A program made the translations under genes and the position numbers. 50,411 nucleotides of DNA. Origin: Planctomycetota bacterium (lineage in GTDB: Bacteria > Planctomycetota > Phycisphaerae > Phycisphaerales > UBA1924). The DNA lies in the NCBI GenBank assembly GCA_024276195.1, contig JAJRXR010000009.1, positions 1-50,411 of the forward strand, written 5' to 3'. The notes below the pieces were generated by a model. That model did not search any database, was not told the origin of the DNA, and saw only the letters and a program-made list of their open reading frames with translations. This document shows positions 1 through 50,411 of the stretch, in pieces; positions within the stretch are counted from its first letter, which is position 1, and each line of letters begins with the position of its first letter.

Positions 1-1
1 C

Positions 2-33
2 GTGGGCGCGTGGGCGCGTGGGCGTGTGGGCAT
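2..33. repeat. 8-bp tandem repeat, four copies
   Basis: Four head-to-tail units of GTGGGCGC fill positions 2-33; the last two differ only in their final bases (GTGGGCGT, GTGGGCAT). A short inverted repeat follows at 37-51 (GGGCTC, loop CTG, GAGCCC), about 40 bases past the stop of the minus-strand hydrolase gene, so it could act as that gene's transcription end, although no T-run follows it. Nothing coding was recognised in 1-93. Confidence 0.6.
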
Positions 34-93
34 GCGGGGCTCCTGGAGCCCATGGCATCGGCGAAGATGTGCGGCGGGCGTGAGCGGGACCGC

Positions 94-912
94 TCAAACG
101 CCCAGCACCAGCCCGTCGTGGGCCAGGGCGACGCCCTCGGGCAGCTGCGCATTCGTCTCGGCGTGCCCCAGATCGTGGCTCATGTGGACAAAGTACGTCT
201 GGCCAGCGCCGACGCGTTCGGCGATGTCCACCGCCCGGTCGATCGTAAGGTGCGTCGGGTGGTGTCGGCGGCGCAGCGCGTCGAGCACCAGCGTGCGCAG
301 GCCCGTGAGCCCGGGCCAGGTCTCGGGCGGGATCGCCGAGACATCGGTGCAGTAGGCGAGCGGGAGGATGCCCGCCGGGTCAAGCTCGGGCGGGGCGTCG
401 ATGCGAAAGCCCAGGATCGGCAGGCGCCCGTGGAGCAGGCGCAGGGGCGTGACGCGGACGCCGAAGAGGTCAAGCACGCCGCCCGGCTCGAGGCGGTGGG
501 CGATGAGCGTGGCGATGAACGAATCCTGCACGTTTGAACGCTTGTCAAAGATGTGCTTGTAGACCCGGCGCAGGTGCTCGAGGGTGTGGTCCTCGGCGTA
601 AATATCAACCGGGGCGTTCATCGTGATGTTGAACCGGCGCACCTCGTCAAGACCAAACGTGTGATCGACGTGGTTGTGCGTGAACAGGATCGCGTCGGCC
701 CGGTCGAGGCGGGCGTGCAGGGCCTGCTGGCGCAGGTCAGGCCCGGCGTCAAGCAGGATGACCCGTTCCTGGCCCGAGGGGTCTGTAAACCGGAGCGCGG
801 CGCTGGTGCGCAGGCGCGTGTCGCGCGGGTCGTCCGAGGCGCAGACATCGCAGGCGCACCCGATGGTGGGGATGCCCGCGCTGGTGCCGGTGCCGAGGAA
901 CTCAAAACGCAC
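94..912 (-). CDS. MBL-fold metallo-hydrolase (PhnP-like)
   Basis: This is a cytoplasmic metallo-beta-lactamase-fold hydrolase, probably a phosphodiesterase of the PhnP type. The N-terminus FEFLGTGTSAGIPTIGC is typical of that subfamily, and the metal motif HNHVDH lies at about residues 79-84. Further His residues (LLHGRLPILGF, FVHMSHDLGH) supply the other metal ligands. The predicted 272 residues fit the family. The frame can be opened at 945, but that would overlap the end of the upstream protease gene; a GTG at 912 places the family core at the very N-terminus and is preferred, although neither start has a clear Shine-Dalgarno. There are no phosphonate genes nearby, so the substrate is unknown. 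Confidence 0.8.
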   Translation of the reverse strand: MRFEFLGTGTSAGIPTIGCACDVCASDDPRDTRLRTSAALRFTDPSGQERVILLDAGPDLRQQALHARLDRADAILFTHNHVDHTFGLDEVRRFNITMNAPVDIYAEDHTLEHLRRVYKHIFDKRSNVQDSFIATLIAHRLEPGGVLDLFGVRVTPLRLLHGRLPILGFRIDAPPELDPAGILPLAYCTDVSAIPPETWPGLTGLRTLVLDALRRRHHPTHLTIDRAVDIAERVGAGQTYFVHMSHDLGHAETNAQLPEGVALAHDGLVLGV

Positions 913-935
913 GTGCAAGGCTAGGCCCGTGCTGG

Positions 936-3116
936 CTACTTGCACCCGAACCCGAAGCTGGTGAGGAAGGCGATGACGTCGAGGCTGTCGAACGAGCCGA
1001 ACGGCGCCGACAGATCCGCGATCGGGTCCATCCCGCCAAACGCGACAAGGAACGCGAGCACATCCGAGATATCCAGAACCCCGAAGGGGACTTCAAGATC
1101 GGCCTCGGTGCAGGCGACGTTGCAGACCGCCTCGAAGATCTGGAACTGGTCGATCGCGCCTTCGAGCACCGAGTTGTTGGGCTGGTCGGCGATGGAGAAC
1201 CGGACGCGGAACTGGGTGTTGATCGCGATGAACTCGTCGAGGTTGGCCTGGTGCTCTTCCCAGGCGCCCCCGGTGGACAGGACGCTTTCGAGCGTGGTCC
1301 AGCTTGCGCCCGCGTCGTCGGAAACTTCGACGAGCAGCGCGTCGGAGTCGCCCGAGTTGTTGGTGACCCAGCGGGCGTAGGCGATGATCGGGCTGGTGGT
1401 CGCGGAAAGATCGAACACGGGCGAGAGGAGGCGGGTGGGTCCGCCGTCCACGTCGGCGTTGCCCCCGGCGTTCTCGGTGAGCCAGCACTGCCCGGAGAGG
1501 TCGAAGTCGCCCTGGGGGGCGCCGTTGGCGCCGACGACGGGCACGCCGCGTTGCCAGGCGCCGGTGACAAGGCTCGCGTCGTTCTCGACGGTCCAGCCCG
1601 GCGCGGTCTCGAAGTCCAGGTTGGCCGCGAAGACGATGGCGTGCCCGACGAGAACGGTGTAGGGAGATCCCGGGGCGGCGCGCGGGTCGAAGTAGACGCC
1701 GCCATCGGTGTCCTGGGCGGTGATGAAGTACGCGATCGACCCGCCGCAGAGAACGGGCGGGAAGACGCCTTCGAACGTGGACGGGGCGACCTCGGTCATC
1801 ATGACGATCTGCTCGCCCGTGCCGTCATCGACGTGGAGGCGGACGGTGTTGGGCTGGAGAACGATGCCCGAGTCGGCGCCGATGACGACGCGCATGGTGT
1901 CGATCCCGTCGGGCGAGATGGAGTCGGGCCTGCCGAACGGGTAGCTGAAGGTGAGGCTGGGGGGGATGCAGACGCCCAGCGGGTTGTTGATGGCGTTCTG
2001 GAGCGCGGGCAGACCGATGGAGGTGCCCTGGTTTCCGCCCGAGTTGCACCCGGCGTGCGTGTGGATGCCGATGGCCATCCCGGTGGATTCGTCGATCACG
2101 GGCGAGCCGGAGTTTCCCCCGGTGGTGTCCGCGGCGTACCGGATCACGGTGGTGCTGGAAAGCACGAACGGGCCGGCGTGGGTTTTCTGGGCGGCGTCCC
2201 AGGTCGCGGGGACGGGCGAAGAGGTCGAGCCGAAGCCGGTGACGCGGATGGACTGGCCATCGACGGGCGGGGCGCTGGCGGTGAGCTGGAACGAGGCGCC
2301 CTGAGCATCGAGCGGGGAGAGGTCGGTGTTCGAGTTGTTGAACACGCCGAAGGTCGCCCAGTCGCCCCCGACGCCCGCGTTGCCGGTGGACTGGATCGAG
2401 GCGGGGTCGATCGGGTACTGGTCCTCGGGCGGGGGCGCGACGGGGTTGCCCGCCGCGTCGGAGAGGGGCACGTTGAACTGGACAACCTGGCTGCTCGACG
2501 GGCCGCAATGCCCGGCGGTGAGCAGGCAGTTGGACCGGTCGTTGAAGAGCCACGCGGTACACCCGATGGGCATGATGCGCGCCACGCGCGCGTCCATCGA
2601 GAGCTCGCGGTCATCGTCAGGGCCGCATATTGATCTCGGTCCGGCCCGCCACTCGCCGGCGATCACGCCCGAGACGCTGACACGGGCCGGGGCCGTCTCG
2701 GGCGAGACGAACAGCTCGACGCGGACCGACGAGCCGTTGAAGTAGGCGCTCATGCCCCGCCACCGCGCCGCGCCGAGGGCGTCGAGGTACTGCGCCGCGC
2801 CGTCCTGGAGCGATGTGATGGCGATGTACGAACTCTGGGACGAGCCGGGCTCGCCCGGGAGCGAGAGCTCGCCGAAGACAAGGCGGATGTACGGGGCGCC
2901 GTCGGCGCCGACCTCGGCGCTGTACACCAGCTGCATGTCGCCCGCGCCGGGCACACCAGTCCGATCGCCTGAGTCGAGCGAGACCTCGACGAGATGCTCG
3001 GGATAGTTCAGCGGCGCGATCTCGTCGGGCAGCGGGGGCGCCTGGGCGCGCTCGCGGGCGCCATCGACGGGGGCGAACAGCGCCAGGATCAAGCCAGCAG
3101 CGAGCGTTGTCAGCAT
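936..3116 (-). CDS. Secreted trypsin-like serine protease with GC-type dockerin-like tail
   Basis: A 726-residue exported protease. The ATG at 3116 is preceded by AAGGA at a good distance and opens a signal peptide (MLTTLAAGLILALFAPVDG); the frame can be extended eight codons upstream without that benefit. A trypsin-like domain carries the catalytic triad: His203 in TAGHC, Asp252 in GGDWATF and Ser336 in GGNSGSP. After it comes a beta-rich region, then a segment with W-rich sandwich character (residues about 510-665), and finally two dockerin-like repeats (VPFGVLDISDVLAFL and APFGSFDSLDVIAFL) ending FGFGCK. The same tail type occurs on three other secreted proteins in this window. The C-terminal stop lies just upstream of the MBL hydrolase start. 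The natural substrate is unknown. Confidence 0.88.
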   Translation of the reverse strand: MLTTLAAGLILALFAPVDGARERAQAPPLPDEIAPLNYPEHLVEVSLDSGDRTGVPGAGDMQLVYSAEVGADGAPYIRLVFGELSLPGEPGSSQSSYIAITSLQDGAAQYLDALGAARWRGMSAYFNGSSVRVELFVSPETAPARVSVSGVIAGEWRAGPRSICGPDDDRELSMDARVARIMPIGCTAWLFNDRSNCLLTAGHCGPSSSQVVQFNVPLSDAAGNPVAPPPEDQYPIDPASIQSTGNAGVGGDWATFGVFNNSNTDLSPLDAQGASFQLTASAPPVDGQSIRVTGFGSTSSPVPATWDAAQKTHAGPFVLSSTTVIRYAADTTGGNSGSPVIDESTGMAIGIHTHAGCNSGGNQGTSIGLPALQNAINNPLGVCIPPSLTFSYPFGRPDSISPDGIDTMRVVIGADSGIVLQPNTVRLHVDDGTGEQIVMMTEVAPSTFEGVFPPVLCGGSIAYFITAQDTDGGVYFDPRAAPGSPYTVLVGHAIVFAANLDFETAPGWTVENDASLVTGAWQRGVPVVGANGAPQGDFDLSGQCWLTENAGGNADVDGGPTRLLSPVFDLSATTSPIIAYARWVTNNSGDSDALLVEVSDDAGASWTTLESVLSTGGAWEEHQANLDEFIAINTQFRVRFSIADQPNNSVLEGAIDQFQIFEAVCNVACTEADLEVPFGVLDISDVLAFLVAFGGMDPIADLSAPFGSFDSLDVIAFLTSFGFGCK

Positions 3117-3278
3117 CGTGTCGTCCTTGCCCGGATTCACGGGCCGAGGCGGAGGGGGTGCAGGGGAGCGCAGGATTGGGAGCCGGGAGCGGGGGTCGGG
3201 GCGCCCAGATCATCAATCGGCCCGATCACGCCCGGTGGACCACAGACGCTACCGGACCCGGCGGGGGCAGGCAAGGCG

Positions 3279-3302
3279 AAAAACGCCCGCACTGCGGGCG
3301 GA
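3279..3302 (-). terminator. Rho-independent terminator of the Cys-rich protein gene
   Basis: Read on the minus strand, CGCCCGCAGTGCGGGCG forms a GC-rich hairpin followed directly by TTTTT. It lies about 110 bases past the stop codon of the gene at 3407-4951 and before the protease gene. The rest of the 290-base gap between those genes shows nothing coding. Confidence 0.65.
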
Positions 3303-3406
3303 TTCTCTCGTCAAGAACCAATGGCGGGCCCGGCAAGGCGCCATCTGGCCAGCTGCGGGCTGCCAGGTCCGAGAAGTCGATCGGGCAGGCGGTCCCGATC
3401 AAGAGG

Positions 3407-4951
3407 CTACGGGCACCCGGCCCCGAACGCCCCAAGGAACGCAAGCACATCGGAGAAGTCGAACGTCCCGATGGGCAGGGCGAAGTCCGCTGCGGGTTCC
3501 ATGGCGCCGAACGCGGTCAGGAAGGCGAGGACATCGGAGAAGTCCAGAACCCCGAACGGAGCCGCCAGATCCGCCGGGCAGTCGTCGCAGTCGGAGCCCT
3601 GACAATCGGTCCCGGCCCCGGCCCAGCTGCCGCCGGCGATCGTGCAGTCGGCGTGGATGAGCAGGAGGCACCCGCCCCCATCGAAGCAGCACGCGCCGAC
3701 CGGATCGGGACAGACCACGGTGGCGCAGTCGGTCCCGTCGCCCTGGAACTGGCCGTTGAGCGCGGCGCACTCGTCGGGCGTGAGCCCGTCGGCGCACGAG
3801 CCGTCGGGCAGGCAGCACGAGCCGACCGGGAAGCAGACGTGGGTGGCGCAGGTGGTCCCCGGGCCGGCGGGCGCGCCGCCGGCGAGTGTGCAGTCTTCGG
3901 GCGCGAGGTCGAGGCACCCGCCGGTGTTCTCGAAGCAGCAAGCCTCGGTGGGGGTGTCGCAGACGATGCCGGCGCAGGTGGTGCCATCGCCGGCGTAGTC
4001 ACCGGCGCAGGCGGCGCCGACGGTCAAGGTGCAGTCGCCGGTGTCGCAGCAGGCGCCGACATCGGGGGCGCAGTTGAAGCTCGACCAGAAGGCCTCGAGG
4101 CCCCAGTCGCCCGAGGGCTGGAAGATGCCGAGCTGGCTGAAGCGGTTCCACCCGCCGAGGAACCCGCAATCAACAGCGAAAAGCCAGTTGTTGGTGGGCG
4201 AGGAGAGCCCGTCGGTGTCGGTGGTGGGGAAGGCGTTGGAGTTGGCCGGCGGCGCGATGAGGCAGGGGTTCTGGGTCTGGTTGTTGTGCTTGTCGATGCG
4301 GAAGCCGACGGAGAACGAGTTGGTCCCCGAGGCGTTGGTGATGATGATCTGCTCCGGGTCGCCCGGATCGACCGAGACCTGGATCTCGGTGCCGTTGTTG
4401 CCCGGGGGCATGACCAGGTGAGGCAGGATCAGCCCATCCGATGAGAACTCGGCGACGAGGATGCCCGTGTTGGGCGGGCCATCCCAGACGAGGATGGACC
4501 ACTCGGTGGTGGTGGGGACGGTGGCGCCGACGGTCGCGAAAAGACCGTTGATCTGCTCGATCTTGATCGGGAACTCGGACGCGGGGAGGAAGTACTGGGC
4601 CGCCATGATCTCGGTCTCGGCGAAGCCCCCCTGCGCGTTGTACGCCCCGGGGTCGAGGCTGGCGACATAGGCGGAGCGATCGACGCACCCGCGGGCGCCG
4701 AACCCGCCGTCGAAGTCGTCGTCGTGGACGCGCAGCCCGATGCTCGTGGTGCTGACGGTCTCGACGTGGTCGAGCTGGACGGTCTCGGGGCGGAGACGCG
4801 GGCCTTGCTCGATCTGGACAGCGGTGATGCGTCCGCCGCTCTCGGTGCTGAAGGCGGCGCGCCTGATATCAACCTGGGCGTTGGCGTGCATGGCGGGCAG
4901 CAAGCTCGCGCCGAGCGCGAGCATCGTGATGGGGCGGAACAAACGCGTCAT
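3407..4951 (-). CDS. Secreted Cys-rich repeat protein with GC-type dockerin-like tail
   Basis: A 514-residue exported protein of unknown function. The start at 4951 is chosen because GAGAGGGA sits just upstream and the first residues form a signal peptide (MTRLFRPITMLALGASLLPAMHANAQ). Residues about 25-295 are a beta-rich domain with no family recognised. Residues about 295-455 hold four Cys-rich repeats of about 40 residues, each starting VGACC/EACC/GSCC and continuing with C...DC...GG...GTxC...VC. The last 60 residues are two dockerin-like repeats (APFGVLDFSDVLAFLTAF and LPIGTFDFSDVLAFLGAF) ending GAGCP. The regular spacing of paired cysteines suggests disulfide-stabilised extracellular modules. 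It is followed by a terminator at 3279-3302. Confidence 0.8.
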   Translation of the reverse strand: MTRLFRPITMLALGASLLPAMHANAQVDIRRAAFSTESGGRITAVQIEQGPRLRPETVQLDHVETVSTTSIGLRVHDDDFDGGFGARGCVDRSAYVASLDPGAYNAQGGFAETEIMAAQYFLPASEFPIKIEQINGLFATVGATVPTTTEWSILVWDGPPNTGILVAEFSSDGLILPHLVMPPGNNGTEIQVSVDPGDPEQIIITNASGTNSFSVGFRIDKHNNQTQNPCLIAPPANSNAFPTTDTDGLSSPTNNWLFAVDCGFLGGWNRFSQLGIFQPSGDWGLEAFWSSFNCAPDVGACCDTGDCTLTVGAACAGDYAGDGTTCAGIVCDTPTEACCFENTGGCLDLAPEDCTLAGGAPAGPGTTCATHVCFPVGSCCLPDGSCADGLTPDECAALNGQFQGDGTDCATVVCPDPVGACCFDGGGCLLLIHADCTIAGGSWAGAGTDCQGSDCDDCPADLAAPFGVLDFSDVLAFLTAFGAMEPAADFALPIGTFDFSDVLAFLGAFGAGCP

Positions 4952-5130
4952 GAAGAATCCCTCTCTTGGGCGGGCCTCCGGGGCACGCGCCACCATCATG
5001 CCCGAAACCGAGCCCGGCGTACAGGGCGATTCGCCCACGGGGGCGATCAGTTCCCGATCGGGCGCCCCACGGGGATGCTCTGGCGTCCGAAAACGCCGGT
5101 CTGGCGGGCTGCTCTTCTGGACCGGCTTGC

Positions 5131-6216
5131 TCAGCCCATCGCCTCGCCCTTGAGCTCGCGGCTCATCAGCATCGAGATCGCACGCAGCGGGTCGAGCTTC
5201 TCAAACAACACCGCGTGGACCGCCTGCGTGATCGGCATCTCAACCCGGTACTTGCTCGACAGATCGTTCACCGACCTGCTCGTGGCGACCCCCTCGACCA
5301 CGAACGGGATCGAGTCGAGGTACGCCCGGAGCCCGACGCCCTTGCCCAGCGCCTCGCCGCAGGAGCGGTTGCGCCCCTCGGGGCAGAAGCAGGTGGTCGC
5401 CAGGTCGCCCACGCCGGCGACACCGAAGAACGTCTCACGGCTCGCGCCCATCGCCGAGCCGAGGCGCGCGATCTCCGCCAGGCCCCGCGCCAGCAGCGCG
5501 CTCTTGGCGTTGTACCCCGCGTTGAGCCCGTCGATGATGCCCGCAGCGATCGCGATAACATTCTTCGTCGCCCCGGCCAGCTCGACGCCCAGCAGATCCG
5601 GGTTTGTGTACACCCGCATCCAGCTCGAGCTGAACAACGTCTGCACTCGCCTGGCGAACTCGGCGTCATCCGACGCGCCCGTCATCGTCGCGGGCAACTG
5701 GCGCACCAGCTCCGTGGCGATGGTCGGGCCAGACAGGCACGCCAGCGGGCGGGGCGGGCCGTCAGGATCGTCCCCGCCCGGGCCTTGCATCACGTCCGCG
5801 ATGATCTGGGTCGGGCGCAGCAGCGTCGTGTTCTCGATGCCCTTGGACACGCTGATCACCCCGGCGCCCGCGGGGACATGCTCGCGCAGGCGCGTCCATG
5901 TCTCGCGCAGGAACTGGACCGGGATGGCCGAGACGATGATCTGGGCGCCCTCGAGCGCCTGGGCATCGTTCAGCGCCACCCGGACCGACCCGTCGAGCGA
6001 GAGCTCGGGCAGGCGTTGGCTCCGCCTGGTCTGGGCCAGCTCGCCCGATTCGTCCTCGTCGTGCCCCCAGCAGACCACGTCCGCCCGGCGGTCGCCCTCG
6101 TCCGAGAGCATCGCGGCGCACACCAGGCCCATCTGCCCGATGCCCAGCACGCTGACCCTGGGAAGTGGGCTTGGCCCCTCCGAACTGCCCTTGGATGCGT
6201 TGGTTGGGGGTGTCAT
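5131..6216 (-). CDS. gpsA: Glycerol-3-phosphate dehydrogenase [NAD(P)+]
   Basis: Reduces dihydroxyacetone phosphate to sn-glycerol 3-phosphate in the cytoplasm, the first step toward phospholipid backbones. The 361 residues show the NAD-binding fingerprint GIGQMG near residue 26, the VSKGIE motif, SGPTIATEL, the substrate/NAD lysine segment GATKNVIAIAAGIIDGL, and GVGDLATTC, all in the order and spacing of GpsA. Length is slightly above average because of a short polar N-terminal extension and an insertion around GGDDPDGPPRP. The ATG at 6216 lacks a good Shine-Dalgarno, so the true start could be a little later. It is transcribed away from the metal ATPase gene; the 190-base gap between them is presumed to hold both promoters. 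Confidence 0.93.
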   Translation of the reverse strand: MTPPTNASKGSSEGPSPLPRVSVLGIGQMGLVCAAMLSDEGDRRADVVCWGHDEDESGELAQTRRSQRLPELSLDGSVRVALNDAQALEGAQIIVSAIPVQFLRETWTRLREHVPAGAGVISVSKGIENTTLLRPTQIIADVMQGPGGDDPDGPPRPLACLSGPTIATELVRQLPATMTGASDDAEFARRVQTLFSSSWMRVYTNPDLLGVELAGATKNVIAIAAGIIDGLNAGYNAKSALLARGLAEIARLGSAMGASRETFFGVAGVGDLATTCFCPEGRNRSCGEALGKGVGLRAYLDSIPFVVEGVATSRSVNDLSSKYRVEMPITQAVHAVLFEKLDPLRAISMLMSRELKGEAMG

Positions 6217-6406
6217 CGGGAGGTTTCTCGGGGTCGGGGGCGATGGTTTTACATGGTCGGGGTTCGGACGGGATGAACCGGGGCTCGAACCGATGCGTAA
6301 GCGTAGCGGCGCGGGCGTTTACGCGCGGCGCTAGAGTTTCCGCCGCCCATCCGGGCGATGGCTGTGTATCGAGTTGAGGGGCGAGCGCCCCACGGAGCGA
6401 AGATCC

Positions 6407-8485
6407 ATGACCCAGGCCGCGACCCAGACGCCCGAGCTCGAACTCGAGCACACCAACGACGGGGACGGCGCCTTCGAGTGCTGCTCGCACCACGAGATGG
6501 AGTTTGACCGGTACATCATCCTGTACCTCGTCGGCGGCGTCCTCGCGATGGTCAGCTGGGTCGCCTCCCAGATGGGCGTGACGGACCAGATCGCGGTCCT
6601 GCCGGCCGTCGTTGGCGCGCTCATGCTCGCGACGCCCCTGTTCATCGCTGCGGGCGGCGAGCTGCTCAAGCGGCGCATCTCGAGTTCCTCTCTCGCGGCC
6701 CTGGCCATCCTCGCGGCCATGGCGATCGGTGAGTTCATCACCGCCGCCTTCCTCGCCTTCGTCCTGCTCGTCGCCGACCAGATTGTCCGGCGCACCGCCT
6801 TCGGCGCCCAGCAAGCCATCGAAGCGCTCATCGGACTCACGCCCGATGTCGCCCGCCTCGTCACCGACGACGGCTCCGAGTCCGAGGTCCCTCTCTCCTC
6901 GATCGCCGTAGGCCAGCTCGTGCGTGTCCGTGCGGGCGAGAACCTGCCCGTCGATGGCAAGATCGTCTCGGGTCGCTCGACGATCAACCAGGCCTCGCTG
7001 ACCGGCGAGGCCATGCCCGTCGAGGTCGAGGAGGGCGCCGACGTCTACGCCGGCACCACCAACCTCACCGGCGCCATCGACCTGCGCGTCACCCAGATCG
7101 GCGAAGACACGACCATCGGCAAGGTCACCACGCTCATCCGCGAGGCGGAGAACTCCAAAACCCCGCGCCAGATGCTCATCGAGCAGGTCGCCCGGTTCTA
7201 CGTCCCCGTCGCGCTCACACTCGCGGCTCTCGTCTACTTCCTCTTCAGCCAGAGCGCCGAAGAGAGCACCCGTGACATCGCGGCCCTGACCGCCGTCACC
7301 GTCCTCGTCGTCACCTGCCCCACGGCCCTGCTGCTCTCGAGCCCCACGGCGATGGTCGCGGCCTTCGCCGCCTCCGCACGCCTGGGTGTGATGATCAAAA
7401 AGACGAGCTACCTCGAATCCGCCGCGACCATCGACACCGTCGTGATGGACAAGACCGGCACGCTCACGACCGGACACTTTGAGGTGTCGCGACTGGCCCC
7501 GGTCGATGGGGTCGAGGGCGCCGACCTGCTCAAGGCCGCCGCTGCGGGCGAGGCCCACTCCAACCACCCGCTGGCGCAGTCGATCGTGCAGACGGCCAAG
7601 GCCGCGCGCGTCTCGATCGTCGATGCGAGCACCTCCGAAGAGATCCACGGGCGGGGTGTCAAGGCGACAACGACGCTGGGCGAGCTGTACGTCGGTCGGG
7701 CCGCCTGGATCCGCGAGATCGCCCCGGCGACCGCCCCGCAGATCGCCGACGTTGAACAGCGCATCGAGGGCATGTCGGGCGTGCACGTGCTTCTCAACGG
7801 CGCCTACCTGGGCGCCGTCGGTCTGGAAGACAAGGTCCGGGCCTCGTCCAAGTCCGTGATCGAGCGCCTGCGTTCGCTGGGCGTGCGTTCGGTGATCATC
7901 ATGACCGGCGACCGCCTGAGCGTGGCCAAACGTGTGGGCATCAGCGTCGGCGCTGACGAGATCGAGGCCGAGTGCCTGCCCGAAGAGAAGCACGAGCTCG
8001 TGCGCCAGATGGGCCAGGCGGGGCAGCGCGTGATGATGGTCGGCGACGGGATCAACGACGGCCCGGCCCTGGCCGAGGCCGAGGTCGGCATCGCGATGGG
8101 CCTCTCCGGCTCGGACATCGCCGCCAACAGCGCGGGCGTCGCGCTCATGACCGACGAGCTCAACCGCCTCCCGTTCCTGATCGAGCTGGCGCGCCGCACC
8201 CGCGGCATCGTCATGCAGAACATCGCCGTCTCGATCCTCATGGCGATCATCGGCCTCACCCTCGCGGCCACGGGCTCCTTCGCCGAACTCGGCGGCATCG
8301 GTGTCGGCTTCGCCGCCCTTTTCCACTTCGCGCCCGATGTCTTCGTCGTGGGCAACAGCTTCCGCCTCTTCCGCTTCGGCGAGAACTTCCACCAGGCCGA
8401 ATCCGCCGCGAAGCAAGCCGCCAACACGCCGCGCCGCCAGCAGCGTGAGGGCTCCGTCAGACGCCTCAGCCCGGCCCAGGCCTGA
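6407..8485 (+). CDS. P1B-type heavy-metal-transporting ATPase with a CPT membrane motif
   Basis: An inner-membrane cation-exporting P-type ATPase of 692 residues. The start at 6407 follows GGAG by about ten bases. There is no HMA domain; the short N-terminus instead has FECCSHHEME, a possible metal-binding patch. The expected motifs follow: transmembrane pairs, the actuator motif SLTGEAMP, the phosphorylation site DKTGTLT with Asp348, the P1B-specific His-Pro motif SNHPLA, and GDGINDGPALAEAEVG. The metal-site motif in the sixth helix reads CPT (Cys304-Pro305-Thr306), where Zn/Cd/Pb and Cu pumps usually have CPC. The final helix has HFAPDVFVVGNS. The substrate metal therefore cannot be assigned. 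The gene ends 20 bases inside the convergent gene at 8466-9176. Confidence 0.9.
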   Translation: MTQAATQTPELELEHTNDGDGAFECCSHHEMEFDRYIILYLVGGVLAMVSWVASQMGVTDQIAVLPAVVGALMLATPLFIAAGGELLKRRISSSSLAALAILAAMAIGEFITAAFLAFVLLVADQIVRRTAFGAQQAIEALIGLTPDVARLVTDDGSESEVPLSSIAVGQLVRVRAGENLPVDGKIVSGRSTINQASLTGEAMPVEVEEGADVYAGTTNLTGAIDLRVTQIGEDTTIGKVTTLIREAENSKTPRQMLIEQVARFYVPVALTLAALVYFLFSQSAEESTRDIAALTAVTVLVVTCPTALLLSSPTAMVAAFAASARLGVMIKKTSYLESAATIDTVVMDKTGTLTTGHFEVSRLAPVDGVEGADLLKAAAAGEAHSNHPLAQSIVQTAKAARVSIVDASTSEEIHGRGVKATTTLGELYVGRAAWIREIAPATAPQIADVEQRIEGMSGVHVLLNGAYLGAVGLEDKVRASSKSVIERLRSLGVRSVIIMTGDRLSVAKRVGISVGADEIEAECLPEEKHELVRQMGQAGQRVMMVGDGINDGPALAEAEVGIAMGLSGSDIAANSAGVALMTDELNRLPFLIELARRTRGIVMQNIAVSILMAIIGLTLAATGSFAELGGIGVGFAALFHFAPDVFVVGNSFRLFRFGENFHQAESAAKQAANTPRRQQREGSVRRLSPAQA

Positions 8486-9176
8486 CCGCCAGCCCGCACT
8501 CCGGACACATCTCAAGCCCCGCCAGCGGATAGCCGCAGGCGGGGCATTGTCCTGCGCGCGGGCGAGGGTCGCGCCGGCTCAGCCACGCGAAGGCGATCCA
8601 GGCGAGCGCAAACGGGAGCGTGTGCGCGAAGATCCAAGGCCCGTGCAAATACAGCGCGTTGAACAGCCCCGCCCAGTACCCGCCGATGAACGGGCCGTTC
8701 TCCGGCGCAAAGATGACTCCGAATATGACGTACTCACATCCCGCAGCTTTGCCAGCGCGAAAGATCAGCGCCGCCGTGATGCCCTCGAAGAGCGGTTCAA
8801 AGAACGCGAGCATGAGCGTCGCCAAACCGGCGACGATCGCCAGTCGTGCTCCTGTACGCAATCGCCGTGCGCCCATCGGCGGCGAGATCCGGACCCAGTA
8901 CCACACCAGCAAGCACGCGGCGCACAACGGCGCAAAGACCAGCATCCCCGCGAGCGTGCGCACAAGTAAGTGGAACGCCTCGGAGTGCATCGGGATGTTC
9001 AGCCCATAGATCTGGCCCCAGAAGCTCCCGGTCGGTGGGAGCAGGCCCAGGCTCATCGCCAGGCGGAACAGCTCGCGCATCGCCAGCTGCTCGCCGAGCA
9101 CGATCGGGCGCAGCAGGAGGACGAACAACGCCAGGGGCAGCGTGATCCCGAGCAGGCGTCTGCGACGCGGGGGCAT
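8466..9176 (-). CDS. Membrane protein with C-terminal zinc ribbon
   Basis: A 236-residue protein of unknown function. Several hydrophobic segments (LGITLPLALFVLLLRPIVL, TLAGMLVFAPLCAACLLVWYWV, ARLAIVAGLATLMLAFF and FAHTLPFALAWIAFAWL) indicate about four membrane helices. The C-terminus carries a zinc ribbon CPACGYPLAGLEMCPECG, a motif common in planctomycete proteins. The ATG at 9176 was chosen over a GTG five codons upstream; neither has a clear ribosome site. The 3' end overlaps the metal ATPase gene tail to tail by 20 bases. A related ribbon sits at the N-terminus of the protein at 41499-41963. Confidence 0.72.
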   Translation of the reverse strand: MPPRRRRLLGITLPLALFVLLLRPIVLGEQLAMRELFRLAMSLGLLPPTGSFWGQIYGLNIPMHSEAFHLLVRTLAGMLVFAPLCAACLLVWYWVRISPPMGARRLRTGARLAIVAGLATLMLAFFEPLFEGITAALIFRAGKAAGCEYVIFGVIFAPENGPFIGGYWAGLFNALYLHGPWIFAHTLPFALAWIAFAWLSRRDPRPRAGQCPACGYPLAGLEMCPECGLAVRPGPG

Positions 9177-9220
9177 GAATGAAGCGTACACAGGATGAAG
9201 CGATCGGCGCCCGTTTCTTT

Positions 9221-9286
9221 CCGAGCCGCGAGCGTGAGCTCGCGAATCCCGGTGGGTTCAAGCGCGAGCTCACGCTCGCGGCTCGG
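9221..9286. repeat. Perfect 24-bp inverted repeat between genes
   Basis: The arm at 9221-9244 is the exact reverse complement of 9263-9286, with an 18-base spacer. The pairing continues imperfectly outward (TTTCTTT before, AAAGAAA after). The element fills the gap between the zinc-ribbon gene and the end of mgtE, both on the minus strand. The same 24-base arm occurs again, identically, inside the dinB gene at 14823-14846, so this is a dispersed element and not simply a terminator. Confidence 0.9.
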
Positions 9287-9318
9287 CTCAGAAAGAAAAA
9301 CGCCCCAACGCGAGCCGC

Positions 9319-10707
9319 CTACAGCAGCGTCCCCCGCAGCACCAGCAACGCCACAACGAAGTAGATCGTCAGCCCCGACGCGTCCATCAGCGTCGCGACC
9401 AGCGGCGCGCTCGACGTTGCCGGGTCGATCCCGAGGCGGTGCAGGATGATCGGCAGCAGCGATCCGATGAGCGTGCCCCAGATCACGATCGCGACGACGG
9501 CAACCCCGACGACCAGCGCCAATCGCAGCGCGTACTCCGTCGGGACCACCCCCGTGATGTCCAGCGTCAGCACGGTCAGCAGCCCGAGCCCGCCCAGGAC
9601 CGACCCGAGCACGAGGCCCGTGAGCAGCTCCTTGCGCGCCACCCTCCACCAGTCCTTGAACACGACCTCTTCGAGCGCCAGCGCACGCACGAGCAGCGAC
9701 GCCGCCTGGGTGCCCGTGTTGCCGCCGGACGAGATAATCAGCGGCACAAACATCGCCAGCACGACGGCTTTTTTCAGGTGCTCGTCGAAAAACGTCATCA
9801 CCCCGATGGTCGCAAGCTGCAGGATAAACAGCCCGGCGAGCCACCCGCCGCGCTTTTTGATCATCTCGCGGAAGCTCGCGCTCATGTAGGGCGAGTCGAG
9901 CGCTTCCATGCCGCCGAGCTTCTGGATGTCCTCGGTGAACTCCTCTTCCGCGACGTCGGCCACGTCGTCGGCGGTGACAATCCCCACCAGCATCCCGCGC
10001 CCATCCACCACCGGCAGCGCCGTCCGGTCGTACCGCGCCATCACCCGGACGGCCTCCTCCCGGTCGTCCGTCGCCGTCAGCGCGATGAACTCGCTGTCCA
10101 TCAGCGACTCGATCGTCCGCCCCGGGTCGGCCAGCAGGATCTGGCGGATGTGGATGTCGTCGATGAGCGTCTTGCCCTCGTCGATGACGTAGACCCAGTG
10201 CACCGTCTCGGCGTCCTTGCCATAGCGCCGGATGTGCTCGAGCGCGTGCGCCACGGTCCATTCCGGGCGAACGCGCACAAAGTCGGGCGTCATCAAGCGC
10301 CCGACCGATTCCTCGTCGTAGCCCAAGATCGCCTGGGTCGCGCGCCGGTCCGCCGGGCTCAGGGATCGAATAATCCGCTCGGCCACCTCGACGGGCAGCT
10401 CATCGAGCAGCCTTGCCCGGTCGTCCGGGTCGAGCGATTCGATCACTCGCTGGGCTCGCTTGTCGCCCAGCTCGCCGATGAGGCGTTCCTGCTCGTCCGA
10501 GGAGAAGTTCGCAAAGACCTCGCTCGCCTCGTCCCGGGGCAAGACCCGGAACGCGACGGCCGCGTCGGGCAGGTCCAGCGCCTCGAGGATCTCGGCTGCG
10601 TCCGCGGGCTCGAGCTTGGCCAGCGATTCGCGCAGCTCACCGAACGCGCGCCCCTCGACCAGCTCGCGGACCATCGGTTCGATTAGCTGGGCGGTCGGGC
10701 TGAGCAC
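9319..10707 (-). CDS. mgtE: Magnesium transporter MgtE
   Basis: An inner-membrane Mg2+ channel/transporter of 462 residues, normal for the family. Residues about 1-130 form the helical MgtE N domain (AEILEALDLPDAAVAFRVLPRDEA). A CBS-domain pair follows (LMTPDFVRVRPEWTVAHAL ... DRTALPVVDGRGMLVGIVTADDV), which senses cytoplasmic Mg2+ in known MgtE proteins. The C-terminal part holds five membrane helices including the signature PLIISSGGNTGTQAASLLVRAL and the pore segment around ATSSAPLVATLMDASGLTIYF. The annotated start is a GTG; an ATG eleven codons later (10674) is an alternative. It appears to be a single-gene unit followed by the palindrome at 9221-9286. Confidence 0.95.
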   Translation of the reverse strand: MLSPTAQLIEPMVRELVEGRAFGELRESLAKLEPADAAEILEALDLPDAAVAFRVLPRDEASEVFANFSSDEQERLIGELGDKRAQRVIESLDPDDRARLLDELPVEVAERIIRSLSPADRRATQAILGYDEESVGRLMTPDFVRVRPEWTVAHALEHIRRYGKDAETVHWVYVIDEGKTLIDDIHIRQILLADPGRTIESLMDSEFIALTATDDREEAVRVMARYDRTALPVVDGRGMLVGIVTADDVADVAEEEFTEDIQKLGGMEALDSPYMSASFREMIKKRGGWLAGLFILQLATIGVMTFFDEHLKKAVVLAMFVPLIISSGGNTGTQAASLLVRALALEEVVFKDWWRVARKELLTGLVLGSVLGGLGLLTVLTLDITGVVPTEYALRLALVVGVAVVAIVIWGTLIGSLLPIILHRLGIDPATSSAPLVATLMDASGLTIYFVVALLVLRGTLL

Positions 10708-10773
10708 AGCCTGAGCGTACGCGCCGTTGCGCCCGCGCGCAGGGCGGGAGGCGCCGGGCGGAGATCCCGGGCG

Positions 10774-11529
10774 TTAGAGGCTCAGCCCGTCGAGCGACCC
10801 GAGCCCCACCGGCTCCTTCGTGAAGAACGGCTCACCCGCCCCGACCCCGATCCGCGAGCCGAAGTACGTCGCCGACGCCTCGACCCACTCGACGACCCGC
10901 CGGTTCTTTTCTGGCAGCACAAACTGCGTGTGGTACGCCTTGATCGCCGCGATCTTGGTCTCGAGCTGCCCCGTGATGTCGAGCACAAAGCTCGGGTCCG
11001 CCACCCAGCGCAGGTGCGTCGCGTAATAGTAAAACAACCACTTCGGGTAGATCGGATCGCCCAGGGGCATGGCCTCGCCCGTCCACCCGTCAACCGGCGT
11101 CGGCATGTCGATCTTCGTGAGCTTGGCGTCAAACCGCGCGTCCTCGACGATCCGCGTCACCGCCCGGTGGTCCGGGTGCGCGTCCTCGAAGTACGGCGTA
11201 AAAACAATCTCCGCCTGGTGCGCCCGGATCGCACCCGCGATCGCGTGCCTCGCCTCGAGCGTGTGCTCGACGAACCGGTTGGGCAGGCCCAGCAGCAGGC
11301 GCTGGACCGGCTTGGCGTTCGGATACTTTGAAAGATCCGGCGAGAGGATCGCGGTCGCTGCGGCGGTCTCCTTCGCCCGGATCTCCGGGCTGCCCAGCGG
11401 CGTGGGCTCGCCGTTGGTGACATCGAGCAGCAGGATCTCGTGCCCCTGCTGCGCCAGGCGCGCGATCGCCCCGCCCATGCCGAGCTCTTGATCGTCCGGG
11501 TGCGGACCGACAACGAGGATGCGTGCCAT
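10774..11529 (-). CDS. PIG-L/LmbE family deacetylase (BshB-like)
   Basis: A zinc-dependent deacetylase of N-acetylglucosaminyl-type substrates, 251 residues. The ATG at 11529 has AGGAA just upstream and starts directly with the family motif GPHPDDQELGMGG (His10, Asp12 and Asp13). The second metal motif is AHPDH, and the overall order matches BshB1-type enzymes, which deacetylate GlcNAc-malate in bacillithiol synthesis; mycothiol and other pathways use the same family. No thiol pathway gene is adjacent, although a possible BshC-like gene lies at 28308-29750. The specific substrate is not established. A palindromic tract lies directly upstream (11541-11629). Confidence 0.85.
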   Translation of the reverse strand: MARILVVGPHPDDQELGMGGAIARLAQQGHEILLLDVTNGEPTPLGSPEIRAKETAAATAILSPDLSKYPNAKPVQRLLLGLPNRFVEHTLEARHAIAGAIRAHQAEIVFTPYFEDAHPDHRAVTRIVEDARFDAKLTKIDMPTPVDGWTGEAMPLGDPIYPKWLFYYYATHLRWVADPSFVLDITGQLETKIAAIKAYHTQFVLPEKNRRVVEWVEASATYFGSRIGVGAGEPFFTKEPVGLGSLDGLSL

Positions 11530-11540
11530 AAGCGTTCCTA

Positions 11541-11629
11541 GAGACGGAGAGACGAAGAGAAGAGAGACGAAGGCAGGAATCAACGCGTCGAGACACTCCG
11601 TCTCTGGTCTCTGCGCCGCTCCGTCTCTT
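11541..11629. repeat. Inverted-repeat tract with GAGACGGAG / CTCCGTCTC arms
   Basis: AGAGACGGAG at the left pairs with two copies of CTCCGTCTCT near 11596-11605 and 11619-11628. The tract occupies most of the 103-base gap between the lipoprotein gene and the deacetylase gene, both minus strand. It could fold as a long hairpin in the RNA. It resembles other dispersed palindromes in this window in position but not in sequence. Confidence 0.55.
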
Positions 11630-11632
11630 GAG

Positions 11633-12097
11633 TCAGTTGATCTCGTTCGAGACCACGACAAACCCGATGAGTTCTTGCGCGCCGTCCTCCGCGCCCGTCT
11701 CGAGCTGCACCAGCACCACCGGGTCCGGGTCGCGCGTCGCGAAGAACCCGCCAGCGCGGAACTGGTCCTGGTACTGGTCGCGGAACTCGTACAGGTCCAG
11801 CTTGAGCGTCTGGCCCGACGCGAAGGCGTCGATCGGGCGGCTGAACCGCTCGTTGACCCACAGCGTCGATGGGCCGAACGAGCGCGACGTTGAGTTGGTC
11901 ATCGTCAGCATCGTGTCGGCACGGAAGACCTGCACGTCGAGCACGTCGCCCCGGGGCGCCGCGCGCGGGTAGGCCCGGGCATAGTCCACGTCCGGGGCGC
12001 CCATGAGCGCACGGCACCCGCCCGTCGAGCCCAGGGCCATTCCGCCAAGAAGGACGCACGCGCCCACGCTTCGGGTTGTCATTGATCGCTTCGTCAC
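11633..12097 (-). CDS. Probable lipoprotein, function unknown
   Basis: About 154 residues with no family recognised. A GTG at 12097 preceded by AAGGATAGG gives a basic N-terminus followed by a hydrophobic stretch and the cysteine in GSTGGC, a weak lipobox; an ATG at 12082 is the alternative start. The mature part is soluble, with TLWVNERFSRPIDAFASGQTL and DPVVLVQLETG, compatible with a small beta-sandwich. It is divergent from the dihydrouridine synthase gene, with fewer than 20 bases between the predicted starts, so either promoter may lie within the other gene's 5' region or the dus start may be later. Confidence 0.6.
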   Translation of the reverse strand: MTKRSMTTRSVGACVLLGGMALGSTGGCRALMGAPDVDYARAYPRAAPRGDVLDVQVFRADTMLTMTNSTSRSFGPSTLWVNERFSRPIDAFASGQTLKLDLYEFRDQYQDQFRAGGFFATRDPDPVVLVQLETGAEDGAQELIGFVVVSNEIN

Positions 12098-12115
12098 ACC
12101 CCTATCCTTCCCCCT

Positions 12116-13498
12116 ATGGGCTGCGACGGCAACAACGCCACCCCGCCCAGCCCCGCGATTGCCCCCGGGGCGGGCGAAATCGACCCTCGCCGGGTCGCTG
12201 AGAGACTCGTCAATCGCTTCGGCGAGGGCGGGATGGACCCCCGTGTCCGCGCTGTCACCCCCGATTTCAACGCCCCGTTCTTCCAGGCGGGCCTGGCCGG
12301 GTACTCCGACGCGGCCATGCGGATCATCGCCCGCAGGCACGGGTGCCCCTTCTGTGTCACCGAGGCCCTGCTCGACCGGACCCTGCTCGCCGGGGGGCGC
12401 GGCTTCGCCAAGGCCGACCTGGGCGAGATCGAGAGCAACATCCCCGGCGGCGCCGAGGACCGCCCCCTCGCCGGTCAGATCATGGGCTCCGAGCCCAGCG
12501 AGATGGCCGCCGCCGCGATCAAAATGATCGAGCAGGGCGCCCGGCGCGAGAAGGAATACCGGGCCATGGCCTCCTCCCCCGCTCCAGGCGAGGGAGGTGT
12601 CGAGCGCAGCGAGACGGAGGGGGTCCGCCCGGCTTCGCACGCTTTCGCCGCCATCGACGTCAACCTTGCCTGCCCGGTCAAGAAGGTCGCCAAGAAATCC
12701 CGCGGCGGGCACTGGCTGACAGAACCAACCGGCGCGATTAAGATTCTCGAAGCGGTCCGCGAGGCGGCGCCCTCGGGCATCGCCGTCACGGTCAAGATGC
12801 GCCGCGCCTACGACGAGACCGACGAGATGCGCGCCAACTTCCTGCGCATCTTCGACGCCGCCTACGACATCGGGTGCGCCTGGGTGACGGTCCACGGGCG
12901 CACCGTCACCCAGAAATACATCGGCCCGAGCCGCTGGGATCCGATCCGCGAGCTCGTCCAGCGCAACCCCGACCGACTCATCTTCGGCTCGGGCGACATC
13001 TGGACCGTCGCCGACATCTTCCGCATGCTCGACTACTGCTCGACTCCCTCCTCTTCCTCCTCATCCTCGTGGCACGGGCGTCCCGCCCGTGTCTCTTCTT
13101 TCTCTTCTTCTTCTCCCACCCTCGCTGGCGTCTCCGTCGCCCGCGGGTGCATCGGCAACCCCTGGGTCTTCCGCCAGGCCCGCGACATCCTTGCTGGGCG
13201 CGAGCCCAAGGCCCCCACGCTGCAAGAGCAGCGCGCCGTCCTTCTCCAGCACTTCGAGCTGGCGATGGACGTCAACCGCCTCTTCACCCGGGGCCATGGC
13301 GAGGCGAAGGAAGAACGGGCCGAGCACCACACCGCCAGAACCATGCGTAAGTTCGCCATCCGCTTCGCCGAGCATCACCCGGATTCACACGCGGTCCGCA
13401 AGCGGTTCATCGCGTGCAAGACGATGGAGGAGTGGCGGGGGGGGCTCTCTGAGCACTATGTGGATACCAGAGAGGGAGGTATCGATGCGAACAGTTGA
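12116..13498 (+). CDS. tRNA-dihydrouridine synthase with in-frame palindrome insertions
   Basis: FMN-dependent reduction of uridine to dihydrouridine in tRNA. The family order is clear: FQAGLAGYSDAAMR at the barrel entry, NLACPVKKV with the catalytic Cys, VKMRRAYDET, VTVHGRTVTQKYIG, FGSGDIW and ARGCIGNPWVF. The protein is 460 residues from the ATG at 12116; a later ATG at 12233 would give a more usual N-terminus. It exceeds the usual length partly because of two foreign-looking stretches, residues about 152-176 and 307-338, the second almost all Ser/Pro around a coded palindrome. Both fall between conserved blocks and keep the frame. The last 20 residues enter lower-GC DNA and overlap the next gene by 14 bases. 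Close to DusB in motif style, but the subtype is not certain. Confidence 0.88.
   Translation: MGCDGNNATPPSPAIAPGAGEIDPRRVAERLVNRFGEGGMDPRVRAVTPDFNAPFFQAGLAGYSDAAMRIIARRHGCPFCVTEALLDRTLLAGGRGFAKADLGEIESNIPGGAEDRPLAGQIMGSEPSEMAAAAIKMIEQGARREKEYRAMASSPAPGEGGVERSETEGVRPASHAFAAIDVNLACPVKKVAKKSRGGHWLTEPTGAIKILEAVREAAPSGIAVTVKMRRAYDETDEMRANFLRIFDAAYDIGCAWVTVHGRTVTQKYIGPSRWDPIRELVQRNPDRLIFGSGDIWTVADIFRMLDYCSTPSSSSSSSWHGRPARVSSFSSSSPTLAGVSVARGCIGNPWVFRQARDILAGREPKAPTLQEQRAVLLQHFELAMDVNRLFTRGHGEAKEERAEHHTARTMRKFAIRFAEHHPDSHAVRKRFIACKTMEEWRGGLSEHYVDTREGGIDANS
12572..12642. repeat. Palindromic insert within dus (first)
   Basis: A stretch with the imperfect inverted repeat CTCCCCCGC ... GGCGAGGGAG followed by GAGCGCAGCGAGACGGAGG. 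It encodes the non-conserved peptide MASSPAPGEGGVERSETEG between the helix EKEYRA and the conserved strand AAIDVNLACPVKK. Family members normally need only a short connection here. The exact edges of the insert are estimated. Confidence 0.5.
13073..13091. repeat. Triloop palindrome within dus (second)
   Basis: CACGGGCG, loop TCC, CGCCCGTG: an eight-base perfect stem with a three-base loop. It is flanked on both sides by pyrimidine-rich sequence, so that positions about 13036-13128 encode a Ser-rich linker (PSSSSSSSWHGRPARVSS...) between RMLDY and the conserved GVSVARGCIGNPW. The frame is preserved. Confidence 0.8.
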
Positions 13499-14357
13499 AG
13501 TTGGATACAACGTGGATGATATCTGGCCAGATGTCTGCAAGTTCTACGAAGCAATCTTGACGGAGCTAGGAGAATGCCGATCAGGCGATGCGTGTTGTAT
13601 TGACCTGACGGATTGCCGCTATCTAGGCCCCGACGCCGCAGTCTTGCTGTACGCATTCTGGGCCAAATACAGACAGGCAGGCGTTGATGTTCAAGTGAAG
13701 TTGCCGAGTGACCCACCCGCGCTTGCGGGCTTCTGTAGGTTCTCGGGATTGGAGCACTACCTTTGCGGAGGGTCTAGCCCAACCTTTGATCACGCGAAAA
13801 GCGAGACAGTGCCGCTCACTCAGGTCTATACCGCTCACTGGAATGTTGGTGAACCCCTTGTTCGTCTGGTGCGGGACCATCTAGATGAGCTGAGTCTGGA
13901 TAGTGCCGATTATCTGAAACTGTCACTGTCGGAGGTCATCCAGAACATCGACGATCACGCGCAGTCGATGATCGGCGGGATCTGGTGCGGGAGGTATTTT
14001 TCAGGGAAGAAGAGTGTTCGGATAGCGGTTGCTGACATGGGGAAAGGCATCCAGGAAACGCTCTCGAGACGCTTCGAGGTCGAGAGTGCCGTTGCCGCGT
14101 TACGCATGGTGACCGAAGGAGGGCATTCCAGTTTGTCCCGTATGAACAATATGGGGCTTGGTATCTCGAACTTGGTGACTTGGATCAAGCACTGCCGAGG
14201 CGTATTATCGCTTGTCTCCGGGGAGGCTGTCGCACTGATCACGGAATCAGGCGCGGATCTGGAGATCCGTCCATTGCGAATAGCTTTCCCGGGTACAGCA
14301 GTGTTCTTTACGTTGCCGGTTGAGGAGGCCGATATTGCTCACGATGAGCCAGATTGA
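13485..14357 (+). CDS. STAS-like/GHKL ATPase fusion regulator
   Basis: A 290-residue soluble protein. The ATG at 13485 has a strong AGGGAGGT ribosome site and lies inside the 3' end of dus. Residues about 30-90 resemble a STAS-type fold (CCIDLTDCRYLGPDAAVLLYAFW). The C-terminal half is a histidine-kinase-like ATPase without a phosphoacceptor-His domain: N box SEVIQNIDDHA with Glu150 and Asn154, G1 box VADMGKGI with Asp184, and G2 box MGLGISNL. This combination recalls anti-sigma/switch kinases of the SpoIIAB/RsbW type, with the antagonist-like domain attached. The next gene encodes a STAS-like protein and overlaps it by 23 bases. GC is clearly lower than in neighbours, which suggests acquisition. 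No sigma factor is nearby, so the target is unknown. Confidence 0.8.
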   Translation: MRTVEVGYNVDDIWPDVCKFYEAILTELGECRSGDACCIDLTDCRYLGPDAAVLLYAFWAKYRQAGVDVQVKLPSDPPALAGFCRFSGLEHYLCGGSSPTFDHAKSETVPLTQVYTAHWNVGEPLVRLVRDHLDELSLDSADYLKLSLSEVIQNIDDHAQSMIGGIWCGRYFSGKKSVRIAVADMGKGIQETLSRRFEVESAVAALRMVTEGGHSSLSRMNNMGLGISNLVTWIKHCRGVLSLVSGEAVALITESGADLEIRPLRIAFPGTAVFFTLPVEEADIAHDEPD

Positions 14358-14640
14358 CGCAAAAAGAGTAATCGGTGATGCCGCCACCGTGGTAGATGCT
14401 GCCAAACGAGTTGGGAAGGCGTCTATCGCTGCGCTTGAGCAAGGTGGAGAGGTCAATGTGAGTCTTCAAGAGCTCAACGGCCTTTCTTCAAGCTTCTTCA
14501 ACGTACTGTTTTTGCTTGTCTTGAACAATCTGGGCGCCGATGCTCTTCGCGGTCGTTTGCATCTGACGTTTTCGTCTGCGATTCAACGAGACACGGCGGA
14601 TCGATCACTGAAAGCCGTCTTGGCATCCGCAGGGATGTAG
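14335..14640 (+). CDS. STAS-like DUF4325 protein
   Basis: A 101-residue protein. The TTG at 14335 is chosen because AGGAGG ends six bases before it; an ATG three codons later (14344) is the alternative. Residues NVSLQELNGLSSSFFNVLFLLVLNNLGADALRG match the core of DUF4325, a STAS-like family, in which a conserved Ser-rich turn precedes the helix. It overlaps the ATPase gene, so the two are very likely translated as a pair. By analogy with SpoIIAA/SpoIIAB it could be the phosphorylatable partner of that ATPase, with one of the serines in LSSSFF as acceptor; this is inference. Base composition is low, as in the ATPase gene. Confidence 0.75.
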   Translation: MLTMSQIDAKRVIGDAATVVDAAKRVGKASIAALEQGGEVNVSLQELNGLSSSFFNVLFLLVLNNLGADALRGRLHLTFSSAIQRDTADRSLKAVLASAGM

Positions 14641-14678
14641 TTATTTTGATTCGATCTTTGGGCCTCCGTGGAGTTGGT

Positions 14679-15371
14679 GTGCCAAGTTTGCACCGCTACG
14701 AATCTGGTCTCCCCTCCGATCTCCTCTCCACCTGGCGAGCCATCTTCGAGCGCCAACGCGCCTTCGCCGAGCACGCCTTTGACCAGCTCGACGACGCCCG
14801 GTTCTTCACGCCGCCCTCCGAACCGAGCCGCGAGCGTGAGCTCGCGCACGCTGGCGCCACGACAGGCGGGACGCCTGCCCCACCACAATCAGGCATGCCT
14901 GTCCCACCAAAATCAGCCATGAACTCCGTCGGTGTCATCACCCGCCACATGGGCGCCAACATGCTCAGCCGCTGGACCGACTTCCTGACTGCCGACGGCG
15001 AGAAGCCCTCCCGCGACCGCGACGCCGAGCTTGCGCCCTTCCCCGAGCCCATGACGCCCGACCAGCAGCGCGAGGCGCGCGCACAGGTCATGGAGACCTG
15101 GGGTGCTGGCTGGAGCACGCTCTTTGCCGCCCTCGACGGGCTCAGCGAGGACGACCTCTCGCGCACCGTCACGATCCGCTCGGCCCCGCACACCGTCCAC
15201 GGCGCCATCGCCCGCCAGCTCGACCATTACGCCTTCCACGTCGGGCAGATCAACCTCATCGCCCGCCAACTCGTCGGGACCGACCGGTGGCGGTGGTTCA
15301 CGCTCCCCCCGGGCGGCACGCGCGAGTTCAACGAGCGAATGCGCCGCCAGTACTCGGGAACCGAGCCCTGA
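14679..15371 (+). CDS. DinB-superfamily protein (DUF1572-like) with a repeat-derived insert
   Basis: A 230-residue four-helix DinB-fold protein, probably a metal-dependent enzyme of unknown substrate; bacillithiol-dependent transferases share this fold. Conserved segments are STWRAIFERQRAFAEHAFDQL, NSVGVITRHMGANMLSRWTDFL with a metal-ligand His, and ARQLDHYAFHVGQINLIARQL with two more. The GTG at 14679 has GGAG five bases upstream; other frames open at 14646. The N-terminus lies at the end of the low-GC cassette, so the original start may have been replaced. Between DARFFTPP and NSVGVI lies a roughly 34-residue segment (SEPSRERELAHAGATT...) coded by dispersed palindromes; relatives pass directly from one block to the other. 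Confidence 0.8.
   Translation: MPSLHRYESGLPSDLLSTWRAIFERQRAFAEHAFDQLDDARFFTPPSEPSRERELAHAGATTGGTPAPPQSGMPVPPKSAMNSVGVITRHMGANMLSRWTDFLTADGEKPSRDRDAELAPFPEPMTPDQQREARAQVMETWGAGWSTLFAALDGLSEDDLSRTVTIRSAPHTVHGAIARQLDHYAFHVGQINLIARQLVGTDRWRWFTLPPGGTREFNERMRRQYSGTEP
14823..14901. repeat. Compound palindrome block within dinB
   Basis: Three elements lie side by side. Positions 14823-14846 are identical to one arm of the intergenic inverted repeat at 9221-9244. Positions 14863-14877 form CAGGCG, loop GGA, CGCCTG. Positions 14890-14901 are the perfect palindrome CAGGCATGCCTG. Both of the latter are followed by a C-rich CCCACC. All are translated in frame within the DinB-like protein. Confidence 0.88.
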
Positions 15372-15476
15372 GCGCCAGCGACGGGTTTCCTTTCGCGCCG
15401 CCTTGCGCTGGACGCGCCGCCCCGTTTCGATCACAATGGGTCGGCGCCCGATCCCCGGGCGCCGAAAGGAGGCAGC

Positions 15477-15668
15477 GTGAATCTGACGATGATTCTCGTG
15501 ATCGGGGCGGTGGTGCTGGTGGTGTTGTTCCTGATTCTCGCCGGCGCCACGCTGCTCGGCCTGGGCCAGAAGCACGAAACCGGACACCTCTCCACCGACA
15601 AACGCCCGAGTGCTTCGCGCAAGGGTGGGGGCGGGCAGGGCGCGCCCAAGAAAAAGCGCAAACACTAG
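15477..15668 (+). CDS. Small single-pass membrane protein
   Basis: A 63-residue protein starting at a GTG five bases after AAAGGAGG, a strong ribosome site that supports it as a real gene. Residues 4-28 are one hydrophobic helix (ILVIGAVVLVVLFLILAGATLL). The rest is a polar tail ending in a basic cluster GAPKKKRKH. No family was recognised. It ends 54 bases before the convergent pgpH-like gene. Confidence 0.65.
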   Translation: MNLTMILVIGAVVLVVLFLILAGATLLGLGQKHETGHLSTDKRPSASRKGGGGQGAPKKKRKH

Positions 15669-15722
15669 AGAGCAACCCATTGACGAGACGCCGAGACCGG
15701 GGTCCACCGTAAGGCTCGGGCT

Positions 15723-18134
15723 TTATGCGCTGCGCTCGCTGCGCTTGGGTCCGTCCTCGGGCTTGTCTTCCACCTTGCCCGCGGGTTTGTCCTCGCGTTT
15801 CTCTTCGGTGTACGAGATCCGCCCGTGGTAGATCGCCGCGACGGTCTTGCTGATCGACTCGACAATCGCCCGCAGATCCGCCAGCGTCAGGTCGCACTCG
15901 TCGAACTGCCCGTCCATCAGGCGCCGGTTGGCCAGCTCGCGCACGAGCGAGTCGATCCGCGCCGGCGTCGGCTCGGCCAGTGTCCGCGTTGCGCTCTCGA
16001 CCGCGTCCGAGAGCATCACGATCGCGACCTCCTTCGTCTGCGGCTTCGGCCCCGGGTAGCGGTAATCGACCTCCTCGGGCAGACGCTCGCCCTCGATCTC
16101 GACCACCGGCTCGCCCGTGCTGGCGCGCTCGTGCCCCTGGTCATCGACGCCGACCGCCTGCTTGCGCGCCCGCCTGTAGAAGTACTCGACAAGCGTGGTC
16201 CCGTGGTGGGCCTCGATAAAGTGCTGGAGCGACTTGGGCAGCCCGTGCTGGCGGGCCATCGCCATCCCATCCTTGACGTGCCCGACGATCACGAGCAGGC
16301 TCATCGCCGGCGAGAGCTTGTCGTGCTTGTTCGCCCCGCCCGCCTGGTTCTCGACGAAATATTCGGGCTTGTTGATCTTGCCGATGTCGTGGTACAAACA
16401 CCCGACGTACGTCAGCAGCGAGTCGGCGCCGATCGCGTCGGCCGCGTTCTCCGCGATCGAGGCCACATTGAGCGAGTGGTTGTACGTGCCCGGCGCCCGC
16501 TGCTGCATCTCACGCAAGAGCGCCTGCTTCGGATCGCGCAGCTCGATGAGCGTCATGCCCGTCGTGATATCAAACACGCGTTCAACGATCGGCAGGATAA
16601 ACAGCGTCACCCCGCCGACGAGCAGCCCTCCAAAGCCGATCAACGCCGCGTCCTTGAGCGCCTGCACGCCCCACAGCGTCCAGTCCGGGCGCGTCACGGG
16701 GCGGTCAACCGCGCTGATGAGCAGCGAGGCGATCGCCAGCGCCGCGCCCAGCGTGACGCTCATCGAGACCAGCGCCCGACGATCGCGCAGCTCCTTGAGC
16801 CTCCACACCGTCACGCCCACGCCCACGAGCACCAGCACCAGCATCTCGATCGGCTGGCCCAGCCCGATCCCCGCCAGCAGCGCCAGACACCCAGAGACCG
16901 CCAGCGCGACGCGCTGGTTGTACGCGATCGTCACCAGGGCCGCGACCAGCAGCGTCGGCGCCACGCCCGTGAGCATCATGAACCGCGGCTCGAGCACGCT
17001 TCCCACCAGCGAGACCGCCAGCGCCGAGCCCACCAGCCCGCTCAGCCACGCCATCCGCGCCGGGCGCGACGCGATGCGCGAGCAGAACGACACGATGTAC
17101 CCCACCAGCATCAGCGTGACCAGCGCGACGCTGCCCATCGTCCCGGCCCGGCGCGTCCAGCGCACCCACACCGGCCCCTGGGCCGCGAACTCGCGCGCCT
17201 CGGCCATCGCCAGCTCGTGCTGCGACGCCGACAGCGTGTCGCCTCGCTCGAATATCTTCTGCCCCTGCGCGATGTTCCGCCTCGCGTCAGCCACGCGGGC
17301 CGCGGCCTCGTCCTGCGACTCACCCGTCGCCTCGGCGTCGAACGTGAACGTGGGGCGCGCCCCGCGCGTCAGGCGGGCCTGCGCGACCTCCGCCGCCGGT
17401 CCCTTGAACCGGGCCGCCCGGACCATGTTGTGCGCCTCGGTATCGAGGCTCTGGGCGTCGCCGATGTTCACGACATCGCGCAGCGAAACAAGATCCCGAG
17501 TCCCGTCGGAGTAGCGCAGCTCGATCTGCGTGCTCAGCGTCTGCTGCGTCGCCCGCTGCCAGGACTGCGCGTCGAGCATCGGGCGCCGACGCAGCACCTG
17601 GCGCAGATCCTCGACCAGCCCGCTCCAGACCGCGCTCGCCTGGTCGTCGGTCGCAAAGTCCTGCAGCGCGCGCACCCGCTCGTCGGTCAGGTCGAACTGC
17701 TCGCGGATCGTGCTCTCGACCTGCTCAACACCCTCAACCCCCGCCAGCGTGCGCGGCAGGTTCCCCAGCGATGTCAGGATCTCATCGAGCACCGCGCTGT
17801 CCGCCTGATACACCCGGGCGGTGCGCTGACGCGCCGACTCGCGGTTGTTGGTCGTCTGCTGCTCGTCGATGGTCGTGAACGCGACGCGCACCGTCCGGGT
17901 CGTAGGCATCACGCGCCCGACCGAGAGCTTGGGCTGTTCTCGCGCCCACGAGACGAGCACGCCGCACGCGAGCGCGAAGATCAGCGATGTCGTCAGACCC
18001 CACCCGAACGAGGGCGAATCCATCAGGCGGCTGATGCGCTGGCGCACCGTCTGCTCGCGCACACGGACCACGCTCCGGCGCGACGCGGACTTGCGAGACG
18101 TGACCTTTGAGCTCTTCGGCGCGTCCTTGCCCAT
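15723..18134 (-). CDS. 7TM-HD family phosphohydrolase (PgpH-like)
   Basis: An inner-membrane HD-domain phosphodiesterase of 803 residues, laid out like PgpH/YqfF, which hydrolyses c-di-AMP in Firmicutes. A first membrane helix (WGLTTSLIFALACGVLVSW) is followed by a large extracytoplasmic domain (residues about 75-340), a block of about seven helices (340-540), and a cytoplasmic HD domain. The HD domain shows GTYNHSLNVASIAENAA, LYHDIGK (His582-Asp583) and IEAHHGTTLVEYFY. The start has GGAGG within the end of phoH and follows that gene's stop by one base, so the two are co-transcribed. In several bacteria phoH, this gene and ybeY are neighbours; ybeY is not here. The C-terminal 40 residues are charged and repetitive. 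Confidence 0.9.
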   Translation of the reverse strand: MGKDAPKSSKVTSRKSASRRSVVRVREQTVRQRISRLMDSPSFGWGLTTSLIFALACGVLVSWAREQPKLSVGRVMPTTRTVRVAFTTIDEQQTTNNRESARQRTARVYQADSAVLDEILTSLGNLPRTLAGVEGVEQVESTIREQFDLTDERVRALQDFATDDQASAVWSGLVEDLRQVLRRRPMLDAQSWQRATQQTLSTQIELRYSDGTRDLVSLRDVVNIGDAQSLDTEAHNMVRAARFKGPAAEVAQARLTRGARPTFTFDAEATGESQDEAAARVADARRNIAQGQKIFERGDTLSASQHELAMAEAREFAAQGPVWVRWTRRAGTMGSVALVTLMLVGYIVSFCSRIASRPARMAWLSGLVGSALAVSLVGSVLEPRFMMLTGVAPTLLVAALVTIAYNQRVALAVSGCLALLAGIGLGQPIEMLVLVLVGVGVTVWRLKELRDRRALVSMSVTLGAALAIASLLISAVDRPVTRPDWTLWGVQALKDAALIGFGGLLVGGVTLFILPIVERVFDITTGMTLIELRDPKQALLREMQQRAPGTYNHSLNVASIAENAADAIGADSLLTYVGCLYHDIGKINKPEYFVENQAGGANKHDKLSPAMSLLVIVGHVKDGMAMARQHGLPKSLQHFIEAHHGTTLVEYFYRRARKQAVGVDDQGHERASTGEPVVEIEGERLPEEVDYRYPGPKPQTKEVAIVMLSDAVESATRTLAEPTPARIDSLVRELANRRLMDGQFDECDLTLADLRAIVESISKTVAAIYHGRISYTEEKREDKPAGKVEDKPEDGPKRSERSA

Positions 18135-18135
18135 C

Positions 18136-19209
<1,074 letters not shown>

Positions 19210-19292
19210 GTTGGATCGGCTCCTCGACTGGGAACCCGCGCCGGCACGCCCGGCCCGGCAGAACCCGGGGCCTCTATCGACCGATCAATCCT

Positions 19293-19748
19293 ATGGTGCA
19301 AGCCCACCCCCAAGAGTTCGTCCCTCCCAACACCCGGTCCCGGGTTGCAACCGCACTCCGGGCGCATGTGTTCGTACTATATACGGCGTTTGCCGCCTGC
19401 GCCCTCTCGTGCACCTCCTCCCAGCCAGCAACGCCCGCCTTGCAGGCGGGCGCCGGACAATCGCGTCAGATCGAAACCGAGTGGGACGGTCTGGGCGATC
19501 GCCTCGAAGAGACGCTCTCCGGGCTGGATCTCTGGGTTTCCGATGTCACCCACCCCGCGCCCGACTGGATCGTGACCCACCTGCTCGACGGACGTTCTCG
19601 CCCGGTCACGCTGCGTCTGCACCGCCTCGGTCCCGTGGGTGAGCGCGTTTCGCGGGTCGAGGCGCGGTGCGTCGCCGGGCGGTTTGGTGATGAAGCGATT
19701 GAACGCGCCGTACTCGACGCGCTGGCGCTCTCAATCGTCAACGACTGA
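19293..19748 (+). CDS. Probable lipoprotein, function unknown
   Basis: Up to 151 residues. A hydrophobic stretch FVLYTAFAACALSC ends in a plausible lipobox (ALSC), so the mature protein would begin at that cysteine, about residue 40. The preceding sequence is longer than a normal n-region and the true start may be inside it. The mature part contains TEWDGLGDRLEETLSGLDLWVSD and has no recognised family. The segment TPALQAGAG is coded by a palindrome (19432-19452). The 3' end overlaps the convergent histidine-kinase gene by 18 bases. Confidence 0.55.
   Translation: MVQAHPQEFVPPNTRSRVATALRAHVFVLYTAFAACALSCTSSQPATPALQAGAGQSRQIETEWDGLGDRLEETLSGLDLWVSDVTHPAPDWIVTHLLDGRSRPVTLRLHRLGPVGERVSRVEARCVAGRFGDEAIERAVLDALALSIVND
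19432..19452. repeat. Triloop palindrome within a lipoprotein gene
   Basis: CGCCCGCCT, loop TGC, AGGCGGGCG: a nine-base perfect stem with a three-base loop, translated in frame as PALQAGA immediately after the lipobox region. It resembles the TCC/GGA triloop palindromes elsewhere in the window in shape but has a different loop. Confidence 0.8.
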
Positions 19749-21191
19749 CTCATCGCCCAGCGCGCCGGGCAGCTCGACGATCATGCTCGTGCCCTCCTGC
19801 CAGACGCTGACGACGCGGACGCTCCCGCCCAGGCGTTTGGCCGCGTGCTTGACGATCGCCAGTCCCAGGCCCGTGCCGCGTCGTTCGCTCCCGCCGGCGC
19901 GGGCCTCGTCAACCTGGTAGAAGCGTTCGAACACGCGCTGCTGGCGCCCGATGGGGATGCCGACGCCCCGGTCGACGACGCTCAGCGTGATCCCAGCGTG
20001 CGCCCCGCCCTCGACCGGGGGCAGGCGGCGCGAGCGCACGATGATGGATGTCCCCTCGAACGCGAACTTTGTCGCGTTATCCACTAGGTTGCGCACGATC
20101 AGCTCCAGCAGCTTCGCGTCGCGCTCAACAAGGCGCGCATCCGCCGCCAGATCGATCTCCAGGCGAAGGCGCCGCTCCTCGCACACCCGCTCGAACGCGC
20201 GGGCCAGGCGGGCGATGATCTCGCCCAGGTCAACGCGCTCGTGCTTGGTTTCAAGCTCGGGCGCTTCGAGGCGCGAGAGGTCCAGCAGATCGCTGACGAG
20301 CTCTTCGAGGCGCACGACGTTGTTCTGGATCATGGAGCGCAGGCGCTGGTGCAGGGCCTCGTCCTCATCGCCAGCTCGGGACATGGTCTCGATCGCGGCT
20401 CGGATCGAGGCGATGGGGGTGCGCAGCTCGTGCGAGGCGTTGGCCGCGAAGTCGGCTTTGAGCTGCACCGCCGTCGCCAACTCCGTCACATCCCGCAGGC
20501 ACAGCAGCGCCCCGCGCGACTGGGGCTCACCTGGGTCCGGGGCGGGACCCGGCGTGGGCAGTGGCGCTGCGGAAGCGTCGTACCAGCGCGTCGCCCCATC
20601 AAGCACGAGGCGGACGCGGGCTCGCCCGGATCGCCCCGCGACGCCGGCGCTGTGCAGCGCGAGCAGCTCGGGGTGCGCCAGCAGATCATCAAGACGCCGC
20701 CCGATCGCCCCCTCCCGCCCCTCAGCCAGGATCGCCAGGGCCGCATCGTTGCACCGGACCACGAGCCCGCGCCCGTCGGTGACGATCACGGGCTCGCCGA
20801 TTGCGCCGAGCATGTCGCCCAGCGAGCCCGCAGCCCGACCGAGCGACTCGATCTCCGCCCCGACCACGCGGGCGCGCTCGTCGATGCGCCCGAGCGCCTC
20901 GCCCAGGCCCGAGGGCGCCCCGCGCGGGTCGGGGGCGACCGCGGGCGCGCCGATCTCCAGCGCCCGCTTGGTCAGGGTGTGCAGCTCGCTGAGCCTGCGC
21001 CCGTCGGCGCGTTCGAGCAGGAACCAGAGCAGAACCGCCCCGACGACGACGACCAGCAGCGGCGCCGCCCACCCCCACGCCGTCAGCCCAATCGCCGCAG
21101 CACCGCCCGCGACAACAATGCCCCCGAGCGCGATGAGCAGCCCACGGGGAAGCATCCCCAGCGCCGTGTGGTGTTCGTGTCCCTGGGTCAT
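19731..21191 (-). CDS. PhoR-like sensor histidine kinase
   Basis: An inner-membrane sensor kinase of 486 residues. Two close membrane helices (GLLIALGGIVVAGGAAAIGLTAW and WAAPLLVVVVGAVLLWFLL) leave almost no periplasmic loop. A PAS domain follows (IGEPVIVTDGRGLVVRCNDAALAIL), then the dimerisation/phosphoacceptor helix with His254 in ASHELRTPIASI. The ATPase domain has the N box RNLVDNATKF, G1 DRGVGI, F box VFERFYQVDEAR and G2 GTGLGLAIV. The layout (two helices, PAS, HisKA, HATPase, no sensor loop) is that of PhoR. Its ATG overlaps the response-regulator stop as ATGA, so the pair is co-translated. Phosphate sensing is inferred from layout and the adjacent porins, not shown. Confidence 0.88.
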   Translation of the reverse strand: MTQGHEHHTALGMLPRGLLIALGGIVVAGGAAAIGLTAWGWAAPLLVVVVGAVLLWFLLERADGRRLSELHTLTKRALEIGAPAVAPDPRGAPSGLGEALGRIDERARVVGAEIESLGRAAGSLGDMLGAIGEPVIVTDGRGLVVRCNDAALAILAEGREGAIGRRLDDLLAHPELLALHSAGVAGRSGRARVRLVLDGATRWYDASAAPLPTPGPAPDPGEPQSRGALLCLRDVTELATAVQLKADFAANASHELRTPIASIRAAIETMSRAGDEDEALHQRLRSMIQNNVVRLEELVSDLLDLSRLEAPELETKHERVDLGEIIARLARAFERVCEERRLRLEIDLAADARLVERDAKLLELIVRNLVDNATKFAFEGTSIIVRSRRLPPVEGGAHAGITLSVVDRGVGIPIGRQQRVFERFYQVDEARAGGSERRGTGLGLAIVKHAAKRLGGSVRVVSVWQEGTSMIVELPGALGDESVVDD

Positions 21192-21922
21192 GGGCGGGTT
21201 GGTTCCGTCGTGTCGATCTCGCCATCGCCGTCGCCCGGACCCAGTGACATGAGGTACCCCACCCCGCGGATGGTTTGGACCATCGGGGCGTGCCTGCCGA
21301 GTTTTTTGCGGATCGAGGTCATGTGGACGTCGATGGTTCGGTGCGTCACCGTGACGCCCAGGCCCATCGCGCTGGAGATCAGCGCCCGGCGTGAGAGCAC
21401 CTTCCCGCCCGCGCCGACCAGGGCCGCGAGCAGGCGGAACTCTGTGAGCGTGAGCTTCATCGCCTCGCCCTCGAGCGTCGCCAGGTGGATCTGCTCGTCG
21501 ATGCTCAGCGGGCCGAGGGTCAGGGGCTTGCTCTCCGCCCCCTTGCCTGCGCGGCGCAGCACCGCCCCCACACGCGCCAGCACCACGCTCATCGAGAACG
21601 GCTTGGTGATGTAGTCGTCCGCCCCGAGCTCCAGCCCCTTGAGCTCGTCAAGCTCGTCGGACATCGCGGTGAGCATGATGATCGGGATCGTGCTCGTGCT
21701 CGGCGTCTGCTTGAGACGCTCGGCCACCTGCTGGCCCGATAATCTCGGCATCATCAGATCCAGCAAAATCAGGTCCGGACGCTCCCGCTCGACCGCCTGC
21801 AACGCCTCGCCCCCGTCGCGGGCCTGCTCAACCTCGTACCCCTCGCCCCGGAGGTTGATCGCGAGCAGCTCGGACAGGTCCGGCTCGTCCTCAACCACAA
21901 GAACTCGGTTCGCCTCTGGCAT
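21188..21922 (-). CDS. PhoB-like winged-helix response regulator
   Basis: An OmpR/PhoB-class transcription factor of 244 residues. The receiver domain (VLVVEDEPDLSELLAINL) carries the phosphoacceptor Asp55 in LILLDLMMPRLSG, the switch Thr in MLTAMSD and Lys in GADDYITKPFS. The C-terminal winged helix has LTLTEFRLLAALV ... VTHRTIDVHMTSIRKKLG and ends with RGVGYLM. The ATG at 21922 has GGAG about nine bases upstream; in-frame starts up to 21952 exist. It is first in a two-gene unit with the kinase and divergent from the porin genes across a gap of 670 bases. DNA targets are not identified; no convincing Pho-box repeat was seen. Confidence 0.87.
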   Translation of the reverse strand: MPEANRVLVVEDEPDLSELLAINLRGEGYEVEQARDGGEALQAVERERPDLILLDLMMPRLSGQQVAERLKQTPSTSTIPIIMLTAMSDELDELKGLELGADDYITKPFSMSVVLARVGAVLRRAGKGAESKPLTLGPLSIDEQIHLATLEGEAMKLTLTEFRLLAALVGAGGKVLSRRALISSAMGLGVTVTHRTIDVHMTSIRKKLGRHAPMVQTIRGVGYLMSLGPGDGDGEIDTTEPTRP

Positions 21923-22169
21923 CCGCCGTCGCTCCATGTCCGCGTGCCTCACTCGGGCTGCGGATGCTCAAAGGCTAGAGAGGACTCGCCCTCAGATGGC
22001 GGGGCACGACGTGAATTGACGGAATCCAAACAGTGAGCCCAAAATCCTGTATAGGGAGCAGGAAGAGGGAATACCGATCAAATAGCAAACGAGCTTGTGC
22101 GTCTCAGGATCGCCCGGGCCAGATTGGCGGAGACGCGCAAAACTGGCGCTTGAACAACCGGAAAAGTTT

Positions 22170-22213
22170 GCCCATCTCCACAAGAAGTGAGGGCACGTCC
22201 TGAAAAGATGGGC
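22170..22213. other. Inverted repeat upstream of the porin promoter
   Basis: GCCCATCT at 22170-22177 pairs with AGATGGGC at 22206-22213, with a loop of 28 bases. It lies about 30 bases upstream of the -35 element of the porin promoter. It could be an operator-like site for the divergent response regulator or part of an RNA hairpin. The surrounding 21923-22241 contains no recognisable gene. Confidence 0.35.
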
Positions 22214-22241
22214 GTTTGATCTGGATCTGGTCGAAACGGAG

Positions 22242-22271
22242 TTGGCACTTGCTAATGAGCGGGACTATACT
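22242..22271 (+). promoter_or_regulatory. Sigma-70-type promoter of the porin gene
   Basis: TTGGCA (22242-22247, five of six consensus bases) and TATACT (22266-22271, five of six) are separated by 18 bases. The predicted transcript would begin near 22278. It is the best promoter match noticed in the window and points at the long leader and porin gene. Confidence 0.6.
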
Positions 22272-22277
22272 CCCGCC

Positions 22278-22591
22278 CATGCGAGACCCGGCAAAGACGG
22301 GTGCAGCAAGGCCGGCAGTTCAGGAGCCCCTCGGGGTTCTCGGTCGAAGGGGCGTCGCGAGAGCGGCGCGAGTGAGTTGAAGTCAGGCGTCGGGTGTCCT
22401 GCCCGGCGAGAATCGAAAGCCACGCGGAGCGGGGCGACAACGAGTCGAATCGTCGGGTGACCCGGTGCGGGAAGCCCGGGCGCCGGGGGCGTGGGAGTAT
22501 GCCCCGGACGCGAGAGTGAACGGAACCGCCCAGTAACGGGCAACACGGCACAGGGGCATGAACGTCCCGTGCAAGCGAAGGAGTCTTGAAG
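22278..22591 (+). ncRNA. Hairpin-rich 5' leader or structured RNA upstream of the porin
   Basis: About 310 bases between the predicted transcription start and the porin ATG contain no credible gene but many local helices. Examples are ACCCG/CGGGT around 22290-22310; GAGCCCC, TCG, GGGTTCTC; CGC-GAGA-GCG; CCGGTGC ... GCGCCGG; GGGGCGT ... ATGCCCC; and GCCC-AGTAAC-GGGC. Purine-rich linkers (GGAAG, CGAAAG, GCGAG) lie between helices, as in structured RNAs. It ends with a normal ribosome site AAGGAG at 22578-22583. It may be a cis-regulatory leader, a processed small RNA, or an unusually structured UTR. No known riboswitch class was matched by eye. Confidence 0.45.
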
Positions 22592-23950
22592 ATGAGTCGG
22601 AAGACAAACGTTCTGCTGTTTGCCGGCGCTGTGTTGGGCATGGGCTCAGCCGCGGTTGCCAGCGATCTTGATCTCGATCGTGCCTACGCCGCCGAGCTTC
22701 GTGCTGACGCGGACGGTCGCACCAGCCTGCTCCAGGCCGGCGGCGGCGCGGGTCACGACGGGATGTTCCACATCGGTGACGCCTCCGGCGCCAACCGCCT
22801 GAACATCCGTGGCGTCATGCAGTTCCGCTACATGGCGAACTTCCGTGATTCCAGCCCCACCATCGGCACAGACAACGAGACCACCATCGGATTCCAGATG
22901 GCCAGCGCCAAGCTGATCTTCGATGGCAACGTCATCAGCGAGAACCTCGAGTTCCGCATCGATGGCGACTTCGGTCAGCCCGCCAACGGCGGCAACACCG
23001 CCGGCGGCGGCCCCGCTGGTCGCGACAACTTCGGTGTCTTCACCCTCCAGAACGCCTACGCCAAGTACCACTTCGAGGGTCAGGGCTCCGGCTGGAACAT
23101 CTCCTGGGGCCAGATGAAGGTTCCCCTTCTCTACGAAGAGTTCGGCAACGAAGACTGGACCGGTCTCGCCGTCGAGCGCTCGCTCGTCAACGAGCTCTTC
23201 ACCGGCGGCTTCACCCAGGGCATGATGTTTGGGTACACCTCCGATCAGATCGCCTTCACGGCGGGTATCTCTGACGGCGCCGGCACCGCCAACAGCCCCT
23301 ACAACTTCCAGGCCGTCGGCAACCCCGAGGCCGACTTCGCCATCACCGCCCGTCTCGACTGGAAGATCCAGGGCGACTGGGCTCAGTTTGCTGACATGAC
23401 CAGCTTCCGCGGCTCCAACCTCGGCGCTCGTCTCGGCGGCGCCATCCACTACCAGAGCAACGGCGACACCAACCCCTCCTTCGCCTCCACCGGCGTTCCG
23501 CTGACCGAAAGCGTCCTCCTCTACACCATCGACGGCGCCGTCGAGGGCGATGGCTGGAACCTCTTTGCCGCGTTCGTCGGCAACAACAACCAGTTCCAGG
23601 GCGGCACCGGCCTCTCCGACACCGATAACTTCGGCGTCGTGCTCCAGGGCGGCGTCTTCCTGACCCACGACTTCGAGATCTTCGCCCGCTACGACGGCCT
23701 CTTCCTCGACAGCGCCTCCCCCGGCTTCACCGCTGGTGCTGACGACAGCTTCAACTTCCTGACCGTCGGCGGCAACTACTACTTTGTCCCCGAGTCACAC
23801 GCCGCCAAGTTCACCGGTGACGTCGTCTTCTCCTTCAACGACACCCTGCCCAACGGCGGCGCTGTCCTCCCGGACAACACCACCGGCCTGCTCGGTGACA
23901 TCACCGACGGCGAGGTCCTCCTCCGCCTCCAGATGCAGCTCGTCTTCTGA
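22592..23950 (+). CDS. OprO/OprP-like outer-membrane porin (first of two)
   Basis: A 452-residue exported beta-barrel protein. The ATG at 22592 is eight bases after AAGGAG; the signal peptide is MSRKTNVLLFAGAVLGMGSAAVAS. Alternating hydrophobic/polar strands run throughout (NRLNIRGVMQFRYMANF, FTLQNAYAKYHFEGQG, FEIFARYDGLFLDS). The final residues LQMQLVF end in Phe, the signal for outer-membrane insertion. The order (N-terminal RLNIRG..QFRY, ASAKLIFDGNVISENLEFRIDGDF, GQMKVPLLYEE, VERSLVNELF) is that of phosphate/pyrophosphate-selective porins and their wider family. Substrate is not certain. A strong promoter and a long leader precede it, and a strong terminator follows, so it is its own transcription unit. 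Next door are a paralogue and a PhoR/PhoB-like pair. Confidence 0.88.
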   Translation: MSRKTNVLLFAGAVLGMGSAAVASDLDLDRAYAAELRADADGRTSLLQAGGGAGHDGMFHIGDASGANRLNIRGVMQFRYMANFRDSSPTIGTDNETTIGFQMASAKLIFDGNVISENLEFRIDGDFGQPANGGNTAGGGPAGRDNFGVFTLQNAYAKYHFEGQGSGWNISWGQMKVPLLYEEFGNEDWTGLAVERSLVNELFTGGFTQGMMFGYTSDQIAFTAGISDGAGTANSPYNFQAVGNPEADFAITARLDWKIQGDWAQFADMTSFRGSNLGARLGGAIHYQSNGDTNPSFASTGVPLTESVLLYTIDGAVEGDGWNLFAAFVGNNNQFQGGTGLSDTDNFGVVLQGGVFLTHDFEIFARYDGLFLDSASPGFTAGADDSFNFLTVGGNYYFVPESHAAKFTGDVVFSFNDTLPNGGAVLPDNTTGLLGDITDGEVLLRLQMQLVF

Positions 23951-23979
23951 TCGAGCCGCACCTGCCTCATCAACTCCTG

Positions 23980-24014
23980 CCGGGCGCCCCCATCGGGGGC
24001 GCCCGGTTTTCTTT
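23980..24014 (+). terminator. Strong rho-independent terminator of the first porin gene
   Basis: CCGGGCGCCCCC, loop ATC, then GGGGGCGCCCGG, directly followed by TTTTCTTT. The twelve-base perfect stem and T-run lie about 30 bases after the porin stop codon and separate it from its paralogue. Confidence 0.9.
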
Positions 24015-24116
24015 CGCCAACCCCCCGACGCCCCGCTCGGTCAAGATTGCGCAAAGCCGCACATCGTCGCCCACTTTCCGGGCGTCGAGGGCGCCGTTGC
24101 CCGGTAAGGTTCGGGC

Positions 24117-25325
24117 ATGATGAGGCGACGAACACACACGTTCCTGCTGATCGCTCTTGCCAGCTCTGCAGCACTCGCAGAGCCCCCGCCCCCGAACCCG
24201 CCCCCGAACCCGACCACACCCAACGCGGGCCACGACAAAAAATTCTTCCTGAGCGATACGCCGCGCGACAACCGCCTGAACATCTCCGGGCAGCTCCAGT
24301 TCCGCTACAAGGCGACCTTCCAGGACGACGACCCGGGCGTCATCGGCGCGGGCAACGACGCGACCGTCGGCTTCTCGATGCGCCGCGCCAAGATCAAGTT
24401 CGATGGCTCCGTCGTCTCCGAGCGCCTCAAGTTCAAGGTCATCGGCGCGTTCTCGCGCAGCTCGGGCGCCCTGATCCTCGAAGATGCGCTCATGAGCTAC
24501 GAGATCAACACCGACTGGACCGTCCGGGCCGGGCAGTTCAAGGCGCCCTTCCTGCGCGAAGAGCTCGTGTCGAGCACCTCCCAGCTCTTCGTCGAACGCT
24601 CCGTCGTCAACGAGACCTTCAACCAGGACTTCTCGCAGGGCATCGAGCTCTCGTACTCGAACTCTCGCTTCCGCACGACCGCGATGGTTTCCGACGGATT
24701 AGCTAGCAGGAACACGCCCTACAACACGCCCGGCGAGGCCGACATCGCCCTGACCGCGCGGGCCGAGGCGCTCATCATCAAAGCAGACGACTGGAAGCGG
24801 TTCAAGGATCTCACCTCGTGGCGCGGGGGCGAGACCAACGCGCTGCTCGGCGGCGCGATCCACTGGCAGACGATGGGACGCACCAACCCCGCAGGCCCGG
24901 ACATCGACATGCTCGCCCTGACCGCAGACGCCAGCGTCGAGGGCGACGGCTGGAACACCTTCGCCTCGGTCGTCTGGCGGCGCATGGACACCGCTGCGGG
25001 CATGGAGTTTGACGACCTCGGCGCAAGCGTCCAGGGCGGCGTCTTCGTGACCGACAGCACAGAACTCATCGCCCGCTGGGACGCGGTCTTCGCCGATTCA
25101 AACCGGGGGGGCGCCGGCGACGTGTTCAACACCATCTCCGTCGGCTTCAACCACTACTTCGTCCCCGAATCGCACGCGGCCAAGCTCACGGGCTCGGTGC
25201 GCTACTCGCTCGACGCCGTCAACGATCTCGCCGGCGTAGTCCGCCCCAGCGATTCGATCTCCCTCCGCCCCGACGCCAACGAGGGACAGATCGGACTCAT
25301 GATCCAGATGCAGCTGCTTTTCTAG
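24117..25325 (+). CDS. OprO/OprP-like outer-membrane porin (second of two)
   Basis: A 402-residue paralogue of the upstream porin. It has a signal peptide (MRRRTHTFLLIALASSAALA), then a Pro/Asn-rich spacer EPPPPNPPPNPTTPN, then the barrel. Shared blocks include DNRLNISGQLQFRYKATFQ, RRAKIKFDGSVVSERLKFKV, GQFKAPFLREE, VERSVVNETF, SVEGDGWNTFASVVW and YFVPESHAAKLTG, and the same C-terminal IQMQLLF ending in Phe. Two ATGs (24117, 24120) are possible starts. No separate promoter was recognised; the upstream terminator suggests it is transcribed on its own. The pair is a tandem duplication that has diverged substantially. Substrate is unknown. Confidence 0.86.
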   Translation: MMRRRTHTFLLIALASSAALAEPPPPNPPPNPTTPNAGHDKKFFLSDTPRDNRLNISGQLQFRYKATFQDDDPGVIGAGNDATVGFSMRRAKIKFDGSVVSERLKFKVIGAFSRSSGALILEDALMSYEINTDWTVRAGQFKAPFLREELVSSTSQLFVERSVVNETFNQDFSQGIELSYSNSRFRTTAMVSDGLASRNTPYNTPGEADIALTARAEALIIKADDWKRFKDLTSWRGGETNALLGGAIHWQTMGRTNPAGPDIDMLALTADASVEGDGWNTFASVVWRRMDTAAGMEFDDLGASVQGGVFVTDSTELIARWDAVFADSNRGGAGDVFNTISVGFNHYFVPESHAAKLTGSVRYSLDAVNDLAGVVRPSDSISLRPDANEGQIGLMIQMQLLF

Positions 25326-25337
25326 GGGTTCCCGGAG

Positions 25338-25417
25338 GCGAGGGCTTCCAGCCCTCGCGCCGTTGGTGTCGGATGCGCAAGGTTTCGCTAATCGCCGGGT
25401 GGGCTGGAAGCCCACCC
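25338..25417. repeat. Two triloop palindromes between convergent genes
   Basis: At 25338-25358: GCGAGGGCT, loop TCC, AGCCCTCGC. At 25397-25417: GGGTGGGCT, loop GGA, AGCCCACCC. Both have nine-base perfect stems and the same core GGGCT...AGCCC, in opposite orientation. They lie between the second porin and the 3' end of argS, and may help end transcription, but their sequence links them to the dispersed family seen inside genes. Confidence 0.88.
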
Positions 25418-25428
25418 CTCCGCTTGCT

Positions 25429-27294
25429 TTACATCCGCTCAAGCACGGGCAACCCCAGCGTGCGCAGCCCATCGCTGAGCACACGCCCCGTCAAGTCGCA
25501 CAGACGCAGGCGCGAGGCGCGGACCGCCTCGTCGTCGCCCCGGAGCACAGGGCAGTTCTCGTAGAACGAGCTGTACGCCGTCGCCAAGTCGTAAAGGTAT
25601 GCGCACAAGCGGTGCGGCTCGAGATGCTCGCCGACGGCGCGCACAACGCCCGGGTAGCGCAGCAGCGTCAGTGCGAGCGCCTTCTCCTGCGCCTCGCCGA
25701 TGGTCAGCCCGGACGATTCCCAGCCCGTGACCCCGCCCTCGCGCGCCTTGCGCACCACGCCCTGCGTGCGCACAAACGCGTACAGCAGGTACGGCCCCGT
25801 GTTGCCCTCGAACGCGAGCATCCGGTCGAAGCTGAACACATAGTCCTTCGCCCGCTCGCCCGAGAGGTCGGTGTACTTGATCGCCGCGATCCCGACCGCC
25901 TCGGCGATCTTGGCGCGCTCCTCCGCCGCCAGATCCGGGTTTTTCTCCGCGACCGTCACGCCCGCGCGCTGCACGGCCTCATCGAGCAGGTCCGTCAGCT
26001 TGACGTTCTCGCCCGAGCGTGTCTTTAGCGGCGTGTTGTCCTCGCCCATGACCATCCCGAACGCCGCGTGCGCCAGCCTCGCCTCGGTCCCGTTGGCTTT
26101 GGTCGTGTACCCCGCCCGACGGGCGGCGCCGAACACCTGGCGGAAGTGCAGCCCCTGGCGCGCATCGACGCAGTACACCAGCACGTCGCCGCCGAGGTTC
26201 TGAACGCGCCGGCGCACGCCCGCGATGTCGGTGGTCGCGTACAGAAACCCGCCGTCGCTCTTGCGGATCAGCGTCGGCGCCTTGATCCCCTCGACCCGAA
26301 CCACCAGCGCCCCGTCGGACTCCTCGGCGATCCCCCGGTCAACCAGATCCTGCACCAGCGCCGCAAGCTCGCCTCGGTACGTGCTCTCGCCGGCAGAGTG
26401 CTCGTCGGTCACGTTCGCGTGCAGGCGCGCGCACGTTTGCAGGCATGCGCGCATCGTCACGTCGTAGATGCGCTTCCAGACGCCGGCGGTCCGCTCGTCG
26501 CCCGACTGCAGCGACACCAGCCTCGCCTTGGCCCGATCGAGCGCTTCGCTCGCGGACTCGACCCGAAGCTCCGCCTCGATCTCGGCCTTCGGTCCCGTGT
26601 TGAACGTTCTGATCGTCTCGAGCGCCTTGGTCTCGCCCTTGCACTCGCCCTGGGCGGCCCGGTAGATCCGGTTGAGGTCATCGAGCCCGATCGAGGAGAG
26701 GTCCTCGCCCGCGTCCTCAAGCTCGATGAGCTTCTGGACGACCATCGCGATCGGCAGGCCCCAGTCGCCCACGTGGCTCTGGCGGACGACGTTCCAGCCG
26801 AGGCGCTCGAAGACGCGGGCGATGGCGTCGCCGATGACGGTGGCGCGCAGGTGCCCGACGTGCATCTGCTTGGCGAGGTTCACGCCGCACAGATCAACGA
26901 CGATGGTCCTGGGCGACGCGGGCGGTTCGATGCCCAGCTCGGGGGTGTCCAGGCGCCCAAGCAGTTCGCTCAGCAGCTCCGCCTTCAGGCGGATGTTGAT
27001 GAACCCCGGGCCGGCGATCGACGCCTCGGTCGGCGCCTCCGCGATCCCGCTCAGATCGAGCTTCTCGATGATCTTGAGCGCCACGTCGCGCGGCTTCATC
27101 CCCGCCCGCTTGCCCAGCGCCATCGCCGCGTTGGACTGGAAGTCGCCGTGCTCGCTCTGGCGGCTGGGCGTCACCATCGCGCTGACGGAGCCTTGGAGGT
27201 CGGGGAAAGCCGCGCGGATCGCCCGCTCGAAGCGCTCGCTGAGGAGCGCGCCGGGGTCGATGGTCGCGGCGCCGGTCGGAGAAGGCTCGGTCAT
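25429..27294 (-). CDS. argS: Arginyl-tRNA synthetase
   Basis: Charges tRNA-Arg with arginine. The 621 residues have the N-terminal additional domain (HGDFQSNAAMALGKRAG ... GPGFINIRL), the class I signature HVGHLRAT near residue 140, the DWGLPIAMVVQKL segment, the catalytic-core motifs DGGFLYATTDIAG and GMVMGEDNTPLKTRSGENVKLTDLLDEA, and a helical anticodon-binding domain ending in LPVLERM, all ArgS-specific. Just before HVGH the sequence reads CGVNLAKQM where most bacterial enzymes have SxPNxAKxM. It is the last gene of a minus-strand run, with 21 bases after the BtuF-like gene. Confidence 0.95.
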   Translation of the reverse strand: MTEPSPTGAATIDPGALLSERFERAIRAAFPDLQGSVSAMVTPSRQSEHGDFQSNAAMALGKRAGMKPRDVALKIIEKLDLSGIAEAPTEASIAGPGFINIRLKAELLSELLGRLDTPELGIEPPASPRTIVVDLCGVNLAKQMHVGHLRATVIGDAIARVFERLGWNVVRQSHVGDWGLPIAMVVQKLIELEDAGEDLSSIGLDDLNRIYRAAQGECKGETKALETIRTFNTGPKAEIEAELRVESASEALDRAKARLVSLQSGDERTAGVWKRIYDVTMRACLQTCARLHANVTDEHSAGESTYRGELAALVQDLVDRGIAEESDGALVVRVEGIKAPTLIRKSDGGFLYATTDIAGVRRRVQNLGGDVLVYCVDARQGLHFRQVFGAARRAGYTTKANGTEARLAHAAFGMVMGEDNTPLKTRSGENVKLTDLLDEAVQRAGVTVAEKNPDLAAEERAKIAEAVGIAAIKYTDLSGERAKDYVFSFDRMLAFEGNTGPYLLYAFVRTQGVVRKAREGGVTGWESSGLTIGEAQEKALALTLLRYPGVVRAVGEHLEPHRLCAYLYDLATAYSSFYENCPVLRGDDEAVRASRLRLCDLTGRVLSDGLRTLGLPVLERM

Positions 27295-27315
27295 GGCCCA
27301 GAGTCTAGGGGGCGA

Positions 27316-28326
27316 CTAGGGGGCGTCCGCACTGCGCTGGGCGGTCCACTGTTCAAGGATGCCCGCCAGATCGTTGGCGAACGAGCTCATCGACGAGCCC
27401 GCCGGGATCTGGCAGTGCTCCGAGTCGATCAGCGCAACACGCCGGTTCTTGATTGCGGGGATGTCCAGCCGCCCGACCGCGCCGAGGCGCTCGATGAGTT
27501 TGCTCGCGCTGACCCGCCTGGGCTCAACAAACCGGTCATCATCCGTCGGATCGCGCGGCATGACAATCACAATCCCGTCCGGGCTCAGGCGAACCACGTC
27601 CTCCGCGTCGAGCTCTTGCCACAGCCCGCCGCTCTCGAGCGCGTTCTCGCCCCCGATCCGCCCGAGCACCTGGGCATGGAACGAGCCCGGACCGAGCGCC
27701 CCGGGCGGAGAGACGGCGCCCAGCAGCAAGATCCGCCCCGCCCCGCCGACGATCGGCCCGCGATCAGCGATCGAACGCGCGAACGCCTCGCTCGGCATCG
27801 CCTTGTCGAACCGGTCCGCCGGATCAGAGAACCCGATCGCGTTCGCCTCGCCATCCTCGGGCGGCGAGACATACGTCAGGTACAGATCGTCCATCACGCG
27901 CGCGATGTCGTCAAGGGTATCGATGGATCCGAACCGCTGGACGATCCACCCGCGTTCTTTCGAGAGCGATTCGAGGCGTGCTGGCAGGGGCTTGTCCTTG
28001 TTGAGCTCGATGAGCACGTGGGTCGGGCGGGCCAGGAGCAGGGCCTCGTAGTCGATGCCGTCGAAGCTCCCGACGCGCGGGATCGAGGCGCTCAGGGCGG
28101 TGTCAAAGTCGTGCGTGCCGACGATGCGGTCCTCGAGCCCGAGGTCCTGGAGGATCAGCGCCACAGCCGGGCTCAGCGCGACCAGGCGCACCGACGCTGG
28201 ATCACCATCCCAGCGTGCGCTCTCCGCGCCGGGCGGGGCGTTCGGGGACGGGGGTGCCGGGCGCTCGCACGAGACGAGGAGCGAGACGAGCACAAGCGCG
28301 ATGAGGCTCAGCAGCGTTCGGTACAT
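27316..28326 (-). CDS. BtuF-like periplasmic-binding lipoprotein
   Basis: A 336-residue lipoprotein with a clear signal and lipobox (LLSLIALVLVSLLVSC). The mature part has the class III periplasmic-binding-protein pattern: RLVALSPAVALILQDLGLEDRIVGTHDFD, then VGSFDGIDYEALLLARPTHVLI, a connecting helix, and IPAIKNRRVALIDSEHCQIPAGSS near the end. BtuF-type proteins bind vitamin B12 or siderophores for ABC importers, but no permease or ATPase gene is adjacent. It could be an orphan subunit or have a different role. It overlaps the upstream BshC-like gene by 19 bases. Confidence 0.78.
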   Translation of the reverse strand: MYRTLLSLIALVLVSLLVSCERPAPPSPNAPPGAESARWDGDPASVRLVALSPAVALILQDLGLEDRIVGTHDFDTALSASIPRVGSFDGIDYEALLLARPTHVLIELNKDKPLPARLESLSKERGWIVQRFGSIDTLDDIARVMDDLYLTYVSPPEDGEANAIGFSDPADRFDKAMPSEAFARSIADRGPIVGGAGRILLLGAVSPPGALGPGSFHAQVLGRIGGENALESGGLWQELDAEDVVRLSPDGIVIVMPRDPTDDDRFVEPRRVSASKLIERLGAVGRLDIPAIKNRRVALIDSEHCQIPAGSSMSSFANDLAGILEQWTAQRSADAP

Positions 28327-29750
28327 GGCGAGGGGTCATCCTTGAGCCCGAACGCGCCGCGCACCATCGAGCGCAGCGCGAGCAGGTCGCGTTGGGGGTA
28401 CAGCGGGAAGGCCAGCGTCCGGTCGCGGGCGAGCTGGGCGTCTTTCCGGGCGGACGCCGCCCGGGCGCGGGCCTGGGCCGCGTCCGCATCGAGGGCCGCC
28501 AGCGCTGCGCGATGCTCATCGCGGACGCGGGCGAGCAGGGCATGCAACTGCCTGTAGAGTTCGGCGCGCCGCTCGGGCGGGGCGGAGCGCAGCTCATCGA
28601 GCAGGCGGGCTTTCTCATGAGCGGCTTGCTCATCGCCGAGCAGGGCCGGGTTGTGCCGGGCCGCGTGCGCGCGCCAGGCGAGGGCGTCGGCCTCGTCAAC
28701 GTCGGTCAGGTCAACCTCGCCGCCGGGGCGCAGGGTGGCGCTGACCACGACGCTTGGCGCCGGCGATCGTTCGCCAATCCAGCGGGCAAGCCAGGCGTCG
28801 GTGACCCTGTCGTACACGCCCCCGCCGAGCCCGTGGATGAACAGGTCGCACCCCGCCATGCGCACAAGGCCGGTCATCATCAGCCCGCGCGGCGCCAGCT
28901 CTTCGGGCGCGAGGGTGTCGAGGTCGGACGCGCTGGCCGGGCGGCGCACGCCCCCTCGGATCGACCACAGCGGCAGCTCTGCGCCCGAACGTTCATCGCC
29001 CGGGCGAAGCGGGCGCACCCCCGAGCGCGGGACGGACGCCACACCCAGGTTGTACGCCTCTTGGCATGCGCCCGGGTCGGCGCGCATCCGCTCGACCAGC
29101 TCGCTGAATAAATCTGTCCGCGAGATCGAGAGCGCGCTCACCGACTGGATCGGGCCAGCGATCGGCGCAAGCAGATCCTGGACCGATGCGTGGATCTGGG
29201 CGCTGAGGGCGCCCGCGTCCTGGTGCGCCGTCAGTGCCGAGGCGATGGTGTGCAGGGGCGTCGGGACATTGAGCGCGATGGGCGTCGCGGGGCGGAGACC
29301 GGTGGGGGCGTTGGAACGGGCGCCGGTGTCGGGATTCGGACTTGCCGAGAGATCGCACGCGCCGCCCCGTCGCCCGCCGTCCTCGCCCTCGATCGCGTAC
29401 CGGAACTGTGTCGGCTCGCCCGTGTCCTGGTCCACGACGAGCCAGACGGGGTGGGCAGCGAGGGCCTGGGCGCCAGCGGAGGCGGCGAGGTACTTGCTCA
29501 GGATCCCCGGGTGCCACACCTGGGCCTGGTGCCCGCTCATGATGATCGGTCGATCAGTCGGCAGACCCAACTGCCCGCGGAAGCGCGCCGCCCGAGGGCT
29601 TGTGTTGCGCTTGAGCAACGCCGCCCATTGCTCGGCGGGCGGGTCGATGCTCAGGATGGGGGTGGGCGCGGAGAAGGGGGAGGCGGGATGCTCCGCGTGT
29701 GTGGGCACAGGGCAGTTTACTGCGGAGCGCGATGGGCAGTCTATTGGCAT
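28308..29750 (-). CDS. Conserved protein with BshC-like features
   Basis: About 480 residues from an ATG at 29750, which overlaps the GT2 gene by ten bases; a GTG at 29708 is an alternative. No secure family. The N-terminal part reads RPIIMSGHQAQVWHPGILSKYLAA...HPVWLVVDQDTGEP, which can be laid over the BshC pattern of a TGQQAGLLTGPLYTIYKA-type segment followed by PVFWIAxEDHD. The C-terminal part has a long Ala/Arg/Glu-rich coiled coil (residues about 370-455) and ends in a YPQRDLLALRSMVRGAFG segment, as BshC has a coiled coil and a P..LQER..N end. BshC adds cysteine in bacillithiol synthesis. The resemblance was made by eye and may reflect a distant relative. Confidence 0.4.
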   Translation of the reverse strand: MPIDCPSRSAVNCPVPTHAEHPASPFSAPTPILSIDPPAEQWAALLKRNTSPRAARFRGQLGLPTDRPIIMSGHQAQVWHPGILSKYLAASAGAQALAAHPVWLVVDQDTGEPTQFRYAIEGEDGGRRGGACDLSASPNPDTGARSNAPTGLRPATPIALNVPTPLHTIASALTAHQDAGALSAQIHASVQDLLAPIAGPIQSVSALSISRTDLFSELVERMRADPGACQEAYNLGVASVPRSGVRPLRPGDERSGAELPLWSIRGGVRRPASASDLDTLAPEELAPRGLMMTGLVRMAGCDLFIHGLGGGVYDRVTDAWLARWIGERSPAPSVVVSATLRPGGEVDLTDVDEADALAWRAHAARHNPALLGDEQAAHEKARLLDELRSAPPERRAELYRQLHALLARVRDEHRAALAALDADAAQARARAASARKDAQLARDRTLAFPLYPQRDLLALRSMVRGAFGLKDDPSPCTERC

Positions 29751-30502
29751 CGGCACCCCGCCGAAACGCCGTCGAGCGCCTGGGCGGGGAGGCGATCGGC
29801 GCAGCGCTCGAGTTCGCAATGCATGATCTGGCGGTAGTGGCTCAGGCGGACCTCGGGCACATCGAGCCCGCCGCCGAACGAGCGGCTCGCGTCGTTGTAG
29901 ATCAACCGGACGGGGATCTCGCCGATGCGCAGCCCCGCAGCGACGGACTGCACCCACAGCTGCATCGGGAAGGCGTAGCCCGTTTCGGTCAGGCGGATCT
30001 CGGACAGCGACGAGACGCGGTGGGCCTTGAACCCGCAGAACCCGTCGGTGAGCGTCAGGCCCAGGCGTTCGTTGATCTCGGCGGTGATCCGGTGGTTGAT
30101 CGCGCGCCGGTCCGGGGGCGGGCTGTCGGCGTCCTCGTCGAGCGTGAGGTACCGAGAGCCGGAGATCAGGTCCAGATCGTTGCGGGCGGCGTCCTCGAGA
30201 AAGCGCGGGATCGCCGCCGGCTCGTGCTGCTCGTCGCAGTCCATCGTGATGATCCAGTCAAACCCCCGCCCCTGGGCGAAGGCGAAGGCGTCGAGCAGCG
30301 AGCGTCCGTACCCGTGGTTGGTCGGGTGGCGGATCAGGTCGAAATCGAGCGGGCGCTGGAGGTGCGTCAGCACGTCGCCTGTGTTGTCGGTGGAGCCGTC
30401 GTCGATGACGAGGATGTGCTGGGCGAACTCGCGGACGCGCTCGAGAACGCCCCGGACGTAGCCCTGCTCGTTGAAGACCGGGATCGCGACAAGTGTGCGC
30501 AT
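29741..30502 (-). CDS. Family 2 glycosyltransferase
   Basis: A 253-residue cytoplasmic GT-A-fold enzyme, close in style to dolichyl/undecaprenyl-phosphate sugar synthases. The ATG at 30502 follows AGGAGG by nine bases and starts at the core LVAIPVFNEQGYVRGVL. Next come VIDDGSTDNT, NHGYGRSLLDAF, and the metal-binding acidic motif TMDCDEQH. A GFCGFKAHR turn and the C-terminal EIPVRLIYNDASRSFGGG are also usual in this group. No C-terminal membrane helices are present. Donor and acceptor are unknown. It lies first in the overlapping run that leads to argS, and follows a large hairpin (30551-30596). Confidence 0.85.
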   Translation of the reverse strand: MRTLVAIPVFNEQGYVRGVLERVREFAQHILVIDDGSTDNTGDVLTHLQRPLDFDLIRHPTNHGYGRSLLDAFAFAQGRGFDWIITMDCDEQHEPAAIPRFLEDAARNDLDLISGSRYLTLDEDADSPPPDRRAINHRITAEINERLGLTLTDGFCGFKAHRVSSLSEIRLTETGYAFPMQLWVQSVAAGLRIGEIPVRLIYNDASRSFGGGLDVPEVRLSHYRQIMHCELERCADRLPAQALDGVSAGCRCQ

Positions 30503-30550
30503 CTGCTGCTCCCTCCTGTGCTTCGGACGCGGCGCGTCCGAGCCCTCGGT

Positions 30551-30596
30551 AAACCGGGCATGGGGGCGGAGTATTTCCGCCTGCCCGCTCCGGTTT
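30551..30596. other. Long inverted repeat between minus-strand genes
   Basis: AAACCGG (30551-30557) pairs with CCGGTTT (30590-30596). Inside it GGGCA pairs with TGCCC, and GGCGGA pairs with TCCGCC around a GTATT loop, giving a nearly continuous hairpin of 46 bases. It lies in the gap between the genes at 30682 and 30502. It could end transcription of the former (no T-run is present) or act in the leader of the glycosyltransferase mRNA. Confidence 0.6.
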
Positions 30597-30681
30597 GGCG
30601 GGCACACTGTAGACCTGTCAGCCCGCCAATCAGTTGCAGCCAGCGAGGGCGGTTGGTGTATGTTCGCCCGCCTGGGCGTTG

Positions 30682-31260
30682 TCAGGCATCGTCTGCGGTC
30701 TCGGACTCTTCGAGCTCGCTTTCGAGCGAGGTGAAGGCGCCGAAGCCGAAGGGCTGCCCGGCGGACCCATCGCCCGAGATCGCCTCGGCCCGCTCCTCAA
30801 GGGTCCGGACCAACTCTTCCGAGAGCGAATGGAACGCCCGGATCTCGGAGATGGGCAGGGTGTAAATCTCGCCCGCGGGCGTGCGCACCTGGTAGACGGT
30901 GCACTGCACCTCGCTCGAGATGCACCGTTTCTCGGTTGAAGAGGGGACCGAGCACGCGAAGACCGGGATGATGTCGGCGATCGGGATGCGCTGCCCAAAG
31001 TTGGTAATCAGCGCCAGACGCCCGTCGAACATGTCGTCGATCGGTCCTGGTGAGTATGCGGCGCCCTTGGGCGTGGGGGTCAGACGCCCGCCGGAGCCCG
31101 CGGCGGCGGCCAGCGCGGAGAGAATTTCCCGCATGACATTCTGCCAGAACAGGTCACGCCGAACGACGACGCGCTGCGGGTCTGGCGCTCGAGCCGCCCG
31201 CTGGGAGGGCGTGGGCGTGGGTTTCGGCGTGGGCTTGGGTGAGGGATTGGGGTGCGTCAT
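30682..31260 (-). CDS. Hypothetical protein with Pro/Thr-rich N-terminus
   Basis: A 192-residue soluble protein with no recognised family. The first 20 residues are a Pro-rich tract (NPSPKPTPKPTPTPS). A helix-like segment RRDLFWQNVMREILSALAAAAG follows, then a compact mixed region with three cysteines (VFACSVPSSTEKRCISSEVQCTVYQVRTPAGEIYTLPISEIRAFHSLSEELVRTLEERA). The C-terminus is acidic. AGGA lies about ten bases before the ATG. Codon use fits neighbouring genes, so it is likely a real cytoplasmic protein. Confidence 0.6.
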   Translation of the reverse strand: MTHPNPSPKPTPKPTPTPSQRAARAPDPQRVVVRRDLFWQNVMREILSALAAAAGSGGRLTPTPKGAAYSPGPIDDMFDGRLALITNFGQRIPIADIIPVFACSVPSSTEKRCISSEVQCTVYQVRTPAGEIYTLPISEIRAFHSLSEELVRTLEERAEAISGDGSAGQPFGFGAFTSLESELEESETADDA

Positions 31261-31446
31261 GGGGGAGGAATCCTGGTGGGGCGTGCCGGCGAAGGGGTGG
31301 TTCCGTGGTCCTCGGGCGGTGCGGGGCCTCGGCGATCCGCGCCAGCCCGCACAGATGCTACGGCTTTCGGCGCTCTTGGGTCCGCATTGGACGCGAGACG
31401 AAGGCGCGACGGGCGGGGGCCGATAGCGCTGTCGAGGAGGCGTGCC

Positions 31447-31785
31447 ATGGCTTCAACAGGAAAGTCGTTCGATCAGATCAAGGCGATCCTGGGCAAGCTC
31501 GACCGCCAGGTCGATGAGGCCCGGATCAAGCGTCTGGGCATCACGCCCGCGCCCGCCGGGGCGGCGGCAGCGCCGCCCGCTGCGACCCGCCTGGGGCAGG
31601 CGTTTGAGGCGCCCGCGAGCCCGCCGAGCGAACGGCGCTCGAAGTACGGGCGGGCCAAGCCGCTGAACCGATCGGAGGAGGACTCCAACGGCTCGAGCAA
31701 CGGCAACGGCAGCGGCGCCAGCAACGGCAGCGCCTGGACCAACGGGTCCGCCCCGCAGGGCGACCTGGACGAGACCATCGGCTGA
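31447..31785 (+). CDS. Small hypothetical protein with low-complexity tail
   Basis: A 112-residue protein. The start at 31447 is supported by GAGGAGG six bases upstream. Residues 1-32 form a charged amphipathic helix (FDQIKAILGKLDRQVDEARIKRLGI). The middle is Ala/Pro-rich and the tail is Asn/Ser/Gly-rich (SNGSSNGNGSGASNGSAWTNGS), presumably disordered. No family recognised. Confidence 0.6.
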   Translation: MASTGKSFDQIKAILGKLDRQVDEARIKRLGITPAPAGAAAAPPAATRLGQAFEAPASPPSERRSKYGRAKPLNRSEEDSNGSSNGNGSGASNGSAWTNGSAPQGDLDETIG

Positions 31786-31828
31786 CTCGCCCGGCTCAAC
31801 CTCGGCGCGTGCCGACGGTAGAGCGGGC

Positions 31829-32350
31829 ATGCGACACACACCACTGATTGTCCTGATCGCGCTCGCCCTAGCGGGCGTGCTTTCGTTGGGCGCTGCGCCG
31901 GACCAAGAGCCGGAAAAGGCGACGACGTACATCATCGTGCGCCACGCGGAGAAGGCGCCCGGCGGAGAACGAGACCCGGACCTGACAGCCGCGGGTCGCG
32001 AGCGGGCGGCTCGCCTGGCGGGCATGGTGCGCTCGATGGACATCGGCGCGGTGCGTTCGACGGACTATGCCCGGACGCGCAAGACCGCGGCGCCGATCGC
32101 GGCGCAGGCGGGTGTTGAGGTCGAGCTGTATGATCCGCGCAAAGCGGGCGAGATGCTCGAAGCGTTGGGAGATCGGTTTGGCGGGCGGAGTGTGCTGATC
32201 GTGGGGCATTCCAACACGATTCTGGATATTGTGCGCCGCCTAGGCGGGCGGGCGCCGACGGGGGATCTGGAGGATCACGAGTACGACAATGTGTTCATCG
32301 TCACGGTGTTGGTGGATGGGCGGGTGATTACGCACCGTCTGCACGGGTAG
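31829..32350 (+). CDS. Exported histidine phosphatase-family protein (SixA-like)
   Basis: A 173-residue member of the phosphoglycerate-mutase-like branch of histidine phosphatases. A signal peptide (LIVLIALALAGVLSLGAAP) suggests export to the periplasm. The catalytic RHAEK motif is near residue 38, followed by LTAAGRERAARLAGM, STDYARTRKTAAPIA, and GHSNTILDIVRRLGG with the second His. The length and the missing large insertion fit the SixA/short phosphatase group. The substrate is unknown. It lies 43 bases after the small gene at 31447, so the two may be co-transcribed. Confidence 0.82.
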   Translation: MRHTPLIVLIALALAGVLSLGAAPDQEPEKATTYIIVRHAEKAPGGERDPDLTAAGRERAARLAGMVRSMDIGAVRSTDYARTRKTAAPIAAQAGVEVELYDPRKAGEMLEALGDRFGGRSVLIVGHSNTILDIVRRLGGRAPTGDLEDHEYDNVFIVTVLVDGRVITHRLHG

Positions 32351-32388
32351 ATTTTGTTGCTTACTTTGCGTCGGGCGTTGAGAGATTC

Positions 32389-32409
32389 GTACGGGCTGGA
32401 AGCCCATAC
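32389..32409. repeat. Triloop palindrome, one mismatch
   Basis: GTACGGGCT, loop GGA, AGCCCATAC, with one mismatch in the stem. The core GGGCT-GGA-AGCCC is the same as in the element at 25397-25417. It lies between the convergent phosphatase and DUF885 genes. Confidence 0.75.
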
Positions 32410-32424
32410 CACCGATCGGCACGC

Positions 32425-34299
32425 CTACCGCTGCGCTTCGATCCACCGATCAATCTTCTTCTCAAGCACCGGCAAAGGCAGGGCGCCGGAGTCGAGCAGG
32501 GCGTCGTGGAAGGCGCGGACGTCGAACCGCTCACCCAAGGCGCTCTCCGCGCGTTTGCGCAGTTCGAGGATTTTGAGCTGCCCGATCTTGTACGCGGTGG
32601 CCTGCCCGGGCCAGCCGATGTAGCGGTCTACCTCGTTGCGCACGTTGGTCTCGGTCAGGGCGGCGTTGGCGAGCATGTAGTCGATCGCCTTTTGGCGCGA
32701 CCAGCCCTTGGTGTGCAGGCCCGTGTCCACGACGAGGCGCATGGCGCGCCACATCTCGAAGTTGAGCCTGCCGAAGTCGTCGTACGGGTCGGCGTAGAGC
32801 CCGCGATCGACGCCGTCGTCAACGCGATCCTTGCCCATCTCCAGGCCCAGGCGCTCGGCGTACAGGCCCCAGCCCTCGCTGAACGCGGTGTACCGCCCCA
32901 GGCGGCGCAGCGGGTGGACGGTGTCGAGTTCGAGGGCGAGCGCGATCTGGTGGTGGTGCCCGGGGACGCCCTCGTGCAGCGTCAGGGCGATGATGTCGTA
33001 CGTAGGGCGCTGGTCGAGGGCGTGGGTGTTGGCCATGAAGTAGCCGGGCACGCCGCTCTTGATCGAGCCGGGGTAGTAGTACGCGGTGGGGGAGGCGCCG
33101 GCGGCGAAGTCCGGGATGGCGCGCACGCCGTAGGGCAGTCGCGGGAGCATGCCAAAGAGCCTGGGCATCTCGGCGTCGATGATCTTGGCAGCGTCGCGGT
33201 AGGCGCGGAGCAGCTCGTCGGGCGTGTCGAAGTAGAAGCGCGGCTCGATGCGCAGGAACCCGATGAACTCTGCGAACTTTTTGTCGTCGGAGGCCCAGCG
33301 GGCGCGGTTGCCGCTCCAGTCTGAGCGGGCGATGACGCCCATCATCTCCGCCTTGATGCGCGCGACCTCGCGCAGGCCCAGCTCGTGAACCTGGTTCGCG
33401 GTGAGGTCGAGTGTGGTGTGCTGCTTGAGGGCGAGGTCGTAGGCGAGCTCGCCGTCGATGGAATCGCTGATCGCGGTGGTGTCGCGGCAGGCGGGCAGGT
33501 ACTCGTTCTGGAGGAAGAGCGCCAGCTCGAGATACGCCGGGACGATGCGATCGCGGATGATCGCCTGGGCCTGGGCCGCGAGTTCATCGCCCGGTTCGAG
33601 CGAGCGCAGGGGCGAGTAGAACGGGCTCTGGGTCGGGTCGGCGCGGATGGAACTGGACGCCTGGGCCATCGCCTGGGCGATGGTCGGCTCGACGACCACC
33701 CTCGGCGGAACCCGCCCGGCCTCGATGCCGGCCCGCATCTGGTCGATCGCGTCGCCGATGGCCAGCGGGACGAGCTCGAGTCGGCGGACCCAGTCCTTGG
33801 TGTGCCCGGGCTTGGTCATGGGGACACGATCGCCGAGCTGGGGGAGCCAGACCTGCGGGCCGCCCATGGTGTTGACTGGCATCTGTTCGCGGTGCAGTGG
33901 GGCGAGCTGCTGGGCGAGGTCGAGCTGGTAGATGAGCAGATCGCGGTTGAGGTGGTCGGCGTCGCTGGCCCCGTCCATGTCCAGGGCGCGGGCTCGGGCG
34001 AGCCAGGCGCTCTGGCGCTGGCGCCAGGCCTTGAAGGCGGCGGGGGAGTTGTCGGTGAGGCGGTCGTTGTAGGTGTCGTCGCCCAGGGCGGGGCCGACGG
34101 ATTCGGGGAAGCGTTCGAGCGTGGCCGCGAGGATCTCGTCCATGAGGGCGAGCAGCTCTGGGTGTCTGTCGGCGGGCAGGTCGGGCGAGGCGTTGGCCGT
34201 TCGGGCGAGGGCGGGTATGGCCGGCAGGCCCGGGGGCAGGGGCAGGGCGAAGGCGAGGGTCAACGCGGCGGCGGGGATGATTCTGGAGGTTCGGCTCAT
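32425..34299 (-). CDS. DUF885-family metalloprotein (peptidase-like), exported
   Basis: A 624-residue protein. The ATG at 34299 begins a signal peptide (MSRTSRIIPAAALTLAFALPLPPG); the open frame extends upstream without one. The DUF885 core is evident: RQSAWLARARALDMDGASDADHLNRDLLIYQLD near the N-terminus, the metal motif HEGVPGHHHQIALALE, then FSEGWGLYAERLGLEMG, and a C-terminal GWPGQATAYKIGQLKILELRKRAE. The HExxxGH arrangement and EGWGLYAE glutamate resemble metallocarboxypeptidase-type sites. It is probably a zinc-dependent periplasmic peptidase, but the reaction is not proven for most of the family. Confidence 0.87.
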   Translation of the reverse strand: MSRTSRIIPAAALTLAFALPLPPGLPAIPALARTANASPDLPADRHPELLALMDEILAATLERFPESVGPALGDDTYNDRLTDNSPAAFKAWRQRQSAWLARARALDMDGASDADHLNRDLLIYQLDLAQQLAPLHREQMPVNTMGGPQVWLPQLGDRVPMTKPGHTKDWVRRLELVPLAIGDAIDQMRAGIEAGRVPPRVVVEPTIAQAMAQASSSIRADPTQSPFYSPLRSLEPGDELAAQAQAIIRDRIVPAYLELALFLQNEYLPACRDTTAISDSIDGELAYDLALKQHTTLDLTANQVHELGLREVARIKAEMMGVIARSDWSGNRARWASDDKKFAEFIGFLRIEPRFYFDTPDELLRAYRDAAKIIDAEMPRLFGMLPRLPYGVRAIPDFAAGASPTAYYYPGSIKSGVPGYFMANTHALDQRPTYDIIALTLHEGVPGHHHQIALALELDTVHPLRRLGRYTAFSEGWGLYAERLGLEMGKDRVDDGVDRGLYADPYDDFGRLNFEMWRAMRLVVDTGLHTKGWSRQKAIDYMLANAALTETNVRNEVDRYIGWPGQATAYKIGQLKILELRKRAESALGERFDVRAFHDALLDSGALPLPVLEKKIDRWIEAQR

Positions 34300-34363
34300 G
34301 CCCGAAGGGTACCGGCGCGGGGGGCGGCGGTTGAGCCCTGATCGGTGAGGCGAGGCTCTCTGC

Positions 34364-34391
34364 TTGCCCGGGCGGGGCGTCCGGGTAGGAT
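34364..34391 (+). promoter_or_regulatory. Possible promoter of tRNA-Gln
   Basis: TTGCCC (34364-34369) and TAGGAT (34386-34391) with a 16-base spacer lie just upstream of the tRNA gene. The match is moderate. Confidence 0.35.
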
Positions 34392-34400
34392 TGGGCTGTC

Positions 34401-34472
34401 TGGGGATTGGTGTAATCGGTAGCACGAGGGATTCTGATTCCCTTAGTCTGAGTTCGAGTCTCAGATCCCCAA
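34401..34472 (+). tRNA. tRNA-Gln (anticodon CUG)
   Basis: A complete cloverleaf of 72 bases. The acceptor arm TGGGGAT pairs with ATCCCCA, with discriminator A at the end. The anticodon stem AGGGA/TCCCT holds the loop TTCTGAT, with CTG as anticodon. The T arm is CTGAG-TTCGAGT-CTCAG. U1 opposite A72 is typical of tRNA-Gln. CCA is not encoded. A TTTTT run follows immediately. Confidence 0.95.
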
Positions 34473-34477
34473 TTTTT

Positions 34478-34499
34478 CGCCCCCGCCCGCGCGGGGGCG
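34478..34499 (+). terminator. GC hairpin after tRNA-Gln
   Basis: CGCCCCCGC (34478-34486) and GCGGGGGCG (34491-34499) form a nine-base stem with a four-base loop, directly after the T-run that follows the tRNA. The T-run precedes rather than follows the hairpin on this strand, so it is not a classic terminator. It may instead separate the tRNA from the AMP nucleosidase message. Confidence 0.4.
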
Positions 34500-34532
34500 G
34501 CTGTGATCCCGCCCGTGCGGGGCAGGGACGGC

Positions 34533-35306
34533 ATGGACGACAAGCTCACGATCGCCAAGAACTGGCTCCCCCGGTACACGGGGATGAGCGTTGACGCCTT
34601 CGGCGACTCGATCCTGCTGACCAACTTCGCCAACTACGTCGAGTCGTTCTGCGACCGGTTCAGCTGCGATCTGCACGGCGAGGGGCGCCCGATGCAGGCG
34701 GCGACGAACACCGACGGCGTGACGATTATCAACTTCGGGATCGGCTCGCCCAACGCGGCGACGGTGATGGACCTGCTCAGCGCACGCGACCCGCGGGGCG
34801 TGCTGTTTCTGGGCAAGTGCGGGGGGCTGAAGTCGTCGAGTGAGATCGGGCACTTCATCCTGCCGATCGCGGCGATCCGGGGCGAGGGCACGAGCGACGA
34901 CTATTTCCCGCCGGAGGTTCCGGCGCTGCCGAGCTTTAAGCTGCACAAGTTTGTTTCCGAGAAGATGATCGACCGGGGCATCGAGTACCGCACGGGCGTG
35001 GTCTATACGACCAACCGGCGCGTCTGGGAGCACGACAAGAAGTTCCTCGGTCGCCTGAGGCGTCTGACGTGCATCGGGATCGACATGGAGACGGCGACGC
35101 TGTTCATCGTCGGGCACCACAACCGGATCGCGCGCGGGGCGCTGCTGCTGGTGTCGGACGTGCCCACGACGCCCGAGGGCGTCAAGACGGACGAGTCGGA
35201 TCTCGCGGTGACGCGTCGGTGGACGCGCGAGCACCTGGAGATCGGGATCGAGGCGATGACCGAGATCGGCGCCAAGGGCGAGCAGATCAAGCACTTTCAG
35301 TACTGA
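34533..35306 (+). CDS. AMP nucleosidase
   Basis: Hydrolyses AMP to adenine and ribose 5-phosphate; a 257-residue protein of the purine-phosphorylase superfamily. The ATG at 34533 follows AGGGA; an upstream GTG at 34503 is possible. Family landmarks are KNWLPRYTG, ILLTNFANYVESF, TIINFGIGSPNAATVMDLLSA, VLFLGKCGGLKSS, PIAAIRGEGTSDDY, VYTTNRRVWEHD, and CIGIDMETATLF, where the Met-Glu pair and the later Asp form the nucleoside site. The short form without an N-terminal extension matches the Bacteroidetes-type enzyme and not the longer E. coli Amn. It is convergent with the AsmA-like gene (11-base gap). Confidence 0.9.
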   Translation: MDDKLTIAKNWLPRYTGMSVDAFGDSILLTNFANYVESFCDRFSCDLHGEGRPMQAATNTDGVTIINFGIGSPNAATVMDLLSARDPRGVLFLGKCGGLKSSSEIGHFILPIAAIRGEGTSDDYFPPEVPALPSFKLHKFVSEKMIDRGIEYRTGVVYTTNRRVWEHDKKFLGRLRRLTCIGIDMETATLFIVGHHNRIARGALLLVSDVPTTPEGVKTDESDLAVTRRWTREHLEIGIEAMTEIGAKGEQIKHFQY

Positions 35307-35317
35307 GCGTCCGGGCT

Positions 35318-38300
35318 TTAGCCGTCCTCGCCGATGGGGACTTCGGCGGGCTCGGTGGCCAGCGGGTACGCCTCGGGCGCCTCGCCCCCGTTCATGTTGA
35401 GAAAGCCGCGCTGCGATGGGCTGATGACGCTCCCGACGGCGTCGGGGGTGTCGAGCGTGTTGGCGACGCGCCGCGCTTCGAGCCTGGCGCGGGTGTGCTC
35501 GGCCCTGGCGCGGCGTTCGATCTCGCGCAGGCGGCGTTGCTGCTCGGTGTCCTGCGCACCGAGCAACGAGCGGACCACGCCGCGGGCGCCGCGGAACTGC
35601 ACGGTTCCGATGCTGATATCCGGGGGCGTGCCCGTGACGCGCGTGGTCACAAGCTCGTCGCGGATGCCCTCGATCAGGTCGGAGAGGAACGGGATCGGGC
35701 GGACGGCCTGCGATCGGAAGACGAGGTCAAGGTCCGACGCGGGCCAGCGCATGTGCCCGAAGCCGAAGATCTCGATGGAGGGCGAGAAGACGGAGATGTT
35801 CTCGAAGGTGATGGTGTCGCCCTCGACGAAGAAGTCGGTGTGGGCGAGGTCGAGCTTCTGGGCGACGGGCGCTTGGAGGTTGGAGAACTCGATGAGCTGG
35901 AGGATGAGGGGGAGCTCGACGACCTCGCCTCCCGAGACGATGACCGAGCCGCGCCCGACGCGCGAGGCGGTGTCGCCCATGTCGGCGTTGATCGAGACAC
36001 TCGCGTCGAGCACACCCCGGGCCAGGTCGTCGCCCTCGGACCACGGGGCGTTGTCGGTTTTTTTGCCGAAGCCCAGGTCCGCGAGCAGCGGGGCGGTGCG
36101 GACGCGCGAGAGCTGGGCCTCGCCCCAGTACGAGCGCCGGGGCTTGCCCGCGGAATCAGAGGAATCGGCGGGGTCGCGGGTGAGGATCTGGGCATTGCCC
36201 GCGAGGCGCCCGCCGTGGATCGAGCCGGTGATGGTGGGCACAAGCACGGAGCCCGGCTCGTCGCCAGCGCGGAAGCGGGCGTGGGCGTTGCTGACGCGCA
36301 CGCCCGCGGCTCGGAGGCGGTCGGCGCTGGCGTCGATGGTGTACTCGGGCTTGCGCCCGGTGAGGGTGCGGATGTCGAGGTCGAGGCGTCCGTCGATCTC
36401 GGTGAGTTCGACGCCGACCTGGGCGCTGGTGTTGTTGGCGTAGACCACGCCGGTGAAGTCCATCGCGAGGCGTTCATCGCCCGGCGCCCGCTCGACCGAG
36501 AGCTGCAGCTCGCGACCACGGACAGAGCCATCAACCGCAACTTCGAGGTCGTCTAGGACAGAACGCGCGCTCTCGGGCAGCAGCGCGACCAGATCATCGG
36601 GCAGGCCTTGGGCGTCGAGCGTCGCGTCGAGCTGGAGCGCGAAGGCGTCGTCGCCCGGGCGCTGCCAGAAGCCGCGGATGAGCGCGTCCCAGCCCGAGCC
36701 GCGGACGCGGAGGTTATTGATGCGTCCGTCGTCGCCGTCGATGCCGATGCGCCCGGACTCGATGCCCAGCTCGATGCGCCCGGAATCGGTGAGGAACGAG
36801 ATCGATTCGGGCGCGATCGCGCCCTCGACGCGCAGGGGCGGAAGGTGGAGCGAGCCGGGGGCGCTGGCGGTCTTGGTCTTGGTCTCGGCCTCGGTCTGGG
36901 GCTGGCGCTCGGTGTCGGGGAAGACGTCGATGATCGCGGAGTACGAGCCCCGTGGCTGGTGCTTGTCGTAGAGGGAGGCGAGGGTGTCGCCGAAGGTGTC
37001 GCCGAGGAGGCTGCGGGTGATCGCGGACTCGATGCGTGAATCAACGCGGAGGGTGAGGGCGCCCTCGAGGGGTCGGTCGGGGGCGTCGTCGCCTGTGAGC
37101 AGGGGGAGGCGTCCGTCGATGTAGAGTGTGCCGCCTTCGAAACCGTCGAGCTCGATGGAGGCGGCGAATGCGTCGGCGAGCAGGGCGGGTTCGTCGCCGG
37201 CGTCGATCCTGGCGCGCCCGGTCCCGTTGCGCAGTCGCAGGGGGCGCCCGAGAACGGTGAGGGTGAGCTCGTCGAGGTTTTCGAGTGTCAGCTCCGGGCG
37301 GATACGCCGCCCGAGCTCGCCCACGACGCGGGCGCTGACATCGACCGTGCCCCGGGGGTGGTGCGTGGCGTTGAGCCTGGCGAGCGCGCCCGCGGCGTCC
37401 TTCGAGAAGACCGCGACGAAGTTCTCGAGCGGCACGTCAGGGTCGAGGCGGTTCACCTTCGCCTCGGCGTAGATCGGCGCACCGTGGTCGCCCGCGTCGG
37501 CGTCCCCCCAGCGGGCGCCCGCTGGCGCGTCGATCTGGAGGAAGAGCTCGACGGGGATGCTGGGGCGGTCGCCGGGCGAGGCGCCATCGGGGACCGCGTT
37601 GGCTTCGATGCCGACGACGATGATGTCTTCGCGGACGTAGATCGCGCCGCGGAGGTCTTCGAGCGCGAGGGCGGCGATCGAATCGTCGAAGGGGATGGGG
37701 ACGGCCCGCACGCCGTAGACGGATGTTTCGACGTCGTAGCCCAGGCGCCCGTCTCCGCGGATTGTCAGGTCAACGCGGCTATCGACGCGCCCTTCGAGGC
37801 GGAGGCGGTTGAGCAGGTCGCGGAGCGAGCCGGCTTGGTCGCCGAGCGCGCCGAGCTGGTCTTCGCTCGCCCGGTATCCCGGGATGGCGTTGAGCAGGAG
37901 GTCGTCGATGGGGACGCCCTCGCTCTCGATGACGAGCATGGGTTGGGCGCCGGCGTCGTCGTCAAAGACGATCTCGCCCTCGATGGTGGCCCATCCGCCG
38001 CGCAGCGGGCGGTAGCGCCCGCCCGTGAGCAGGGCGCGTTCGTCGGTGATTTCGAGGCGGACATCCTCGGCGATGAGCGGGAGCGGGAACTGCTTGGGGA
38101 TCATGCCCGCGCGGGGCAGCTCGATGTTGATGCGTCTGGTCCACTCGCCTCCGTCGCCGGCGCTGCGGCCCAGCTGGACCGAGACATCGCACATCCCGCC
38201 GAACTCGAACTCGGGCGGGTCGTCCGAGAGCGCGATGGTCCCGGGTGGGCTGAGCAGGCCCGAGTCGAGCAGCTCGGCATGGCGTTGCTCGCTGAAAAGC

Positions 38301-39808
38301 GTATCGAGGAGCAGGCGTTGGTCCTCGTTGAGCGCTTCGCGCAGGGTTGAATCGACGGGGACGCCTGTCGCTGTGATATCGATCTTGACCCGGCGCTCGT
38401 CCGAGGGGTCCAGCGGGATCATGCCCGAGGCGCTCAGGCGTGCGCCCGAGGGCGCCTGTCCCAGGATCGAGACGAGCTCGAGTGTTTCGCGGTCGAACAC
38501 GACGCGCCCGGAGAGCTGCTCGAAGCGGTAGGGGAAGCCGGCGAAGGCGGCGACGCCGTTGCTGATGTCAACCTCGCCCCAGATTTCGAGCGGCATCGGG
38601 CCGGCGCCATCGGGCTCGTTGCGGGTGACGTTGATGACAGCGGACACATCGGCCGTCGGACGTGAGAACATGTCGAGCTTGTCGATCACCTCGTCGGGCG
38701 CGAGGATGAGCACGTCCATGTCCTCTTCGAGGCGAAACTCTGTTTCGAGCACGCAGACAAACGCGCTGTCGAGGCTCGAGCCGAGATAGTTGAGGCGGAC
38801 GCGGTATTCCAGGGTGTCGAGCACGCCCCGCAGCTCGCTGGTGATGGTGTCGTTCTCGAAGATGATCGAGCCCGAGGTGTTGGTCATGCGCACGAGCGGT
38901 CCGTCGGGCGTGAAGTTGCCGTTGTTGTCGAAGGGCAGGTTGAGCCCGACGCCCTCGAGCGAGAGCATGACGCGGAGCGAGCCGTCGTTGGTCATGCGGA
39001 AGGTCGTGGGGCGGACGCGCCCTTCGAGGTTGGCACGCCGGTAGATATCGCGGTATCTGGTGGGGATGACGTCGGCGGACCAGTCTTTGAGGTCCACACC
39101 TTCGAGGCGGAGGACGATGCCGTCCTCGTCGATGCGCCCGGAGAGCGCGATCGGCCTGCGCACGTTCCCGGTGGTGTGCGAGACCTGGCGGATCTGGAAC
39201 GAGTAGCCCGGGCGCCCCTCCTCGATGCGCGGCTCGAGCAGGCCCGCGAAGGGCACGGCGGTGAGTGTGGAGTATCCGCCCGCGTCGTGCTCACCCACCT
39301 CGATGGTTCCCCCGCGCGCGACCAGCGTGGGCAGGGCGAACGAGGCGTCGGACTCGTCGCCGCCGAGCCCGAGCAGGGAGACGTCGGCGATGTTCAGGCG
39401 CCCGGTCTCGACGGACTGGCTCACGCGCAGGTGAGGCCCGTCGAGCTCGATCCGGTTGATACGCCCGTCGCCCCCGATCGACCCGAGCCAGTCCACCCAG
39501 ATCCGGGCCTTCTCGACCCGGAAGAAGGTGGATTCGACGCCCGTGCCGCCCGGGACGCGGAACTGGGCTCGGCGCAGGATCACGCTGCCGTCGGCGGCGA
39601 TGACGACGCGCTCGGCATCCACCTCCGCGTTGATCATCGCCGAGATCTGGGGCAGCACGAGATGGCGGGCGGCGCCCGAGCGGGCGAAGATGATCAGCAC
39701 GATCGCGCCCAGCCCAAGCACGAGCGCGACAGCGCGCACCACAGTGGCTCGACGGAGGCGTCGGCGTTTCTGTCGGCTGGGATTGGGCGTGGGTTGGCCG
39801 GTCGCCAT
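35318..39808 (-). CDS. Giant AsmA/TamB-like envelope protein
   Basis: A 1496-residue protein. An N-terminal basic segment and one membrane helix (VVRAVALVLGLGAIVLIIF) anchor it in the inner membrane; the rest should lie in the periplasm. The sequence is a long series of beta-strands with few conserved motifs. The opening HLVLPQISAMINAEVDAERVVIAADGSVILRRAQF resembles AsmA-domain starts. The C-terminal part (FGHMRWPASDLDLVFRSQAVRPIPFLSDLIEGIRDELVTTRVTGT) resembles the AsmA-like C-terminal region. Such proteins (YhdP, TamB) bridge the two membranes and are linked to phospholipid transport. Specific membership is not fixed. The last about 100 residues are charged and probably disordered. It is divergent from radA. 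Confidence 0.75.
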   Translation of the reverse strand: MATGQPTPNPSRQKRRRLRRATVVRAVALVLGLGAIVLIIFARSGAARHLVLPQISAMINAEVDAERVVIAADGSVILRRAQFRVPGGTGVESTFFRVEKARIWVDWLGSIGGDGRINRIELDGPHLRVSQSVETGRLNIADVSLLGLGGDESDASFALPTLVARGGTIEVGEHDAGGYSTLTAVPFAGLLEPRIEEGRPGYSFQIRQVSHTTGNVRRPIALSGRIDEDGIVLRLEGVDLKDWSADVIPTRYRDIYRRANLEGRVRPTTFRMTNDGSLRVMLSLEGVGLNLPFDNNGNFTPDGPLVRMTNTSGSIIFENDTITSELRGVLDTLEYRVRLNYLGSSLDSAFVCVLETEFRLEEDMDVLILAPDEVIDKLDMFSRPTADVSAVINVTRNEPDGAGPMPLEIWGEVDISNGVAAFAGFPYRFEQLSGRVVFDRETLELVSILGQAPSGARLSASGMIPLDPSDERRVKIDITATGVPVDSTLREALNEDQRLLLDTLFSEQRHAELLDSGLLSPPGTIALSDDPPEFEFGGMCDVSVQLGRSAGDGGEWTRRINIELPRAGMIPKQFPLPLIAEDVRLEITDERALLTGGRYRPLRGGWATIEGEIVFDDDAGAQPMLVIESEGVPIDDLLLNAIPGYRASEDQLGALGDQAGSLRDLLNRLRLEGRVDSRVDLTIRGDGRLGYDVETSVYGVRAVPIPFDDSIAALALEDLRGAIYVREDIIVVGIEANAVPDGASPGDRPSIPVELFLQIDAPAGARWGDADAGDHGAPIYAEAKVNRLDPDVPLENFVAVFSKDAAGALARLNATHHPRGTVDVSARVVGELGRRIRPELTLENLDELTLTVLGRPLRLRNGTGRARIDAGDEPALLADAFAASIELDGFEGGTLYIDGRLPLLTGDDAPDRPLEGALTLRVDSRIESAITRSLLGDTFGDTLASLYDKHQPRGSYSAIIDVFPDTERQPQTEAETKTKTASAPGSLHLPPLRVEGAIAPESISFLTDSGRIELGIESGRIGIDGDDGRINNLRVRGSGWDALIRGFWQRPGDDAFALQLDATLDAQGLPDDLVALLPESARSVLDDLEVAVDGSVRGRELQLSVERAPGDERLAMDFTGVVYANNTSAQVGVELTEIDGRLDLDIRTLTGRKPEYTIDASADRLRAAGVRVSNAHARFRAGDEPGSVLVPTITGSIHGGRLAGNAQILTRDPADSSDSAGKPRRSYWGEAQLSRVRTAPLLADLGFGKKTDNAPWSEGDDLARGVLDASVSINADMGDTASRVGRGSVIVSGGEVVELPLILQLIEFSNLQAPVAQKLDLAHTDFFVEGDTITFENISVFSPSIEIFGFGHMRWPASDLDLVFRSQAVRPIPFLSDLIEGIRDELVTTRVTGTPPDISIGTVQFRGARGVVRSLLGAQDTEQQRRLREIERRARAEHTRARLEARRVANTLDTPDAVGSVISPSQRGFLNMNGGEAPEAYPLATEPAEVPIGEDG

Positions 39809-39860
39809 AATCTGTCAGACGTTGTTCGGCGGTCCGAGTCGGGTCATGATGATATCCGCA

Positions 39861-39882
39861 CGGGGCGGCGCGGGACGCCCCG
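39861..39882. other. Inverted repeat between divergent AsmA-like and radA genes
   Basis: CGGGGCG (39861-39867) and CGCCCCG (39876-39882) flank an eight-base centre containing GGGA. It lies in the 159-base region that must hold both divergent promoters. It may be an operator or a degenerate relative of the GGA-loop palindromes seen elsewhere; the latter is weakly supported. Confidence 0.35.
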
Positions 39883-39967
39883 CGCGTCAAGCCCAGTCAA
39901 GCATGGATGCGCTCGCAGGCGTTGTCAGTCAGCACACACTTACTCCAACGGATTACCCGGTGTTCAC

Positions 39968-41470
39968 ATGGCCAAGCTCAGAGCCCTTTTCGTATGCCGT
40001 TCGTGCGGCTCCTCGCAACAGCGCTGGTTCGGGAAATGCCCTGACTGCGGGGCCTGGGACGCCCTGGAAGAGCAGGCCCACGACGCGGGCGCCCGCGAAT
40101 CGGCTCGGCGTGATCCCCAGCGCGGGCTCGTCGAGGGGTGGTCGGGTGGGGCGCCCGGGAGCGACTCGGGCCTGGGCGGGTCCGGGTCTGGTTCGGGTTC
40201 GCCCGGGGCCGTTCCGATCGCGTCGATCGGGGGCGGGGCGTCGGCCGAGCGTCTCGCAACGGGCATCGGCGAGTTCGACCGTGTGCTCGGCGCTACGCAG
40301 GACAGCTCGGGTCGGTTGCGTCGGGGGATCGTGCCGGGCTCGGCGGTGCTCGTCGGGGGTGAGCCGGGGATCGGCAAGAGCACGCTGCTGTTGCAGGCCG
40401 CGGGCGCCTGGAGCGAGACAATCCGTCCCGACGGGGCCAGCGAGAGCTGGACCGGGCGCGTGCTGTATGTCTCGAGCGAGGAGTCGGGCGAGCAGGTGCG
40501 CTCGCGCGCGCGCCGGTTGGGTGTCGCGCAGAGCGAACGATTGTTTGTGCTCGCGGATACGAACCTGGCGCGGATTCTTGAGCAGACGCGCAAGGTCATG
40601 CCGGACGTGCTCATCATCGACTCGGTGCAGATGATTTACAAGGCGGACCTGGACGCGTCGCCCGGGAGCATCTCGCAGCTTCGGCGCTGCTGCGCCGAGC
40701 TTGTATATCTAGCAAAGGCGAGCGGGATCGCGGTGGTGCTGGTGGGGCATGTGACCAAGGACGGGCAGCTCGCGGGGCCGAGGCTGCTCGAGCATCTGGT
40801 GGACGCGGTGCTGTACTTCGAGGGCGACCGGTTCCACTCCGGGCGGATCGTGCGCGCGATCAAGAACCGCTTCGGCACGACGCAGGAGCTGGGCATCTTC
40901 GAGATGACGGGCGAGGGGCTGGTCGAGGCGCCCGAGGGCGCGAGCGTCGCGGCCCTGCGCGAGAGCGAGCCCAGGCCCGGCGCCGTGGTCTGCCCGGTGA
41001 TGCACGGGTCGCGGTGTGTGCTGGTGGAGCTTCAGGCCCTGACCGCGACGGGTTTTGTGGGCAACGCCAAGCGCAAGAGCAGCGGGCTGGACACGAGCCG
41101 CCTGTCGATGCTCATCGCGGTCCTGGAACAGCACGCGGGGCTGCGCCTGGCGGACCGGGACGTGTTTACCAGCTCGGTCGGGGGGATCCGCGTGGTCGAG
41201 CCGGCGTCGGACCTGGCGCTGCTGCTGGCGATCGCGGGGGCGCACTACAACCGGGCGCTCGCGCCCACGACATGCGCCGTGGGCGAGGTCGGGCTCGGGG
41301 GCGAGGTGCGCCCGGTGGCACAGCTCGAGAACCGCCTGCGCGAGGCGGCACGCCTGGGGTACACCCACGCGATCACGCCCGCGATGAGCAAGGGCCCTGC
41401 GGTGAAGGTGGACGGGATCGAGCTGATCCCGGTGAAGAACGTGGGATTGGCGATCGAGCAGATGCACTGA
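39968..41470 (+). CDS. radA: DNA repair protein RadA
   Basis: A 500-residue RecA-related ATPase that helps extend strand-exchange intermediates in recombination. The start at 39968 is set by the N-terminal four-Cys zinc finger FVCRSCGSSQQRWFGKCPDCGAW. A Gly/Ser-rich linker of about 35 residues (residues 56-85) follows. The RecA-like core has Walker A GGEPGIGKST (Lys137), YVSSEESGEQVRSRA, DVLIIDSVQ, and the RadA-specific KNRFGTTQELGIFEM. The C-terminal Lon-protease-like domain is complete (VFTSSVGGIRV ... AVGEVGLGGEVRPVAQLENRLREA). No ribosome site is obvious. Transcribed alone, divergently from the AsmA-like gene. Confidence 0.95.
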   Translation: MAKLRALFVCRSCGSSQQRWFGKCPDCGAWDALEEQAHDAGARESARRDPQRGLVEGWSGGAPGSDSGLGGSGSGSGSPGAVPIASIGGGASAERLATGIGEFDRVLGATQDSSGRLRRGIVPGSAVLVGGEPGIGKSTLLLQAAGAWSETIRPDGASESWTGRVLYVSSEESGEQVRSRARRLGVAQSERLFVLADTNLARILEQTRKVMPDVLIIDSVQMIYKADLDASPGSISQLRRCCAELVYLAKASGIAVVLVGHVTKDGQLAGPRLLEHLVDAVLYFEGDRFHSGRIVRAIKNRFGTTQELGIFEMTGEGLVEAPEGASVAALRESEPRPGAVVCPVMHGSRCVLVELQALTATGFVGNAKRKSSGLDTSRLSMLIAVLEQHAGLRLADRDVFTSSVGGIRVVEPASDLALLLAIAGAHYNRALAPTTCAVGEVGLGGEVRPVAQLENRLREAARLGYTHAITPAMSKGPAVKVDGIELIPVKNVGLAIEQMH

Positions 41471-41498
41471 TTGGGATGTACCGGCGTGACTGCTGTCT

Positions 41499-41963
41499 TC
41501 AGAAGTAAAAAAACCTGAGCAGCCCCATCAGAACGAATAGGTGAGTGATGGCGCAGACGCCATTCACAAGGATGAATAGGTTCAGGCTCACCCCAGGTGC
41601 TGAGAGCATCACGTCCGGCGGGGGCGGCGCTCGGCGATCATGAAGCCTGAGCAGGATCCACAGTGAGCAGAACGGCGCCGCGACAATAACCGCAGATATC
41701 GGAAAGATGACAACAAGGGCGCCGATGGTGGTCATGAATGGGGACAGCAGGATGGCGTTGAATACGGTTGCGACGAACCAGGGGAAGGCGAGCCAGAGAG
41801 TGAGCCGGCCAGGGCTCGGGAATGGCAAGCCTTCGCGAAGTGTTTGATTGGAGACGGTCTCGCCGCATTCCGGGCAAGTCGTCGTTGCATCGCTGCGATC
41901 AGAGATTTGTGTGAGCGGGTAGCTGCAGGACGGACAAGATCCTCGTTTGTACCGCTGAGCCAT
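41499..41963 (-). CDS. Membrane protein with N-terminal zinc ribbon
   Basis: A 154-residue protein of unknown function. The ATG at 41963 is four bases after GAGGG. The N-terminus has a zinc ribbon SCPSCSYPLTQI...TTTCPECGETV. It is followed by three membrane helices (LTLWLAFPWFVATVFNAILL, MTTIGALVVIFPISAVIVAAPFCSLWILL, LNLFILVNGVCAITHLFVLMGLL). A hand-counted 60-base stretch (41521-41580) is about 52% GC, lower than the radA and thioesterase genes around it, so it may be a relatively recent arrival. The zinc ribbon resembles that at the C-terminus of the protein at 8466-9176. Confidence 0.68.
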   Translation of the reverse strand: MAQRYKRGSCPSCSYPLTQISDRSDATTTCPECGETVSNQTLREGLPFPSPGRLTLWLAFPWFVATVFNAILLSPFMTTIGALVVIFPISAVIVAAPFCSLWILLRLHDRRAPPPPDVMLSAPGVSLNLFILVNGVCAITHLFVLMGLLRFFYF

Positions 41964-41974
41964 CACACCCTCAT

Positions 41975-42436
41975 CTATCGGTCACCTGCAAGCCACTCCG
42001 GCAGCGCCTGCGGGCGACCGGTCTGATCGACGCAGGCAAGCTCTGTGGTCGCGACAGCGCAGACGCCGTCGGTGGGGGTCGCGGGGTCGGTCGGGTCCGG
42101 GGCTTCGCCCAGGCGCTGGATCAGGGCGATGTCGTACTCGTGCTGGATTTTGATTCTGGACCCGCCGACGACGCGCGAGCGGATCTCGATGAGGTCGTCG
42201 TAGCGGACGGGGCGGCGGTACTTGAGGCTGAGCCTGGTGATGACGAGGAAGACGCCGGCGCGTTCGAGGTGGGCGTAGGTGACGCCCGTGGCGCGGAGGA
42301 GTTCGGTGCGACCCTCTTCGAGCCAGGGGACGTAGGAGGAGTGGTGGGCGACGCCGAAGGGGTCGCACTCGGCGTAGCGGACGCGCAGGCGCAGGGCGCC
42401 GGCGGTCGGGACGGGGTGTGTGGGTTCTGGCTGCAC
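41975..42436 (-). CDS. Hotdog-fold acyl-CoA thioesterase (YbgC-like)
   Basis: A thioesterase of about 153 residues that cleaves acyl-CoA or related thioesters. The core RLRVRYAECDPFGVAHHSSYVPWLEEGRTELLRATGVTY has the catalytic Asp in a YAECDPFGVAHH motif typical of 4-hydroxybenzoyl-CoA/YbgC-type enzymes. It continues with FLVITRLSLKYRRPVRYDDLIEIRSRV. The GTG at 42436 gives a normal-length protein; the open frame extends to 42787 but that part would be unlike the family and overlaps the divergent gene. Ribosome sites are not clear. It has no Tol-Pal neighbours. Confidence 0.82.
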   Translation of the reverse strand: MQPEPTHPVPTAGALRLRVRYAECDPFGVAHHSSYVPWLEEGRTELLRATGVTYAHLERAGVFLVITRLSLKYRRPVRYDDLIEIRSRVVGGSRIKIQHEYDIALIQRLGEAPDPTDPATPTDGVCAVATTELACVDQTGRPQALPEWLAGDR

Positions 42437-42653
42437 GCCCGACTGTATCTGGCCCGGGGCGTTTGTGTCGGTGGGCCTGATGGGGCGGCGGGCGATGGAT
42501 ATACGGATACTGATCGGTATCGCTATGAACGCGAGATTTGAGTCTGCGAGCCATGGTCTTTGATATGAAATGCTCTCCCGCCTCGGTCGGGCAGCAGCGG
42601 CGCCCAGGCGAATGCCGGGGGGGTCAAGACGTGGGCGGGGGTTGAGCCGAACA

Positions 42654-43808
42654 ATGGGCATGAGCGAGACCCGCCCGAAAAAGCCGATCGCCTGGATCCG
42701 CCGACGCGGGCTGTCCGTGCTGGCGCGCGTGAGCGCGCTGTGCGGGATCGCGCTGGTGCTCGCGTGGGGTGTTGGTCGGTGGTTCAACGATGACCACCTC
42801 TGGAGCCAGATGCTGTTCTGGATCCCGACGATCGTGGTGGTGGTGCTGGCCTGGATCGCGCTCCTGTTCTCGGCGGTCTACTCGAAGCTCTCGCTGCGGA
42901 TGGGTGGGGTCAAGCTCAGGCCGTTCCTGTTGGTCGGGGCTCTGGTCGTCACGGGCTGGCTGATCGCAGAGTGGCGCCCGATGAACATCCTCAACGCGAT
43001 CGCTCCGAGGTCTGAGCGCAGTGTGCGCGTCGCGTACTGGAATCTCTCGGTCGAGCGACGGGCGGTGGGCGCGGGCGGGGTTGTTCTCGATCAAGAGCCC
43101 GACATTGCGATCGTCGCCAACATCCGCTCGAACGAGCACCGCGAGCCGCTGCTCAAGGCGATGCGCACGCTCGCGCCCAGCCAGAGCGAGGGCGGCGCGG
43201 TTCATGTGCTCCAGCGCAACGCGGTCTCGGTCAGCGGGCGGTTCCCGATCCGGCGCTGGGGCGTGACGACGCTCGAGCGCGTCACGACACGCCTTGTCGA
43301 TTGGCGCAGCGAGTGGGACACCGGGCGGATTACGTTTATCGAGTTTGACACGGGCGGGGAGCTGGTTGACGACGTGTTTGTGGTGTGGGTTGTGGACCTG
43401 CCGTCGGACCCGACGATGAGCCGGGCGGGTGTGATGCGCGCGGGCGCCAACGCGGTCGCGGCGTGGCAAGGCCCGGCGTTTGTCCCCGACGAGATCGGGC
43501 GCTGGGCGCGTCAGGGCGCGGGCGACGGGGCGGGCGCGTTGGTGGCGGGGTTCCCGGAGGCGGACTTGATTATTGGCGATTTCAACACGCCGCGCGGGTC
43601 GAGGTCGGTGCGCGAGCTTGTCGGCGAGCGCCGGAGCACGCATGCGCAGGCGGGGGTCGGTTCTGGGGGCACATGGGTGCGCCGGGCGGCGCTGTGGGCG
43701 ATCGACCAGGCGTTCACGGGCGAGCGCGTGCGCGCGACCCGCTCGCGCACCATCAACCCCGGGATGTCCGAGCACCGGATGCTCGTGGTCGATCTTGAGC
43801 GGCGTTAG
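42654..43808 (+). CDS. Membrane-anchored endonuclease/exonuclease/phosphatase-family protein
   Basis: A 384-residue protein. After a basic N-terminus, three membrane helices occupy residues about 20-110 (LSVLARVSALCGIALVLAWGV, MLFWIPTIVVVVLAWIALLF, LRPFLLVGALVVTGWLIAEW). An EEP-type domain follows, presumably on the outer face: VRVAYWNLSVERRAVG, IVANIRSN, WVVDLPSDPT, LIIGDFNTPRGSRSVREL, WAIDQAFTG and a final NPGMSEHRMLVVDLE. The usual SDH at the end reads SEH, and the first catalytic Glu is not evident in its usual place, so activity is uncertain. Start may be 42654 or 42660. The divergent gap (42437-42653) holds the inverted repeat GATAC-TGATCG-GTATC. Confidence 0.72.
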   Translation: MGMSETRPKKPIAWIRRRGLSVLARVSALCGIALVLAWGVGRWFNDDHLWSQMLFWIPTIVVVVLAWIALLFSAVYSKLSLRMGGVKLRPFLLVGALVVTGWLIAEWRPMNILNAIAPRSERSVRVAYWNLSVERRAVGAGGVVLDQEPDIAIVANIRSNEHREPLLKAMRTLAPSQSEGGAVHVLQRNAVSVSGRFPIRRWGVTTLERVTTRLVDWRSEWDTGRITFIEFDTGGELVDDVFVVWVVDLPSDPTMSRAGVMRAGANAVAAWQGPAFVPDEIGRWARQGAGDGAGALVAGFPEADLIIGDFNTPRGSRSVRELVGERRSTHAQAGVGSGGTWVRRAALWAIDQAFTGERVRATRSRTINPGMSEHRMLVVDLERR

Positions 43809-43966
43809 AGCGTGGGGACATTGCGCGGGTGTGCTGATTTTGCCCAGTTGAGCGCAAGAATATGGACTTGGGCGCTCTGATCCCGTACTACAGAGCATCG
43901 CGCGAGCGAGCCGGGGTCGTTCCGGTTTGCTTTCCCCTGCGCGCGATCACCTGAAGGAGTTGAGCT

Positions 43967-44812
43967 ATGCGCCTGATCTCGAACGTTGCCGGAGTTATTC
44001 TTGCTCTTGGGATCGGGTCGGGGGGCGCGTTCGCGGGCGATACCCTCATCACCTTTGACGCGGGCGCCGAGGGTTTTTCACTCAACGGGTGGGACACGAC
44101 CAGCCCCGCCGGCGGCAACCCCGGGGCCAACCTGCACTGGCAGAACTTCGTTGACAACTTCGGCATGTCGTTGCGGACGGATACCAACGCTGCCTTCCTG
44201 GGCGATATCTCGCGCTACGGGCAGACCGAGATCGGCGTGGACGTGCTGGTGAACTTTATCGCGTTCTTCGGCACGCCCGTGAGCAGAGAATGGGTTGTCG
44301 AGTTTCGAGATTTCGACAACGTCACGACGGAGGCTCCCTACGTCTCGGTCTGGTACAACCTGGGGACGCTGCCGACGATGACCGAGGACGGGTGGGTGAC
44401 GTTCAGCATCGAGTTTGACCCGACGCAGGTCGCGCTGCCCGCGGGCTGGGGCGGGACGGGCGACGAAGACCCGGAAACGTTCGAGCCGATTCTCCCCGCC
44501 GACCGCACCTTCGCGGACGTGCTCGCGGGCGTGGACCAGATGGTGTTCACGACGTTCGTGCCCGGGTTTTTCTACGGGTTTACAAACTTTGACCTGCAGG
44601 TGGACAACGTGTTTATCCGGTCGGCCAGCCCCGGGTGCAACGAGGCGGATCTGGCGGAGCCGTTCGGGTCGCTGGATTTTTCGGATGTGATCGCATTCCT
44701 GGGGGCGTTCGGCGCGGGCGAGCCCGAGGCGGATCTGGCCGAGCCGTTCGGGGTGTTTGATTTCTCCGATGTCGTCGCGTTCCTGGGCGCTTTCGGGGCT
44801 GGGTGCCCCTGA
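43967..44812 (+). CDS. Secreted protein with GC-type dockerin-like tail
   Basis: A 281-residue exported protein. AAGGAG lies nine bases before the ATG and the signal peptide is MRLISNVAGVILALGIGSGGAFAG. Residues about 25-215 form a beta-rich domain (TLITFDAGAEGFSLNGWDTTSP ... TNFDLQVDNVFIRS) of the kind found in laminin-B-like or carbohydrate-binding modules, but no family is secure. The end is two dockerin-like repeats (EPFGSLDFSDVIAFLGAF and EPFGVFDFSDVVAFLGAF) closing with GAGCP. Two cysteines frame the repeat pair (GCNEADL ... GAGCP). It is convergent with the UDP-sugar dehydrogenase gene. Confidence 0.8.
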   Translation: MRLISNVAGVILALGIGSGGAFAGDTLITFDAGAEGFSLNGWDTTSPAGGNPGANLHWQNFVDNFGMSLRTDTNAAFLGDISRYGQTEIGVDVLVNFIAFFGTPVSREWVVEFRDFDNVTTEAPYVSVWYNLGTLPTMTEDGWVTFSIEFDPTQVALPAGWGGTGDEDPETFEPILPADRTFADVLAGVDQMVFTTFVPGFFYGFTNFDLQVDNVFIRSASPGCNEADLAEPFGSLDFSDVIAFLGAFGAGEPEADLAEPFGVFDFSDVVAFLGAFGAGCP

Positions 44813-44826
44813 TTCTGCGGACGTGA

Positions 44827-46149
44827 CTACGCCGAGACGACCTCACCGCGGACATCCGCGACGGTGCGCATCTTTCCGCGAGTATCGACGATCAGGCGCG
44901 CGTGGGCCGCGACCATGTCCCAGTCGAAGGCGTCGTGGTCGGTGGCGATGATGACCGCGTCGGCGCGTGCGAGGCGCTCGGGCGTGAGTTCGACGGATTG
45001 CATGGCAAGGTCGGTGCGACGCCCGGGGTGGGTCTTGGCGATGTGCGGGTCGGAATAGGCGACGCGGGCGTTGGCGCCCTTGAGCAGGCGGATGATCTCG
45101 GCGCTGGGGCTCTCGCGGACGTCGTCGATGTTCTTTTTGTAGGCGAGACCGAGGACGAGCACGTCGGCGTTGTCGATGGTCGAGGCGCGCTGGCGCAGGG
45201 CCTCTTCGAGTCGGGCGACGACGTGGGCGGGCATGGCGCAGTTGATCTCGCCCGCGAGCTCGATGAAGCGGGCGTCGATGCCGGCCTGGCGCGCGCGCCA
45301 GGCGAGGTAGTACGGGTCGATGGGGATGCAGTGTCCGCCCAGGCCCGGTCCGGGGTCGAAGCGTTGGAAGCCGAAGGGCTTGGTCGCGGCGGCGTCGATG
45401 ACCTCGAGCGGGTCGATCCCGAGCTTTTCGAGGATGAGCTTCATCTCGTTGACGAGGGCGATGTTGACGGATCGGTACACGTTTTCGAGCAGCTTGGCCG
45501 CCTCGGCGACCTCGGCGCAGGACACGGGCACGACCGTCTCGATCGCGGTCCGGTAGAGGGCGGTCGCGAGTTGGGTCGAGGCGTCGTCGATGCCGCCGAC
45601 GAGCTTGGGGATGGATCGCGTCGAGCGCCCGGGCGAGCCCGGGTCCTCGCGCTCGGGGCTGAAGGCGACGAACACATCACGCCCGCACCGGAGGTTGGCG
45701 CGCTCGAGGCGAGGGAGAACGATGTCGCGTGTCGTGCCCGGGTAGGTCGTTGATTCGAGTATGACCAAGCGCCCGGGCGTGAGGACGCTTGCGATGGTGT
45801 CGATGGTGCGTTCGACGTAGGACAGGTCGGGCTCTCGGTTGTCGTCTAGGGGCGTGGGTACGCAGACGAGCAGGGCGTCGGCGTGGGTGAGATCCTTGGG
45901 GTCGCTGGTGGCGCCGAAGCGCCCGGAGCAGAGCAGCTCTTTGGCAAGACCCGGCGCCGGGTGCTGGAGGTAGTCGCGACCGGCGTTGAGGGCGTCGATC
46001 TTGTTCTGGTCGATGTCGAAGCCGATGGTGGGCAGGCCCGCGCGGGCGAAGGCGCGCACCAGCGGGAGCCCGACGTAGCCCAAGCCCAGCACCGCGACGC
46101 ACGCCTCGCGCCGATCGATCTTGCCCAGAAGCTCGGCGTGGTGGTCCAT
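44827..46149 (-). CDS. UDP-sugar 6-dehydrogenase (WbpA/UDP-GlcNAc dehydrogenase type)
   Basis: A 440-residue NAD-dependent enzyme that oxidises a UDP-hexosamine at C6 for surface polysaccharide precursors. The NAD fingerprint VAVLGLGYVGLPL is near residue 20. Next are VCVPTPL, ESTTYPGTT, FSPEREDPG, EAAKLLENVYRSVNIALVNEMKLI, and the catalytic Cys274 in GPGLGGHCIPIDPYYL. The C-terminal domain has VLGLAYKKNIDDVRESPS. The ESTTYPGTT and SPEREDPG forms match WbpA-like enzymes better than UDP-glucose dehydrogenases. The start at 46149 has no strong ribosome site. It follows the GT4 gene after 35 bases and is probably co-transcribed. Confidence 0.9.
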   Translation of the reverse strand: MDHHAELLGKIDRREACVAVLGLGYVGLPLVRAFARAGLPTIGFDIDQNKIDALNAGRDYLQHPAPGLAKELLCSGRFGATSDPKDLTHADALLVCVPTPLDDNREPDLSYVERTIDTIASVLTPGRLVILESTTYPGTTRDIVLPRLERANLRCGRDVFVAFSPEREDPGSPGRSTRSIPKLVGGIDDASTQLATALYRTAIETVVPVSCAEVAEAAKLLENVYRSVNIALVNEMKLILEKLGIDPLEVIDAAATKPFGFQRFDPGPGLGGHCIPIDPYYLAWRARQAGIDARFIELAGEINCAMPAHVVARLEEALRQRASTIDNADVLVLGLAYKKNIDDVRESPSAEIIRLLKGANARVAYSDPHIAKTHPGRRTDLAMQSVELTPERLARADAVIIATDHDAFDWDMVAAHARLIVDTRGKMRTVADVRGEVVSA

Positions 46150-46184
46150 AGACGGATTATTGCGCGCGCCGGGGGTCCGTGTGC

Positions 46185-47378
46185 TCACGCGGCCAGACGG
46201 CGCGTGACGATCCGCTCGTACCGGGAGGTCATGGACTCGAGGCTGAAGCGTTCCAGGGCGTCGGCTCGGGCGTTCTCGCCCATCTCGCCCCAGCTGGCGC
46301 GGTCGTCGAGGGCGCGCTTGATGCCCTGGGCGAAGGCCTCGGGGGTGGCGCTCTGGACGTGCCAGCCGGTGACGCCATCGGTGACGGTTTCGGCTGGCCC
46401 GCCCGAGGCGTGGACGAGCGCAGGGGTGCGCATCATCATCGCCTCGACCACGGAGAGGCCGAACGGCTCGGGGTCGATGCGGGCGTTGATGGCGATATCC
46501 ACGATCGAGTAGTAGCGTTCCGGGTCGGGGACCTGCCCGAGCAGGTGGAGGCGGTGGGGGAGCCCGGCCTGCTCGGCCATCTCGTTGAGGCGCGTGACAT
46601 CCGGGCCGGCGGTGGGGCCGCCCAGGAGCGCCAGGTGCAGCTCGGTCGAGTCGCCCAGCTCGCGCTGGAGCCTGAGCATGGCGTCGAGGACGACGCGCTG
46701 GCCCTTGGAATCGCAGATCCGGGCGAAGATGCCCAGGACGACGGCGTTGTCGTCGATGCCGATCTCGGCGCGCGTGAACGGGATCACGCGCCCCGGGTCG
46801 AAGCGCTGCTCGTCCACGCCCAGGTGGAAGACGATGGGGCTGACGCGCCCCTCGCCCAGGGTGGACGCGGTGAAGGCGCTGTTGGACAGCGGCTGGATGT
46901 TGTAGTGGGCGCACATCCAGCGGAGGAGGCGCTTGTTGATGTCCATGGGGTAGCCGTCGCCGACGTAGTTTGGCATCTCCCAGAAGCAGGGCCTGCGCAG
47001 TGTCTTGGCCAGCAGCCCGGCGACAGGCACAAGGTTGGGCATCAGGAAGTGGACCGCGTCGGGCTTCTCGCGCCCGAGTGCGCGGGTAATCTCTTTGACG
47101 GCCTTCTTGCGGTAGCGCAGCAGTTCAAGCCCCGTGAGCGCGCGGTCGAGCATCCCGCCCGAGAGCTTGGGCGGGGGTTCGAGGCCGATGGTGATGTTCT
47201 CGAAACCGAGTTCGTCGCACTCGTCGGCGAAGGGGCCGTGGGCGAGGGTGATGAGCTTGGGCTTCCAGCCTCGGGCCTTGAGCCCGGAGGCGAGGTTGAG
47301 CACGGCCTGGCGGATGCCGTAGACCTCGACGCCCGTGCAGACCCACGCGATCCGGCGTGTCGTGTTGAACGCGTCCAT
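46185..47378 (-). CDS. Family 4 glycosyltransferase
   Basis: A 397-residue GT-B-fold retaining glycosyltransferase. A GGAGGGG ribosome site precedes the ATG at 47378. N-terminal segment WVCTGVEVYGIRQAVLNLASGLKARGW is the acceptor domain; the nucleotide-sugar domain has LGIFARICDSKGQRVVLDAM, ALLGGPTAGPD, and the E-x7-E motif region DPEPFGLSVVEAMMMRTPALVHASGGPAETV. With the UDP-sugar dehydrogenase downstream it likely builds an extracellular polysaccharide or O-antigen containing a uronic or amino-uronic acid, which is inference. The 289-base region upstream (47379-47667) has no gene; it holds the terminator at 47611-47641 and presumably this unit's promoter. Confidence 0.9.
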   Translation of the reverse strand: MDAFNTTRRIAWVCTGVEVYGIRQAVLNLASGLKARGWKPKLITLAHGPFADECDELGFENITIGLEPPPKLSGGMLDRALTGLELLRYRKKAVKEITRALGREKPDAVHFLMPNLVPVAGLLAKTLRRPCFWEMPNYVGDGYPMDINKRLLRWMCAHYNIQPLSNSAFTASTLGEGRVSPIVFHLGVDEQRFDPGRVIPFTRAEIGIDDNAVVLGIFARICDSKGQRVVLDAMLRLQRELGDSTELHLALLGGPTAGPDVTRLNEMAEQAGLPHRLHLLGQVPDPERYYSIVDIAINARIDPEPFGLSVVEAMMMRTPALVHASGGPAETVTDGVTGWHVQSATPEAFAQGIKRALDDRASWGEMGENARADALERFSLESMTSRYERIVTRRLAA

Positions 47379-47610
47379 CCGACCCCTCCCGGACGCCGAA
47401 CCCGTGGGCGCCCCGGGGTTCGGTCGGCGGTTCCGGGCGGGCGGTGCAGGGGTCAGGGGCAGGGGCCGGCGATTGGGGCTCGGTGCGGACGCACAAACGG
47501 GGGAGGGGAGCGGGAAGGACCGATATCTGTTTCGGTCTTGCGATCCGGGATCGGGTTGAGGTTGTGCTCTGTGCTTTCCGGGAGACGATTTGGTTGTGAG
47601 GAAGTGGAAA

Positions 47611-47641
47611 GAGCCGCGTCCCGGGTGAGGGGGCGCGGCTC
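47611..47641 (-). terminator. Terminator-like hairpin after the dockerin-tailed gene
   Basis: Read on the minus strand, GAGCCGCGCCCC pairs imperfectly with GGGACGCGGCTC around a short loop and is followed by TTTCC. It lies 27 bases past the stop codon of the gene at 47668-48075 and upstream of the GT4 gene. Confidence 0.6.
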
Positions 47642-47667
47642 GAAGAGTGGAAACTGGTTCTGTTCGT

Positions 47668-48075
47668 TTACGGGCAGCCAGCGCCGAAGGCGGTCAGGAA
47701 GGCGACGACGTCGGTGAAGTCAAACATCCCGAAGGGTGGCGCCAGGTCCGCCTGAGGTTCCATGTTGGCGAAGGCGGTGAGGAAGGCGATGACGTCGGAG
47801 AAGTCGAGCACGCCCAGGGGCGCGGCCAGATCCGCGGCGTTGCACCCGCCGCCCCCGACGCCGGCCCAGAAGCCGCCGGTCAGTTCGAGCGCGCCGCCGG
47901 TGAGCGCTGAGCCCGCGTCGTGTTGCCCGATCGTGCCGTTGACCTCAAACTGTCCGCCGGTGGAGATACCTCCGCCCCCGTCGATGGTGTACCAGTCAAT
48001 CGCGTACGGCTGGGCGGAAGCGAGTGGGGCGCAGGCGAGGAGGACCAGAATGGAAAGCGCATGAATGCGTGTCAT
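47668..48075 (-). CDS. Short secreted protein with GC-type dockerin-like tail
   Basis: A 135-residue exported protein. GGAG lies nine bases before the ATG, and the signal peptide is MTRIHALSILVLLACAPLASAQ. The short N-terminal domain AIDWYTIDGGGGISTGGQFEVNGTIGQHDAGSALTGG is a beta-type module common in planctomycete secreted proteins. The remainder is two dockerin-like repeats (APLGVLDFSDVIAFLTAF and PPFGMFDFTDVVAFLTAF) ending GAGCP. The protein consists of little more than the tail and one module. Confidence 0.75.
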   Translation of the reverse strand: MTRIHALSILVLLACAPLASAQPYAIDWYTIDGGGGISTGGQFEVNGTIGQHDAGSALTGGALELTGGFWAGVGGGGCNAADLAAPLGVLDFSDVIAFLTAFANMEPQADLAPPFGMFDFTDVVAFLTAFGAGCP

Positions 48076-48091
48076 GGTGTGTTCTCCGTAA

Positions 48092-49045
48092 TTACTGCCC
48101 GATGGTGGCGGTGTTGAACTCGGCGGTAATGGTGCAGGGCTGGCTGATCGTGACCGGGGGGTACGACCCGCCGATGAGGTGGATTGTCACCCCGGTGTTG
48201 AACGGTGGGAGCGCGTTGATCGCCTCGGGGATGGTGTTGAACGGGTCTCCGGGGAGACCGAGCTCGGTGAACGTATACGAGGCGTTGACCCAGATGCCGT
48301 TCTCCTCGAAGGTGACGACGTCACCGGCTCCGCTGGCGTAGCCGCTGGTGATCTGGGCGACATCGGAGGCGGAGGGCGCCTGGAGCCCGTCTGTGCCGCT
48401 GAAGGAAGGGCGCATGATGTGCGGCCCACCCCCGCCAACGTCATGGGTCAGCCCGACGCTGTGGCCGATCTCGTGCGCGGCGATGAGCGCCATGCTGAGG
48501 CCTGGTCCCGCGTTGTCCTGTTCCCAGAACTCGGCGTCATCGAAGTGGACGTTGCCCGCCCAGGATTCTTCCATCGGATCGACGCATTGTGAGTTCACGC
48601 CCGGAGGAAACCCGGCGTGGGCCAGCGTGCCGTTTGGGCCATCGAACGGGCAGTCCGCGTCGCCGCACTCATCTGGCTCGATGCTGCAGTGGTTGCCGGT
48701 CGCGAACCTGAAGTCGATCGATCTGTTGATGTTGGCAACCCCGATCTCGACGAACTCGATCTGGGCGACGTTGGCCCAGGTCTGGAGGGCCGCGAGTATC
48801 GCGGGGCGCTGCCCGGCGGCGAGGTCTGCCGACGTGTTTTCAACGTGGAAGTAGACCGTTGTGGAGCCCTGGCCTGGGCCGTCCCACCCGTCGCCGGCCA
48901 TCCCGCCGCCCCTGAACTGAACGCCTCCAACAAAGGCTTCGATATCGCAGATGCCCCGCTGCACGGGCTGGGGCGGCTGAGTCGGAGCGCTGCCCGAAGC
49001 GCCTGAGAGTGTGAGCAATGAGAGCGCAACCGTTGTCGGGATCAT
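48092..49045 (-). CDS. Secreted matrixin-type zinc metalloprotease
   Basis: A 317-residue exported metallopeptidase of the M10/matrixin type. AAGGGAG precedes the ATG by about eight bases and the signal peptide is MIPTTVALSLLTLSGASGS. After the start of the catalytic domain (VYFHVENTSADL ... ALQTWANVAQIEFVEI), the zinc site is HEIGHSVGLTH with His191, Glu192, His195 and His201, and the Met-turn is HIMRPSF. A C-terminal region (ENGIWVNASYTFTELGLPGDPFNTIPEAINAL) is beta-rich, a segment frequently attached to such secreted proteins. There is no dockerin-like tail here. It sits 16 bases upstream of a dockerin-tailed gene and downstream of the fibre-like gene, so the three could be co-transcribed. 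Confidence 0.85.
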   Translation of the reverse strand: MIPTTVALSLLTLSGASGSAPTQPPQPVQRGICDIEAFVGGVQFRGGGMAGDGWDGPGQGSTTVYFHVENTSADLAAGQRPAILAALQTWANVAQIEFVEIGVANINRSIDFRFATGNHCSIEPDECGDADCPFDGPNGTLAHAGFPPGVNSQCVDPMEESWAGNVHFDDAEFWEQDNAGPGLSMALIAAHEIGHSVGLTHDVGGGGPHIMRPSFSGTDGLQAPSASDVAQITSGYASGAGDVVTFEENGIWVNASYTFTELGLPGDPFNTIPEAINALPPFNTGVTIHLIGGSYPPVTISQPCTITAEFNTATIGQ

Positions 49046-49069
49046 CTCGAATCTCCCTTTGTATTCGGT

Positions 49070-50411
49070 TTACTGGAGACCAACGAGCACGAGGACCATG
49101 CCGGTTTCGCCGCGATCGAGGGCGGTCATGGCCTTGCCGATGACGCTGCCCATGGCACGATCGTGATCGGTGACGCTCATCGCGTGCCCGGGGGTTGTGG
49201 ATGTGGTCAGCAGGTCGCCGGGCTCGATGCCCTGCGCGCCAGCGTCGCACTGCACCCAGACGCGCCCGGTCAGCGCGATCGCCGGGTCGTTCTCGCTGCC
49301 GGGGAGGTTGCCCATGATGGTCCCGGCGGGGAGCCCGTTGGCGCCGCTGACGATGCCGGCGACGAGGGGGCTGTAGGCGGAGGTTGCAAGGCGGAGCGAG
49401 CCCGGGTTCATGGGATCGATCTCGACGACCATGCCGGGCTCGATGACGGCGTCGTCAACAATCGGGAAGCGTTCGGCCAGGTCGGCGCCGATGACTTCGA
49501 GGACGTTGACGCGGGCGTTGCCGATGACATGCAACGCGACCTCCGGGGTAGATATGCCGACGCCAAACCGCCCCCCGCCTCCGACGTACACGTCTCCGTT
49601 GGCCTGGAGGACAAACGTTGTCGAGTTCGAGGTATAGTTGGGGTTGGAACCGTACTTGAACACGAGCGCGCTTCCTGAGCCCGAGGTGTTACGCCCGATG
49701 CTCCACTTGTCGGTCAGTAGGCCTCCGCTGAGCTCGCCGAGCACGATGGTCGAGCCTCGAATACCGCCTGTGCCGCTGTATAAGCCCAAGACCGCGTCCG
49801 CGTCTTCGATGATGACGTCTTCCAAGAAGAGTGCGGTCGGGTCAAGCCCGAAGTCGTCCGTCGTGACATGGAGCGTTGCGAGTGGATCGAGCTGACCACC
49901 CATTCCGATGAAGCCGCCTTGGGTCATCTTCCACTTCGTGCCGGTCGCGTCGCCGATTCCGAGCCCCTCCGGGCTGCCGATTTGCTTTGAGTAGCCGATG
50001 CTGGCGAGCTGGCTGCCGTCATCGAAGCGGATCTGGCCATGCACAGAGACGATGCCGCTGGCGGTGTTCCGCATCGTGATGTGGGGGCCGAAGTTGTTGC
50101 CCTGCGACAGCAGCAGGATGTTGGCGTCCGGATCCCGGATGGTCAGCAGCTCGGTGGTCGTGGTCAGGGTGCCGCCCAAGCCGATATGCCCATCGTCGTT
50201 GACGAAGATGCCGCGGGTCTGGATGGCGTAGGGGGTTCTGGTGATCGGCTGGCGCGGGCTCAGGGTGGTCCCGTTGACGATGATCTCGAGCCAGCGGTCG
50301 GTGTTGTTGAAGTCGTTGGCGCCGAAATCAAGCTCGGTGGTGAAGACGCCGCCATCGACGGTCACCGCGCCGGCGTTGACCGTGCCCAGCAGCGAGCCGC
50401 CGGTGAGCGCC
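49070..50411 (-). CDS. Fibre/tail-like surface protein, 5' end outside the window
   Basis: At least 446 residues; the frame runs open through the window edge, so the N-terminus is missing. The first visible part (VTVDGGVFTTELDFGANDF ... RWLEIIVNG, PRQPITRTPYAIQTRG) and the repeated Gly-rich strands (LGLYSGTGGIRGSTI, VYVGGGGRFGVGI) resemble extended beta-helical or fibre proteins. The C-terminal part, LAERFPIVDDAVIEPGMVVEIDP to the end, resembles segments found at the end of bacterial surface and tail-fibre proteins (often near a chaperone or autoprocessing domain). There is no evidence of a phage here: neighbouring genes are secreted proteins. The exact role is unknown. Confidence 0.65.
   Translation of the reverse strand, partial: ALTGGSLLGTVNAGAVTVDGGVFTTELDFGANDFNNTDRWLEIIVNGTTLSPRQPITRTPYAIQTRGIFVNDDGHIGLGGTLTTTTELLTIRDPDANILLLSQGNNFGPHITMRNTASGIVSVHGQIRFDDGSQLASIGYSKQIGSPEGLGIGDATGTKWKMTQGGFIGMGGQLDPLATLHVTTDDFGLDPTALFLEDVIIEDADAVLGLYSGTGGIRGSTIVLGELSGGLLTDKWSIGRNTSGSGSALVFKYGSNPNYTSNSTTFVLQANGDVYVGGGGRFGVGISTPEVALHVIGNARVNVLEVIGADLAERFPIVDDAVIEPGMVVEIDPMNPGSLRLATSAYSPLVAGIVSGANGLPAGTIMGNLPGSENDPAIALTGRVWVQCDAGAQGIEPGDLLTTSTTPGHAMSVTDHDRAMGSVIGKAMTALDRGETGMVLVLVGLQ

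Follow-up and report, generated by a model that had tools for sequence, protein, structure and literature searches.

The closest described relatives of the locus reported here are two kinase-substrate systems, CapKS and VapKSC (PMC13373217, EMBO J, 9 June 2026). According to the available text of that paper, CapK has an HTH-STAS-GHKL architecture and CapS a STAS domain followed by a winged helix-turn-helix (wHTH), and VapK is a STAS-GHKL protein accompanied by VapS and VapC. Single-stranded DNA (ssDNA) activates CapK, which phosphorylates CapS whether its HTH is present or not; whether ssDNA also activates VapK lay beyond the authors' tests. For the VapKSC system of Escherichia sp. E4736 (PDB 9Z7O), the same text places VapS S48 (counterpart of the CapS phospho-site, S54) within the VapC interface, with S48E no longer neutralising VapC and residues 94–116 of VapS needed for the VapC block, and predicts VapK F54 (CapK W68) to be an ssDNA contact; phage protection was abolished by S48A and by VapK F54A (PMC13373217). 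A two-gene form without wHTH or VapC is not described in the available text of this paper, the sole relevant one found, preprints aside.

The DNA analysed here (hereafter the window) is a stretch of 50,411 nt from a Planctomycetota bacterium of the Phycisphaerales, in which a two-gene cassette lies behind dus. Judged from its sequence, the pair belongs with CapK/CapS and VapK/VapS/VapC and forms part of its own clade of two-gene cassettes. This brings DUF4325, a Pfam family with almost no literature, together with its STAS-kinase partner, into a signalling family whose first description dates from 2026. The reading favoured here, and rather probable, is that the pair is a kinase-substrate switch of the CapK/CapS and VapK/VapS type, in a two-gene form without known output, whose partner is encoded elsewhere.

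Organisation of the locus

The initial annotation had recognised two overlapping genes behind dus, a STAS/GHKL gene (gene 1) and a DUF4325 STAS-like gene (gene 2), and both were confirmed (Table 1), with gene 1 overlapping dus on one side and gene 2 on the other. A promoter and terminator scan returned a weak hairpin (14623–14638) and a weak promoter-like site (14620–14647).

Table 1. Features of the cassette and its flanking genes, in window coordinates.
Feature	Position	Strand	Basis or remark
dus, tRNA-dihydrouridine synthase	12116..13498	+	Pfam Dus E=1e-36
Last codons of dus, cassette sequence	after about 13458		Match to same-genus dus ends at 13458
Inserted segment, about 1236 nt, replacing 34 nt of the congeners	13459..14694	+	Alignments to empty sites L058 (G392) and L059 (G393)
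Gene 1, STAS-GHKL kinase, 290 aa, VapK/CapK-like without HTH	13485..14357	+	
Gene 1 STAS domain, residues 1–95, RsfB/RsbV-like	13485..13769	+	
Gene 1 Trp59 codon	13659..13661	+	Aligned to L103 Phe54; taken as VapK F54/CapK W68 counterpart
Gene 1 GHKL kinase domain, residues 105–282, SpoIIAB-like	13797..14330	+	
Gene 2, DUF4325 STAS-like, 98 aa, VapS-like without VapC-blocking tail	14344..14640	+	Alternative start TTG 14335
Gene 2 Ser49 codon, predicted counterpart of VapS S48 phospho-site	14488..14490	+	HMMER alignments to 9z7o_A
DUF1572/DinB-like gene, downstream	14646..15371	+	Pfam DUF1572 2.4e-45

Distribution and clades

Two-gene cassettes were patchy in the Phycisphaerales and AT-rich compared to their hosts, and tended to lie immediately after housekeeping genes (dus, glyS, mnmE, thiC). 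Within the family of the window, 18 of 164 genomes had a match at E ≤ 1e-15, spread over 18 of 74 genera; at the level of the order 33 of 401 genomes matched at E ≤ 1e-5, some to the ATPase part only, and at the level of the class 40 of 397 at E ≤ 1e-15. A single-protein query of the phylum matched 25 of 392 genomes (E ≤ 1e-5), nearly full length in three, the window's included. The genome that holds the window had one kinase match and one DUF4325 match, both the window's own, and a second substrate or kinase was accordingly dropped. Carriage by phages or plasmids was also rejected: gene 1 matched five plasmid and six phage records, all at 20–30% identity and mostly to the ATPase part, viral contigs scanned with gene 1 and with a VapC relative yielded no confirmed relative, and the PIN protein of locus L103 had no match among phages.

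A tree of 34 kinases, built without L107 (stop), L185, L187, solo kinases, or distant kinases, divided into three clades: A (15 rows, including the window; 100/99), B (8 rows, 5 of them behind glyS; 100/98), and C (11 rows with a third, PIN-domain gene; 100/98). The branching order of the clades is not relied on because long branches join A and C, as the tree program warned. Clade A includes loci from genomes labelled Deltaproteobacteria (L160) and Planctomycetaceae (L170), and its kinases are about 34–44% identical to the window kinase. Gene 2 follows gene 1 in all 16 clade-A loci, and reading through their gene lists no conserved third gene was noticed.

Kinase and substrate

Gene 1 joins an RsbV/RsfB-like STAS domain to a SpoIIAB-like kinase domain with the GHKL serine-kinase fold of SpoIIAB/RsbW, and as the STAS domain starts at residue 1, the N-terminal HTH of CapK is absent. 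This fusion, which had been called unusual, is the normal architecture of VapK and, with an HTH added, of CapK in the available text (PMC13373217). Gene 1 alone had no match among solved structures, and the match of a PADLOC DrmA model to its GHKL part (4.4e-9) was read as the shared ATPase fold. Six kinase-motif residues are identical in all 34 kinases. The position read as the STAS phospho-site is Pro in 23/23 kinases of clades A and B, suggesting that the STAS domain of gene 1 is probably not itself a phosphorylation substrate. Trp59 occupies the column of L103 Phe54, which is aromatic in 10/15 clade A, 0/8 clade B, and 1/11 clade C kinases; its assignment as an ssDNA-contact residue, made through L103 Phe54, which shares its number with VapK F54, is suggestive at best.

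Gene 2 is a single domain of 98 residues (predicted structure, pLDDT 96) with no winged HTH after the STAS. Taken alone it scored 21.4 bits against DUF4325 (PF14213; curated cut-off, 23 bits), had no match among solved structures, and returned nothing under E 0.2 in a Foldseek fold search. DUF4325 was matched at E ≤ 0.01 by 20 of 24 gene-2 relatives (best, 2.1e-19), and a profile of the clade-A gene 2 had one significant match among solved structures, the Escherichia VapS (9z7o_A, E = 9.4e-8; next, 0.35). Ser49 aligns with residue 66 of that chain, taken as S48 from the chain length. The position is Ser in 16/16 clade-A proteins and Ser or Thr in 13/13 of clade C; in clade B it is Pro or Ala in 8/8, with Ser at the next position and Thr at the preceding one. 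Past the conserved Arg87 there are 11 residues in the window protein, 9–18 in 15 of the 16 clade-A proteins (41 in L171), and 26–35 in all 13 VapC-linked clade-C proteins, and the VapS region that blocks VapC (94–116) is absent, gene 2 ending at residue 98. The earlier description of a GHKL kinase with a STAS antagonist is upheld, and homology supports the kinase-substrate pairing of the two gene products well.

A classical anti-sigma/anti-anti-sigma switch (SpoIIAB/SpoIIAA, RsbW/RsbV) acting on a sigma factor encoded elsewhere would fit the kinase domain, for which SpoIIAB is the best fold match. The gene-2 profile, however, matches VapS, with no SpoIIAA or RsbV chain among its five matches up to E 10, the window kinase has a STAS domain of its own, which RsbW and SpoIIAB are not known to have, and no sigma-factor gene was noticed beside the cassette on reading the list of open reading frames; such a switch is considered improbable.

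A profile search for a VapC relative in trans gave no match at E ≤ 0.01 in 11 genomes, in a run with no positive control and for a window assembly that is 91% complete. Another alternative is that the pair is a decaying and functionless vapKSC remnant that has lost the toxin and the tail of VapS. The lack of an adjoining VapC, the short end of gene 2 (11 residues past Arg87, against 26–35), and an in-frame stop in one of the 16 clade-A kinases (L107) would agree with decay. In contrast, the two-gene form is a separate clade (100/99) whose members remain about 34–44% identical to the window kinase, no internal stop was seen in the other 15 clade-A kinases, and the kinase motifs and Ser49 are invariant, which argues against a dead remnant since it would not keep these; the chance of such a remnant is regarded as quite small.

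Under the favoured reading, a kinase-substrate switch, DNA damage or phage replication would yield ssDNA, which gene 1, by analogy with CapK, would probably sense in the groove between its STAS and kinase domains. Active gene 1 would then phosphorylate gene 2 at Ser49, as its conservation and the VapS S48 and CapS S54 sites suggest. In its unphosphorylated state gene 2 may be bound to a partner, or to itself, from which phosphorylation would free it. With no adjoining VapC and no winged helix for DNA, the partner of gene 2 would have to come from another part of the genome or be a common protein of the host. A branch of this kind, which keeps the alarm without the known outputs, offers a clean test of what gene 2 binds when DNA and VapC are absent.

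Probable insertion between dus and the DinB-like gene

The site is empty in two same-genus genomes (G392 and G393), where dus runs straight into the DinB-like gene and the dinB ATG overlaps the dus stop (ATGA), a start that is gone in the window. The window can be aligned to these congeners up to 13458 and again from 14695, with about 1236 nt in between against 34 nt in the congeners. At the ends of the insertion, no direct repeat of at least 7 nt was found between 13401–13520 and 14601–14740, which share one inverted 7-mer, and no target duplication was found. In a tree of dus the window groups with G393 (100/98) and next with G392 (100/99), and because two successive sister genomes show a clean dus-dinB junction, insertion in the window lineage is favoured. 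Insertion of the cassette between dus and the DinB-like gene in this lineage is therefore supported, in agreement with the acquired module of the initial annotation, and homologues that are always inherited vertically with dus at the same GC were not what was found.

No other part of the 50 kb window is as low in GC as the two genes (13485–14357 and 14344–14640; 53.9% vs about 68%), and the low GC first noted was confirmed. Across 36 loci (clade A, 16; clade B, 7; clade C, 13), 35 had a cassette lower in GC than its flanks of 3 kb per side (mean, 7.4 points lower; exception, L123), compared to a mean of +1.0 (sd 2.8) for 199 control blocks from the same loci, none of which reached −10 and 2.5% of which reached −5. 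This sample leaves out loci with duplicate ids, the solo kinases (L070, L071, L124–L128), and partial or more distant loci (L116, L118–L120, L173–L175, L180, L188–L195). Cassette GC also tracks the host, from 37% in a 45% region to 67% in a 72% region. Low GC in these cassettes is a lasting trait and not a clock; the view that low GC by itself marks recent import is weakened, and GC as proof of recent transfer was discarded because 35 of 36 cassettes are AT-richer than their own flanks and follow their host. Low GC in such cassettes should be read with caution, as a habit of the family.

The same habit, being no sign of recency, agrees with the alternative that the cassette has long belonged to the dus operon, descending vertically until the congeners lost it. 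Two other genera (L101 and L102) likewise have a module after dus; the L101 module has an identical gene order (dus-gene1-gene2-dinB) and groups with that of the window (91/97), and a single clade of all three dus-site modules was not rejected (p-AU 0.31). The L102 module (dus-gene1-gene2), though, groups in the 34-kinase tree with L066 (92/96), which lies behind another gene, and its position is unresolved in the dus-site tree; a genome from the same genus as L102 (G408) has dus and then a dinB-like gene. Furthermore, G393 and G392, the successive neighbours of the window in the dus tree, both carry the ATGA junction, which loss would have had to restore repeatedly. Vertical descent is held to be unlikely, with a share of the probability that is still appreciable.

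Since the first gene overlaps dus, it probably uses the dus transcript, and the overlaps suggest that read-through from dus and coupled translation probably drive expression of the cassette. Of the earlier claim on transcript use, the overlap stands as observed and the use itself as probable.

Upstream genes and a possible link to tRNA enzymes

Among 20 tabulated loci of clades A and B (L111, L160, L171, L118, and L180 fall outside the table), an upstream gene in the same orientation overlaps the kinase start or lies no more than 45 nt from it in 17. The upstream genes include dus (3), glyS (6, in two clades), thiC (2, one by reading), an acyltransferase, a MoxR ATPase, and others, with mnmE lying 86 nt from its kinase. 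Identities were assigned by Pfam (window dus, thiC in L106, HIT, MoxR, acyltransferase, glyS in L110 and L170, and mnmE), by similarity to the window dus (L101 and L102), or, for the remainder, by reading the sequence. A plain explanation would be that cassettes are retained at sites served by a constant transcript. What had been described as coupling to tRNA modification is a place of insertion, as relatives lie behind many other genes, and given the variety of upstream genes a dedicated link to tRNA modification was not retained as the principal interpretation.

It is conceivable that gene 2 serves as a damage-gated brake on translation factors, its target being the protein encoded by the preceding gene (Dus in the window, GlyRS or MnmE at other loci). 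tRNA enzymes account for 4 of the 12 distinct clade-by-site upstream genes of clades A and B (dus, glyS in both clades, and mnmE), a count made after the pattern had been seen and with no background count, and pheT is upstream in one clade-C locus (L121). The other eight sites have unrelated genes (acyltransferase, thiC, MoxR, debranching enzyme, and others), and this reading is thought very improbable.

A broader and speculative proposal, to which a low probability is given, is that cassettes with only the kinase and substrate constitute a third, undescribed branch of CapKS/VapKSC, of mobile, damage-gated, effector-free switches. These would have attached themselves to housekeeping operons, several times to those of tRNA enzymes (dus, glyS in two clades, and mnmE; pheT in the sister clade), and would target a conserved protein of the host, perhaps the translation machinery itself. 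If so, an enzyme of the host itself would replace the VapC RNase as the output.

Comparison with known systems

Immune genes near clade A were sought among 92 proteins (at least 100 aa, within 4 kb; seven of these proteins from the window) from the 16 loci, and PADLOC (E ≤ 1e-10; the 2023 version of PADLOC-DB, which newer defence systems may escape) matched only three RtcR-type models and mad2, each in one member. Around the 13 clade-C loci, 60 neighbours matched 158 PADLOC models, the 25 listed being type I specificity subunits, IetA, and mad5. L103, a clade-C locus, has a type I methylase as a neighbour, and a piece of its PIN protein matches the VapC of 9Z7O (4.5e-8); the PIN protein and kinase of the more distant L121 had no match among solved structures.

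The window pair resembles VapKSC in having a STAS-GHKL kinase followed, in the same gene order, by a DUF4325 STAS-like substrate with a predicted phospho-serine. It differs in that no VapC (PIN) adjoins, the third gene being DUF1572/DinB-like, in that gene 2 is without the C-terminal VapC-blocking tail of VapS, and in that the pair is embedded behind a housekeeping gene with no clear defence gene among the scanned neighbours. With CapKS it shares a STAS-GHKL kinase and a STAS substrate with a conserved Ser, but the window kinase has no HTH, the substrate no winged HTH, and no immune operon lies downstream. RsbW and SpoIIAB are not known to have a STAS domain of their own, whereas the window kinase carries one and its partner is DUF4325/VapS-like. 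The RsbT/RsbS-RsbR stressosome, like the window pair, combines STAS proteins and a GHKL kinase in a stress module; the differences are that no RsbR-like sensor was noticed and that gene 2 of the window matches VapS by sequence.

Repeats and inserts around the cassette

The DNA on both sides of the two-gene cassette, which comprises the STAS-GHKL kinase gene (gene 1) and the DUF4325 STAS-like gene (gene 2), holds a short repeat and two coding inserts. The genome of the window has 39 copies of the 21-nt repeat (≤1 mismatch allowed), while 4 copies occur in G392 and none in G393, both genomes of the same genus, or in G325, from the same family. Copies are frequently paired in inverted orientation with ~44 nt between partners, and one copy lies within the coding sequence of the DinB-like gene. 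This looks like a young family of palindromic repeats that is able to insert into coding sequence. The low-complexity inserts in the Dus protein are in frame, and one of them combines a Ser-rich run with a 10-pair hairpin (13071–13093).

Repeat and insert positions within the window
Feature	Positions
21-nt repeat	9221–9286 and 14823–14843
Low-complexity inserts, in frame, in the Dus protein	12570–12640 and 13040–13115

Variation among related loci

Among the loci of clade B (L110–L115, L117, and L118), several of which have glyS upstream, the position in gene 2 corresponding to the phospho-site serine of VapS (S48) is Pro or Ala in 8/8, flanked by Thr and Ser, and the protein has a short C-terminal tail of its own. 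Gene 2 of this clade may use a different phospho-site.

Profile searches identified a single ORF joining the kinase and DUF4325 domains at L174, L189, and L190, and the same arrangement occurs on a Nostoc plasmid (NZ_AP025734.1, 1914–3158), where the N-terminal part of a DUF4325-annotated protein is gene-1-like. Other STAS-kinase relatives stand alone, with no gene-2 match (L070, L071, and L124–L128), several adjoining methylase-like or toxin-antitoxin-like genes, as named from a reading of the sequence. A distant relative of the kinase at L195 (2557–6329), followed by a small gene, sits between atpD (Pfam) and an apparent ATP synthase epsilon gene (by reading), with 40.7% GC compared to 54% regionally. 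At a site other than dus in G392, a partial, weak kinase relative occurs at a contig end (L120, 4244–4789; 54% GC compared to 70% for its contig).

For the three-gene loci, the PIN-domain gene is apparently shortened or split at L069 (9355–9543) and L187 (5665–6223), with the kinase and STAS genes still open; judged from these two loci, toxin loss does seem to occur. Plasmid P5 of Deinococcus gobiensis carries an operon resembling vapKSC, in which the annotation names an ATP-binding protein, a STAS-like protein, and a PIN protein; directly upstream lies a gene for an HTH regulator.
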